Shown piece by piece: positions 1 to 38,414 of a stretch of 38,414 nt of DNA. Within the stretch, counting starts at the first letter, position 1. Each line of letters opens with the position of its first letter. Location of the stretch: the IMG/VR virus record IMGVR_UViG_3300005583_000001, positions 1 to 38,414 of that record; one strand, written 5' to 3'. The notes beneath the pieces were generated by a model, which saw nothing but the letters and a program-made list of their open reading frames with translations, searched no databases and was not told the origin of the DNA. This stretch comes from a virus. Position numbers and translations under genes: made by a program.

Positions 1-120
1 GTGGGGTTTTGGCGTTATTTACGCTGGTGGAGATATCTTTTTGGTGGCGTTTTTTAGTAGTGTGGGGATGGTTGCTACTTTTCGGGGTAGTTGTACCACA
101 TTATAATATATTACACATTT
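1..120. repeat. Left copy of exact 120-bp terminal direct repeat
   Basis: These 120 bases are identical to the last 120 bases of the window (38295-38414). The repeat runs through the 3' end of the first leftward gene, so it is coding DNA that has been read twice. The simplest reading is the overlap of a circular assembly, giving a unit genome of 38,294 bp, either circularly permuted or closed by terminal redundancy. A true short terminal repeat of a podovirus is possible, but T7-like repeats usually lie in non-coding DNA. Confidence 0.95.
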
Positions 121-354
121 TTTGAGTACGGCTGTGCCACCTTGGTAGTCGTCTGTTTCGAGGTCTAGGGTGCATGCTACGTAGTAGTAGCGTTCGTCTT
201 GGGAGACAAGGTATCCTATGGCTGAGAGGATGCGGGTGTGGTGTGTGGTTTTGGGGTGGCACCATGTTTCGTCTAACCCGTAATGGTCTTCCCAAAAGAT
301 TTCTACTATTGCTGGTATGTTAGGACATGTCGTTCTTTGGTTTGTTCCTACCAT
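19..354 (-). CDS. Hypothetical protein, 111 aa
   Basis: I do not recognise this protein. It has a mixed alpha/beta composition with a Trp-Cys-His-Pro segment near residue 31 and a Tyr-rich core (residues 47-60), and it has no obvious membrane segment or signal peptide. It is the last of four small leftward genes diverging from the terminase operon. Its ATG overlaps the stop of the preceding gene by 7 bases, which suggests translational coupling. Its 3' end falls inside the 120-bp terminal repeat, so the gene sits on the junction of the circularised genome. The next leftward gene lies more than 400 bp away on the circle. Function unknown. Confidence 0.7.
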   Translation of the reverse strand: MVGTNQRTTCPNIPAIVEIFWEDHYGLDETWCHPKTTHHTRILSAIGYLVSQDERYYYVACTLDLETDDYQGGTAVLKKCVIYYNVVQLPRKVATIPTLLKNATKKISPPA

Positions 355-638
355 TTGACTTTGTCCGCCCAGTATGCTGCCGACATTGGTCCTTTGGCGA
401 TGTTGCGTCCGTGGCGTGATTTGAATGAGGCGCGTTTGGCTTTCATTCGTTCTGATTCTCCTGCTTTGGGTGCCCCTGCTGTCGATGCTCCTTGTTCACC
501 AAAACGTATCGTTTTGATTTGGGCTCCCGATTTGGCTACCACTATATGAGACTTTTTGGGGTGAGTTGGTGTGCGTTTAGGTTTGTTGTAACCTGTGACT
601 CCTGCACGTGCGAGCCTAGGATCTTTGCTAGTAGCCAT
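348..638 (-). CDS. Conserved phage protein with C-terminal SAAYWAxKVKW motif, 96 aa
   Basis: This is a small, strongly basic protein (many Lys and Arg). Residues 28-50 carry the pattern KSHIVVAKSG...KTIRFGEQG. The C-terminal third carries FKSRHGRNIAKG followed by SAAYWADKVKW at the very end. I recognise this arrangement from many uncharacterised phage proteins that are often encoded near packaging or structural genes; no function has been established that I know of. The ATG shares a TAATG overlap with the 39-aa gene upstream, and the 3' end overlaps the next gene by 7 bases, so the small genes form a tight operon. The charge suggests nucleic-acid contact, but that is inference. Confidence 0.8.
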   Translation of the reverse strand: MATSKDPRLARAGVTGYNKPKRTPTHPKKSHIVVAKSGAQIKTIRFGEQGASTAGAPKAGESERMKAKRASFKSRHGRNIAKGPMSAAYWADKVKW

Positions 639-757
639 TACTTCTTCTTCCTACCGCCTCCGAGAGCCACAGGGGGTTTGAAGGGTTTGAACCCTTTAAC
701 CTTACGTTGCTGCTGACCTGCAGCAATAGGTTTCGCGTTGCGTTTAAAGTTCACCAT
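638..757 (-). CDS. Small basic protein, 39 aa
   Basis: On the minus strand an ATG at 757 opens a 39-codon frame that ends in TAA, with the last A shared with the ATG of the following gene (TAATG). The product is very basic: it starts MVNFKRNAKP, contains QQQRKVKG, and ends GGGRKKK. It has no hydrophobic segment. A tight overlap on both sides (14 bases with the upstream frame, 1 base with the downstream gene) supports it as a real link in the operon. A role in binding nucleic acid is plausible from charge alone. The family is not recognised. Confidence 0.55.
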   Translation of the reverse strand: MVNFKRNAKPIAAGQQQRKVKGFKPFKPPVALGGGRKKK

Positions 758-956
758 AGACCCATCCTTTGTCGTCGCCGTAGTTTTCTTTTTGATGGGT
801 TATAGATACGTTTCCGTCCCTGCGGTAGGAAGCGTATGCCTGTCGGCCCCTATCAATAGCGTTACTCGTTACATGGTCTATTAGGTAACGAAGTTGCCTA
901 TAGATTATGGGATTGGAAGAGAATGTACTCGATGCGCGCCAAGAAGAATATATCAC
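744..956 (-). CDS. Hypothetical protein, start uncertain
   Basis: The C-terminal 50 residues (containing DHVTSNAIDRGRQAYASYRR, ending KGWVYGEL) look protein-like and lead directly into the 39-aa gene with a 14-base overlap. The only standard start in frame is a GTG at 956, which would place the first 17 codons antisense to the start of the small terminase gene (907). There is no ATG, GTG or TTG between 956 and the convincing part of the protein. Either the divergent genes truly overlap, a rare start such as ATA is used near 892, or the frame is not translated. No function recognised. Confidence 0.4.
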   Translation of the reverse strand: MIYSSWRASSTFSSNPIIYRQLRYLIDHVTSNAIDRGRQAYASYRRDGNVSITHQKENYGDDKGWVYGEL

Positions 957-1335
957 CTGGCTGTGTACGGCACCGTCTGAAAGGGTCCCTGCGTCGAAAG
1001 ATCGCTATGCGGAGTCTATCGGTATTGCTGGTTCTACTCTTCGTAGATGGGAAAAAAAGGAACTCTTCAAGAAAGAGTGGCAGTCTCGCGTGGACAATAT
1101 TCAGGGATCTCCTGAGCGTTCTCAGCGGCTTTTGGATACATTGTACGACAAGGCTATCGGCGGCGACATCAAGGCTGCCCAACTGTATTTGCAAGCCACA
1201 AACCGAATGGCTCCGCCCACGATTAACGTCAAGTCCGAGACCCATATCAGTGAGTTGTCAGATAAAGACTTGGAAGAACTAATTTCTGCTGTAGCCTCGC
1301 AGGAGCAGGCTTCGCGTCAACTCCGCGTTGTGTAA
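907..1335 (+). CDS. terS: Terminase small subunit (putative)
   Basis: This 142-residue protein precedes the large terminase and fits the role of the DNA-recognition subunit that selects phage DNA for packaging. The N-terminal 60 residues contain a helix-turn-helix-like segment (about residues 25-52: SKDRYAESIGIAGSTLRRWE), typical of small terminases of the phBC6A51/HTH type. The middle is helical, with LYDKAIGGDIKAAQLYLQ, a pattern common to this family for oligomerisation. The C-terminus is acidic and helical. The stop TAA overlaps the ATG of the next small gene. The ribosome site upstream of ATG 907 is weak; the start was chosen because family members begin shortly before the LDARQ segment. 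Confidence 0.75.
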   Translation: MGLEENVLDARQEEYITWLCTAPSERVPASKDRYAESIGIAGSTLRRWEKKELFKKEWQSRVDNIQGSPERSQRLLDTLYDKAIGGDIKAAQLYLQATNRMAPPTINVKSETHISELSDKDLEELISAVASQEQASRQLRVV

Positions 1336-1463
1336 TGATCTATTGGTGGGTTTGTCCTAAGTGTGGGGAACAGTTTCCTTGGAGTCTCTGCAAGGGCGTA
1401 TGCCCTGAGTGTGACCCAGGTCATAAGCCACGAAGGATGAGGGAAGACGACCAATGCAACTAA
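1335..1463 (+). CDS. Zinc-ribbon microprotein, 42 aa
   Basis: A 42-codon frame starts at an ATG that overlaps the stop of the small terminase (TAATG) and ends 10 bases into the large terminase gene. The product begins MIYWWVCPKCGEQFPW and carries a second pair CPEC, giving CPKC at residues 7-10, a lone Cys19 and CPEC at 23-26, followed by a basic tail KPRRMR. This is the layout of a small zinc ribbon. Translational coupling on both sides between terS and terL makes it very likely real. It might act in packaging or late transcription, but no function can be assigned from the sequence. Confidence 0.75.
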   Translation: MIYWWVCPKCGEQFPWSLCKGVCPECDPGHKPRRMREDDQCN

Positions 1464-3046
1464 ACGAGTTGTTGAATGAGAAAGAATGGCGTAAGTGTCG
1501 AGGTCCCGAAGAACCCTCTGTCCAAGAGTTGGTTGAAGCCTTCGAGTATTTCTGTACCACATACTGGAGTATCAAACATCCTGAGCGTGGTCGTATCATC
1601 TTCGATCTTCGAGAAGCCCAACTTTTAACTGTCGAGGCTTGGCTCTCCAACCGCTACAGCGTAGTGTTAAAAGCGCGTCAGATTGGCTTTTCTACCCTAG
1701 GTGCCGCATACGCTTTTTGGTTGACCTTCTTTTGGTCTGATAGGTTTGTAGTCATGCTTTCACGTACAGAACGTGAAGCCGCTAAACTACTACAGAAATC
1801 TAAATACGGATACAAGTTCTTACCCCAGTGGATGAAGCAACGAGGTCCACAAGTGACTTCAGATAACCAGTTGAAGATGACTTTCTCGAACGAGTCTGCG
1901 GTAGAGTCTTTGCCTTCAGGCAATGACCCTGCCCGTGGCGAGTCCGTGTATCTTGTTATTGTGGACGAAATGGCTTTCTTGCCCAACGCTGAAGAAGCGT
2001 GGGCTTCTATTGAACCTATTGCTGACGTAGGTGGACGCGTTATTTGCCTCAGTACCGCTAATGGTAGCGGGAACTTCTTCCATCATCTGTGGGTGGGGTC
2101 TCAAACGGGAACGAACCTGTTCAAAGGCGTCTTTTGGCCGTGGTCGGCTGGTGATCGTGACGATAACTGGTACGAAACTAAGATTAAAACGATGCCAAGT
2201 TGGCAATTACACCAAGAATACCCTCGAAGTTCAGAAGAAGCCTTCATCAAGTCGGGTAACCCCGTCTTCGACGTTGATTTGCTGTCCAAATTAGAGACCG
2301 AAGAACCCGATAGAGGTTATTTAAAGAACACAGCCCGCAAAATAAGCGATTATGTCATTACCCCTGAAGGCGAATTGGCTATTTGGGAGATGCCAAGGAT
2401 AGATGGCATCTATGTTATTGGTGCTGACGTTGCTGAAGGGCTGGTACACGGCGACTTTTCGGCTGCTCACGTCATAGAAGCACGTACTCAACTTGTCGTC
2501 GCCCACTGGCACGGTCATGTGGACCCCGACTTGTTTGGAGATGCCCTAGGGGACTTGGGTTGGTTTTATAACGGTGCTCTTATTGGCGTGGAAAGCAACA
2601 ACCACGGTCTGACAACGCTGAAAGCGTTGCAGAGATACAACTACAAGAACATTTATCGCAATAGACGACTACAGCAACGACAACCAGTACAGACAGAGGT
2701 GTTGGGATGGCGTACTACGCAGGCTACTAAGCCTTTAGCAATAGATGAACTGTCTGCTTCTATCCGTGAAGAAGAGTTACAGATCCTAGACGAGTACACG
2801 ATTGGGGAATTGCGTTCTTTTGTTCGCGACCCTAATGGTCGCATGCACGGCTCCCCCCATGACGACAGAGTAATGTCTCTCGCTATCACATACCAGATGT
2901 TGAAGTATGTCTGGTTGCCTGAATACAGGGTGGAAACCCCTGTTATCGAATATAGTTTAGATTGGTTTGCCCGATACATCCATCATGGCGATGCTGGTAC
3001 TGGACCTGTACCTTTGGGTGCATACAACACACGAAAATCGATGTAA
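1454..3046 (+). CDS. terL: Terminase large subunit (ATPase and nuclease)
   Basis: The packaging motor that pumps DNA into the prohead and cuts the concatemer; 530 aa is normal for the family. The ATPase part has a deviant Walker A (KARQIGFST, residues 73-81), Walker B with catalytic Glu (VIVDEMAF, 168-175), and the coupling motif STANG (200-204). The nuclease part has the RNase H-like acidic residues: Asp325 in VIGADVAEG, Glu380 in LIGVESNNHG, and Asp470/471 in PHDDRVMSL. The gene overlaps the 42-aa zinc gene by 10 bases and is followed by a short spacer and another zinc-ribbon gene. The cut type (cos, pac or direct repeat) cannot be told from this sequence. Confidence 0.96.
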   Translation: MQLNELLNEKEWRKCRGPEEPSVQELVEAFEYFCTTYWSIKHPERGRIIFDLREAQLLTVEAWLSNRYSVVLKARQIGFSTLGAAYAFWLTFFWSDRFVVMLSRTEREAAKLLQKSKYGYKFLPQWMKQRGPQVTSDNQLKMTFSNESAVESLPSGNDPARGESVYLVIVDEMAFLPNAEEAWASIEPIADVGGRVICLSTANGSGNFFHHLWVGSQTGTNLFKGVFWPWSAGDRDDNWYETKIKTMPSWQLHQEYPRSSEEAFIKSGNPVFDVDLLSKLETEEPDRGYLKNTARKISDYVITPEGELAIWEMPRIDGIYVIGADVAEGLVHGDFSAAHVIEARTQLVVAHWHGHVDPDLFGDALGDLGWFYNGALIGVESNNHGLTTLKALQRYNYKNIYRNRRLQQRQPVQTEVLGWRTTQATKPLAIDELSASIREEELQILDEYTIGELRSFVRDPNGRMHGSPHDDRVMSLAITYQMLKYVWLPEYRVETPVIEYSLDWFARYIHHGDAGTGPVPLGAYNTRKSM

Positions 3047-3064
3047 CGAATCCAACATATTGTT

Positions 3065-3292
3065 ATGGGTCAATTTAATTGTACAGAATGTGACAGAATC
3101 GTATCCTTTGACGTGATCCCACGTCGCGGATTCATATGTTTCAAATGTCATGTATCAACTGTAAACCTTGGTTTTGCATACGGTAAGGAAAATTTCCATG
3201 GCGACACAATCAAACAACGTCAAGACCTGCAGATGAAACAAGCCTCAGCCGCTGGTATTAAGGCGGAACCTGTCGGGGAGCGTTGGATCTAA
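3065..3292 (+). CDS. Zinc-ribbon protein, 75 aa
   Basis: The first 30 residues hold two Cys pairs, CTEC (6-9) and CFKC (25-28), as in a small zinc ribbon. The rest is polar, with a helical QRQDLQMKQASAAG segment. It lies between the large terminase and the pair of membrane proteins, in the same orientation and with short spacers. A similar 42-aa zinc protein lies on the other side of terL. The family is not known to me; a role in head assembly, packaging or regulation cannot be told apart. Confidence 0.75.
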   Translation: MGQFNCTECDRIVSFDVIPRRGFICFKCHVSTVNLGFAYGKENFHGDTIKQRQDLQMKQASAAGIKAEPVGERWI

Positions 3293-3295
3293 CTC

Positions 3296-3493
3296 ATGTG
3301 GGTTCCTATTGTTGTTGCCTTAATCGGGGGACCTTTAATGATTTTGTTAACAAAGTTTGATAAAAGGAACACGGCTCAACATGGGGCTAACATGGAAGTT
3401 TTACAAAGCATAGAAGGTAAGGTTGACAAGATTGACGAACGTCTTGAAGGTCACATTGACTGGCACTACAAAGGAGCCGAAAATGATTTATAA
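3296..3493 (+). CDS. Small membrane protein, possible holin, 65 aa
   Basis: One N-terminal hydrophobic segment (residues 2-19, VPIVVALIGGPLMILLTK) is followed by a charged helical tail with heptad-like spacing (MEVLQSIEGKVDKIDERLEGHIDWH). One N-terminal membrane span with a charged coiled tail is found in many small phage holin or holin-accessory proteins. It overlaps the next membrane-protein gene by 11 bases. The pair stands far from the endolysin at 24714, which is unusual, so the holin call is tentative. Confidence 0.65.
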   Translation: MWVPIVVALIGGPLMILLTKFDKRNTAQHGANMEVLQSIEGKVDKIDERLEGHIDWHYKGAENDL

Positions 3494-3686
3494 AGTAGCA
3501 GCAAAGAAAGCCCTAGCAACCTTCGTGTTTGCATCTACAGGTATTCTTATTGGTGGAGCACTTGGCGGTCTCGAAGTATGGAAAACAGCCCTATGGGCTG
3601 GCGTTGGAGCATTAATCAACTTTGCTTATCGTGCTTCTGAGCAGTTAATTATTGAAGCCCAAATAGACGATAGCGACGAACTATAA
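3483..3686 (+). CDS. Two-span membrane protein, possible holin, 67 aa
   Basis: The start at 3483 is preceded by an AAAGGAG ribosome site at good spacing; a longer frame from 3423 would lie inside the previous gene and is less likely. The protein has two membrane spans (about residues 10-30, FVFASTGILIGGALGG, and 34-50, ALWAGVGALINFAY) joined by a short turn, with a basic N-terminus and an acidic C-terminus. This is a class II holin-like pattern. With the single-span protein encoded just upstream it could form a holin/antiholin-type pair. Its position before the portal gene differs from a usual lysis cassette, so the membrane call is firm but the holin role is not. Confidence 0.65.
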   Translation: MIYKVAAKKALATFVFASTGILIGGALGGLEVWKTALWAGVGALINFAYRASEQLIIEAQIDDSDEL

Positions 3687-3689
3687 CCT

Positions 3690-5477
3690 ATGGCACGCGA
3701 GTCGCAGTCAGATCAACTAGGGAAACTGCAAGCCAAAATAGCATTGGCAAAACGTTTTCGACGACACGAAGACTACGACAATACTTGGCGTCGCCTAGTC
3801 GACCTTTACCGAGGCAAGCATTACGAGTCAATCAGCCAAGAAGATCGCCTACTCATCAACGTATGTTTCTCCACGATCAACATTATTGCCCCTTCTGTTG
3901 CAGTTAACTATCCTAAGATTGCGGTTAATGCGCGAAGACCTGAAGCCGCCGCGCAAGCAGTAATTACGGAAGCGGTTATTAACTATTGGTGGAAGCACTA
4001 CAAGATTAAACCCGAGTTTCGACGCGCAGTAAAAGACTTCCTTATCGTAGGTCACGGCTGGTTAAAGTGTGGCTACCGATATGTTGAAGAAGAAGAAATC
4101 AGTCAAGATGGAGATCACTCAGACGAGAAGATGGAAGGAAATGATATCACACCGACTATCATTGTTACTGAAGATCGTCCGTTTGTAGAACGCGTTTCAC
4201 CCTTTGACGTCTTTGTTGACCCTGACTGTACCTCCATGTCCGACGCCCGCTGGATAGCCCAACGTGTACGTCGCACTATAGAAGAAGTCAAAACAGATAA
4301 GCGATACCTTAAAGTAGCGCGAGATAACCTTAATGCCACTTCATGGAACCATGTTGAGGACCAGGGTTCGACCTATGACCCTACGGATAAAGAAGCAGGG
4401 TACGTCGAGATTTGGGAATACTACGACATTGTCAAGAAAACAATGTGCGTATTTGGTGATGGTTCGGAACACTTCTTGGTTAAGCCAACGGACATGCCCT
4501 ATTCTTTTGGACATCCTTATGTGATGATCCGCAACTATGATGTCCCTGATTACTTCTATCCAATGGGCGACCTTGAAGCCATTGAGCCGCTTCAACGAGA
4601 GTTGAACGCGACTCGTACGCAGATGATGAATCACCGTAAAAGGTATTCACGCAAGTACCTATTTAAGGAGTCGGCGTTTGACGCTGACGGACGTGACGCC
4701 CTTGAATCCGACTACGACAACGTGTTGGTGCCAGTATCAAGCGACGAGAACCTCAACAATGTTGTCGTTCCCTTCCCCGCTGTTGTTACTCCGCCCGAGT
4801 TTTATCGTCAGTCAGACATCATTGAGGGAGACATACAGACCGTTTCGGGTATCTCGGAATACCAGCGTGGTGGTCTTCCCGAGATTAGACGTACGGCAAC
4901 AGAAGCGGCAATTGTACAAGATGCCGCTAACGCTCGAGCCGCAGACAAGTTGGCTACCATTGAAGCGTCTATCGCTGAGGTTGCTTACCGATTGGTAATC
5001 CTAGCCCAACAGTTTATGACTGGTGAGCAAGTAGCCCGTATTGTGGGCAAGGATGGTGAACCTCTTTGGGTTACGTTTGATACCGAATATATTGCTGGCG
5101 AGTTTGATTACGAGGTGGAGGCTGGTTCTACGGCACCTGCCAATGACTCTTTCCGACGACAGATGGCACTACAGATGGTTGATGCTATGGCTCCATTTGC
5201 TGGCGCTGGCATTGTGAACATGCCCGCTTTGGCGGCTCATGTTCTACAATTTGGCTTTGGTGTGAAGAACCCTGATCAGTTCGTGACTGCTGGACCTCCT
5301 CCAATGCCTGAAGAAGCACTTGCTCCTGAGCAGATGCCACCTGAACAGATGCCTCCACAGGGCATGCCGCAAAGCAATCTTGGTGCTATGGCACCTGCAC
5401 CCGACATGAGTCAGGTTGATCCTGCGGTCATTCAAGCGTTGATTTCTCGTATGGGAATGCAACTACCCAACACTTGA
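3690..5477 (+). CDS. Portal protein
   Basis: At 595 aa this fits the dodecameric portal of short-tailed phages, through which DNA enters and leaves the head. It follows terL and precedes the scaffold and capsid genes, the usual order. Typical portal features are a helical N-terminal part with the segment INIIAPSVAVNYPKI, a wing region with VSPFDVFVDPDC (about 170-180), a stem/crown region with YQRGGLPEIRRTATEAA (about 390-407) and long helices after it, and a Pro/Met/Gln-rich flexible C-terminus (about 535-575) with repeats of PEQMPP. The family is recognised by order and by the segment R-x-A-T-E-A that many portals carry. Start ATG has only a weak ribosome site and lies 3 bases after the previous stop. 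Confidence 0.88.
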   Translation: MARESQSDQLGKLQAKIALAKRFRRHEDYDNTWRRLVDLYRGKHYESISQEDRLLINVCFSTINIIAPSVAVNYPKIAVNARRPEAAAQAVITEAVINYWWKHYKIKPEFRRAVKDFLIVGHGWLKCGYRYVEEEEISQDGDHSDEKMEGNDITPTIIVTEDRPFVERVSPFDVFVDPDCTSMSDARWIAQRVRRTIEEVKTDKRYLKVARDNLNATSWNHVEDQGSTYDPTDKEAGYVEIWEYYDIVKKTMCVFGDGSEHFLVKPTDMPYSFGHPYVMIRNYDVPDYFYPMGDLEAIEPLQRELNATRTQMMNHRKRYSRKYLFKESAFDADGRDALESDYDNVLVPVSSDENLNNVVVPFPAVVTPPEFYRQSDIIEGDIQTVSGISEYQRGGLPEIRRTATEAAIVQDAANARAADKLATIEASIAEVAYRLVILAQQFMTGEQVARIVGKDGEPLWVTFDTEYIAGEFDYEVEAGSTAPANDSFRRQMALQMVDAMAPFAGAGIVNMPALAAHVLQFGFGVKNPDQFVTAGPPPMPEEALAPEQMPPEQMPPQGMPQSNLGAMAPAPDMSQVDPAVIQALISRMGMQLPNT

Positions 5478-5535
5478 TGTAACGATCATTACATATATGT
5501 AGAGCAACCTTTAGGACTCTAGAAGGAGATCAGCA

Positions 5536-6306
5536 ATGTCTGATTTTGATACAGACTCAGGATTCGAATCCGAAAGCGGACAAATCGAAGAGTTGGGTGA
5601 AGTTGAAGATAGCGAAATTTCTCGTTTAGACGTCAATGAGTTAGGTGATCATTATATTACCGTACGTGTTGATGGCGAAGATGTGGACGTTTTGTTGTCC
5701 GAGGCTGTAGCAGGTTATTCGCGTCAATCGGATTATACTCGAAAGACACAAGAACTTGCAACGCAAAAGAGTGAACTTCAATGGGCAACTGCTATTAAGC
5801 AAGCATTGGATAACGACCCAGCAGGAACTTTAAAGTTACTGTCGTCGCATTATGGTGTTTCTAACAAGGAGGCACAGCAAATGGTGAACGATGATGATTT
5901 TTTTGGGGATGGCTTTGACGAGGTCGATCCGATGTCTAAGCGTCTACAAGAGTTCGAAAAGCGCGTAAGCGTGTTCGAACAGGCGCAAGCACAGCAGGAA
6001 CTTCAAGTGGAGATCAGTCGGTTGCAAACCAAGTATGGTGAAGATTTCGATGCTAGAGAAGTGGTGGCGTTTGCTGTTGCAAACAACAACTCTGACCTAG
6101 AAGGCGTTTTTAAGCAACTTGCATTTGACAGGGTGAGTACTCGTGGAAAACAAAATTCTGCAGAGTCGAAAACTGTTGAGAGCAAGCGCGCGGCATCTGT
6201 TGTTTCAGGCGCTTCGTCTGCTAAAGGCGGCAAAAACGAAATTGGCACCATTCGCACAATCTCTGATGCTTGGAATTCTGCAAAGAAAACCCACGGCGTC
6301 TCCTAA
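5536..6306 (+). CDS. Scaffolding-type protein
   Basis: This 256-aa protein sits between portal and major capsid protein and has the composition of a scaffold. It has an acidic N-terminus (first 35 residues rich in Asp, Glu and Ser), a short beta-rich segment (HYITVRVDGEDVDVLLSEA, about 38-57), then long charged helices with coiled-coil character (RLQEFEKRVSVFEQAQAQQ, about 136-153) and a basic Ser/Lys-rich C-terminus that could bind the capsid protein. A strong ribosome site (AGAAGGAGAT) precedes the ATG, fitting a highly made protein. No protease was seen nearby, so the scaffold is probably not cleaved. The role is inferred from position and composition. Confidence 0.8.
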   Translation: MSDFDTDSGFESESGQIEELGEVEDSEISRLDVNELGDHYITVRVDGEDVDVLLSEAVAGYSRQSDYTRKTQELATQKSELQWATAIKQALDNDPAGTLKLLSSHYGVSNKEAQQMVNDDDFFGDGFDEVDPMSKRLQEFEKRVSVFEQAQAQQELQVEISRLQTKYGEDFDAREVVAFAVANNNSDLEGVFKQLAFDRVSTRGKQNSAESKTVESKRAASVVSGASSAKGGKNEIGTIRTISDAWNSAKKTHGVS

Positions 6307-6324
6307 CCCCTAAAAGGACTAATC

Positions 6325-7251
6325 ATGTCTAACCCAAACTTTGATGCAATTTTGACCACAACGCTTGCGAACTATCGCAAGACGTTGGCAGACAACGTGT
6401 TCACCGCACGTCCATTAACCTATTGGTTGATGAATAAGGGCCGTATTCGTATGGTCAATGGTGGTACAAAAATCGTTGAGCCTTTGGTTCACGCCCTCAA
6501 CTCAACTGTTGCGCCATACGCTGGCTACGACACATTGAGCCTTACCCCTCAGACTGGCATCTCTGCTGCTGAATTTGATTGGAAGCAGTACGCTGTTTCG
6601 ATTGCTATTTCAGGAATCGAAGAGGCTAAGAACAACGGCGAACAGCAGTTGATCAACCTTTTGGAAGCAAAGATCATGCAGGCTGAAGAGTCAATGAAGG
6701 AAGGCTTTAACGCCATGTTCTTCAGCAATGGTGTTGCAACTAACTCGTGGAATGGTCTTGGTAACCTCGTTGAGGCTTCGGGTACTGTCGGCGGAATTGA
6801 CCGTGCAACGAATGCTTACTGGCGTTCATACGAAGAGAACACCGCTACGGCGTTAACTCTTGCTCAGATGAGTACCGCGTATAACACGGTTGCTGTTGGT
6901 AGCGATGTGCCTGACACGGTTCTGACCACTCAGGCTCTGTATGAGAAGTATGAGTCATTGTTGATTCCAAACTTGCGCTACACGGACACAGCGACTGCTA
7001 ATGCAGGATTCCAAAACTTGTTGTTCAAGTCTGCTCCAGTCATGTACGACACTGCTTGCCCTGCAGGCGAGGTCTACTTCCTGAACAGCAAGTATTTGAC
7101 TCTTGTTGGTCACAGCGAGAAGTGGTTTGCTCACACGGACTTCGTTCGTCCTACCGCACAGGATGCTCGCTTTGCGCTCATCTTGTGCTACGGCAACTTG
7201 ACAATCCGCAACTCAAAGAAGCAAGGCAAACTTACCGCTAAGACTGCCTAA
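6325..7251 (+). CDS. Major capsid protein (putative)
   Basis: This 308-residue protein lies directly after the scaffold with an AAAAGGAC ribosome site, and its codon use is smooth, as expected of the most abundant virion protein. The composition (Ala, Thr, Asn rich, few Cys) and lack of a long N-terminal delta-domain fit an HK97-fold capsid protein made with a separate scaffold. The middle section VEASGTVGGIDRATNAYWRS, around residue 150, matches the substrate-loop style sequence GGIDR...YWR seen in many capsid proteins of this type. A very stable hairpin follows the gene. No other gene in the block is a better candidate. Confidence 0.85.
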   Translation: MSNPNFDAILTTTLANYRKTLADNVFTARPLTYWLMNKGRIRMVNGGTKIVEPLVHALNSTVAPYAGYDTLSLTPQTGISAAEFDWKQYAVSIAISGIEEAKNNGEQQLINLLEAKIMQAEESMKEGFNAMFFSNGVATNSWNGLGNLVEASGTVGGIDRATNAYWRSYEENTATALTLAQMSTAYNTVAVGSDVPDTVLTTQALYEKYESLLIPNLRYTDTATANAGFQNLLFKSAPVMYDTACPAGEVYFLNSKYLTLVGHSEKWFAHTDFVRPTAQDARFALILCYGNLTIRNSKKQGKLTAKTA

Positions 7252-7268
7252 TTGTTACAAGTGATTGT

Positions 7269-7288
7269 GCCCGGGGGAAACCCCGGGC
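7269..7288 (+). terminator. GC-rich GNRA-capped hairpin after the capsid gene
   Basis: An 8-bp perfect stem (GCCCGGGG with CCCCGGGC) is closed by a GAAA tetraloop, 17 bases after the capsid stop codon. There is no U-run after it, so it is not a textbook intrinsic terminator. It may slow or partly stop transcription, or protect the 3' end of the capsid mRNA from exonucleases, so that the capsid gene is expressed more than the genes below. Confidence 0.55.
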
Positions 7289-7315
7289 CAATCGTCCAAT
7301 CCGAAAGGAATGTTA

Positions 7316-7468
7316 ATGAGTAAATGTTTTTCATCAACTGATACGTATCCTAAGTTTCATGGGGGAAGTGTTTCTCCTGAGCGTGTTCTTAAGGCTTCTT
7401 TTAAGGCTGTTAAGAAAGACGAAGATAAGCAAAGTTCTTCATATGTTACCTCTAAGGGACGAGGCTGA
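7316..7468 (+). CDS. Small hypothetical protein, 50 aa
   Basis: The start at 7316 has an AAAGGA ribosome site about 7 bases upstream; an ATG 6 bases earlier is too close to it. A longer in-frame opening would run back through the hairpin after the capsid gene and is unlikely. The product is Ser/Lys-rich, with SVSPERVLKASFKAVKKDEDKQ in the middle and SKGRG at the end. It is the first of three adjacent short basic genes. Not recognised; it could be a minor head or decoration component by position. Confidence 0.65.
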   Translation: MSKCFSSTDTYPKFHGGSVSPERVLKASFKAVKKDEDKQSSSYVTSKGRG

Positions 7469-7470
7469 TT

Positions 7471-7623
7471 ATGGCTACTCCACCTAAGGGCAGGGGCGGT
7501 AAGCCTAAATTGCCAGGAATGCCAAAAGACCCTCGTAAGACAATACCTGGAAAACCAGCATTTGGTAAAGCGTCTAATTTTCTACCTAAGCAAACAATCA
7601 AGACTCGAAAGAAGGCTTACTAA
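7471..7623 (+). CDS. Small Pro/Lys/Gly-rich basic protein, 50 aa
   Basis: A 50-codon frame starts 2 bases after the previous stop and shares a TAATG overlap with the next gene. The product is very basic and Pro/Gly-rich: it begins MATPPKGRGGKPKLPGMPK and ends TRKKAY. It has no membrane span and looks disordered. Its tight packing between two same-strand genes supports it. It could bind DNA or RNA, as the neighbouring Lys-rich protein might, but the function is unknown. Confidence 0.6.
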   Translation: MATPPKGRGGKPKLPGMPKDPRKTIPGKPAFGKASNFLPKQTIKTRKKAY

Positions 7624-8249
7624 TGAAACAAAAACCAGTTCAAGGTGGAGCAGATAAAGACATTTGGTATAGAACAAGTAAAGTTCATAACAAAGTCTAT
7701 AACCAGAAATCAAATCATCAAATGCTTGGCAATTTAAGAACTGGCAAAGGTACAGACAAGGTTCAACTTGTGCCTAAATCGGGTAAAAACACCAAGTACA
7801 CCTATGATGTAGAAACTTACGCCCAACGAGACGCACGCCGCAGAAAAGAAAAAGAAGGTGTACCTTCTCGTCCTTCTCCTTCAAGTCAAAATAAAGGTAC
7901 TAGTGCTACACTTGCTCGCGCTGATTCAAAACGCACAAAAGAAATCCTTAAAAGGTCAACGGACGGAATTGTAAACAAAACTGCTGGTGCTTTTATTAAT
8001 GGCGTTAATGCTGGAGGTGATGCTTTCATATCAGGTAGTAAGGCTGTTGGACGAGGTGTTAAAAAGATTTTTGACAGCAAGGGACCACCTGCAGGTAGTT
8101 TTCTGAGCAGTAAACCCGCTCCTAAAAAAAGCGGCGGAAAAAAAGCGACTCCCAAAAAAGATCCACCAAAACGACTCCCAACACCTAAGGGTCCAAAGGC
8201 AAAGCCTGCGGCAAAGCCTGCGGCAAAGCGGATTTCTAGAGGTTATTGA
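7623..8249 (+). CDS. Lys-rich, histone-tail-like protein, 208 aa
   Basis: The N-terminal 60 residues hold conserved-looking aromatic residues (KDIWYRTSKVHNKVYN). The middle has a Gly/Ala-rich segment (about 117-145, GAFINGVNAGGDAFISGSKAVG) that could be amphipathic or membrane-active. The last 60 residues are extremely Lys/Pro/Ala-rich with repeats such as KPAAKPAAK, like a histone H1 tail. Such tails can condense DNA. By position, after the capsid gene and before the connector, it could be a minor virion protein that accompanies DNA. The family was not recognised; the function is inference from composition. Confidence 0.65.
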   Translation: MKQKPVQGGADKDIWYRTSKVHNKVYNQKSNHQMLGNLRTGKGTDKVQLVPKSGKNTKYTYDVETYAQRDARRRKEKEGVPSRPSPSSQNKGTSATLARADSKRTKEILKRSTDGIVNKTAGAFINGVNAGGDAFISGSKAVGRGVKKIFDSKGPPAGSFLSSKPAPKKSGGKKATPKKDPPKRLPTPKGPKAKPAAKPAAKRISRGY

Positions 8250-8485
8250 TGATCAAAGGTTCGGCACTCGCATATTCACTCTACGGTGAATCTGCAACAC
8301 GAGGGCAGCGACAGTACGGGGTGGAAGGTGCTTCACCTGCTGGTCCTGGTGGTATGCCGTACCTAGGTCATACTTCGTGTATGGCTAATGAAGAAACATG
8401 TAGAGGTGCTCGAGCGAAGGGAACAGACTTCTGTATAGGGCATCTTCGCTCAATGGCAAAGGACTCCTTAATTGAACCTTCTTGA
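8249..8485 (+). CDS. Small Cys-containing protein, 78 aa
   Basis: The ATG at 8249 overlaps the preceding stop (TGATG). The C-terminal half has a Cys/His pattern, CMANEETCRGARAKG then FCIGHLR (Cys46, Cys53, Cys63, His66 approximately), likely a small metal site. I recall the end segment KGTDFCIGHLR in uncharacterised proteins of actinophages and uncultured marine phages, which hints at the host group but is from memory. The gene overlaps the next by 14 bases. Function unknown; its place in the head-to-tail gene order suggests a minor structural or assembly role. Confidence 0.7.
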   Translation: MIKGSALAYSLYGESATRGQRQYGVEGASPAGPGGMPYLGHTSCMANEETCRGARAKGTDFCIGHLRSMAKDSLIEPS

Positions 8486-9164
8486 TATAAGAACTAAAAT
8501 TCGCGAGATTGTTGACCTTGACGCAACTGATCTTTCAGATACATTAATACAACTATATATAAAAGATGGGTTTGATCGTATCGTTTCTTTGGAGCGACGT
8601 TGGCCCTTTTACCAACTGTCAACTACTCTCAGCACTGTCGCTGACCAACGTGCATATGCTGTCTCTGCTATTGGTGCGGGCAACATTCGTGAAATAACAT
8701 CAATAGTTGACACTTCAACTATTGGCAATCGTCTGCAATGGATCAGTTACGATGATGCAGAAAAGATTTGGCTTGGCGATAACGACTCGCCATCAAGACC
8801 GATGTATTTTACTTTGTGGCAGGAACAGATTCATCTATGGCCGAAACCTGAACAAGTTTATCCGCTAATCATTAGGGGATATCGCAAGTCATCTAATTGG
8901 CATTTGTCTGACTCTACCGAAGTAGATATCGATGAGCGTTTTCATAACGCTCTCGTATATTACGGAGTTTCACAAGTGTACCAACTGCAAGAAGATGTTG
9001 AGTTGGCTAGTTTCTATCGTAAAAGTTTTGACGAAGCGGTGATGCTTGCGCATTCAGATATTATGAAACCTTCTTCTCATCGCCCTCTAGCATTGTCTGA
9101 TGGTGTCCCAGGTTTGAATCATTCTTATTGGATGGAATCACTTGGAAGGAATCTTGGTCAATGA
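8472..9164 (+). CDS. Head-tail connector / tail tubular protein A-like, 230 aa
   Basis: The protein is the size and place of the adaptor that caps the portal in short-tailed phages (T7 gp11 or P22 gp4 class). It begins with a helical segment LLDIRTKIREIVDLDATDLSDTLIQLYIKDGFDRI, typical of these adaptors, followed by a beta-rich core (WQEQIHLWPKPEQ, about residues 117-129), and ends with helices (FYRKSFDEAVMLAHSDIM). The start is a TTG at 8472, 8 bases after an AAAGGA ribosome site and inside the end of the previous gene. The stop overlaps the ATG of the next gene (ATGA). Confidence 0.75.
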   Translation: MNLLDIRTKIREIVDLDATDLSDTLIQLYIKDGFDRIVSLERRWPFYQLSTTLSTVADQRAYAVSAIGAGNIREITSIVDTSTIGNRLQWISYDDAEKIWLGDNDSPSRPMYFTLWQEQIHLWPKPEQVYPLIIRGYRKSSNWHLSDSTEVDIDERFHNALVYYGVSQVYQLQEDVELASFYRKSFDEAVMLAHSDIMKPSSHRPLALSDGVPGLNHSYWMESLGRNLGQ

Positions 9165-10771
9165 GTAGACTTATGCAGAGTAGCGTATCAGATTTTACTG
9201 GTGGGCTTAATTTGCGTACGGACGCTTTTCAATTAGGCAAAAACGAATCACCAAATCTCCTTAATGTCGATGTAGATCCACGTGGCGGTATGACTGTTCG
9301 TGGTGGTATGACAAAGTTTAATACTGCAGCGATAGGGGCAATTGCTGATGGCAGTGCTGTGGCAAAAAATGTTGTCTATTGGGAGGGTTCTACTCCTCGT
9401 GTTGTTATCGGCGTAAACAATGGAATATATCATTCTTCGGGTGGTGCATTTAGTTCGTTTGCTATAACCACGGATGCGCCCGATGGACCATCGTTCGCAT
9501 CGTGGACTGCATCTAGTGTTAGCAGTCTTTATGTTGCAATAGGTAGCCTTGAGTCAAAGAAGATTGTTGGAACGACAGTCACGGCATTGACAGATCCTAC
9601 TGGATCGTACAATGAAGACTTCGCTATTCCTACTACTGGCGAGATGCCTCGAGCAAAGTTTTGTGCCATCTACGCAAACATGTTGTGGTGTGCGAATACC
9701 ACAGAGACTGCAACATCGATGCCAAACAGATTGCGTTTTTCGCATCCGTTAAACATTGAGAGTTGGCGTACGTATGACTTCATTGACATCCCCGATGGTG
9801 GCGATGGCATTACAGCAATGTGTGTTTTTAATGGTTCGCTGATTATATTTAAGAAGCATTCCATATGGTCGATTACTGGCGATACTGCAGAAACTTTTAT
9901 CCTTACAAATTTAACCAACATGATTGGTGCCGTAAACTCTCTATCTGTTGCCGTAACGGAAAGTGCTATCTATTTCTTTTCATGGTCTCAAGGATTGTAT
10001 AAGTTTAATGGACAAGCCTTTGAAGACATTTTTGGTAGCATACGTCCCATCTTGCAGGATAGGACAGTAAACGAACTTGCGCAAAGCGCAATTCGTGTCA
10101 CGGTACTTGATGGAAGAATATGGGTTGGGATACCTAGAAACAACGACACGACAATTACTGAGAACTATATTTACGACGAGTCTATTGGTAATGGTGCTTG
10201 GACAAGATATCAAACCTCTGATGGTCGTGGCGTAGGTTCGGGATGTCAGTTTGTTTCTTCGAGTGGTCAAACTTTTCTTTTTGCAGCGCATGCCTCTAAC
10301 GCATACGTGTTGAAGGTTGATCAGTTGGCTGTAACACAGGATGATGTTGGCACTGGTTTGACCAATTTTGATTCTCATTACACCACAAAATGGTATGACG
10401 CGGATAACATTTCTGCTAAAAAAATGTGGCGTAGACCCGATCTTATTATGAAACGTGTTGCTGTCGATTCATCAACCTTGGTTGAAGTTTACCATAATTG
10501 GACTGAAGGTTTGATTAAAAGAACTTTTACTATTGAGGTAGTTGGAATTGGTGACAGTTTAATGTGGCGTACTGTTGGTATTGAACCCGACGCTTATGAT
10601 GGTTGGAATGAAGCGGATTGGGGAGCAAGTCCCGATGGTTCTATCTTTGTTCAGGGCAAAAACTTGGGTCTATCCAGGTCTTTACAAATGGTGTTCCGTG
10701 GTGTGGCAGGAAAACCTTGGGGTTTAAACTCTATCACCTACAAATTCAACCCTAGGAAGGTGCGTGCATAA
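9161..10771 (+). CDS. Tail tubular protein B-like / tail nozzle, 536 aa
   Basis: The start ATG at 9161 has a GGAAGGA site 11 bases upstream and overlaps the previous stop. The N-terminus SVSDFTGGLNLRTDAFQLG...LLNVDVDPRGGMTVRGG is the hallmark of phage nozzle or stem proteins with a beta-propeller body; the sequence goes on with repeated beta strands (WYADNISAKK etc.). It follows the connector, as T7 gp12 follows gp11, so it probably forms the lower tail tube. It is shorter than T7 gp12 (about 790 aa). The call rests on the N-terminal motif and gene order. Confidence 0.75.
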   Translation: MSRLMQSSVSDFTGGLNLRTDAFQLGKNESPNLLNVDVDPRGGMTVRGGMTKFNTAAIGAIADGSAVAKNVVYWEGSTPRVVIGVNNGIYHSSGGAFSSFAITTDAPDGPSFASWTASSVSSLYVAIGSLESKKIVGTTVTALTDPTGSYNEDFAIPTTGEMPRAKFCAIYANMLWCANTTETATSMPNRLRFSHPLNIESWRTYDFIDIPDGGDGITAMCVFNGSLIIFKKHSIWSITGDTAETFILTNLTNMIGAVNSLSVAVTESAIYFFSWSQGLYKFNGQAFEDIFGSIRPILQDRTVNELAQSAIRVTVLDGRIWVGIPRNNDTTITENYIYDESIGNGAWTRYQTSDGRGVGSGCQFVSSSGQTFLFAAHASNAYVLKVDQLAVTQDDVGTGLTNFDSHYTTKWYDADNISAKKMWRRPDLIMKRVAVDSSTLVEVYHNWTEGLIKRTFTIEVVGIGDSLMWRTVGIEPDAYDGWNEADWGASPDGSIFVQGKNLGLSRSLQMVFRGVAGKPWGLNSITYKFNPRKVRA

Positions 10772-11664
10772 TGGCAACCGCAGCAGTCTCTAATACTTTC
10801 ACCAATGGATCTAACGCTGATGCTGTGGAGGTAAACTCAAACTTTACTTCGTTGGTTAACTTTCTTAATACCGAAGTTATTACTAGAGACGCGGCTATTG
10901 CGTTTACTGCTATTCCTTCGGGACCAGCAACTAACCCCACTTTGGACAATCAGTTCACACGCAAATATTATGTTGACAATCTTGAACCTGCAGGTGTTAT
11001 TTCTGCTTATGGTGGTGCCACTGCGCCAACTGGTTATGTCATATGTGATGGTACTGCAATTTCTAGAACGAACCCTTCGTATGTTCGTCTATTTGCAGCC
11101 ATCGCTACACGCTATGGCGTTGGCGATAATTCTACAACATTCAACGTTCCTAACCTTGTTGGCAAGTTTCCTTACGGTCATGCCACCAATGCTACTGTTG
11201 CTACAGCAGGTGCAGCGACAGTCACGTTGACTACAGCAAACTTGGCGGTTCACGTCCACAACATTTCTGCGTATACTCACACGGCTCCTACGGTGACACA
11301 GCCTGTTCTTAGCAATCATGCAGATCATAATCATGCACTTTACCTTATTGCCACAAGTGCTGCTGGCGCTCACTCTCACGAGGTTGGTGGAGAAGCCGAC
11401 ATTGTATCTGGAAGCGGATTTGCGGGGGTACGAGAGTACTCGGGCGCTTCTACGACATACACCACGTCAACTGCTGCTGCCCACACCCACACCGTAACGG
11501 GTAACTCATTAGACGCATCATTGTCTGCCCACTCATTTTCTACCGCTGTTGCTGTCGCCGCTACCGCAACCCATGGCGCTAAGGACACTGATTCTACAGG
11601 TTCTGCTACACCATTCAGCATTCTTCCACCATACCAGTCCGTGATGTACATTATTAAATTATGA
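10771..11664 (+). CDS. Tail fibre/collar protein with metal-binding His repeats, 297 aa
   Basis: The N-terminal 70 residues are helical and likely attach to the tail. Residues 77-130 are a Phage Tail Collar domain: GGATAPTGYVICDGTAISR then LFAAIATRYGVGD and FNVPNLVGKFPYG, all typical. After it, several His-x-His pairs (HVH, HNH, HSH, HTH) follow at intervals between about residues 155 and 235, as in T4 gp12 type fibres where pairs bind metal in the trimer. The C-terminus ends PPYQSVMYIIKL, also typical. It overlaps the nozzle gene by 1 base and the next fibre gene by 4. It probably binds the host surface. Confidence 0.85.
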   Translation: MATAAVSNTFTNGSNADAVEVNSNFTSLVNFLNTEVITRDAAIAFTAIPSGPATNPTLDNQFTRKYYVDNLEPAGVISAYGGATAPTGYVICDGTAISRTNPSYVRLFAAIATRYGVGDNSTTFNVPNLVGKFPYGHATNATVATAGAATVTLTTANLAVHVHNISAYTHTAPTVTQPVLSNHADHNHALYLIATSAAGAHSHEVGGEADIVSGSGFAGVREYSGASTTYTTSTAAAHTHTVTGNSLDASLSAHSFSTAVAVAATATHGAKDTDSTGSATPFSILPPYQSVMYIIKL

Positions 11665-12407
11665 CAGTTTGGACCGCACCCAGCATTGCGTCTCTTAAGG
11701 GCGACAATACTTTACCTCTGCAAAAGATTTTTAAATCTTTGACAGAGGAACTTCAACGCCGCGATATCAGTTTGGCTACTGGTTTAGGTTTGAAAGCAAA
11801 CATTGCTTCACCTACTTTTACTGGCACTGTTGGTGGTATCACTAAAGCGATGGTTGGTTTGGGGAGTGTGGACAACACTGCTGATACGGCTAAGCCTGTT
11901 TCTACTGCACAGCAGACAGCGCTCAACTTAAAGTCAGACGTTGCTAACCCAACTTTTACTGGTACGGTCAACTCACCCAACTTTAAAACGAGTGGTGCAT
12001 TAAAAAGTCTTATCAACATTGGAGTGAGTGATGGTGTAGGTAATGGCGCATCCATAAACATACGAGCAGTAGATGGGGTCGCAAGTTCTAGGGCTGTTTA
12101 TTTACAAGATTTATCAGGAACAATTGCGCTCACATCTGACGTAACAGCGTCAACGGCTACAAGCCGTGCGCTTATTGGTAGCGGAACAGTATCCATTACT
12201 CCAGTCGCATCAACCATGACAAGTGGTGCTGTCTCATGGGGTAGAACCTTGTCGGCCATACCGAAGGTTGGAACCTCTGCTGTATCAAACTCTGCTACGG
12301 TTACGCATACGGCACATACGAGCGCAAACACAACAGGCGTAACAGTGTGGATTTTGAGATCAAATACAACGGCAACCAACGTAGATGCGGTAGGAATTGT
12401 GTCATGA
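11661..12407 (+). CDS. Tail fibre protein with PTFTGTV repeats, 248 aa
   Basis: The start overlaps the stop of the collar protein gene (ATGA). After a helical head (residues 1-45) come two copies of a repeat, ASPTFTGTVGG and ANPTFTGTVNS (about 50-60 and 94-104), separated by a segment TAKPVSTAQQTALNLKSD. These are repeats of trimeric phage fibre shafts (Phage_fiber_2 class). The C-terminal part is Thr/Ser/Val-rich and beta-prone. With the collar protein upstream it probably makes the receptor-binding apparatus. No chaperone or peptidase domain was seen. Confidence 0.8.
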   Translation: MTVWTAPSIASLKGDNTLPLQKIFKSLTEELQRRDISLATGLGLKANIASPTFTGTVGGITKAMVGLGSVDNTADTAKPVSTAQQTALNLKSDVANPTFTGTVNSPNFKTSGALKSLINIGVSDGVGNGASINIRAVDGVASSRAVYLQDLSGTIALTSDVTASTATSRALIGSGTVSITPVASTMTSGAVSWGRTLSAIPKVGTSAVSNSATVTHTAHTSANTTGVTVWILRSNTTATNVDAVGIVS

Positions 12408-12610
12408 TACATAACTACATTGTGACTTGTCGAACAGTTGGATGTTCAGCGGAAGGCCTTGCGCTTCCGCAGTATTTGACTCCGTATTCTGTTTGGTATG
12501 AAGGCGACGACACTTATACGCCTATCCTTGATGAGGATGGGCAGGAACAGTATTCGTGCACTTGTGGTCCGTGTGGGCAAGTAATTATTGATATACAAGG
12601 ATGTGACTAA
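12404..12610 (+). CDS. Cys-rich small protein, 68 aa
   Basis: The ATG at 12404 overlaps the fibre stop codon (ATGA); a longer frame from 12347 would lie inside the fibre gene. The product contains Cys at the start (VTCRTVGCS) and a cluster near the end (SCTCGPCGQ), which could form a zinc ribbon. The centre is acidic and aromatic (SVWYEGDDTYTPILDEDG). It may be a small minor tail protein or fibre accessory. Not recognised. Confidence 0.7.
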   Translation: MIHNYIVTCRTVGCSAEGLALPQYLTPYSVWYEGDDTYTPILDEDGQEQYSCTCGPCGQVIIDIQGCD

Positions 12611-12611
12611 T

Positions 12612-13034
12612 ATGGCTGCGGCGATTGTAGAACAACAAGATCCATACGCAATTAGAGACGCTACGGCTTACGCTGCTCAGCAGGGTGCTCTTCAGATATT
12701 GTTCGATACATACAACATGAATTTTCTTACAGGGCAAACAAATTTGTTGAATACGACTCGCGGGTTGGATACAGGGCTTGGTGCTTTGGCTTCTCTTATT
12801 GGTCGTAGTGGTCTGCGTGAAAGCGGTGTGGCACAGAGACAGTTTTCTAAGTATGGGCAGGATTGGCTTAACACAACGAACCCTATGAGTCAGGGTATGA
12901 CAGATCTGTACACGAAGTATGATCTTGACAAGGCTGGTGTAAACAAGACTTATACGGACAGTGTTGCTCAGACTGCTATAGATAAACAGAACGACATTTT
13001 GGCTACTGCCAATTCTATTAAGACAAATACTTAA
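12612..13034 (+). CDS. Probable internal virion or tail-associated protein, 140 aa
   Basis: The ATG at 12612 follows an AAGGA site and replaces a longer frame from 12588 that overlaps the previous gene. The protein is Ala/Gln/Thr-rich and helical (YAAQQGALQILFDTYNMNF), with a Leu/Gly-rich middle (GLDTGLGALASLIGRSGLRE) that might be amphipathic. It is encoded upstream of two similar-composition proteins and the giant protein, the usual place of internal (ejection) proteins in short-tailed phages. Function inferred from position and composition only. Confidence 0.65.
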   Translation: MAAAIVEQQDPYAIRDATAYAAQQGALQILFDTYNMNFLTGQTNLLNTTRGLDTGLGALASLIGRSGLRESGVAQRQFSKYGQDWLNTTNPMSQGMTDLYTKYDLDKAGVNKTYTDSVAQTAIDKQNDILATANSIKTNT

Positions 13035-13044
13035 GGAGATTATT

Positions 13045-14025
13045 ATGCCTATTGATGATGAAGGAAATTTCTATTTTGGTTTACCAGGTAGTAAAACAAA
13101 AATTAACCCTGCCAATGGACTACCACCCTTTGTTGTCGGTGGACCATTCACGCCACGCACTATCGACGATGTTGTTGTTCCTGCTAAGGCTAGTACCCCA
13201 GGCTTAGATCTTGGAGATATGGGCCAGTTTGGTAATCCACTTTATAGTCCTGAATTAACAGCAGCGTTTAAACAACAGGGTATGGCTGCCAACAATGGCA
13301 AAGGAGTTCCCGACCTTAATACTTATGTTCGACAAAGATACGTGGCGTTAGCAGCCGAACAACCACAACCACCAACACCACCCACTGGTCCAGGTAAAAA
13401 GAAAAAGAACCCTTTGCAAGATTCTTTGATGGCATACGCTAAAACATTGTTGGGTTCTGCCGACGCAGGTAACGCTACAGTCAATTCGCAATATGATGCA
13501 GTACTGGCAGAATTGCTTACACAAAAAGGTAACGCGGATACTGCAGTCAATACTGGCACCACCACTGCTGTCGATGCCTTAAAGGGTTTGGTGAATCCGT
13601 ATGCCAATATGCAACTTGCATCTACTCAGAATGCTGCAAACCCATTAGCCGCATTTCAGGCGGCTTTGGGTTATGGTCCTGACAATCAGACTAATGCTTT
13701 GGCGGGGCTTCTGACTTCACAGAATCAGCAAGCAAACAATGCTAACTACAATACTGGTCAACTTGCTTCTTCGGGTTGGGACACAATCAATCAGGCACAG
13801 CAAATACAGGCTGGCGCCCGTGGTGCTGATGCTCTTACTGCAAACACTTCCAATCAGAGTCTTGCTGCTTTGCAGGCGATGGCTAATCGAGATGCAGGAT
13901 TGAACGCTAATGCGACGACAAGGCAAAGTGGTTTGGATACGTTGATGACTCAGTTGTTGACGCTTGCTGCTAATGGTCAGGATGTAAGTGCAATTATTAA
14001 GTTATTGGGAGGCGGTAAGAAATGA
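13045..14025 (+). CDS. Ala/Asn/Gln-rich probable internal virion protein, 326 aa
   Basis: A strong AAGGAGAT ribosome site precedes the ATG. The first 100 residues are Pro/Gly-rich, the stretch PQPPTPPTGPGKKKKNP (about 109-125) is a flexible basic linker, and the rest is helical and very rich in Ala, Asn and Gln (for example ALAGLLTSQNQQANNANY). This composition is common in the internal core and ejection proteins of podoviruses. It overlaps the next gene by 4 bases. No enzymatic motif was seen. Role inferred from position before the giant protein. Confidence 0.65.
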   Translation: MPIDDEGNFYFGLPGSKTKINPANGLPPFVVGGPFTPRTIDDVVVPAKASTPGLDLGDMGQFGNPLYSPELTAAFKQQGMAANNGKGVPDLNTYVRQRYVALAAEQPQPPTPPTGPGKKKKNPLQDSLMAYAKTLLGSADAGNATVNSQYDAVLAELLTQKGNADTAVNTGTTTAVDALKGLVNPYANMQLASTQNAANPLAAFQAALGYGPDNQTNALAGLLTSQNQQANNANYNTGQLASSGWDTINQAQQIQAGARGADALTANTSNQSLAALQAMANRDAGLNANATTRQSGLDTLMTQLLTLAANGQDVSAIIKLLGGGKK

Positions 14026-14822
14026 GCCAGCACATTGGCCAAACCAAAAGCGACTATCAAGGTGACCCTTTTGCGTTGTTGCAATATATGATCAACACGC
14101 CACAGAGTGACGTGCAAAGCAGAACTGACGACATGCAGAACCTTCTGTCTTTAATAATGAATCCACAATATGGTGTGGCTCAAGGTTCATACGACTATGC
14201 GCAGAGTCTCCCTCCTCAGGGTGAGCAATATTCAACTCCTATTATTTCAAGTTTTCTCAATAGTGCTAGTGATGTTTGGCGAATGGTAGCGGAAAGAATT
14301 GCAAATGGGACTATTGATCCCATTGAAGCAATGGGAGAAATTCAAAACAAAATTAATTATAGCGAGATTCCTAATGAGGATGGGATGGATCTTGTTACTG
14401 CTCGAGGTTACGTTGATCAAATGTTTGCCGAAGCAGACGGGGTGAAGAAGACGGACGACAGTAATAGCAAGGCATATGAGACTTGGTTGAGCAATACTCC
14501 TTACGCTAAGGCTGGTTTACCGCAACCAGGCGTCGACTATACTTTGGATACTGTTCCTCAACAGGAAAATACAAGACAAGCATATTTGGATTATTTAGAT
14601 TGGGACAAAAATACTCCTCCTGACCCCAAATTAGCATTTGACTTTTTTGGACAGTTGGCAAATGGAAAACTTCTTGAAACTACTAGAAATAAATTCAGGG
14701 ATAATCCTTGGCAGAAGGATCGTTATTTGTCGCTTCTTCAAGCGGATCTTGATTCAGCATTGGAAAGTGGACGCAGTCCACTTAGTGACGCTCTTAATGC
14801 CCGCAATAGCGGACTTTTTTAG
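14022..14822 (+). CDS. Hypothetical probable internal virion protein, 266 aa
   Basis: The product is hydrophilic and helical, with an N-terminal segment AMGEIQNKINYSE (about 104-116) and a middle segment GYVDQMFAEADGVKKTDDS. I see no membrane span, catalytic motif or Cys cluster. It overlaps the preceding gene by 4 bases and lies just before the giant protein, so it belongs to the same late block. It could be an internal core protein or a chaperone for the giant protein. The family is not recognised. Confidence 0.65.
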   Translation: MSQHIGQTKSDYQGDPFALLQYMINTPQSDVQSRTDDMQNLLSLIMNPQYGVAQGSYDYAQSLPPQGEQYSTPIISSFLNSASDVWRMVAERIANGTIDPIEAMGEIQNKINYSEIPNEDGMDLVTARGYVDQMFAEADGVKKTDDSNSKAYETWLSNTPYAKAGLPQPGVDYTLDTVPQQENTRQAYLDYLDWDKNTPPDPKLAFDFFGQLANGKLLETTRNKFRDNPWQKDRYLSLLQADLDSALESGRSPLSDALNARNSGLF

Positions 14823-14844
14823 GTAACAGTTGGGACTATAAGTA

Positions 14845-17800
14845 ATGGCTGTATATGATCCAAGGCTCGATAATTTAAAAAGGGATATAGCAAATCGCGG
14901 TCTGTCACCTTCGGTGCAGACTCTTGCAAGCATCCTCAAACCTAACAGCCCCTCCAATGTGGTTCGTAAAGACTGGACAGCAGACGACGCTCAAAGAAAC
15001 GCTCCCGAGCCTTCAGGTTGGGCAGGGTTTGTCTATGACGTATTAAAGAATCCTATTGTCAAGGCGGGCTTGACGGGTTTGTCAGCGCTTTCTATACCCA
15101 TGAGGATCACCCTTGCACATGTTGACGAGGTAACAGATTTCTTGGATCGTAACCCTGAGACCACTGCGTCTTGGAATGATTTTGTTGCCCATGTAAAAGA
15201 CCCTGAGTATGGTTTTGGTAAAGTTTGGGTTGAACCATTTGGCGATAGTAATAAAGGTTTTTGGCAGAAGTGGGGCAACCGTACAGTAGGTCTTGCGGGA
15301 GATATTGTTTACGACCCTTTGACATATGTAACTCTTGGTGCTAATAAAGCGGCTCTTCTTACAGGTGACGTTTTACTCACAGCAACAGCAAAAATTGCTG
15401 CTGCAGAGGCTGCGGGCACTATCACTAAGAAGGCTGCAGCCGAAGCGATGACGCGTCTTACTACCAAAGGTATTCGCGTGACTGGACGTACGGGCAGACT
15501 CGAGTTGGCTCAAAGGTTGACTGATGCGGGCTCAAGCCCGCAAGTCATCCAAGACGCTCTCCATTGGGGTCGTTCACGCGTCCCCGAAGCAGACTTAGTT
15601 GCAGCAAACGTACAGCAGGCAGGTCTGTACTTTATGGGTAAACGCATTGGTGGCACTGTCGCTTCAAAAACTGGACGCAAGTTAGAGCGTGGTATACAGA
15701 CCATGTCGACGTGGGTTGGTGATACTGCTTTTGGTAAGTTTGCTGATGGTTTTGCGGATCTTAGTACAAAACAAATTTCTAGAGCATTGGCTCGTGGTAC
15801 CGCGCCTTTAGATCAAACGGCTGCTTATCTTAGTGCAATAATGGCTCATTCGGGCGAACGCGTTGGAGCCGCCGAGGCTTCGCGTAAGGCTGGACAATTA
15901 TACCTTGTTGGGCGACAGTTAATACCTGACTTTGATGACAAGTACGCAAAATATGGTGCAACTGTTTACAAGTATCTTGATACCGCAGAAGGCAAGGTTG
16001 CTCTTGCTGCTGCTTCTCCTGAAGAGCAAGAGTTTGCCGCACTGTTTGAAGGACTCTTGGAAAGATTAAACAATATAGGTAGAGACGCCAGTCTTGCTAT
16101 TGACAAGGATGCGCCGTGGGGTACTGTAGATCATTATTTTCCTCACATGCTTGCAGATAAAGCAGGGCAGTTCATCAAGGACTCCGCCGATGTCACCGTA
16201 CAGCGATTACGTAACGTAGTGTTTGATCCAGGCGAAAAAACTGGGGCTTTCAAGTCTCGTATGAAAAAAGGCGACATTTTTTTTGGTGAAGAGGTAAGTC
16301 AAGACACTATTGATGCTGGTATTGATGGTCTGAATGCTCATGCTAGGTTGCATGGCAAAATTGATTTCGACTTCTTTGAAGTAGATATCGATAAGGTGAT
16401 GCAAAAATATATTACACAACATGGCACCGAGATGGGCAAGATTGCTCGTAGGAGAATCTTGGTTGAGAGAGGCGTCTTTGAGGCTATTGGTGAGCAGGTT
16501 GTAGAAGACCCTGTGTTCATGAAGGCTATGGAGAAAAGATTGAAGGCACAGTTGGCTGCTCGCGAGGCTTCGTTAAAGAAGGTCACTAAAACTATAGACG
16601 ATGTAGCAAAAAAGGTTCAAGAAGGTTTGCAACGATCAGCGGACGACGCTCTCAGAGACTTGGAGTCTATGAAACTTCGTCCTTGGGCTGATGCTGAAGC
16701 AAAACTGAAACTTGCTCAGGAACGTGCACAGATTGAGATTCGTTTAGATGAAATCATTGAAGAGATGCGGATGCGACGACAGGACTATCTTACTGCTACG
16801 GGTGCAGACGGGTTGCTCATTAAAGCGGCTGATGATGAGGTGAATGCACTTCTCAAGCAGGTTTTAGCCGCCAAGGATGATGTCCTTGCTCAGAAATTTA
16901 ATGTTGACAGCACTAACGACATGCTTCTATCTTTAAAAAAGGCATTGGAGACAGTCCAAAAGTTTGACGCCAAAATGGTGGAGCGTTCCAATATTCTTAA
17001 TGAGCAGATTGAAGGCGTTGTCGCTGGTCTTGTTGATTCAGCGGACTTTAGGGCGCAAGGTCATGTGACGTTTGTAAATAAACTGAACAAGGCTTTAGAT
17101 TACATGTGGATTGCTACTGATCGTAGAGCGTTGAAGGGTGTGCAAGGACGTGAGGCTTCTATTGATTTAGACTGGATTGATAATACAGCCACGAGCGCAC
17201 ATAAAACTGTGATGGGCGTTAACGCCAAGGGTGAAGAGTTTAACATTTTTGATGAGGCTACACGTTTGGTCAATAATGCTGAGAAGAAGGCTAACAGGGC
17301 TGGGGAAACAGGACAGTTTCCGAGAGTTCCCCAGTTAAAGAAGACGTTCAAAAAATTATATTTACAGTCTGAAAAAAGGGCTGGACGTCTTGATGGCGAG
17401 GAAACTCTCAAACAGTATGTCGACGAGTTTGCAACTGAGGCAAGAGAAGCAATTGCATCCAAGATTATTGCTGACCCAACATATTTGGCTATGATGGATC
17501 ATGTCAGAACAAATATTGCATCTATTCAAGCGTACGGTAACGTTGACACATATCAGCGAGTGTTGAAGAACATTGGTGAGGGTCGCGCTACTGATGAAGA
17601 GTTGCGTAGTTTTGGTCTCGCTCTTGTCGTTTCTGACGATGGTCAAAGCAATATCGCTTTGCGTAATGCAATTCTTGAGAACGCCGCTAATGAGCGTTAT
17701 AGAAAATTGGTTACGGCAAAGCGTCAAGGCAAGGGTTTAGCCATGTCTGCTCAAGAGACATACGATAACTATAACTCGGTTGTGAACGCATTTGAGGACG

Positions 17801-20800
17801 CTGTACTCTTCCATGTCGAGTATCAGCGTCTTACTCCTTACAATATTGTACGTGATTTTGGCGACGACATTGTTAGAGCCGCTAAGTTGAGTCCTGAAAA
17901 GGAGGATATGTTGCGTGATGCTTTGTTATTAGCGTCAGACGAGATAGATGCTGCAACTATTTTAAGAGGTCTCGAAATAGATGAGGATCTTTTGGTAAAG
18001 ATATTTGGTGCTAACGAAGAGATGTTCAGAGGCAATGTCGTGTATCGTGGCAACAGGGCTGGCTTTAATCAGATTGCTGACGATATTATGGAGAAGTTTA
18101 GCACTCAGATGTCGACGCTTGACATGATGAATGCGGGAGACGTAAGATATTCTGCTTTTGGCGTTGGTGGTAGTAGTGGCAGTGGCGTCTCTACGTGGGG
18201 TGAACTAATTGATTATGCGGCTGAACGCGCCGCACAGTATGGTCGCGTTTCTTTAGATATGGAAGAAACGGCTGAAGGTTTTGCCAGGGCTGTTACAAAG
18301 AAGAAAACTGGGACGCTATCTGTTGAACAGTTCTTGCGCAATCAGGCGCAGGCTGCGCGTTTTGCTGATGACGTTTTTGAGGATGCTCGTCGACAAGGTT
18401 CGGCTAAGGTAACTAAGATTAGTGACGCTTTGAAAGAAAAGTTACAGGTGTATTATGACGAGCCACCAGTTGGTCAACCTTCGATTACTAACTTGATAGA
18501 AATTGCAAAGAGAGATATTGCCGAAACACAAATCAGGTTCTACGATAGTGAAGGTGGTCGAGAGATAAAGATTGCACAGGGATTGTTTTCTAAGGGTGAA
18601 ATCTCTGCTGAAGATTTGGCACAAATAAAAGAACAAGTTGGTGCCAGACAGCAACAAAAGATTGCTTCTATCAAAGACCCTAGGATAGACGCCAAGGGCG
18701 TTGCTTTGAAGACGTTGCCAAAGCAGAAAGAAGAACTTGCTCAATTAATTATGGAACAGCAGTTTGCCAAGACTGTCGAGGCTCGTATGGAAAATCTCAC
18801 AAAAACGTTGATGGAAAATAATTTGACTCCTACTGCAGACATGTATGACGCTATTGTCGTCGCTTCTGCTCGTGCCACAGGCAGACAGTTTGAAGACAGT
18901 TTAATAGTGATGCAAGCGAGTAGAACTAGGATTGCTCAAGCGTTGGAGATAAACACTGCTGATTTTGCAGACAACCCTCAAGGGTTGTTTGCTGCAATCA
19001 TGGACACTCTTCAGGCTGGCGGCGACAGTGAGATTCACGGCGACGTGTTGGCAATGTTTAACGATGGTACTGATTCTTCTCATTTGTTTGGAAGGATGTT
19101 TGAGTCTGGTAGTGCCATGTCTGCTTCGGGTGAGGGACGTTCCATAACTGGTTTGGAGAACCGTATTGCTCAAGCGCAGACCAGGGTGCGTCAAGAGGAG
19201 GAGTTGATTCGTAGAGGTCTTCCTGTTGCTGACGAGGCGAGACTTATTTCTGATCGAGCCTTGATTGCAAACCCGAACAACAAGGCGATGATAGCCAAGA
19301 TGAAAGCAGATTTTCAGGAGGAAGCACGTACATGGTGGATGACTTATATTGATCGCTCCGCAAAGCGTACGTCCATTACTAAAAAAATGATTTCTGACAG
19401 GTTACGTGAAAACGAAGCCTTACGTAAAGTAGAGGCAGCCAGGGGTGCGAGCAGAGGCTCTATGACCGAGGACTCTAGTGTTGCTGACATGGTTCGATGG
19501 TTGAAAGATAAGGAGAAGAACATTACGGCTCGTAGTTCTGAGTTACGTAAGTCTTCAACATTTTTTACTAATCGCATGGACCCTTTTTGGGTTAAGCGTA
19601 ACTTGGGGGATGCCAACATCACTTCTCGTCTTGATAACCTTTATTTGGTTACACGGAAGTTGGAGCAGGAACTTAAGATTGGCCGACGTTTAGAGACCAG
19701 TATTATTGGTTTGGAAGAGAAGTTGTTGAACATGCTTCCTGAGGCGAGAAAGCAGGAGAGGTTGTTGGCACGTTTGACCTCTACGAATCCTAGAGACCAT
19801 ATCTTTGTTGCTAACACGAAGCCTGGCGAACGCATGCTGGATGAGGTTGCATACGCTAAGGCTCTTGCCGAGTTTGATGAGCCTGACGATGTCGCTAAAA
19901 TGGATTTTGATGCAGCGAAGAAGTGGCGTGCAGATAACACTAGGAAGAAGAATGCTTTCATTGCTGAAGCGGAAGCGGGTGAAGCGCTTGCGATGAAGCA
20001 GAGAGACAAGATGCTTATGGATACTCGTGATGCTTCTCTTGCTTTAGACAATTTTAAAACGTCGCCTGAGTATTATCGTGCTGTGCAGATGCGACGTGAA
20101 CATGATTTGTTGAAGCAGTTGGCTGGCATGGATATGAAGCAGACTAGGAACCTTATCTCTACTCAGTCACCTCATCATCTAGTGGCTGAGGAAGCCTACA
20201 AGGCTGGTACTGGTACTTACTATCGCGTACGCCCACCTGTGGAGGGCGAACGACTTGAGCGCGAGATTGCTGAACTTTACAACGAGATAAAAGGCATCGA
20301 CAGGTATGGTAGTACTGCTAAGGCTGACGCTGGTCGTATGGCTTCTGAGGACAGGAAAGATATCCTTGATGCTGCTGCTGTTACAGATAAAAAGCAGGCA
20401 GGTGAATTGAAGGCTGATAAATTGGCGAAGGTTGCTGAACTTGAAGATCAGTTGCGTAGACTGAACCATCAAGGTGACATAGGCAGGGTTGATGATAGCC
20501 ATGTGTTTTCTTCTTCGAACGAATACTTTACCGCTAAAGCGAATGTTGAATCTACTGGTACTATCAAAGATAAGACTCTTCAACAATCTGTCAATGACAT
20601 TATGGCGGCTCTCACAAGTGCACGCAATTTGTATAAGCGTGTTAAGGGCAAGGCGTCTCGGAATGTAGAATGGCTAAACCCTGAACAGAAATTGTATTCC
20701 AGAAAGGGTCAAGTTATTGACGCAATCACTTTGGGTGATCGCGCCGAACTTGGCTATAATGCGGGCTACATAGAGAAGTTGAATGAACTGCGCAACACAC

Positions 20801-23800
20801 TTAACGCTCAAGTGCGTCAACGTAGAGCGTTGGAAGCGACTGTAGCGACTGGCAAGGAAACTCCCAAGGAGATAGCGGCTAAAGCAAAACTGTTAAAGTC
20901 TCTTCCTAAAGAGGACGCTTTGCTCATTGATATTAAGAACATCAATATTGCCATCAGGAAACGTAAGGACTTGGCGTCTGAAACTGCTTCATTTGGTAAG
21001 AATGTTTTGTTTGATTCCAATGGTGAATCAACTCTTCCTGAAGACATCAGGCTTTTAGAGTTGCGTTTGAAGCAGTCTTTAAATACTACTACTTCCGCAA
21101 AAACGCCTTTGCGTTGGGCCCCTGGGACTAACATCGGTCAAGGTATTGACGAAGCCACTGGAAAACTCTTGGATGTAAGTGGAATGAACATTGAGTTTAC
21201 TTCTCTCGAGATTGACGCCATGTTGAATAGTAGGTATCATCTTACTTCCGAGTCTTCACGTACAGAGTTCATAAAGTTCGCTAATGAGAAGTTGAAGGAG
21301 GCTAGCGCCGAGTTGGCTAAGTTTGGCACGAGATTAGATGCTGCTACTGCTGGGACTGGCTCTATGAGCAAGCGTGCGGCTGACATTTTCTTGAAGAACG
21401 CCAAAGATTTTGTGGAGGGTAAATTGGGTGATCCAACACCTGCCCTGAACAGACATGTCTCTCAGGCTGAGATGTTGGAGAAGGCGCTTCTTGATGAGAT
21501 TAAAGTCAAGTGGGCTGCTTTTGAGAAGACTTTCAACGCGACTGAAGTCGGGAAGCCAAACTTAATGTCTCGTCCATACCTCATGAGGCAGAAATATGCA
21601 AAGGCTTTAGTTGACAAGAACAAAGAGATCGCTAGAGTGAAGGCGGCTACCGAAGACGTTCGGAGGGCTGGTGTAGCAACGCTCGAGGCTTACAAGACTC
21701 AAGTTGCTGAAGGTATGTCGTTGAAGCAAATCATGGATGCTCGAGCCGCTGAAAAGTTGCGTTGGGAAGAGATGGGTACGCATTGGACTAGCGGAATGAA
21801 AAAAGTACAAGCCATGGTAGGTAATCAGCAGGACGACCTTACGCAACAGTTCTTGGCAGGCAAGGTGACTCCTAGGAACATGGTGCGTGACCCTGCCAAG
21901 TCTGCTGGCACACAGAAATGGTTGGATGATCTTTGGGCTAAGTCTGTTGAGTCTGACAGTATCGCTCATGCAGATAAGTTGGCTAAGTATGAGGGCAAGC
22001 AGAACTATAAGAATATGGTTGCGACCGCCAAGGACATCGCTACTCAGTTGGACGATACTCGGAAGAAAATTGCTGCTATCAAGGGTCTGCGTGACGATAT
22101 TACCGATGAGGCTCCGTTTGGGTTCAAGGTTGACCGTGTTGAACGCGCTAGACTAAAGTATGCGGATCGTGACAACCTTCAGCAACTAACTAATGCTGAG
22201 TTGGAGGCTACGGCTAGACGCCCCATCGTCTCAACTGATATGACCCCCCCCGATGTCGTCTACAAAAAAGGCAAGGGGTTTGTTGATGTTGTAGGTACCG
22301 AACCTGGGGTTGACGCCAATACTATTCCTGCCCACAAGTTTAGACTCCCTGAACTAGAAAAGAAGTTAAACGAGACCTTGGATGCCATTACAGATGGCAC
22401 CAATGGACGTTACGATGCCCGTACACGCTACAACGAGTTACTTTTGGGTGATGGTACCCCTGAGGGCGGTTTGAGCGTTAGAGAGGTCTACAAGGCTCTT
22501 GAGAGGGAAGTCAACGAGTTGTCTATTGTCGACTATGACATTGCGATACCTCAGCAGATCAACAAGTTCTTTGGTGACATGAATGCTCAATCGGCCATTG
22601 AGGACAGAATTGGGTATTTCACTAAGATCATGGACGAAGAACAGGCTGTGTTGACACGCCTCCAGGGAGTCTCTGATGAGTTGAATGCACAGTTTAAGGA
22701 GTTAGAGACTTTAACTAAAGCGACGACAGGAGATACCCGCAAGAATTTTGGCAAGGCATACAAGGATTTCTATACGGAGCAGAACAAGAGTATTGTTAAG
22801 CGTTGGAAGCAAGAGCAACTTCTTATGGATAACGCGGCGAAGTATCAATCTGAGGCTTTGATTTGGGAATCTGAACGTCAGTTAAACATCAAGATGATTG
22901 CCGAATATCGTGCTCCTTTGGAGGCACGATTGGCAGAGATCACCGCACTGTTGGCGCGTACAAAAGCAGTTCAGAGTAGTACGTCTCCTCTCAGTGCACG
23001 TTTCGTGGAGATGGAGGGCATCATTCAGGATGCTCAGGAGATGCTGTATGTGAAGGGGTCTTATGGTGAGACTGAGGCTTACACCATGTATCCAATCACG
23101 GGCAATGACACGGCCATGAAACCACGCATTGCTGGCATCATCCCTGAAGGTTTTGGCAAAGACGCTAATAGGAATTCAAAAGTTCTCAAAACTAGGTCTG
23201 AAGCGAAAGCGTCAGTTAGTGCAGAATTTGAGAAGAGTTTAGGCGAGGTGTCAAAGCGGGAAAAGATGTTAGCAGCGAACCTCGAGACGTTGAAGATTGC
23301 TTACCTCACGCACAGCGCGAAGATGACTACGTCATACAAAGAGACAGCACGTTTTTATGATGCTCTTGCTGGCGGGAAGTTCTTTGAAGTAGGTAGCGAC
23401 CTCAATGGTCGAAGCGGAACAAAAATTGTTGAGCAGTTGAACGATGGTTGGAAGAAACTTACCGACAACGGTATGCCCAATCTTCAGATGCGCAAAGACC
23501 TAGAGGACATGATTTTCAACTTAAACAAGTTTACTGAGCCTGGCTTTGTTCAAGATGTCAACAAGTTCTTGGCTCGATACACACGACTTCTTAAGTCGTA
23601 TGTACTCGCTAACCCAGGATATGTTGTGCGTAACAGTATGACCAACACTTTCACACTTCTAGCCGCAGGCACAGAAGTGAAGAACATGATTACTGGTATG
23701 AAGATTTGGATGCAGATGCAGGACGCTTTGAAAACTGGCAAGTATGAAGAATGGTTAGACAACCTTGCTGTCGACGTGAAGGACGATGTCGTGACTGCTA

Positions 23801-24711
23801 TTCAGGCCAAGGACGCTAGTGGGTTTGGTCATATCGCAGACTTCATGACAAGTGCACCTGTAGGAAAGCGCAAACAAGGCATGTACGACAACTGGTGGCT
23901 TCGTCTTCATCAGAAAGCAAACCAAAAGTCTGAGGATAGCGCACGTTTCATGATGGCGTTTGACTCTGCTCGCAAGGGTCACTCGGTGGAAGGTGCTGCA
24001 GGTCGCGTAAAGCGATTCTTGTTTGATTATTCAGCGAAGGGTTCTTTTGATAAGAACACTTCACATATCATGCCGTTTTGGTTTTGGACTACACGCAACT
24101 TCCCTATGCAGTTGCAGAACAAGTGGCAGAACCCTAGAGCGTATTTAACTTACAACAAGATTGTGAACAACATGCAGGGTGAACGACAAGACGATGACCC
24201 TCAGTGGTTGCGTGAGGCTGGAGGTTTCCCTATCGGTAAGTCAACATACTTGTCGCTTGATCTAGGTTTCAACAAGTTGGATTCAGAGTTGAGAATGCTT
24301 TCTGAACCTCGACGTATCTTGGGTATGGTCAACCCTGCTATCCGTGCACCTCTTGATTTTATTGCTGGTCAGAACACTGTGTATGGCAATGATTTTGGTA
24401 CGAAGCCACAGGACAATATGGCTGGACCTCCGTTTGGTGCCTTGAGTGAACTGTTGGCTTCAGTGACTGGACAGAACAGGGGCAATGGTCAAGTCTCTCC
24501 AGCATTCAATCATTTCTACAAAATGTTGAATCCTATTGCTAATCCGATGGAGCGTTTAAATCCTCAGACAGTTAAGGGCAAGTCCAATCAGTTGGGTGGT
24601 TGGCTCGGTTTTGCTGGTGTCCCATTGACGCCGATACCACCTGAAATGAGGGCGCTTGAGAGGCAACGACAGGTGTATGAGAATCAAGATTTACGGAACC
24701 AAGGGAGATAG
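14845..24711 (+). CDS. Giant internal virion/ejection-type protein, 3,288 aa
   Basis: One uninterrupted frame takes about 26% of the genome. Early on (about 428-436) it has DHYFPHML, a motif I associate with large polyvalent and internal phage proteins. Most of the middle (about 500-2,900) is charged, helical and coiled-coil-like. The last 400 residues resemble the LPD38 (large polyvalent protein associated) type: YVLANPGYVVRNSMTN near 2,918, then DYSAKGS...FWFWTTRNFPMQLQNKW around 3,070-3,090. Some short segments (such as VLANPGYVVRN) look membrane-seeking. It follows three internal-protein candidates and precedes the endolysin, so it is probably injected with the DNA. No catalytic domain was identified by eye; transglycosylase, protease and polymerase motifs were not seen. 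The start has a weak ribosome site. Confidence 0.85.
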   Translation: MAVYDPRLDNLKRDIANRGLSPSVQTLASILKPNSPSNVVRKDWTADDAQRNAPEPSGWAGFVYDVLKNPIVKAGLTGLSALSIPMRITLAHVDEVTDFLDRNPETTASWNDFVAHVKDPEYGFGKVWVEPFGDSNKGFWQKWGNRTVGLAGDIVYDPLTYVTLGANKAALLTGDVLLTATAKIAAAEAAGTITKKAAAEAMTRLTTKGIRVTGRTGRLELAQRLTDAGSSPQVIQDALHWGRSRVPEADLVAANVQQAGLYFMGKRIGGTVASKTGRKLERGIQTMSTWVGDTAFGKFADGFADLSTKQISRALARGTAPLDQTAAYLSAIMAHSGERVGAAEASRKAGQLYLVGRQLIPDFDDKYAKYGATVYKYLDTAEGKVALAAASPEEQEFAALFEGLLERLNNIGRDASLAIDKDAPWGTVDHYFPHMLADKAGQFIKDSADVTVQRLRNVVFDPGEKTGAFKSRMKKGDIFFGEEVSQDTIDAGIDGLNAHARLHGKIDFDFFEVDIDKVMQKYITQHGTEMGKIARRRILVERGVFEAIGEQVVEDPVFMKAMEKRLKAQLAAREASLKKVTKTIDDVAKKVQEGLQRSADDALRDLESMKLRPWADAEAKLKLAQERAQIEIRLDEIIEEMRMRRQDYLTATGADGLLIKAADDEVNALLKQVLAAKDDVLAQKFNVDSTNDMLLSLKKALETVQKFDAKMVERSNILNEQIEGVVAGLVDSADFRAQGHVTFVNKLNKALDYMWIATDRRALKGVQGREASIDLDWIDNTATSAHKTVMGVNAKGEEFNIFDEATRLVNNAEKKANRAGETGQFPRVPQLKKTFKKLYLQSEKRAGRLDGEETLKQYVDEFATEAREAIASKIIADPTYLAMMDHVRTNIASIQAYGNVDTYQRVLKNIGEGRATDEELRSFGLALVVSDDGQSNIALRNAILENAANERYRKLVTAKRQGKGLAMSAQETYDNYNSVVNAFEDAVLFHVEYQRLTPYNIVRDFGDDIVRAAKLSPEKEDMLRDALLLASDEIDAATILRGLEIDEDLLVKIFGANEEMFRGNVVYRGNRAGFNQIADDIMEKFSTQMSTLDMMNAGDVRYSAFGVGGSSGSGVSTWGELIDYAAERAAQYGRVSLDMEETAEGFARAVTKKKTGTLSVEQFLRNQAQAARFADDVFEDARRQGSAKVTKISDALKEKLQVYYDEPPVGQPSITNLIEIAKRDIAETQIRFYDSEGGREIKIAQGLFSKGEISAEDLAQIKEQVGARQQQKIASIKDPRIDAKGVALKTLPKQKEELAQLIMEQQFAKTVEARMENLTKTLMENNLTPTADMYDAIVVASARATGRQFEDSLIVMQASRTRIAQALEINTADFADNPQGLFAAIMDTLQAGGDSEIHGDVLAMFNDGTDSSHLFGRMFESGSAMSASGEGRSITGLENRIAQAQTRVRQEEELIRRGLPVADEARLISDRALIANPNNKAMIAKMKADFQEEARTWWMTYIDRSAKRTSITKKMISDRLRENEALRKVEAARGASRGSMTEDSSVADMVRWLKDKEKNITARSSELRKSSTFFTNRMDPFWVKRNLGDANITSRLDNLYLVTRKLEQELKIGRRLETSIIGLEEKLLNMLPEARKQERLLARLTSTNPRDHIFVANTKPGERMLDEVAYAKALAEFDEPDDVAKMDFDAAKKWRADNTRKKNAFIAEAEAGEALAMKQRDKMLMDTRDASLALDNFKTSPEYYRAVQMRREHDLLKQLAGMDMKQTRNLISTQSPHHLVAEEAYKAGTGTYYRVRPPVEGERLEREIAELYNEIKGIDRYGSTAKADAGRMASEDRKDILDAAAVTDKKQAGELKADKLAKVAELEDQLRRLNHQGDIGRVDDSHVFSSSNEYFTAKANVESTGTIKDKTLQQSVNDIMAALTSARNLYKRVKGKASRNVEWLNPEQKLYSRKGQVIDAITLGDRAELGYNAGYIEKLNELRNTLNAQVRQRRALEATVATGKETPKEIAAKAKLLKSLPKEDALLIDIKNINIAIRKRKDLASETASFGKNVLFDSNGESTLPEDIRLLELRLKQSLNTTTSAKTPLRWAPGTNIGQGIDEATGKLLDVSGMNIEFTSLEIDAMLNSRYHLTSESSRTEFIKFANEKLKEASAELAKFGTRLDAATAGTGSMSKRAADIFLKNAKDFVEGKLGDPTPALNRHVSQAEMLEKALLDEIKVKWAAFEKTFNATEVGKPNLMSRPYLMRQKYAKALVDKNKEIARVKAATEDVRRAGVATLEAYKTQVAEGMSLKQIMDARAAEKLRWEEMGTHWTSGMKKVQAMVGNQQDDLTQQFLAGKVTPRNMVRDPAKSAGTQKWLDDLWAKSVESDSIAHADKLAKYEGKQNYKNMVATAKDIATQLDDTRKKIAAIKGLRDDITDEAPFGFKVDRVERARLKYADRDNLQQLTNAELEATARRPIVSTDMTPPDVVYKKGKGFVDVVGTEPGVDANTIPAHKFRLPELEKKLNETLDAITDGTNGRYDARTRYNELLLGDGTPEGGLSVREVYKALEREVNELSIVDYDIAIPQQINKFFGDMNAQSAIEDRIGYFTKIMDEEQAVLTRLQGVSDELNAQFKELETLTKATTGDTRKNFGKAYKDFYTEQNKSIVKRWKQEQLLMDNAAKYQSEALIWESERQLNIKMIAEYRAPLEARLAEITALLARTKAVQSSTSPLSARFVEMEGIIQDAQEMLYVKGSYGETEAYTMYPITGNDTAMKPRIAGIIPEGFGKDANRNSKVLKTRSEAKASVSAEFEKSLGEVSKREKMLAANLETLKIAYLTHSAKMTTSYKETARFYDALAGGKFFEVGSDLNGRSGTKIVEQLNDGWKKLTDNGMPNLQMRKDLEDMIFNLNKFTEPGFVQDVNKFLARYTRLLKSYVLANPGYVVRNSMTNTFTLLAAGTEVKNMITGMKIWMQMQDALKTGKYEEWLDNLAVDVKDDVVTAIQAKDASGFGHIADFMTSAPVGKRKQGMYDNWWLRLHQKANQKSEDSARFMMAFDSARKGHSVEGAAGRVKRFLFDYSAKGSFDKNTSHIMPFWFWTTRNFPMQLQNKWQNPRAYLTYNKIVNNMQGERQDDDPQWLREAGGFPIGKSTYLSLDLGFNKLDSELRMLSEPRRILGMVNPAIRAPLDFIAGQNTVYGNDFGTKPQDNMAGPPFGALSELLASVTGQNRGNGQVSPAFNHFYKMLNPIANPMERLNPQTVKGKSNQLGGWLGFAGVPLTPIPPEMRALERQRQVYENQDLRNQGR

Positions 24712-24713
24712 TA

Positions 24714-25184
24714 ATGTTTTTTAAGAAGACGAGAAAGTATACGGGTTGGGATGGTAACAGCAAAGGTAAGTTGGCTGGGACTGAAAGACTTAAGGATTGG
24801 GTTGTTTTTTTGAACGGCGGCAAGATCAGGAATCTCGGCACGTGGGGTGTTCGTTTGATGAAGAACACTACTCAAGCGCCCGCACCTTCTGTGCATGGTA
24901 CGGGGCGAGCATGGGACGCAGGGTATAAGAACCGTGAGGATGGTCTGTCGTTGGCAGACTTCTTTGTGCGTAACGCTGAGGCGTTGGGTGTAGAGGCAGT
25001 ACATGACTACGCTTACGGTAAGTATGGGCGTGGCTGGCGATGTAATCGTGACAAGTGGCTAGTGTACGACAAGCCTACTTTGGGTGGTCGTGGCAACTGG
25101 CTTCACATTGAATTGAGTCCTGATACAGCAAAAGACGCCGCCTATATAGACAGCGTCTTTGCCATATTGTTAAAGAAGGCTTAA
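24714..25184 (+). CDS. Endolysin-type metallopeptidase, M15/VldE-like
   Basis: This 156-aa protein has the zinc-ligand layout of M15 D-Ala-D-Ala peptidases and VldE-like domains: SVHGTGRAWD (His61, Asp68) and WLHIELSPD (His131, Glu133), corresponding to SxHxxGxAxD and WHxE. It would cut cell-wall peptides for lysis or entry. It has no signal peptide or membrane span, so it needs a holin or another exit route. It follows the giant protein by 2 bases and converges with the leftward block, its stop codon overlapping that of the opposite gene. A lysis role is likely; being a virion-associated peptidase is possible. Confidence 0.8.
   Translation: MFFKKTRKYTGWDGNSKGKLAGTERLKDWVVFLNGGKIRNLGTWGVRLMKNTTQAPAPSVHGTGRAWDAGYKNREDGLSLADFFVRNAEALGVEAVHDYAYGKYGRGWRCNRDKWLVYDKPTLGGRGNWLHIELSPDTAKDAAYIDSVFAILLKKA
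25131..25160. terminator. Possible bidirectional hairpin at the convergent junction
   Basis: An 8-bp perfect inverted repeat (AAAGACGC and GCGTCTTT) with a 14-base loop lies inside the end of the endolysin gene, about 20 bases before the overlapping stop codons. It could end transcription of the leftward block, since it follows the last leftward gene. The stem is modest in strength and no U-run of four or more follows, so this is a weak candidate. Confidence 0.25.
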
Positions 25185-25477
25185 TCGTCTTCGTTGTATT
25201 CAAACGGGGAGTTCTCGATTTCGTCTACCATCGATGAGATGATGTACAGCATGTTCATGATGTCTTTACCGTTGCCGCTTACGGCACGGTAGTAAGACTC
25301 CACGAAAGCCATTGCTGTTTCTCGAGGGAACTTTAGGTTCAGCGAGTAGTAGTCGTTCTGCTCGTTCAAAACTTGTTCCTCTTTTTTGAACAACGATCTA
25401 ACATCTTTGGGATGTATTGACTTCATGAACTTAATGTATTCTTGTTCCTCTTCATCGCCGTTGTCATAGTGGTCCAT
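25181..25477 (-). CDS. Acidic hypothetical protein, 98 aa
   Basis: Last gene of the leftward block, with an AGAGGAACC ribosome site. The protein has a very acidic N-terminus (MDHYDNGDEEEQEY) and C-terminus (EIENSPFEYNEDD), and a helical middle (FPRETAMAFVESYYRAVSGNGKDIMNMLYII). Its stop codon TAA overlaps the TAA of the convergent endolysin gene. It follows the 51-aa gene with a 14-base overlap. Not recognised. Confidence 0.7.
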   Translation of the reverse strand: MDHYDNGDEEEQEYIKFMKSIHPKDVRSLFKKEEQVLNEQNDYYSLNLKFPRETAMAFVESYYRAVSGNGKDIMNMLYIISSMVDEIENSPFEYNEDD

Positions 25478-25619
25478 GATTGGTTCCTCTCAATAGTGGA
25501 AGTACTTTGGTTTTGAAGTCAGTCATGTCTGTGATGATAGCCCGGGCCATACGTTTCCGTTTGGCGTAGGCTATCAGCACGTCTAGTTCTCGTTCGAGGG
25601 TATCCATTGATTCACTCAT
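25464..25619 (-). CDS. Small helical protein, 51 aa
   Basis: An ATG at 25619 opens a 51-codon frame that overlaps the previous gene by 8 bases and the next gene by 14. The product starts MSESMDTLERELDVLIAYAK, has a basic helix RKRMARAII, and ends TNHGPL; it may form a short coiled coil. There is no clear ribosome site, so translation would be coupled. It fills a gap that would otherwise be the only one in this dense part of the operon. Not recognised. Confidence 0.55.
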   Translation of the reverse strand: MSESMDTLERELDVLIAYAKRKRMARAIITDMTDFKTKVLPLLRGTNHGPL

Positions 25620-25803
25620 CACTTGTTTCGACACCATCAGACATGTCCTTCCGATACTGTGCTTCTATAGCAGAAGCCATGGCACCGATCTGATCGATAA
25701 TAGTATTGTCGTCTCTCGCCAAATAGATGGTGACAGCGACGATGAGACTTGAAAGTTCTATGAGATTCAAGTGTTTGATTGGGGTGATTGGTTGGTCGGT
25801 CAT
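25612..25803 (-). CDS. Small hypothetical protein, 63 aa
   Basis: The start ATG overlaps the stop of the sigma-like/DUF1599 gene (ATGA). The product has a helical hydrophobic segment (residues 13-28, LNLIELSSLIVAVTIYL) that is borderline for a membrane span, followed by an acidic helical tail (AQYRKDMSDGVETSDE). Unknown family. Operon membership and the exact overlap support it. Confidence 0.65.
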   Translation of the reverse strand: MTDQPITPIKHLNLIELSSLIVAVTIYLARDDNTIIDQIGAMASAIEAQYRKDMSDGVETSDE

Positions 25804-26588
25804 GCCGCTTCCTTTAGGTCTAGTTTGAATGTGTCGTTGGAAATCATTTGTGAGATGACAGCGTAACCTACGATGTCAACCCAACTGTCTATTACGGATT
25901 CGTTTTTGGGTTTGGCTCCACGTGTTTCTAAAGTTTTGATGCGTGCCACTTTGTCGCACAGTCGTACGGCGAGACCGATGTAGCCGAAGCCTTCAATGTT
26001 GGCGTGGCCGTAGTCGTGCTGTTTCTTGACGAGTAGTTCTTCCATTGAGTTCATGTCCCATTCGCCTATATGTTTCAGGTGCGAGATAGCCGCCATGCCC
26101 ATGTCCTTGATGGTTGAAACCAAGATGGTTTCAAACATTGAACCGTAGACCAAAGAGATTACATATTCGTGTAACTCTGAGACAAAGTGATCCATGTCGT
26201 TGCTAGTAATTTTTGTTTTAGGTGCAAAGTTGTCGAGACTTCGTACCATAGCCCATGAGGCGTCATTCCAAGTTGTATACAATGTGTACCTTTCGTTTAT
26301 GTGTCTATCGGATGATAGCAGATGTTTGAGTTGTTCGGTGGCTACTTGTGTAAGTCTCCAAGCGTGTGGCTTAGATACACCGAGTCGTGTTGCTAGTTCG
26401 CTGTAGGGGATTTGTTCATAGAAAACTGCCTCTATACAGAACCTTGATTGTTCTGATAGTTGCTCTATGGCATCGACAACGGAGTCTAGGTGTTGCTGTG
26501 GTGACATGTCGGGGGCTTCCCCTTCTTGTAGTAGCCACTCGCCTGCTGTTAGCGGACGAGAGGCGTACCAATCAATTTCGTTAGACAT
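25800..26588 (-). CDS. Sigma region 4-like HTH fused to DUF1599 (Nmad1) domain, 262 aa
   Basis: Two parts are visible. Residues 35-90 (DAIEQLSEQSRFCIEAVF...IPYSELATRLGVSKPHAWRLT) look like sigma-70 region 4, the helix-turn-helix that binds the -35 element. Residues 182-250 match DUF1599, also called nucleotide modification associated domain 1: KQHDYGHAN, RLCDKVARI, then E230, D234 and D238 near WVDIVGYAVI. The family is linked to nucleotide metabolism or base modification, but no thymidylate synthase-like gene was found here. The fusion may couple transcription control with nucleotide state, or the HTH may simply target DNA. It overlaps both neighbours by 4-8 bases. Confidence 0.75.
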   Translation of the reverse strand: MSNEIDWYASRPLTAGEWLLQEGEAPDMSPQQHLDSVVDAIEQLSEQSRFCIEAVFYEQIPYSELATRLGVSKPHAWRLTQVATEQLKHLLSSDRHINERYTLYTTWNDASWAMVRSLDNFAPKTKITSNDMDHFVSELHEYVISLVYGSMFETILVSTIKDMGMAAISHLKHIGEWDMNSMEELLVKKQHDYGHANIEGFGYIGLAVRLCDKVARIKTLETRGAKPKNESVIDSWVDIVGYAVISQMISNDTFKLDLKEAA

Positions 26589-27039
26589 CGTGCTTTACTG
26601 GTTCTGCAGGAAAGTAGTCAATGTGTAATGCGAAGTACGGTTTGTTGTTGTCAGGGAACCTGTCAACTGAACCGTGTTTGTGGAATGCTTTCATCCAGTC
26701 TGCTAGTGGTGCTACCCAATAGCGTTTCTTGGACGAGTCCCAAATCCACAGGTTGACAGGTCCAATGGCTTGCCATATAGACATTGCCGTGAGTTTGTCA
26801 AAGCGTGTTTTGAGTAGGCTGTCGCCACGTGACGCACAGCCCATGACCTCATACAGCCCTGTGGGGAGCAGGTAGTCGGGGGCGTAGCGCATTGTGTCGG
26901 GCATTCCGCGTGTATCAAAGTCGGGTCTGTTCAGACCTAGACGATGTGCTACGGGGTTCACTGATTCAAATGCTTTCTCGGCAGTGTCACCCATCTGTCC
27001 TAGTCTTGTAGCCCATGGCAGACTCTTGTATGTGCTCAT
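26581..27039 (-). CDS. Possible PD-(D/E)XK-type nuclease, 152 aa
   Basis: The segment GQMGDTAEKAFESV (residues 14-27), followed by YAPDYLLPTGLYEVMGC (52-68) and KTRFDKLTAMSIW (77-89), resembles small phage nucleases where the acidic pair is Pro-Asp and Glu-x-x. The usual Lys of the E-x-K motif is replaced by Met (EVM), so activity is unsure. The C-terminus has aromatic residues (LWIWDSSKKRYW). It lies between the RusA resolvase and the sigma-like fusion in the replication block, and overlaps both. The family call is moderate; a non-catalytic DNA-binding protein is an alternative. Confidence 0.5.
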   Translation of the reverse strand: MSTYKSLPWATRLGQMGDTAEKAFESVNPVAHRLGLNRPDFDTRGMPDTMRYAPDYLLPTGLYEVMGCASRGDSLLKTRFDKLTAMSIWQAIGPVNLWIWDSSKKRYWVAPLADWMKAFHKHGSVDRFPDNNKPYFALHIDYFPAEPVKHDV

Positions 27040-27449
27040 GCTTTTACCGCCTGAATGTCGATCACTTGTTTGTCGTCAATCCAAGCAACTCCGTTCAAAC
27101 CGTCCATGACAGTTTTAACATAGTTGTCTAGATCGCCTCTTAACGAAGTTTTCTTTTCGTGGTCTACGGGTGTGATTGTCACTGCTGTTCCTTCTTTCGT
27201 TACGGCAATATGGATAGCCACATCGCCTTCGTACTTGGGTCCATCCCATAGGGATGCTATTAACTTTTCTGCGAGAACAGTTTTGTTTGGCGTGTACATA
27301 AATGTTCTGCCATTCCTAACTGATGCTCTTGGTCTTTCTTTAGGGTGTGGTTTGCCCTCTATGAAAATTGAATGGGACCGTAGGCTCGGATGAGGAGTTT
27401 CTGAATCTCCAGCCTGCCCACCTCTCCCCGAATCATGTATTTGCCCCAT
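27036..27449 (-). CDS. rusA: RusA-like Holliday junction resolvase
   Basis: RusA family dimers cut Holliday junctions during phage recombination and packaging. The N-terminal motif EGKPHPKERPRASVRNGR (31-48) and the metal-binding RGDLDNYVKTVMDGLNG (104-120) with Asp106, Asp108, Asp116 and Asp125/126 (WIDDKQV) are typical. The standard start at 27449 creates a 91-base overlap with the primase gene and 27 residues unlike the family. Family length and the short overlaps elsewhere suggest instead an ATT start at 27368 (giving FIEGKPHPK), 7 bases before the primase stop. It overlaps the next gene by 4 bases. Confidence 0.85.
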   Translation of the reverse strand: MGQIHDSGRGGQAGDSETPHPSLRSHSIFIEGKPHPKERPRASVRNGRTFMYTPNKTVLAEKLIASLWDGPKYEGDVAIHIAVTKEGTAVTITPVDHEKKTSLRGDLDNYVKTVMDGLNGVAWIDDKQVIDIQAVKA

Positions 27450-28258
27450 CGTAAATCAGCGTCCTCCAATATTTGCATTGCGTCCTCGGGATTGAGGTTA
27501 GATTTTCGGCACTCGTGTGCTAGGTGAGTGAGTGTCGTTGAACGGTCACGGTGGGTAGGACCATCGTTGAAGATGACTCGTCCTAGTCTCGTGAGTCGTC
27601 GTGCCGACTCCTGCATATCTAGTGATGGTGCAGATACATTAGCGTACACTGGCGTGGGGTCATTGTAGTAGCCAGCCATCTTGCTAATGAGGGCTGAGTC
27701 CACGCTTTCGTTTGTTGCTCTAGTTATGAATTGTGAAAGTGGTATTGGTGTACCGTCACGCTCAATCATTTGGCGTTCGGTACTGTTCTCGTAGTTCGGA
27801 TAAGGTAGGCGCACATAGTTGCCGAGTTGTCCAGCGAGCAACGACATCTGTTTTGGGTTGACTTCTTTAGGGTTGAGTTCTGTGACTTGATGTGCGGCTA
27901 AAAACATTTTCCGCATATCTGATGCCATTACGAGTTCGGGTGTGAACACCCATATGTGGTAGCCTCGTCTAGTTTTTTCAACCCATGATGTTACGCCAAC
28001 AGATTTGAATGCGTCATGGAGTGTCCATGCTTCTGCTGGCTCGTCATAGTCAATGTCGGTACAGCCCCATACACATTGGGTGGCACCAAGAGAGTTCACG
28101 CAGGGGTACACACCTATGTGTGGACCTTCGGCTAGGTGCTTGGCGAATGTGTCTGCTTGTAGAGGCTCTCGTACACAGCCTCCCTCCCAAGAACCGTAGC
28201 AGTCTCCTCTACCACGAAACAGTGTGATGTAGGACCATAGTTCTTGTTCGTTGAGCAT
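27359..28258 (-). CDS. Archaeo-eukaryotic-type (AEP) primase / prim-pol
   Basis: A 299-aa protein that makes primers for DNA replication. The family's acidic pair DIDYD (68-72) and the His motif RGYHIWVF (98-105, His101) are present, as is the later segment GQLGNYVRLPYP (143-154). The C-terminal 100 residues are helical (HLAHECRKSNLNPEDAMQILEDADLRWG). AEPs of this type occur in phages and plasmids next to helicases, and some also polymerise DNA. The start overlaps the helicase stop (ATGA). With no DNA polymerase recognised in the genome, a prim-pol role is worth considering but is not shown. Confidence 0.8.
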   Translation of the reverse strand: MLNEQELWSYITLFRGRGDCYGSWEGGCVREPLQADTFAKHLAEGPHIGVYPCVNSLGATQCVWGCTDIDYDEPAEAWTLHDAFKSVGVTSWVEKTRRGYHIWVFTPELVMASDMRKMFLAAHQVTELNPKEVNPKQMSLLAGQLGNYVRLPYPNYENSTERQMIERDGTPIPLSQFITRATNESVDSALISKMAGYYNDPTPVYANVSAPSLDMQESARRLTRLGRVIFNDGPTHRDRSTTLTHLAHECRKSNLNPEDAMQILEDADLRWGKYMIRGEVGRLEIQKLLIRAYGPIQFS

Positions 28259-29316
28259 CAGTCACCCCACGACTCGGGCTTCTGCGTTGCTCGCAGAAAC
28301 TGTGTCGGTAGTTCACCGTCGCTCAGGCGTGTCAGTCTTCCACATCCCTCTTCAATTTCGAAGTCAATGTCGTCGATAAGGTTGCCTGCTGGACGCTTGT
28401 TCTTCACAAGGTTTAGTGTAAGCGTGTGAGCGTGGATACGGGACTCGTAACGCAAGTTGTCTAGTTGTTCCATCGCCCGTTCAGAGGCTGATGATTTATC
28501 TAACTTGGTTTCCAAGTCTCTGATCTGTGCTTCAATTTCAAATCGCTTGCGACGCACACCAATGATGTGTGTTGCTTGCTGTTCGCCACCGAATGAGCCT
28601 GACGAAATCGTCATGCGTTTACCATCTGCCCCGCTGGTGCGAGAAGTTTGGTGTAGAACGACGATAGGGACGTCATGACGACGTCCCCATGCTTTCATTG
28701 TGTTCGCTTTAGATGGCACATCTTCACCGCCACCTTGTAACAGTTCAAGATAGTCAAACACTACGAGGTCAGGTTTTTGTGACCACATGTTTGAGACTTC
28801 GTTCATTGCTTTCTCCATGTCGGAGAGAGCCATGGGTTGGTCAAAGACCGCAAGGTTTGGGAAGTGTTCGTTCGCCGTCTCTTTCAATAGAGAGATTGCG
28901 TCGACATCATCTAGTGCTATGAGTCGTTCTAGGTCTCGAGCGTTTACGCCGTGTGTTACGCACGCCAACTTGATGAGGACCAATGTTCTCGGTTCGTCGG
29001 GTACGAAGTAAATAACTTTCTTGTTACGGTTCGCTTTCAACATTTCCAGTAGCGTCAATGTCTTGCCACTGTGTGAGTATCCGATGATGAGGCACATCTC
29101 GCCTGAAGCGATGCCTCTCATCTCTCTGTCTAGGTCTGTAAAGCCTGTGTAGATTCGTTCGTGAGGGGACTGTGCCCATCGTACGAACTCATCTGCGGCT
29201 TCCTCTAAAGGATGGTAGTAGGTCATTTGCTTTACATTTTCTATAGGGATAGTTGGAGGGGTTTCCCCCTCCAACCGTAGTGCTTCCCACTTGCTAGCAA
29301 ATGCCTCTAGAGACAC
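28258..29316 (-). CDS. DnaB-type replicative helicase / RecA-fold ATPase
   Basis: The 352-aa protein has a RecA-fold core: Walker A GYSHSGKT (79-86), Walker B VVFDYLE (185-191), and a sensor segment VVLHQTS (219-225). The N-terminal half-domain of a full DnaB (about 150 aa) is largely absent; only a 55-residue lead is left, as in short phage helicases. It would unwind DNA with the primase encoded next to it. The start is a GTG at 29316, directly after the upstream TGA and 9 bases after an AAAGG. The long charged segment after motif H3 (RDLETKLDKSSASERAMEQL) looks like an inserted coiled coil. Confidence 0.85.
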   Translation of the reverse strand: MSLEAFASKWEALRLEGETPPTIPIENVKQMTYYHPLEEAADEFVRWAQSPHERIYTGFTDLDREMRGIASGEMCLIIGYSHSGKTLTLLEMLKANRNKKVIYFVPDEPRTLVLIKLACVTHGVNARDLERLIALDDVDAISLLKETANEHFPNLAVFDQPMALSDMEKAMNEVSNMWSQKPDLVVFDYLELLQGGGEDVPSKANTMKAWGRRHDVPIVVLHQTSRTSGADGKRMTISSGSFGGEQQATHIIGVRRKRFEIEAQIRDLETKLDKSSASERAMEQLDNLRYESRIHAHTLTLNLVKNKRPAGNLIDDIDFEIEEGCGRLTRLSDGELPTQFLRATQKPESWGD

Positions 29317-29799
29317 TCAGGCACCTTTCGGGGGCCAAAAGGCTGTCGCCTCTGAACCCTCCGCATTGTCTGCCTGCTTGAACCATGGTCGGCGTGTGCC
29401 GACTGCTTGATCACGGTTGTCCCAAACTCGGGTAACGCCCGACTTCTGACATGCCTTGTGAAGCCATGAAGGTAGGTCGCCGTGTTGCGTGCCAGCGATC
29501 TGTACCCTGAAGTCTCCGTCAGCGTTTGACATTGCTGGCTGTGCTCGTGGAAGATTGTACGCAGGCTTGATTGTCTGCGTTTGTACTTCCATGCCACCGA
29601 ATGCTTCCTGTACCGAGTTCATTGCTTCATCGGTAGTCACCGCAATGAGACCGCATGCCTTGAGTAAGGCTTCGTTCACTGCGTCAAACCCGATGATCCA
29701 TGCGGATACATTCATGTCGTTGTCTGTTGTCTTGTTCACCAGTTCTGCCGCAATTTTTGCGGCTACTTGCGTGACAATGATTTGGTCTTTGCTCATCAT
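29317..29799 (-). CDS. Hypothetical replication-block protein, 160 aa
   Basis: A strong ribosome site (AAGGAGG) precedes the ATG, which overlaps the nuclease stop (TAATG). The first 60 residues are helical; the C-terminal half has the conserved-looking pattern QHGDLPSWLHKACQKSGVTR followed by VWDNR and TRRPWFK. Similar segments occur beside Cas4-like nucleases and helicases in other phages, as far as I recall, without assigned function. A single-strand DNA-binding or recombination-partner role is possible from position. No catalytic residues were seen. Confidence 0.6.
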   Translation of the reverse strand: MMSKDQIIVTQVAAKIAAELVNKTTDNDMNVSAWIIGFDAVNEALLKACGLIAVTTDEAMNSVQEAFGGMEVQTQTIKPAYNLPRAQPAMSNADGDFRVQIAGTQHGDLPSWLHKACQKSGVTRVWDNRDQAVGTRRPWFKQADNAEGSEATAFWPPKGA

Positions 29800-30626
29800 T
29801 AGTTTCCCTCCTTAGGGATTAGGTCACCTTGTGACAGTTTGCTTCCTTTACATACCGACCAGTACGAGCACCATGTTTGACTGCACAGGTAGTGTGTGTC
29901 ATTCTTAGTCCACGAGTGTTCAGTACCATTCAACAGCGCCGTTCTAACGAAAGGACGGACCTGCTCCTTGAGCCACTCAACGTGGCTTTCGTTGCGGTGG
30001 AGAGTCACGACTTGTGACTTGCCACCACGCACTAGAACTCCGTACTTGAAGTCAACAGGGTACTGGTGTGTCCCTAATGCTACCATAGCCGCGGAGTACA
30101 TGGTGGGTTGTACCGCTTGAGATTGCTTATCTCTAGCAGAATATTTTCGAGCACTCGTTTTCCAATCCCAAACTGAGGTTTCGGTTACGAGGTCGATTGT
30201 GCCTTTGCCGTAGACAAAGATTGGTGTGTCGTTGACCATGAATTGGTCTAACTCAAACTGGAACTCTTGCTCCACCCCGAGAACTTTTCCCAAGGTTGGT
30301 TGAATGGTTTTCTCCCACTCCGTAATCAGAGTGTCTATGTAACCAAACAGTTCCTCATCTGTGTACTTGACACGGTTGAAAGGCTCGCTCAGAAGCCTCT
30401 GTAACTCTTCGTGAGCCACCTCATGAGGGTAGCCCTCACCTGAGCACGCAGAGGCAAGCCCAGCGTGTACAGCAGTCCCTAGGATGGTGGCATCGTTGGG
30501 CATGGACCATTCGGGGCGCAGGATACCTTGCCTACCCCTTTCGTTACACATGAGTGCGTCTCCGACCCATGATTGACGGACATAAACATTGAGTCCTTTC
30601 CCGTCTTCTCTCTCAATAATTCTCAT
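29799..30626 (-). CDS. Cas4/RecB-like nuclease with Fe-S cysteines, 275 aa
   Basis: The protein has the RecB-family PD-(D/E)XK order: GTAVHAGLA (His54), Asp145 in GKGTIDLV, Glu/Asp and Lys in VWDWKTS (152-158), and a Gln-Tyr motif (QPTMYSAA, 173-180). Four cysteines in the AddB/Cas4 arrangement, Cys27 and Cys248, Cys253, Cys259 (CSQTWCSYWSVC), would hold a 4Fe-4S cluster. It would degrade or resect DNA ends for recombination, and phage versions replace lambda-type exonucleases. It overlaps both neighbours (ATGA and TAATG). High confidence in family, moderate in exact substrate. Confidence 0.88.
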   Translation of the reverse strand: MRIIEREDGKGLNVYVRQSWVGDALMCNERGRQGILRPEWSMPNDATILGTAVHAGLASACSGEGYPHEVAHEELQRLLSEPFNRVKYTDEELFGYIDTLITEWEKTIQPTLGKVLGVEQEFQFELDQFMVNDTPIFVYGKGTIDLVTETSVWDWKTSARKYSARDKQSQAVQPTMYSAAMVALGTHQYPVDFKYGVLVRGGKSQVVTLHRNESHVEWLKEQVRPFVRTALLNGTEHSWTKNDTHYLCSQTWCSYWSVCKGSKLSQGDLIPKEGN

Positions 30627-31114
30627 TGGTTATCTGCTTTCGTTAGGAGTCGCTCTCGCAACAGGGTGGCTTGATTGGGCGTTATTGTTATGTCCCACAT
30701 TACTTTCATATAGACTCGCAGAGAAGTCGCTGACACCTCGTCGTTGTTGACTTGCGACGACAGTCTGTTCTCTTGTTCAGAGGACAGGGAATACGGCGGG
30801 CGTGCCCGTCGCCTGTTCCTCTCTCGTCTACTCAAACCTGCTTTCTTGGTAACGACAGTCCATTCATCGTGGAACATCATGCCAGCCTCCAAGAATTGGA
30901 GGATGGTCTCGTTAGTCCAACGGTCTATCTTGTCAGGGAACAGGTACTCTAGTATCTCTTCTGAGCACCACCCGTCCCTTACCATGTCAACATTGATGGG
31001 CGTGATTTCACGCACAACGACATCGCAAAGACAATCCATTGGATGGGCATCGACACCGCAAGTGGCGATGGGTATCCGATTGGATACTGTATTAGGGTCT
31101 TTTTTCTTTGTCAT
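30623..31114 (-). CDS. Hypothetical protein, 163 aa
   Basis: An AAAGGAG ribosome site precedes the ATG, and the stop overlaps the nuclease start. The N-terminus has Cys19, Cys28 and Cys30 (CGVDAHPMDCLCDV), which might bind metal; the middle is aromatic (GWCSEEILEYLFPDKIDRWT); the basic SRRERNRRRARPP segment (95-107) could bind DNA or RNA. A C-terminal helical region contains TPNQATLLRERLLTKA. It leads the replication set in this block after a gap with a hairpin. Not recognised. Confidence 0.7.
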   Translation of the reverse strand: MTKKKDPNTVSNRIPIATCGVDAHPMDCLCDVVVREITPINVDMVRDGWCSEEILEYLFPDKIDRWTNETILQFLEAGMMFHDEWTVVTKKAGLSRRERNRRRARPPYSLSSEQENRLSSQVNNDEVSATSLRVYMKVMWDITITPNQATLLRERLLTKADNQ

Positions 31115-31139
31115 ATTTCTCCTTTGTTCGGTGGATAGA

Positions 31140-31168
31140 GGCAGAGGAAGCCCGGGGCTTCCCCTGCC
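31140..31168. terminator. Strong imperfect hairpin between two leftward genes
   Basis: The arms GGCAG...CTGCC and GGAAGCC...GGCTTCC stack with a single A-C mismatch around a 3-base loop, a 12-bp stem in all. It lies in the 125-base gap between the 52-aa zinc protein gene and the 163-aa gene, before the replication set. No U-run follows on the minus strand, so it may be an mRNA processing or stabilising element rather than an intrinsic terminator. A smaller hairpin (GAGTC...GACTC) lies at 31187-31200. Confidence 0.45.
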
Positions 31169-31239
31169 GTTCTCCTGTTGCTGGGGGAGTCTGAAGACTC
31201 AGTATACACCTGTGATAAACAAGTGGTGGTATGTCGTCG

Positions 31240-31398
31240 CTATTTCTTTCTACCTAGTGTGAAAGGTTCTACCATGCTATGAACCGCCCGAGGATGCCTA
31301 TGGCAACTCGGAGGTTCGTTCACAGGGACGAAAGTGACAAGCGAGTTACCGCACCCGTCCTTAGGACAGACCCAATGTGTAGGTGCTAACTTGGTCAT
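31240..31398 (-). CDS. Small zinc-finger-like protein, 52 aa
   Basis: An ATG at 31398 overlaps the stop of the upstream gene (ATGA) and opens 52 codons ending in TAG. The protein has WVCPKDGCG (Cys11, Cys16) and PPSCHRHP (Cys32, His33, His35), a Cys/His set that may bind zinc, and ends LGRKK. Short proteins with CPK...C...PPSC patterns occur in actinophages as far as I know. Too short to be listed by many gene finders, but the exact overlap and the motif support it. Confidence 0.7.
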   Translation of the reverse strand: MTKLAPTHWVCPKDGCGNSLVTFVPVNEPPSCHRHPRAVHSMVEPFTLGRKK

Positions 31399-31748
31399 TT
31401 GTAGACAACCCCCTTAGCACTATCCCACTTGACCACAAAGTTGGTCAAGAAGGACTCTATGGCTTTCTGCTTGACCTCAGGTGGAGTGACCTCACCCGTG
31501 TTGTCCGTGGTGTACATGAGCATGCTCTCGTACCTCCACTCACTCCCATTATGAACTTCAACATAGTCTTGAACGACTCCGTCTGCGTCCATCACCACAA
31601 ATATCTCGGGTGTAAAGGTGTGATAGTAGAGTGTCTTGATAGGGGACTCTTGTGTATACCCAATGTCACTAGGGTGCGCACGAGGCTCAACAGGAAAGTA
31701 CTCTGCCAAAGATGTGTCGTCTACTTGGACTTTCTTGGGCTTACTCAT
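31395..31748 (-). CDS. Hypothetical protein, 117 aa
   Basis: The start at 31748 is 7 bases after a GAGGAG ribosome site; another ATG at 31754 is too close to it. The protein is acidic and beta-rich with conserved-looking aromatic residues (IKTLYYHTFTPEIFVVMDADG, EWRYESMLMYTT). It has no membrane span, Cys cluster or catalytic motif I recognise. It overlaps the previous gene by 8 bases and the zinc microprotein gene by 4. Function unknown. Confidence 0.7.
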   Translation of the reverse strand: MSKPKKVQVDDTSLAEYFPVEPRAHPSDIGYTQESPIKTLYYHTFTPEIFVVMDADGVVQDYVEVHNGSEWRYESMLMYTTDNTGEVTPPEVKQKAIESFLTNFVVKWDSAKGVVYK

Positions 31749-31953
31749 TGTCATACTCCTCGCTCAAAGCGTTACCGATTTGGACTGAAGCAGACCATAG
31801 CGAGGCTCTGTCAGAGCGTGCCGCCTGACCGAGCGTAGAGTCCGCCCCATGCTTATTGACCTTAGTTGTCAGGTTGTCAATAGCGATACCTACAGTCTTG
31901 TTTAGAGACTCCAGTTCCTTTAATGACAGTTCCAGTTTGAATGTTTCACTCAT
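31741..31953 (-). CDS. Small hypothetical helical protein, 70 aa
   Basis: The start ATG at 31953 has an AAGGAG site 10 bases upstream; an earlier in-frame ATG at 32028 would extend 25 residues into low-quality sequence (STTTKRSTT) and overlap the upstream gene, so it was not chosen. The protein is helical, with KLELSLKELESLNKTVG and a Lys/Asp-rich end. It overlaps the next gene by 8 bases. Family unknown. Confidence 0.65.
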   Translation of the reverse strand: MSETFKLELSLKELESLNKTVGIAIDNLTTKVNKHGADSTLGQAARSDRASLWSASVQIGNALSEEYDNE

Positions 31954-32021
31954 AATAGTTGTACTCCTTTTTGTAGTTGTTGATTGGTTAAGTCTATCAG
32001 ATGGATTTGGGATGTGGTGGT

Positions 32022-32600
32022 TCACCATCCACCCTCCTCGCGTGTAGCACGACTCATATAGACAGCATTATTTGCCCGAGGCGCCGACATATTCGACACC
32101 TCAACCGTGTGACCTCGTTGAGCAAAGGTCAGAGTTATGAACTCCATTGCCACATCTATCATTGGTTGTAAGACAGCGGACTGTCTTGCCAACCAATCGT
32201 TGATCTCCGACAATATATCGCCATGCTCGCTATTGTGAGTGTCATAGGAATAAGGCACGATAAGGTGGAGACGCTGGTCTACACCCAAGTTTAGTGACAC
32301 AGAAATCTTGAATCTGCGTGGGTCAGGTAACAGACCTTGCTCAATCATTCCCTCAAGATATTCCCAAGAGTCGGACTCGTTCAGTCCCTGAGGTATCATC
32401 TCAGTCAAGAACTTAGAGAACAGAGCATGGTTCGCTTTGAGTGTTGCGTTCTTGAGTTTCTCCACTCCGTAAAGATACTCAAAGTCAGGTGTCTCGAGCA
32501 CCTCACCTCGCATCTCCTCCGCAGTAATCCTGTACTCCTGCTTGGTTGCCCATGCTGTGTATTCATCCATGAATGTTTGTGTGTCATTGTCATTTGGCAT
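32022..32600 (-). CDS. Hypothetical protein, 192 aa
   Basis: The ATG is preceded by CGGAG, part of a GGAAACGGAG string that is also found before the first gene of the block (near 37970). A long leader with a perfect 8-bp hairpin separates it from the amidotransferase gene. The protein has a helical N-terminus (FMDEYTAWATKQEYRIT) and a beta-rich middle (FKISVSLNLGVDQRLHLIVPY). The C-terminal segment MEFITLTFAQRGHTVEVS ends in a polar tail. Not recognised; no catalytic motif. Confidence 0.7.
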   Translation of the reverse strand: MPNDNDTQTFMDEYTAWATKQEYRITAEEMRGEVLETPDFEYLYGVEKLKNATLKANHALFSKFLTEMIPQGLNESDSWEYLEGMIEQGLLPDPRRFKISVSLNLGVDQRLHLIVPYSYDTHNSEHGDILSEINDWLARQSAVLQPMIDVAMEFITLTFAQRGHTVEVSNMSAPRANNAVYMSRATREEGGW

Positions 32601-32635
32601 TATGTACTCCGTTTCCGTGGCAAGCCACAGTCATG

Positions 32636-32656
32636 CCACGCACGAAATGTGCGTGG
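32636..32656 (-). promoter_or_regulatory. Leader hairpin with CGCAC...GTGCG core
   Basis: A perfect 8-bp stem (CCACGCAC with GTGCGTGG) and a 5-base loop stand in the 94-base leader of the 192-aa gene. Sixteen of seventeen core bases match the hairpin at 36785-36801, and its CGCAC...GTGCG arms recur at 34983-34996. Likely an mRNA structure that shapes translation or stability. Confidence 0.5.
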
Positions 32657-32694
32657 ACTTGATACTCGTATCTAGAAACTATATGTACTCGCAT

Positions 32695-33696
32695 TTAGAA
32701 CTCACCTGAGTCGTCAATGATCAGATGGTCACATTTACAGGTCTCCATTGGCTTGGAGCAGAACCAGCAGGTTCCGCACTCAATACAGTAGGAAACTTCG
32801 TCAATGGCAAGGTCAAACATCTCGGACTGACCGCAACCATGGCACTCCCAACTACACAAGTCACCAATCTCGTCAAGATCGTCAGGGTGAACCCATGTGT
32901 CGTTGTCAGCGTCATACACGCAGTCATTCTCATGCCAAGTGCGATACTGAAAGCCATCTCTGCTGGTGTCCTCGTAATACTCCTCGTAATCATCAGGAGT
33001 CACCTTGTTGTAAGGAGAGACATACGACATTGGTTTACCTGACTTGTCTAGATAGTTGCGGTAGTCCGTGTTGTAATCAAAGTCTCCCTCCCAACCACGA
33101 GTAGCCTGATAAGGATAAGCCGTGTACTCACGGCTAGGTGGTGGAGTGTACGCAATGTACGAATAGTTGGAGTACCACACACCATCCTTCCAATGACCGT
33201 ACTTCTCATTGACAATATAGTAATCGTCCTTGAGATCGTCACCAATGTTGAGGAACACCAACTTAGAACCTGAAGCGAATTGAGATAACTCCGCTATACC
33301 ATCAGGAGTATCCAAGAGATCAACGACATCCAACTGTGGCAACCATTCGGTTGCGAACAGATTAGTGTCGCTGAGACCTCTCTCCTCGTCAATGGGCAGG
33401 ATGCCGTTGTGTCCCATCACTAGTGTGCTACTGACATAGAACGGGTGACAGTTATTGACATCAACTGTACCTCCAGTCGCTATGCGTAGATGAAAGAGAG
33501 CGAGACCCTTGGGGTAACGATCTCTCATCTTGTAGAACTCCGTGATGGTGTCCTCCAGTTCCATGGACTTGTATGTGTGTATGAGGTTGTCTCCGATTAC
33601 GGAGAAGCCAAACCCATCAGGGTTGTGCTTCCCCGCAGTGCGGAGAGTGGACTTAGATGGCGTGTGACCGCCCTTACAGAATATTAGTAAACACAT
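32695..33696 (-). CDS. Class-II glutamine amidotransferase-like protein with zinc ribbon, 333 aa
   Basis: The N-terminal nucleophile fold is clear: Cys2 directly after the start Met (MCLLIF), HNPDGFGFS (24-32), HLRIATGG (69-76), NCHPF (82-86) and the oxyanion loop GHNGIL (95-100). Removal of Met would expose Cys2, which releases ammonia from glutamine. The C-terminal 100 residues have an acidic Tyr-rich linker, then Cys pairs (CHGCGQ, CIECGTCWFC, CKC) for a zinc ribbon. It is encoded just downstream of an amidoligase-like gene, so ammonia or glutamine transfer to a shared substrate is probable. An AAAGGAG site precedes the ATG. Confidence 0.8.
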   Translation of the reverse strand: MCLLIFCKGGHTPSKSTLRTAGKHNPDGFGFSVIGDNLIHTYKSMELEDTITEFYKMRDRYPKGLALFHLRIATGGTVDVNNCHPFYVSSTLVMGHNGILPIDEERGLSDTNLFATEWLPQLDVVDLLDTPDGIAELSQFASGSKLVFLNIGDDLKDDYYIVNEKYGHWKDGVWYSNYSYIAYTPPPSREYTAYPYQATRGWEGDFDYNTDYRNYLDKSGKPMSYVSPYNKVTPDDYEEYYEDTSRDGFQYRTWHENDCVYDADNDTWVHPDDLDEIGDLCSWECHGCGQSEMFDLAIDEVSYCIECGTCWFCSKPMETCKCDHLIIDDSGEF

Positions 33697-33732
33697 AGGT
33701 TGTGTCTCCTTTCATTTGATGGTTGATAGAAA

Positions 33733-34962
33733 CTAAACGGCACGCAGTTCGCACAGTTCAGGTAGGAACTCGTAGCCTTGTGTGACCATGAACTCCTTGT
33801 ATGATGCCCACGACAAGCCATTCTTGTTGGCTTCCTTGGAGGTGACCTCTTGCGTGAACTTATGTACCGAGTGGCAGAACTCCAACACACCAAGTACAGA
33901 CTCGGGGCGTAGTGTGCCACGGAAGTAGCGGAACTCGATCGTACGCTCGTTCATAAAGTTGAGCGCACTATTGCGGTAGTCCTGATACTCACGCCCCGAT
34001 TTATCTTTCGCAATGTTCAGTGCCTTGCGCCCTGAGTAGTTGCTAAAGGAGGCGTAGTCGCTATCACGACCAGCGAAGCGCTTGAGCACCTCCATGTTGC
34101 GGTGGTGAAAGAGTTGTAACTTGTACTTATGAGATGGCATCTCAAACGCACTCTTGCTCAAGTGGACATGGAAACCTGCCCCGCTACCTTGCCACGACTT
34201 CATCGCGTGCTCAGTACCGAGACCACGGATAGCGTCACGGGGAAGCAAGCGCTTGTGCGCCTCAAGCGTACAAGGGTGCGTAACAATCTCGAAACCGCTG
34301 ATCGAGCAGTCCTCCTTGTTGTACAAGTAATCCTCAGGACTATTATCCAACAACCATTTCGCAATGGCGTTGAGGTCGTAACGCTTGTCACGATCCTTGC
34401 GGTTGGTCTCCAACTCAAACCCCATGTACAGGGTGTGCTCTGAAGACTTCGGAGCATTCCAAGTATGAGTGACGAACAACTCTCCATCACTGTCAATGGA
34501 ATGTAATCTAGCGTCAGGCTTATGAGAGTAACTGTGAATATATCTACCAGTCACTACCGCACCAGACTGTTCCAAGTTCTCGTAACAGTTGTTACAGTAC
34601 GAACACTCGTCACCCTCATGATATTGACTGTCATCATTGTGGATCATTTCTCCACAATCATTACACTCACAGTAGTTCTCCCAACAGTTGGGACAGACTG
34701 CGTTATCGTTACAGTCGCTATTTACTGTTTCGGTGTGAACCTCTGTACCGCAGTCGTTACAAGCAATACGGCAATCCTCGCACACTGTGCGATCTTCCTC
34801 CGTGTAGCCACGGCGGTAAGTTTCACCGTCTAGGCGACGACTGCCGTGGATGATTGTCACGACATCATTGTCAGGGTCACACTCGTCGTCACAGAACGAG
34901 CATATTGCTATTGGCTCGTCCTCCTCCTCGTCGGGTGTGCTGTCATTGATTTGATCTGGCAT
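33733..34962 (-). CDS. Amidoligase-like (COOH-NH2 ligase) protein with N-terminal zinc ribbons, 409 aa
   Basis: The start ATG at 34962 has an AAAGAG site; an earlier start (35082) would translate a GC-rich hairpin leader and is unlikely. Residues 20-130 hold at least four Cys-pair modules (CSFC, CEDC...CNDCG, CPNC, CECNDCG, CSYCNNC). The C-terminal domain has the glutamine-synthetase-like amidoligase motifs: GFELETN (181-187), EIVTHP (225-230), GFHVHLS (263-269) and EFRYFRGTLR (343-352), with the acidic and His residues for ATP and metal. Such ligases make amide bonds to peptides or the cell wall. The next gene is a class-II amidotransferase, which supports a two-gene modification module. Confidence 0.8.
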   Translation of the reverse strand: MPDQINDSTPDEEEDEPIAICSFCDDECDPDNDVVTIIHGSRRLDGETYRRGYTEEDRTVCEDCRIACNDCGTEVHTETVNSDCNDNAVCPNCWENYCECNDCGEMIHNDDSQYHEGDECSYCNNCYENLEQSGAVVTGRYIHSYSHKPDARLHSIDSDGELFVTHTWNAPKSSEHTLYMGFELETNRKDRDKRYDLNAIAKWLLDNSPEDYLYNKEDCSISGFEIVTHPCTLEAHKRLLPRDAIRGLGTEHAMKSWQGSGAGFHVHLSKSAFEMPSHKYKLQLFHHRNMEVLKRFAGRDSDYASFSNYSGRKALNIAKDKSGREYQDYRNSALNFMNERTIEFRYFRGTLRPESVLGVLEFCHSVHKFTQEVTSKEANKNGLSWASYKEFMVTQGYEFLPELCELRAV

Positions 34963-35061
34963 TTGTTTCTCTTTTCTGTTAGCGCACTTGTGTGCGGTTC
35001 TGCGCAGGATTGCGCATAGTGCGCCACACAGGTAACGAGCCCGTGTGACGCTGGCATAGCA
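34963..35061 (-). promoter_or_regulatory. GC-rich structured leader of the amidoligase gene
   Basis: This 99-base stretch on the minus strand forms a series of short hairpins: GCGCA...TGCGC twice in a row, then CGCAC-ACAA-GTGCG at 34983-34996. It ends in an AACAGAAA string just before the ribosome site. The base composition and repeats differ from the coding DNA around it. A translation or processing role is inferred. Confidence 0.5.
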
Positions 35062-35084
35062 AAGTGACCAATCGTTGGTCACTT
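35062..35084. promoter_or_regulatory. Perfect 10-bp-arm palindrome, copy 1
   Basis: Arms AAGTGACCAA and TTGGTCACTT with a 3-base centre lie directly after the stop codon of the 136-aa gene (sharing TA of its TAA) and before the amidoligase leader. All 23 bases match the copy at 37980-38002. It may be an operator for a dimeric regulator or an RNA hairpin for processing or termination. Confidence 0.75.
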
Positions 35085-35493
35085 AGTAAATATTGAACCC
35101 GCCACAGTTCATTAAGAAATCAGAGAACTCCTGAACATTCTCAACAGAGAATGGGAACTCTCCTTTGATTTCGTCAAACAACTTTTGTGTGTTGCCGAAC
35201 TGTATCTCAAGAAAGAGGATAGTTCCCAATTCCTCACTCTCGGTACGGTCAAGACCGTACCCACAGTTCATGAAGCCATCTTCTGCCTCAAAGACATCAT
35301 AGATATCAGGGTCACCATCCTCATGGTCACAGCAATGCTCCATAGGTGGCATCTTGTCCCCGTACAGCGACAGACAGTATTCCCATAGCGGTGTCCACCA
35401 CCACATATTATTGCGGAAGTATTCACCCACCAACTTATCTGTGTCGCCCTTGAGACGCTTGCTCGGGTCACGCCCATAAACATCCATGCCCAT
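35083..35493 (-). CDS. Conserved phage protein with MGMDVYG start, 136 aa
   Basis: The opening MGMDVYGRDP, followed by GEYFRNNMWWWTPLWEYC (23-40), marks a family I recognise from many phage genomes with no known function. The middle has two His-Cys residues (HCCDHEDGDPDIYD, 53-66), perhaps a metal site. The start overlaps the stop of the upstream gene (ATGA). The palindrome of the 23-base family follows its stop codon at once. It belongs to the early leftward block; a host takeover role is possible but not shown. Confidence 0.8.
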   Translation of the reverse strand: MGMDVYGRDPSKRLKGDTDKLVGEYFRNNMWWWTPLWEYCLSLYGDKMPPMEHCCDHEDGDPDIYDVFEAEDGFMNCGYGLDRTESEELGTILFLEIQFGNTQKLFDEIKGEFPFSVENVQEFSDFLMNCGGFNIY

Positions 35494-35978
35494 CAGATAC
35501 CCACAATGTTGGCAGGATGAATATATTCATGGAGAGGCATGTATGAATATTCATTCCACCCTTTGAGTTCTGTGGCAACAGTGAAGTTCCACTCATCATG
35601 GAAGTTCACATCCAATAGTAGGCGACATATTTCTAATGCGCCCGCTAAACGCTCGGGATGTGAAGGCGTAACTAAGTGTGGATAGTCGTCATCATCAAAC
35701 CATGACTTAGTACTTGACCACTCCAACTGAGAGTCAATGAACCAATCCATTATTTCATATGTCACAATGTGTGAGGAAGCATAGTCCACGAAATACATTT
35801 CAACCCCTCCGTCAAGTGTTACACGGATTTCAATGTTGGAAGTAACACGGGACAGAACATAAGCGTTCACCTCAATCACGGGATGTTCAATATCCAGTTC
35901 CTGCTCAAGGGTGTCACTCAACTGCTGGACGCCAAACATATGGACACTATCTTTATGATTTCGTTTGATTAGATTCAT
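35493..35978 (-). CDS. Hypothetical protein, 161 aa
   Basis: The start overlaps the upstream membrane-protein stop (ATGA). The ATG follows an AACAGAAAGCAGG leader, shared in part with three other leftward genes. The protein is acidic with aromatic segments (IMDWFIDSQLEWSSTKSWFDDDDYP, about residues 76-100) and a C-terminal part WNEYSYMPLHEYIHPANI. No membrane span or catalytic motif was seen. Family unknown. Confidence 0.65.
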   Translation of the reverse strand: MNLIKRNHKDSVHMFGVQQLSDTLEQELDIEHPVIEVNAYVLSRVTSNIEIRVTLDGGVEMYFVDYASSHIVTYEIMDWFIDSQLEWSSTKSWFDDDDYPHLVTPSHPERLAGALEICRLLLDVNFHDEWNFTVATELKGWNEYSYMPLHEYIHPANIVGI

Positions 35979-36166
35979 TTCTTTACCTGCTTTCTGTTAT
36001 GCCACTTAGTGGCGATTTTTTTATGGACTTCTGAGCCCTCCATCATCAACAATGCGATGACAGAGAACAACACTAGAAACGACATACCCAAGACGAATGG
36101 CGTCCAGCCACCATCATAAGGTCTACAAGTGGAGCCCCACCCACCATCACAAGCATAAGCAATCAT
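35975..36166 (-). CDS. Small single-span membrane protein, 63 aa
   Basis: An N-terminal Cys/Gly/Trp-rich part (YACDGGWGSTCRPYDGGW) is followed by one membrane span (residues 23-42, PFVLGMSFLVLFSVIALLMM) and a basic cytoplasmic-type tail (HKKIATKWHNRKQVKK). The two cysteines may pair outside the membrane. It overlaps both neighbours by 4 bases. A small hairpin (GCCAC...GTGGC, 36001-36013) lies inside its 3' end and just before the AACAGAAA leader of the next gene. Function unknown. Confidence 0.7.
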   Translation of the reverse strand: MIAYACDGGWGSTCRPYDGGWTPFVLGMSFLVLFSVIALLMMEGSEVHKKIATKWHNRKQVKK

Positions 36167-36453
36167 GAGTTCACCTCATCAAGCACATCTTGGCGAGTCT
36201 TCATGAACATCATGATAATCGCCAACTCTTGATTTGAGAAATCAAACAAAGACTTGATGAACTCAACAATACGGTCATGGTCATTATGCGTGCCAACCAC
36301 AATACTTGACTGACCATTACCAAAGAGCATCGTCTCATTGACAATATATGAGTGACCGTAATCACTCTCAACTACTCTGTAATAGACGGATGACACGGTG
36401 AAATGTCCTACATCTGTAATGCGTTGAGTTTTGATATCTGTTCTACCCATCAT
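36163..36453 (-). CDS. Hypothetical protein, 96 aa
   Basis: Start and stop overlap the neighbours by 4 bases each. The protein begins MMGRTDIKTQRITDVGHF, has a beta-rich middle (VYYRVVESDYGHSYIVNETMLF), then a helical C-terminus (RIVEFIKSLFDFSNQELAIIMM). It is soluble by composition and lacks Cys pairs. Family unknown; it is one of a string of small early proteins. Confidence 0.65.
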   Translation of the reverse strand: MMGRTDIKTQRITDVGHFTVSSVYYRVVESDYGHSYIVNETMLFGNGQSSIVVGTHNDHDRIVEFIKSLFDFSNQELAIIMMFMKTRQDVLDEVNS

Positions 36454-36629
36454 GAGTTCACCTCATAAGAACGCAGACACACACAATCGTGAGTCGGCAT
36501 AGTCATCAACACATCAAGCGTAATGACCTTGGGTTTCGGATTGACCAACCGATTAGTTACCAACAGTACTGTCGTCGCAAAGATACCCCACAAGAGGAAA
36601 CCTAGCGCAAGTTTTTGTTGTGGACTCAT
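36450..36629 (-). CDS. Small membrane protein, 59 aa
   Basis: The ATG at 36629 has an AGGAG ribosome site at ideal spacing and overlaps the previous stop (ATGA), so it was chosen over an upstream in-frame ATG at 36665. Residues 8-28 (ALGFLLWGIFATTVLLVTNRL) form one membrane span. The C-terminal tail has Cys residues (DCVCLRSYEVNS). It is the second of two genes after a structured leader. It might be a superinfection or membrane-modifying protein, but nothing in the sequence decides this. Confidence 0.7.
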   Translation of the reverse strand: MSPQQKLALGFLLWGIFATTVLLVTNRLVNPKPKVITLDVLMTMPTHDCVCLRSYEVNS

Positions 36630-36754
36630 TTGACTCTCCTGTCTTTGGTGTCTTTGGAATGGCAATGTGAAGTCTTGCCACTTGTCTTGTTGCGGTCACG
36701 CCCAACAGGGCGCATAGCGCTCATGTAGGGCATAGTTTCATGGTCGTATTTCAT
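36626..36754 (-). CDS. Small basic protein with strong ribosome site, 42 aa
   Basis: An ATG at 36754 preceded by AAGGAGG at good spacing opens 42 codons, ending in a TGA that overlaps the ATG of the membrane protein gene. The product starts MKYDHETMPYMSAMRPVGR, then RNKTSGKTSHCHSKDTKDRR; it is basic and polar. The ribosome site is among the strongest in the leftward block. It fills what would otherwise be a gap. No family was recognised. Confidence 0.7.
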   Translation of the reverse strand: MKYDHETMPYMSAMRPVGRDRNKTSGKTSHCHSKDTKDRRVK

Positions 36755-36784
36755 GGTGTCCTCCTTGGACATTGTTTTTATGTA

Positions 36785-36864
36785 ACGCACGGAATGTGCG
36801 TAGTGCCTAACACGGGTCTGACACCGTGAAAGGCTTGACTAGCAAACTGATAGGCAACTATCAG
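36785..36864 (-). promoter_or_regulatory. Three-hairpin leader between early genes
   Basis: Read leftward, three hairpins follow in order: CTGATAG-TTGC-CTATCAG (36847-36864), a stem with GCCT/AGGC outside and CACGG/CCGTG inside (36805-36834), and ACGCAC-ATTCC-GTGCGT (36785-36801). The last matches 16 of 17 bases of a hairpin at 32636-32656. The first one follows the stop of the upstream gene by 3 bases and ends in TTT, so it may stop or process the transcript. Confidence 0.55.
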
Positions 36865-36867
36865 ATA

Positions 36868-37071
36868 TTAGCGGTTAGTCCACTTCGTGTAACCCTGAGG
36901 CACCAAGTGCCCGTAAGTGATGTTGTGGAGGTGAGCAATCTCACGCAATGAAGGCTTGACCCTGAACCAGTCGTAGTCGTACAGATGATGACTGTTGTCA
37001 TCATGAGTCTCTATCGCTTTCAGAGTCCACACAGCATTGTGAAGTGTGGCAGTCCAATCTACTCGTTTCAT
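36868..37071 (-). CDS. Hypothetical protein behind ribozyme A, 67 aa
   Basis: The ATG at 37071 is 22 bases after the end of hammerhead ribozyme A. Its leader and first three codons (MKR) are nearly identical to those of the 65-aa gene upstream, although the proteins are unrelated after that. The product contains TLHNAVWTLKAIETHDD and LHNITYGHLVPQGYTKW; it is His- and Trp-rich and likely soluble. A frame extended to 37131 would run into the ribozyme and is rejected. Function unknown. Confidence 0.7.
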   Translation of the reverse strand: MKRVDWTATLHNAVWTLKAIETHDDNSHHLYDYDWFRVKPSLREIAHLHNITYGHLVPQGYTKWTNR

Positions 37072-37092
37072 TATTATCTCATTTCTGTTTAC

Positions 37093-37143
37093 TGACTCGT
37101 CAGACCTGCCACTCAGCAGATGACGCCTCACGGCGTTTCGTCA
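37093..37143 (-). ncRNA. Type II hammerhead ribozyme, copy A
   Basis: Read 5' to 3' on the minus strand: TGAC (stem II), GAAA (core), CGCC-GTGA-GGCG (stem III, with closing A-U), GUC cleavage site at 37122, stem I ATCTGC-loop-GCAGGT, core CTGACGA, and GTCA (stem II again, pairing with TGAC). Every conserved core position of the hammerhead is present and in type II order. The cut would lie between 37122 and 37121. It starts 12 bases after the stop of the 65-aa gene. Confidence 0.92.
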
Positions 37144-37155
37144 TGTTCGTATTTA

Positions 37156-37353
37156 TTAGAAGTGAGCGAGAACTCGTAACGCCAACTCGCCCGTCATTCC
37201 ATCTTGGTCGTCATGGTAGAACTCCCAACCACCATCACCAACGATTAGAACTGGTGAAGTGCCTATCGTAACTGTACCCCAAATGTAGTCACCGTGAAAC
37301 TTGTAAGTAACACCCTCAATCGTGACCTCAACCTTATCTGATGAACGCTTCAT
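37156..37353 (-). CDS. Hypothetical protein behind ribozyme B, 65 aa
   Basis: The ATG is 21 bases after the end of ribozyme B and shares its leader (ending GAGATAATAATG) with the next gene. The product is a small beta-rich protein: VEVTIEGVTYKFHGDYIWGTVTIG then WEFYHDDQDG and LALRVLAHF. It has no Cys cluster or membrane span. The unit 'ribozyme, leader, small gene' is repeated next to it with an unrelated protein. Function unknown. Confidence 0.7.
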   Translation of the reverse strand: MKRSSDKVEVTIEGVTYKFHGDYIWGTVTIGTSPVLIVGDGGWEFYHDDQDGMTGELALRVLAHF

Positions 37354-37374
37354 TATTATCTCATTTCTGTTTGC

Positions 37375-37428
37375 TGACTCGTCAGACCCACCTGATAGTG
37401 GATGACCCCGTGTAAGGGGGTTTCGTCA
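37375..37428 (-). ncRNA. Type II hammerhead ribozyme, copy B
   Basis: Order on the minus strand: TGAC, GAAA, stem III CCCC-loop-GGGG with closing A-U, GUC cleavage site at 37404, stem I ATCCAC-TATCAG-GTGGGT, core CTGACGA, and GTCA pairing back to TGAC. Compared with copy A, stems I and III differ in sequence but still pair (three compensating base-pair changes), while the core is unchanged. The 5' end lies 9 bases after a palindrome. Confidence 0.92.
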
Positions 37429-37437
37429 TTACTAAAG

Positions 37438-37454
37438 TGACCAATGATTGGTCA
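37438..37454. promoter_or_regulatory. Palindrome, variant copy 2
   Basis: Eight-bp arms TGACCAAT and ATTGGTCA around a single base, matching the other two palindromes at most positions. It stands 2 bases after the stop codon of the 144-aa gene and 9 bases before ribozyme B. Confidence 0.7.
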
Positions 37455-37456
37455 GA

Positions 37457-37891
37457 TTACTTATTGCCCATCACACCGAACAGCATGGCGCTGGCAACTT
37501 GGGCGTCGGTGAAACCATTCTTGCGCAACACCATTGCCATTTTTTCACGCTGGTCGCGAGTGAAACGCACACTCTTGACAGTCGCAGTCGCCTTGGGCGA
37601 CTTGACCATTTCCTTGTCATATCGGGCAAGCATTGAGATGGACTCAATTGTTCTGATGTCGTACTTCTTAGAAACCCTGCTCATTGCCTCAACACGGTTC
37701 TTGAAAGATTTGGCAGAAGCCTGCCCATCAACATCACCAATTGTGTCTACCCACTCACCAATGAACTTGCCAATGGTGTACCCTGTCTTGCCGTAGACGG
37801 TCTCCTTGTTGCCGAGACGCTTGACCTCACGACTCCATGCGAGAAAGAGACTGATGATTAACTTGATTTTAAAGTCATCACCCTTCCGCAT
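37457..37891 (-). CDS. First gene of the main leftward run, 144 aa
   Basis: The protein is basic: it starts MRKGDDFKIKLIISLFLAWSREVKRLG and ends with SVRFTRDQREKMAMVLRKNGFTDAQVASAML (about 106-136), a segment that could be a small DNA-binding motif. The ATG at 37891 lacks a ribosome site. In the same frame, 23 codons upstream, an ATT at 37960 stands 8 bases after GGAG, and the residues between (RKQDTSRTLAKSQVSFKPF) look like protein, so the real product may be 167 aa with an AUU start. Palindromes flank the gene on both sides, so it may encode the factor that binds them. Not recognised. Confidence 0.65.
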   Translation of the reverse strand: MRKGDDFKIKLIISLFLAWSREVKRLGNKETVYGKTGYTIGKFIGEWVDTIGDVDGQASAKSFKNRVEAMSRVSKKYDIRTIESISMLARYDKEMVKSPKATATVKSVRFTRDQREKMAMVLRKNGFTDAQVASAMLFGVMGNK

Positions 37892-38294
37892 GGTTGCTGT
37901 GAACGGCTTGAAACTAACCTGTGATTTCGCGAGAGTACGCGATGTATCTTGCTTCCGAATTTTATTTGCTCCGTTTCCAAAGTGACCAATCGTTGGTCAC
38001 TTCTGTTGTTGTAATATCAACGACACAATCAGTAGTTCATGTATCGCCCGTAGCCCTACCCTAACGCCCGTATTCTAGCGGGCTAGTTGCTTGGTGCTAC
38101 ACCCTTGCTGGCATACAAATAACGCTAGTTCTAAAGAACCGATGTCGTGGCGTGGATAAGGGAAAGCGACGACATAAGAGCGATGCCATGGCATGGGTGC
38201 CGTACGCCCGCCACTTATAATAGGAGTCTCTCTATGTAGAGCCGAATCTGTAATGTGATATAAAACGGGTTTTGTTTTGGTCCCTTTGTTGCTA
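37892..38294. other. Non-coding region, candidate regulatory or origin region
   Basis: About 400 bases without a convincing gene, the longest such stretch in the genome. It holds the palindrome copy at 37980-38002, a hairpin at 38066-38083 (GCCCG...CGGGC), the 12-base palindrome ATGCCATGGCAT at 38183-38194, and AT-rich tracts (TTATAATAGG near 38216; ATATAAAACGG near 38259). It lies between the small genes next to the junction and the main leftward run. No -35/-10 pair with clear spacing was found. It could hold the early promoter or the replication origin. Confidence 0.45.
37980..38002. promoter_or_regulatory. Perfect 10-bp-arm palindrome, copy 3
   Basis: Arms AAGTGACCAA and TTGGTCACTT with centre TCG, identical over all 23 bases to the copy at 35062-35084. 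Here it lies before the first gene of the leftward run, next to the GGAAACGGAG ribosome-site string, a natural position for an operator. Confidence 0.75.
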
Positions 38295-38414
38295 GTGGGG
38301 TTTTGGCGTTATTTACGCTGGTGGAGATATCTTTTTGGTGGCGTTTTTTAGTAGTGTGGGGATGGTTGCTACTTTTCGGGGTAGTTGTACCACATTATAA
38401 TATATTACACATTT
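38295..38414. repeat. Right copy of exact 120-bp terminal direct repeat
   Basis: Identical to bases 1-120. It closes the circle: the unit genome is 1-38294, and this copy repeats the 3' part of the first leftward gene. Confidence 0.95.

Follow-up and report, generated by a model that had tools for sequence, protein, structure and literature searches.

Two tandem type II hammerheads between small genes of a phage operon and their probable part in cutting the early mRNA

Why should a virus place two hammerhead ribozyme motifs, one behind the other, between the first small genes of an operon? The question is raised by one end of the window, the whole stretch of 38,414 nucleotides analysed here, which is a complete IMG/VR virus record. 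Its plus-strand genes include those for terminase, portal and virion proteins, and among the minus-strand genes are an AEP primase, a DnaB-like helicase, a PD-(D/E)XK nuclease and RusA. From this replication-gene content, the minus strand is most probably the early strand. It opens with a run of small genes without known function, and the ribozymes fill the first junctions of this run. Elsewhere in the window, a single 3288-aa ORF (14845-24711, plus strand) takes up about one quarter of the 38-kb genome. No tRNA genes were found in the window, and a nucleotide search with 23 kb of it matched no named phage.

Sequence, scores and subtype of the two elements

Judged by their sequence, both elements are complete type II hammerheads. 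Each follows the type II order of GAAA, stem III hairpin, cut site, stem I hairpin and CUGANGA, with stem II open, and carries CUGACGA, GAAA, the A-U pair (A15.1-U16.1) and a GUC cut site in line with the UH criterion. Along the minus strand, copy A reads TGAC, GAAA, CCCC CTTACAC GGGG, UC, then after the cut ATCCAC TATCAG GTGGGT, CUGACGA, GTCA; copy B reads TGAC, GAAA, CGCC GTGA GGCG, UC, then after the cut ATCTGC TGAGTG GCAGGT, CUGACGA, GTCA. Stem II is TGAC/GTCA in both. Stem III is ACCCC/GGGGT in copy A and ACGCC/GGCGT in copy B, and stem I is ATCCAC/GTGGGT with the loop TATCAG in the former and ATCTGC/GCAGGT with the loop TGAGTG in the latter. By hand count on the minus strand, the predicted cuts fall between 37404 and 37403 (copy A) and between 37122 and 37121 (copy B). 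Three pairs differ between the copies on both sides, two in stem I and one in stem III, while the core is identical. In agreement with this, the coordinates, strand, conserved core and cut sites (37122 and 37404) proposed in the initial annotation all match the minus-strand sequence, as do its compensating changes in stems I and III around a fixed core, and the type II identity that it assigned agrees with sequence order, covariance models and relatives.

Table 1. Features at the ribozyme junctions of the window and mini-tRNA-like sites in related loci
Feature	Positions	Strand	Remarks
Type II hammerhead copy A	37375-37428	minus	R1 47.3 bits, E 2.4e-14; Rfam RF02276 31.8 bits
Type II hammerhead copy B	37093-37143	minus	R1 52.4 bits, E 3.7e-16; Rfam RF02276 26.8 bits
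P0003, 144 aa, no family match	37457-37891	minus	precedes copy A
P0001, 65 aa, no family match	37156-37353	minus	small gene between both ribozymes
P0002, 67 aa, no family match	36868-37071	minus	small gene downstream of copy B
21-nt leader, copy A to start codon	37354-37374	minus	one base differs from copy B leader
21-nt leader, copy B to start codon	37072-37092	minus	read from sequence
Palindrome TGACCAATCATTGGTCA	37438-37454	minus	between P0003 stop and copy A, 9 nt from the latter
Mini-tRNA-like sites	L495 ~6763-6810; L497 6275; L494 6025; L500 4049; L502 3251	minus (all)	

Covariance model R1 was built from 69 phage copies fetched by a DNA pattern, with the window left out, and on the 38.4-kb window it returned both copies (Table 1) and no third match. 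In contrast, a default Rfam search of the locus returned no match. A permissive Rfam search over 901 bases gave only two matches, both to RF02276, with E-values of 2e-4 for copy A and 5e-3 for copy B. The covariance search called for in the initial annotation had a mixed outcome: RF02276 matches both copies and R1 does so strongly, but both stay under the Hammerhead_II (RF02276) gathering score of 37 bits, and by that annotation's own refuting condition the empty default search would count against the finding. As the permissive search and R1 both recover the copies, the missing default match reflects the threshold, a database cut-off and no structural criterion, and not the sequence.

A chance match can be ruled out. 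A structure descriptor demanding at least three stem II pairs picked out just these two copies in the window, and 60 Markov-shuffled windows gave no match to it. With patterns that required no stem I or III beyond the closing bases, both stems nevertheless formed in most of the distinct matches (158 of 174 and 137 of 164), and the R1 E-values point the same way. Over the 69 aligned copies we counted 362 cells with two-sided pair changes, against 106 in shuffles, in an alignment that was chosen with stems required and is hence biased towards pairing. Fold energies of the copies were unremarkable (z about -0.7) and stability was not used as evidence; the case rests on core and covariation.

The window copies share permutation, catalytic core and clustering with the family RF02276 (Perreault et al. 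2011, PMC3088659). In the published consensus of that family, however, loop I pairs with the 3' tail (PMC3088659), whereas the window copies are without this pseudoknot and below the gathering threshold. We assigned copies to a pseudoknot subtype if loop I paired over at least 4 bp with the tail after stem II, and no such pairing was seen in either window copy. Both have a 4-bp stem II, a 6-bp stem I and a U...G hexaloop, and are compact by the definition used here, namely a 6-bp stem I, a loop of 5-6 nt with U as first base and a 4-bp stem II preceded by A. Among the 358 distinct copies of our survey described below, the compact form accounts for 190, just over half, and shows no pseudoknot. 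Its loop starts with U in 193 of 200 cases and mostly ends in G; of the 190 compact copies, 183 have an A directly before stem II. Long-loop-I copies, in contrast, have a loop-tail pseudoknot in 79% of cases, compared with 20% when tails are shuffled and 9% for short-loop copies. The Rfam gathering threshold fits the pseudoknot subtype and misses the compact form: no copy in L015, L028, L002, L007 or L489 passes it, whereas copies in L164 and L008 do. The conserved loop U and the A before stem II presumably form a tertiary contact in place of the pseudoknot; the lack of a pseudoknot could make cutting slower.

Gene junctions, relatives and placement

Each ribozyme occupies a short gap between two genes of the same direction. 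At the first junction, the P0003 stop is followed by 28 nt, copy A, 21 nt and the ATG of the 65-aa gene; at the second, the stop of the 65-aa gene is followed by 12 nt, copy B, 21 nt and the ATG of the 67-aa gene. None of the three proteins matched a PHROG family. The tandem placement, with each ribozyme before a different small gene of one operon, had been recognised in the initial annotation and is seen again in sequence and relatives. Only one base distinguishes the two 21-nt leaders, so ribozyme and leader were probably duplicated as a unit.

The palindrome upstream of copy A may be operator-like or a 3' hairpin. The early strand has three copies of its form TGACCAA-N3-TTGGTCA, one on either side of P0003 (37983-37999 before the gene and 37438-37454 after it) and one ahead of an amidoligase-like gene (35065-35081). 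Loci with P0003 homologues carry another palindrome (TGACTTAATTAAGTCA) on both sides of the gene, with a third copy further along in L368. From these gene-flanking palindromes, which differ between the window and the homologue loci, P0003 may be a regulator with a co-evolved operator.

Relatives were also fetched without use of the ribozyme. A protein search returned the P0003 homologues (L367-L370), and behind each of them lies a type II hammerhead with a mismatch at pair 10.1-11.1; this mismatch also occurs in copies of some terminase relatives. Of 80 terminase relatives, 13 loci contain a hammerhead (19 matches), always on the strand opposite. In 12 of these 13 the spacing between hammerhead and terminase is 2.2-2.85 kb, which equals that of the window with its ends joined; in L533 it is 7.0 kb. 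Six terminase relatives (L494, L496, L500, L501, L502 and L526) have a tandem pair 240-283 nt apart, compared with 282 nt in the window. As 27 of the 38 terminase relatives with at least 3 kb of flank are without a hammerhead, the element is, by this comparison of sequences, dispensable and comes and goes among relatives. L508, L510, L511 and L526 have a core variant with a compensated change, in which the normally invariant A15.1-U16.1 pair reads U-A. Among named records, the closest that the terminase search returned was MW202803 (MW202803.1, L489). It holds an unannotated hammerhead (1949-2004, 49.6 bits) in the gap behind the CDS 1684-1926. The annotated start of its next gene (1985) lies inside the ribozyme; automated gene calls near phage hammerheads may have wrong starts.

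For a wider view we surveyed IMG/VR with one specific pattern, which fetched 12 viral contigs, and two broader ones, each of which yielded at least 120 stretches. A scan of these loci counted 387 matches, corresponding to 358 distinct type II cores spread over 212 loci; in reversed sequence it gave no match. Between same-direction genes lie 328 of the 358 distinct copies, and the next start codon follows at a median of 24.5 nt downstream (358 copies). In 288 of 334 copies the upstream stop lies in the ribozyme itself or at most 30 nt ahead of GAAA, and in 113 of 334 it overlaps the ribozyme. All copies share one strand in each of the 66 multi-copy loci. Neighbouring copies in the fetched loci are spaced by a median of 645 nt, and half of 160 inter-ribozyme segments are essentially one ORF, compared with 21% of length-matched random segments. 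Searches of whole records found a maximum of 11 copies per virus. The type II intergenic arrangement is commoner than Rfam shows. The initial annotation had called type II rare, a description at odds with its frequency in bacteria, which is as high as that of types I and III (PMC3088659). In other phages, hammerheads of type III and, less often, type I are found in this position too, and their distance from starts is the same.

Two further arrays were noted. By descriptor, L008 (contig IMGVR_UViG_3300025889_000748) packs 12 type II hammerheads, or roughly one for each gene, into about 5.5 kb; many have pseudoknot-type loops. L390 (Phycicoccus jejuensis) and L407 (Streptomyces iakyrus), from two actinobacterial genera, carry identical-looking three-copy arrays, which suggests a transferred phage or mobile element.

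Could the pair in the window be a selfish or inert repeat that persists by duplication without a role? The near-identical 21-nt 3' leaders suggest duplication, and the distribution among relatives is patchy, as this would predict. However, stems I and III of the two copies differ by compensating pairs only, placement from stop to start on the coding strand is strict, and no mobile flanks were seen, so that we consider a repeat of this kind highly improbable.

Proposed cutting of the early transcript

With sequence, structure, covariation, position, strand and same-site homologues established here, we consider it likely that both elements are active, constitutive hammerheads which separate genes by cutting the early transcript of this tailed phage. 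From the behaviour of the hammerhead family we infer that both RNAs cleave themselves, which ends they leave and any effect on stability or expression. RNA polymerase would make one early mRNA from the minus strand, starting near 38 kb, and each ribozyme would fold on emerging and cut its own RNA after C17 (37404 and 37122). The first product would be the P0003 mRNA, with a 3' end formed by the stem III hairpin and a 2',3'-cyclic phosphate. The second would be a single-gene mRNA of 282 nt for the 65-aa protein; this message would have a 5'-OH and stem I hairpin at its start and the stem III hairpin of copy B at its end. The third would be the remainder of the operon, which would likewise open with a 5'-OH and a stem I hairpin. 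The initial annotation likewise proposed a gene-separating cut and an RNA with a 5'-OH that begins with stem I, a prediction in agreement with sequence, covariance models and relatives.

Type II is the sole permutation to place a closed hairpin on both new ends, and it is hence plausible that each early gene gains its own stability and expression level. The idea that type II is favoured for its two hairpin ends is weakened as a general rule, because phage hammerheads of types I and III sit equally far from starts. We also considered that cutting might expose the start site. Predicted accessibility of ribosome-binding site and start, however, went from 0.55 to 0.57 on cutting (mean of 293 copies), no meaningful change, and the two window copies shift in opposite directions.

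The initial annotation further described the cutting as regulated. A metabolite, a protein or a ribosome might control it, for example by terminating ribosomes unfolding stem II, and the ribozymes would then act as switches, in line with the 113 copies overlapped by an upstream stop and with the palindrome close to copy A. In the window, however, the upstream stops lie outside the ribozymes. No ligand-binding or switch-like extension and no conserved extra domain was seen, stems I and III being short closed hairpins with loops of only 4-7 nt, and start-site accessibility is predicted to be barely altered by cutting. Regulated cutting hence appears unlikely to us.

The excised fragment, with its 5'-OH and 2',3'-cyclic phosphate, might also be re-ligated into a circular mRNA of 282 nt carrying the 65-aa gene, either by host RtcB or by a chimeric ribozyme of copies A and B, whose stem II strands are identical. 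The shared TGAC/GTCA would allow the fragment ends to pair, and the closest named phage, MW202803, encodes an RNA ligase. Yet stem II differs between copies in 28 of the 66 multi-copy loci, such that cross-pairing is not conserved, and many loci contain just one ribozyme. The window proteins that were scanned included no recognisable RNA ligase, and the 2011 study looked for spliced or circular products and detected none (PMC3088659). We hence give a circular message very little credence, and retain constitutive cutting into linear messages of one or a few genes as our reading.

Described hammerheads and phage mRNA

The pair belongs to an already described kind, as clustered phage hammerheads and the idea of transcript processing were both published in 2011. 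That study reported prophage clusters of type II hammerheads that flank individual genes or short blocks of genes, and clusters of all hammerhead types flanking phage genes were proposed to process phage transcripts (PMC3088659). Fourteen of 18 consensus hammerheads cut there; three tandem prophage arrangements self-cleaved in vitro, and the one from A. tumefaciens did so in E. coli as well (PMC3088659). Like the window, the clusters of Agrobacterium tumefaciens, Azorhizobium caulinodans and Clostridium scindens have tandem ribozymes among phage genes (PMC3088659), but they flank other genes, such as ardA, whereas the window pair precedes two small genes of unassigned function that open an early operon. 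The HHphage of haloviruses HF1/HF2 also lies just upstream of an early gene start, and the 5' end of an early transcript maps at most 3 nt from its cut site (PMC3088659). It is, however, a core variant of an archaeal virus that stands singly before a helicase gene (PMC3088659), unlike the tandem pair described here. Our literature search covered open-access work, with subscription papers and preprints largely outside it, and within this scope returned no placement statistics, no abundance of the compact subtype and no replacement of one RNA element by another.

Such a replacement is seen in L495, L497 and L498, where the equivalent junction is without a hammerhead and instead has a mini-tRNA-like element of 48-60 nt, made of an acceptor stem, a small hairpin and a T-arm with TTCRA. 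It follows the stop at a distance of 25 nt and precedes the next start by 15-27 nt. L494, L500, L501 and L502 combine a hammerhead and a mini-tRNA-like element in one operon. The intercistronic structure consists of a hairpin, a mini-tRNA-like or derived fold ending in GCACTRC and a second hairpin, and the third junction of the window (36785-36866, minus strand; z -4.8) holds a probable derivative. ARAGORN called no tRNA at the mini-tRNA-like junctions, and at junctions of hammerhead-less relatives no other Rfam RNA exceeded threshold. A strict descriptor gave 12 matches compared with one in reversed sequence, a small sample, and a looser one had a large background. With acceptor stem and T-arm, the elements are possible RNase P substrates. 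That hammerheads and mini-tRNA-like elements are interchangeable cutting marks at early-operon junctions, and as such a general punctuation of phage mRNA, is a tentative idea that we hold to be rather doubtful. If the mini-tRNA-like elements are indeed cut by RNase P, both types of element would punctuate phage mRNA.

A 2017 review noted that phage hammerheads often adjoin ORFs for small non-conserved proteins and called their role open (PMC6155905), and in 2023 the reason for such hammerheads was again called unknown (PMC10085705). The placement found here provides a testable rule for this role in bacteria and phages: the hammerhead lies between stop codon and ribosome-binding site, on the coding strand, and often is compact. 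The rule bears on whether a phage divides its own operons into messages for one gene each.
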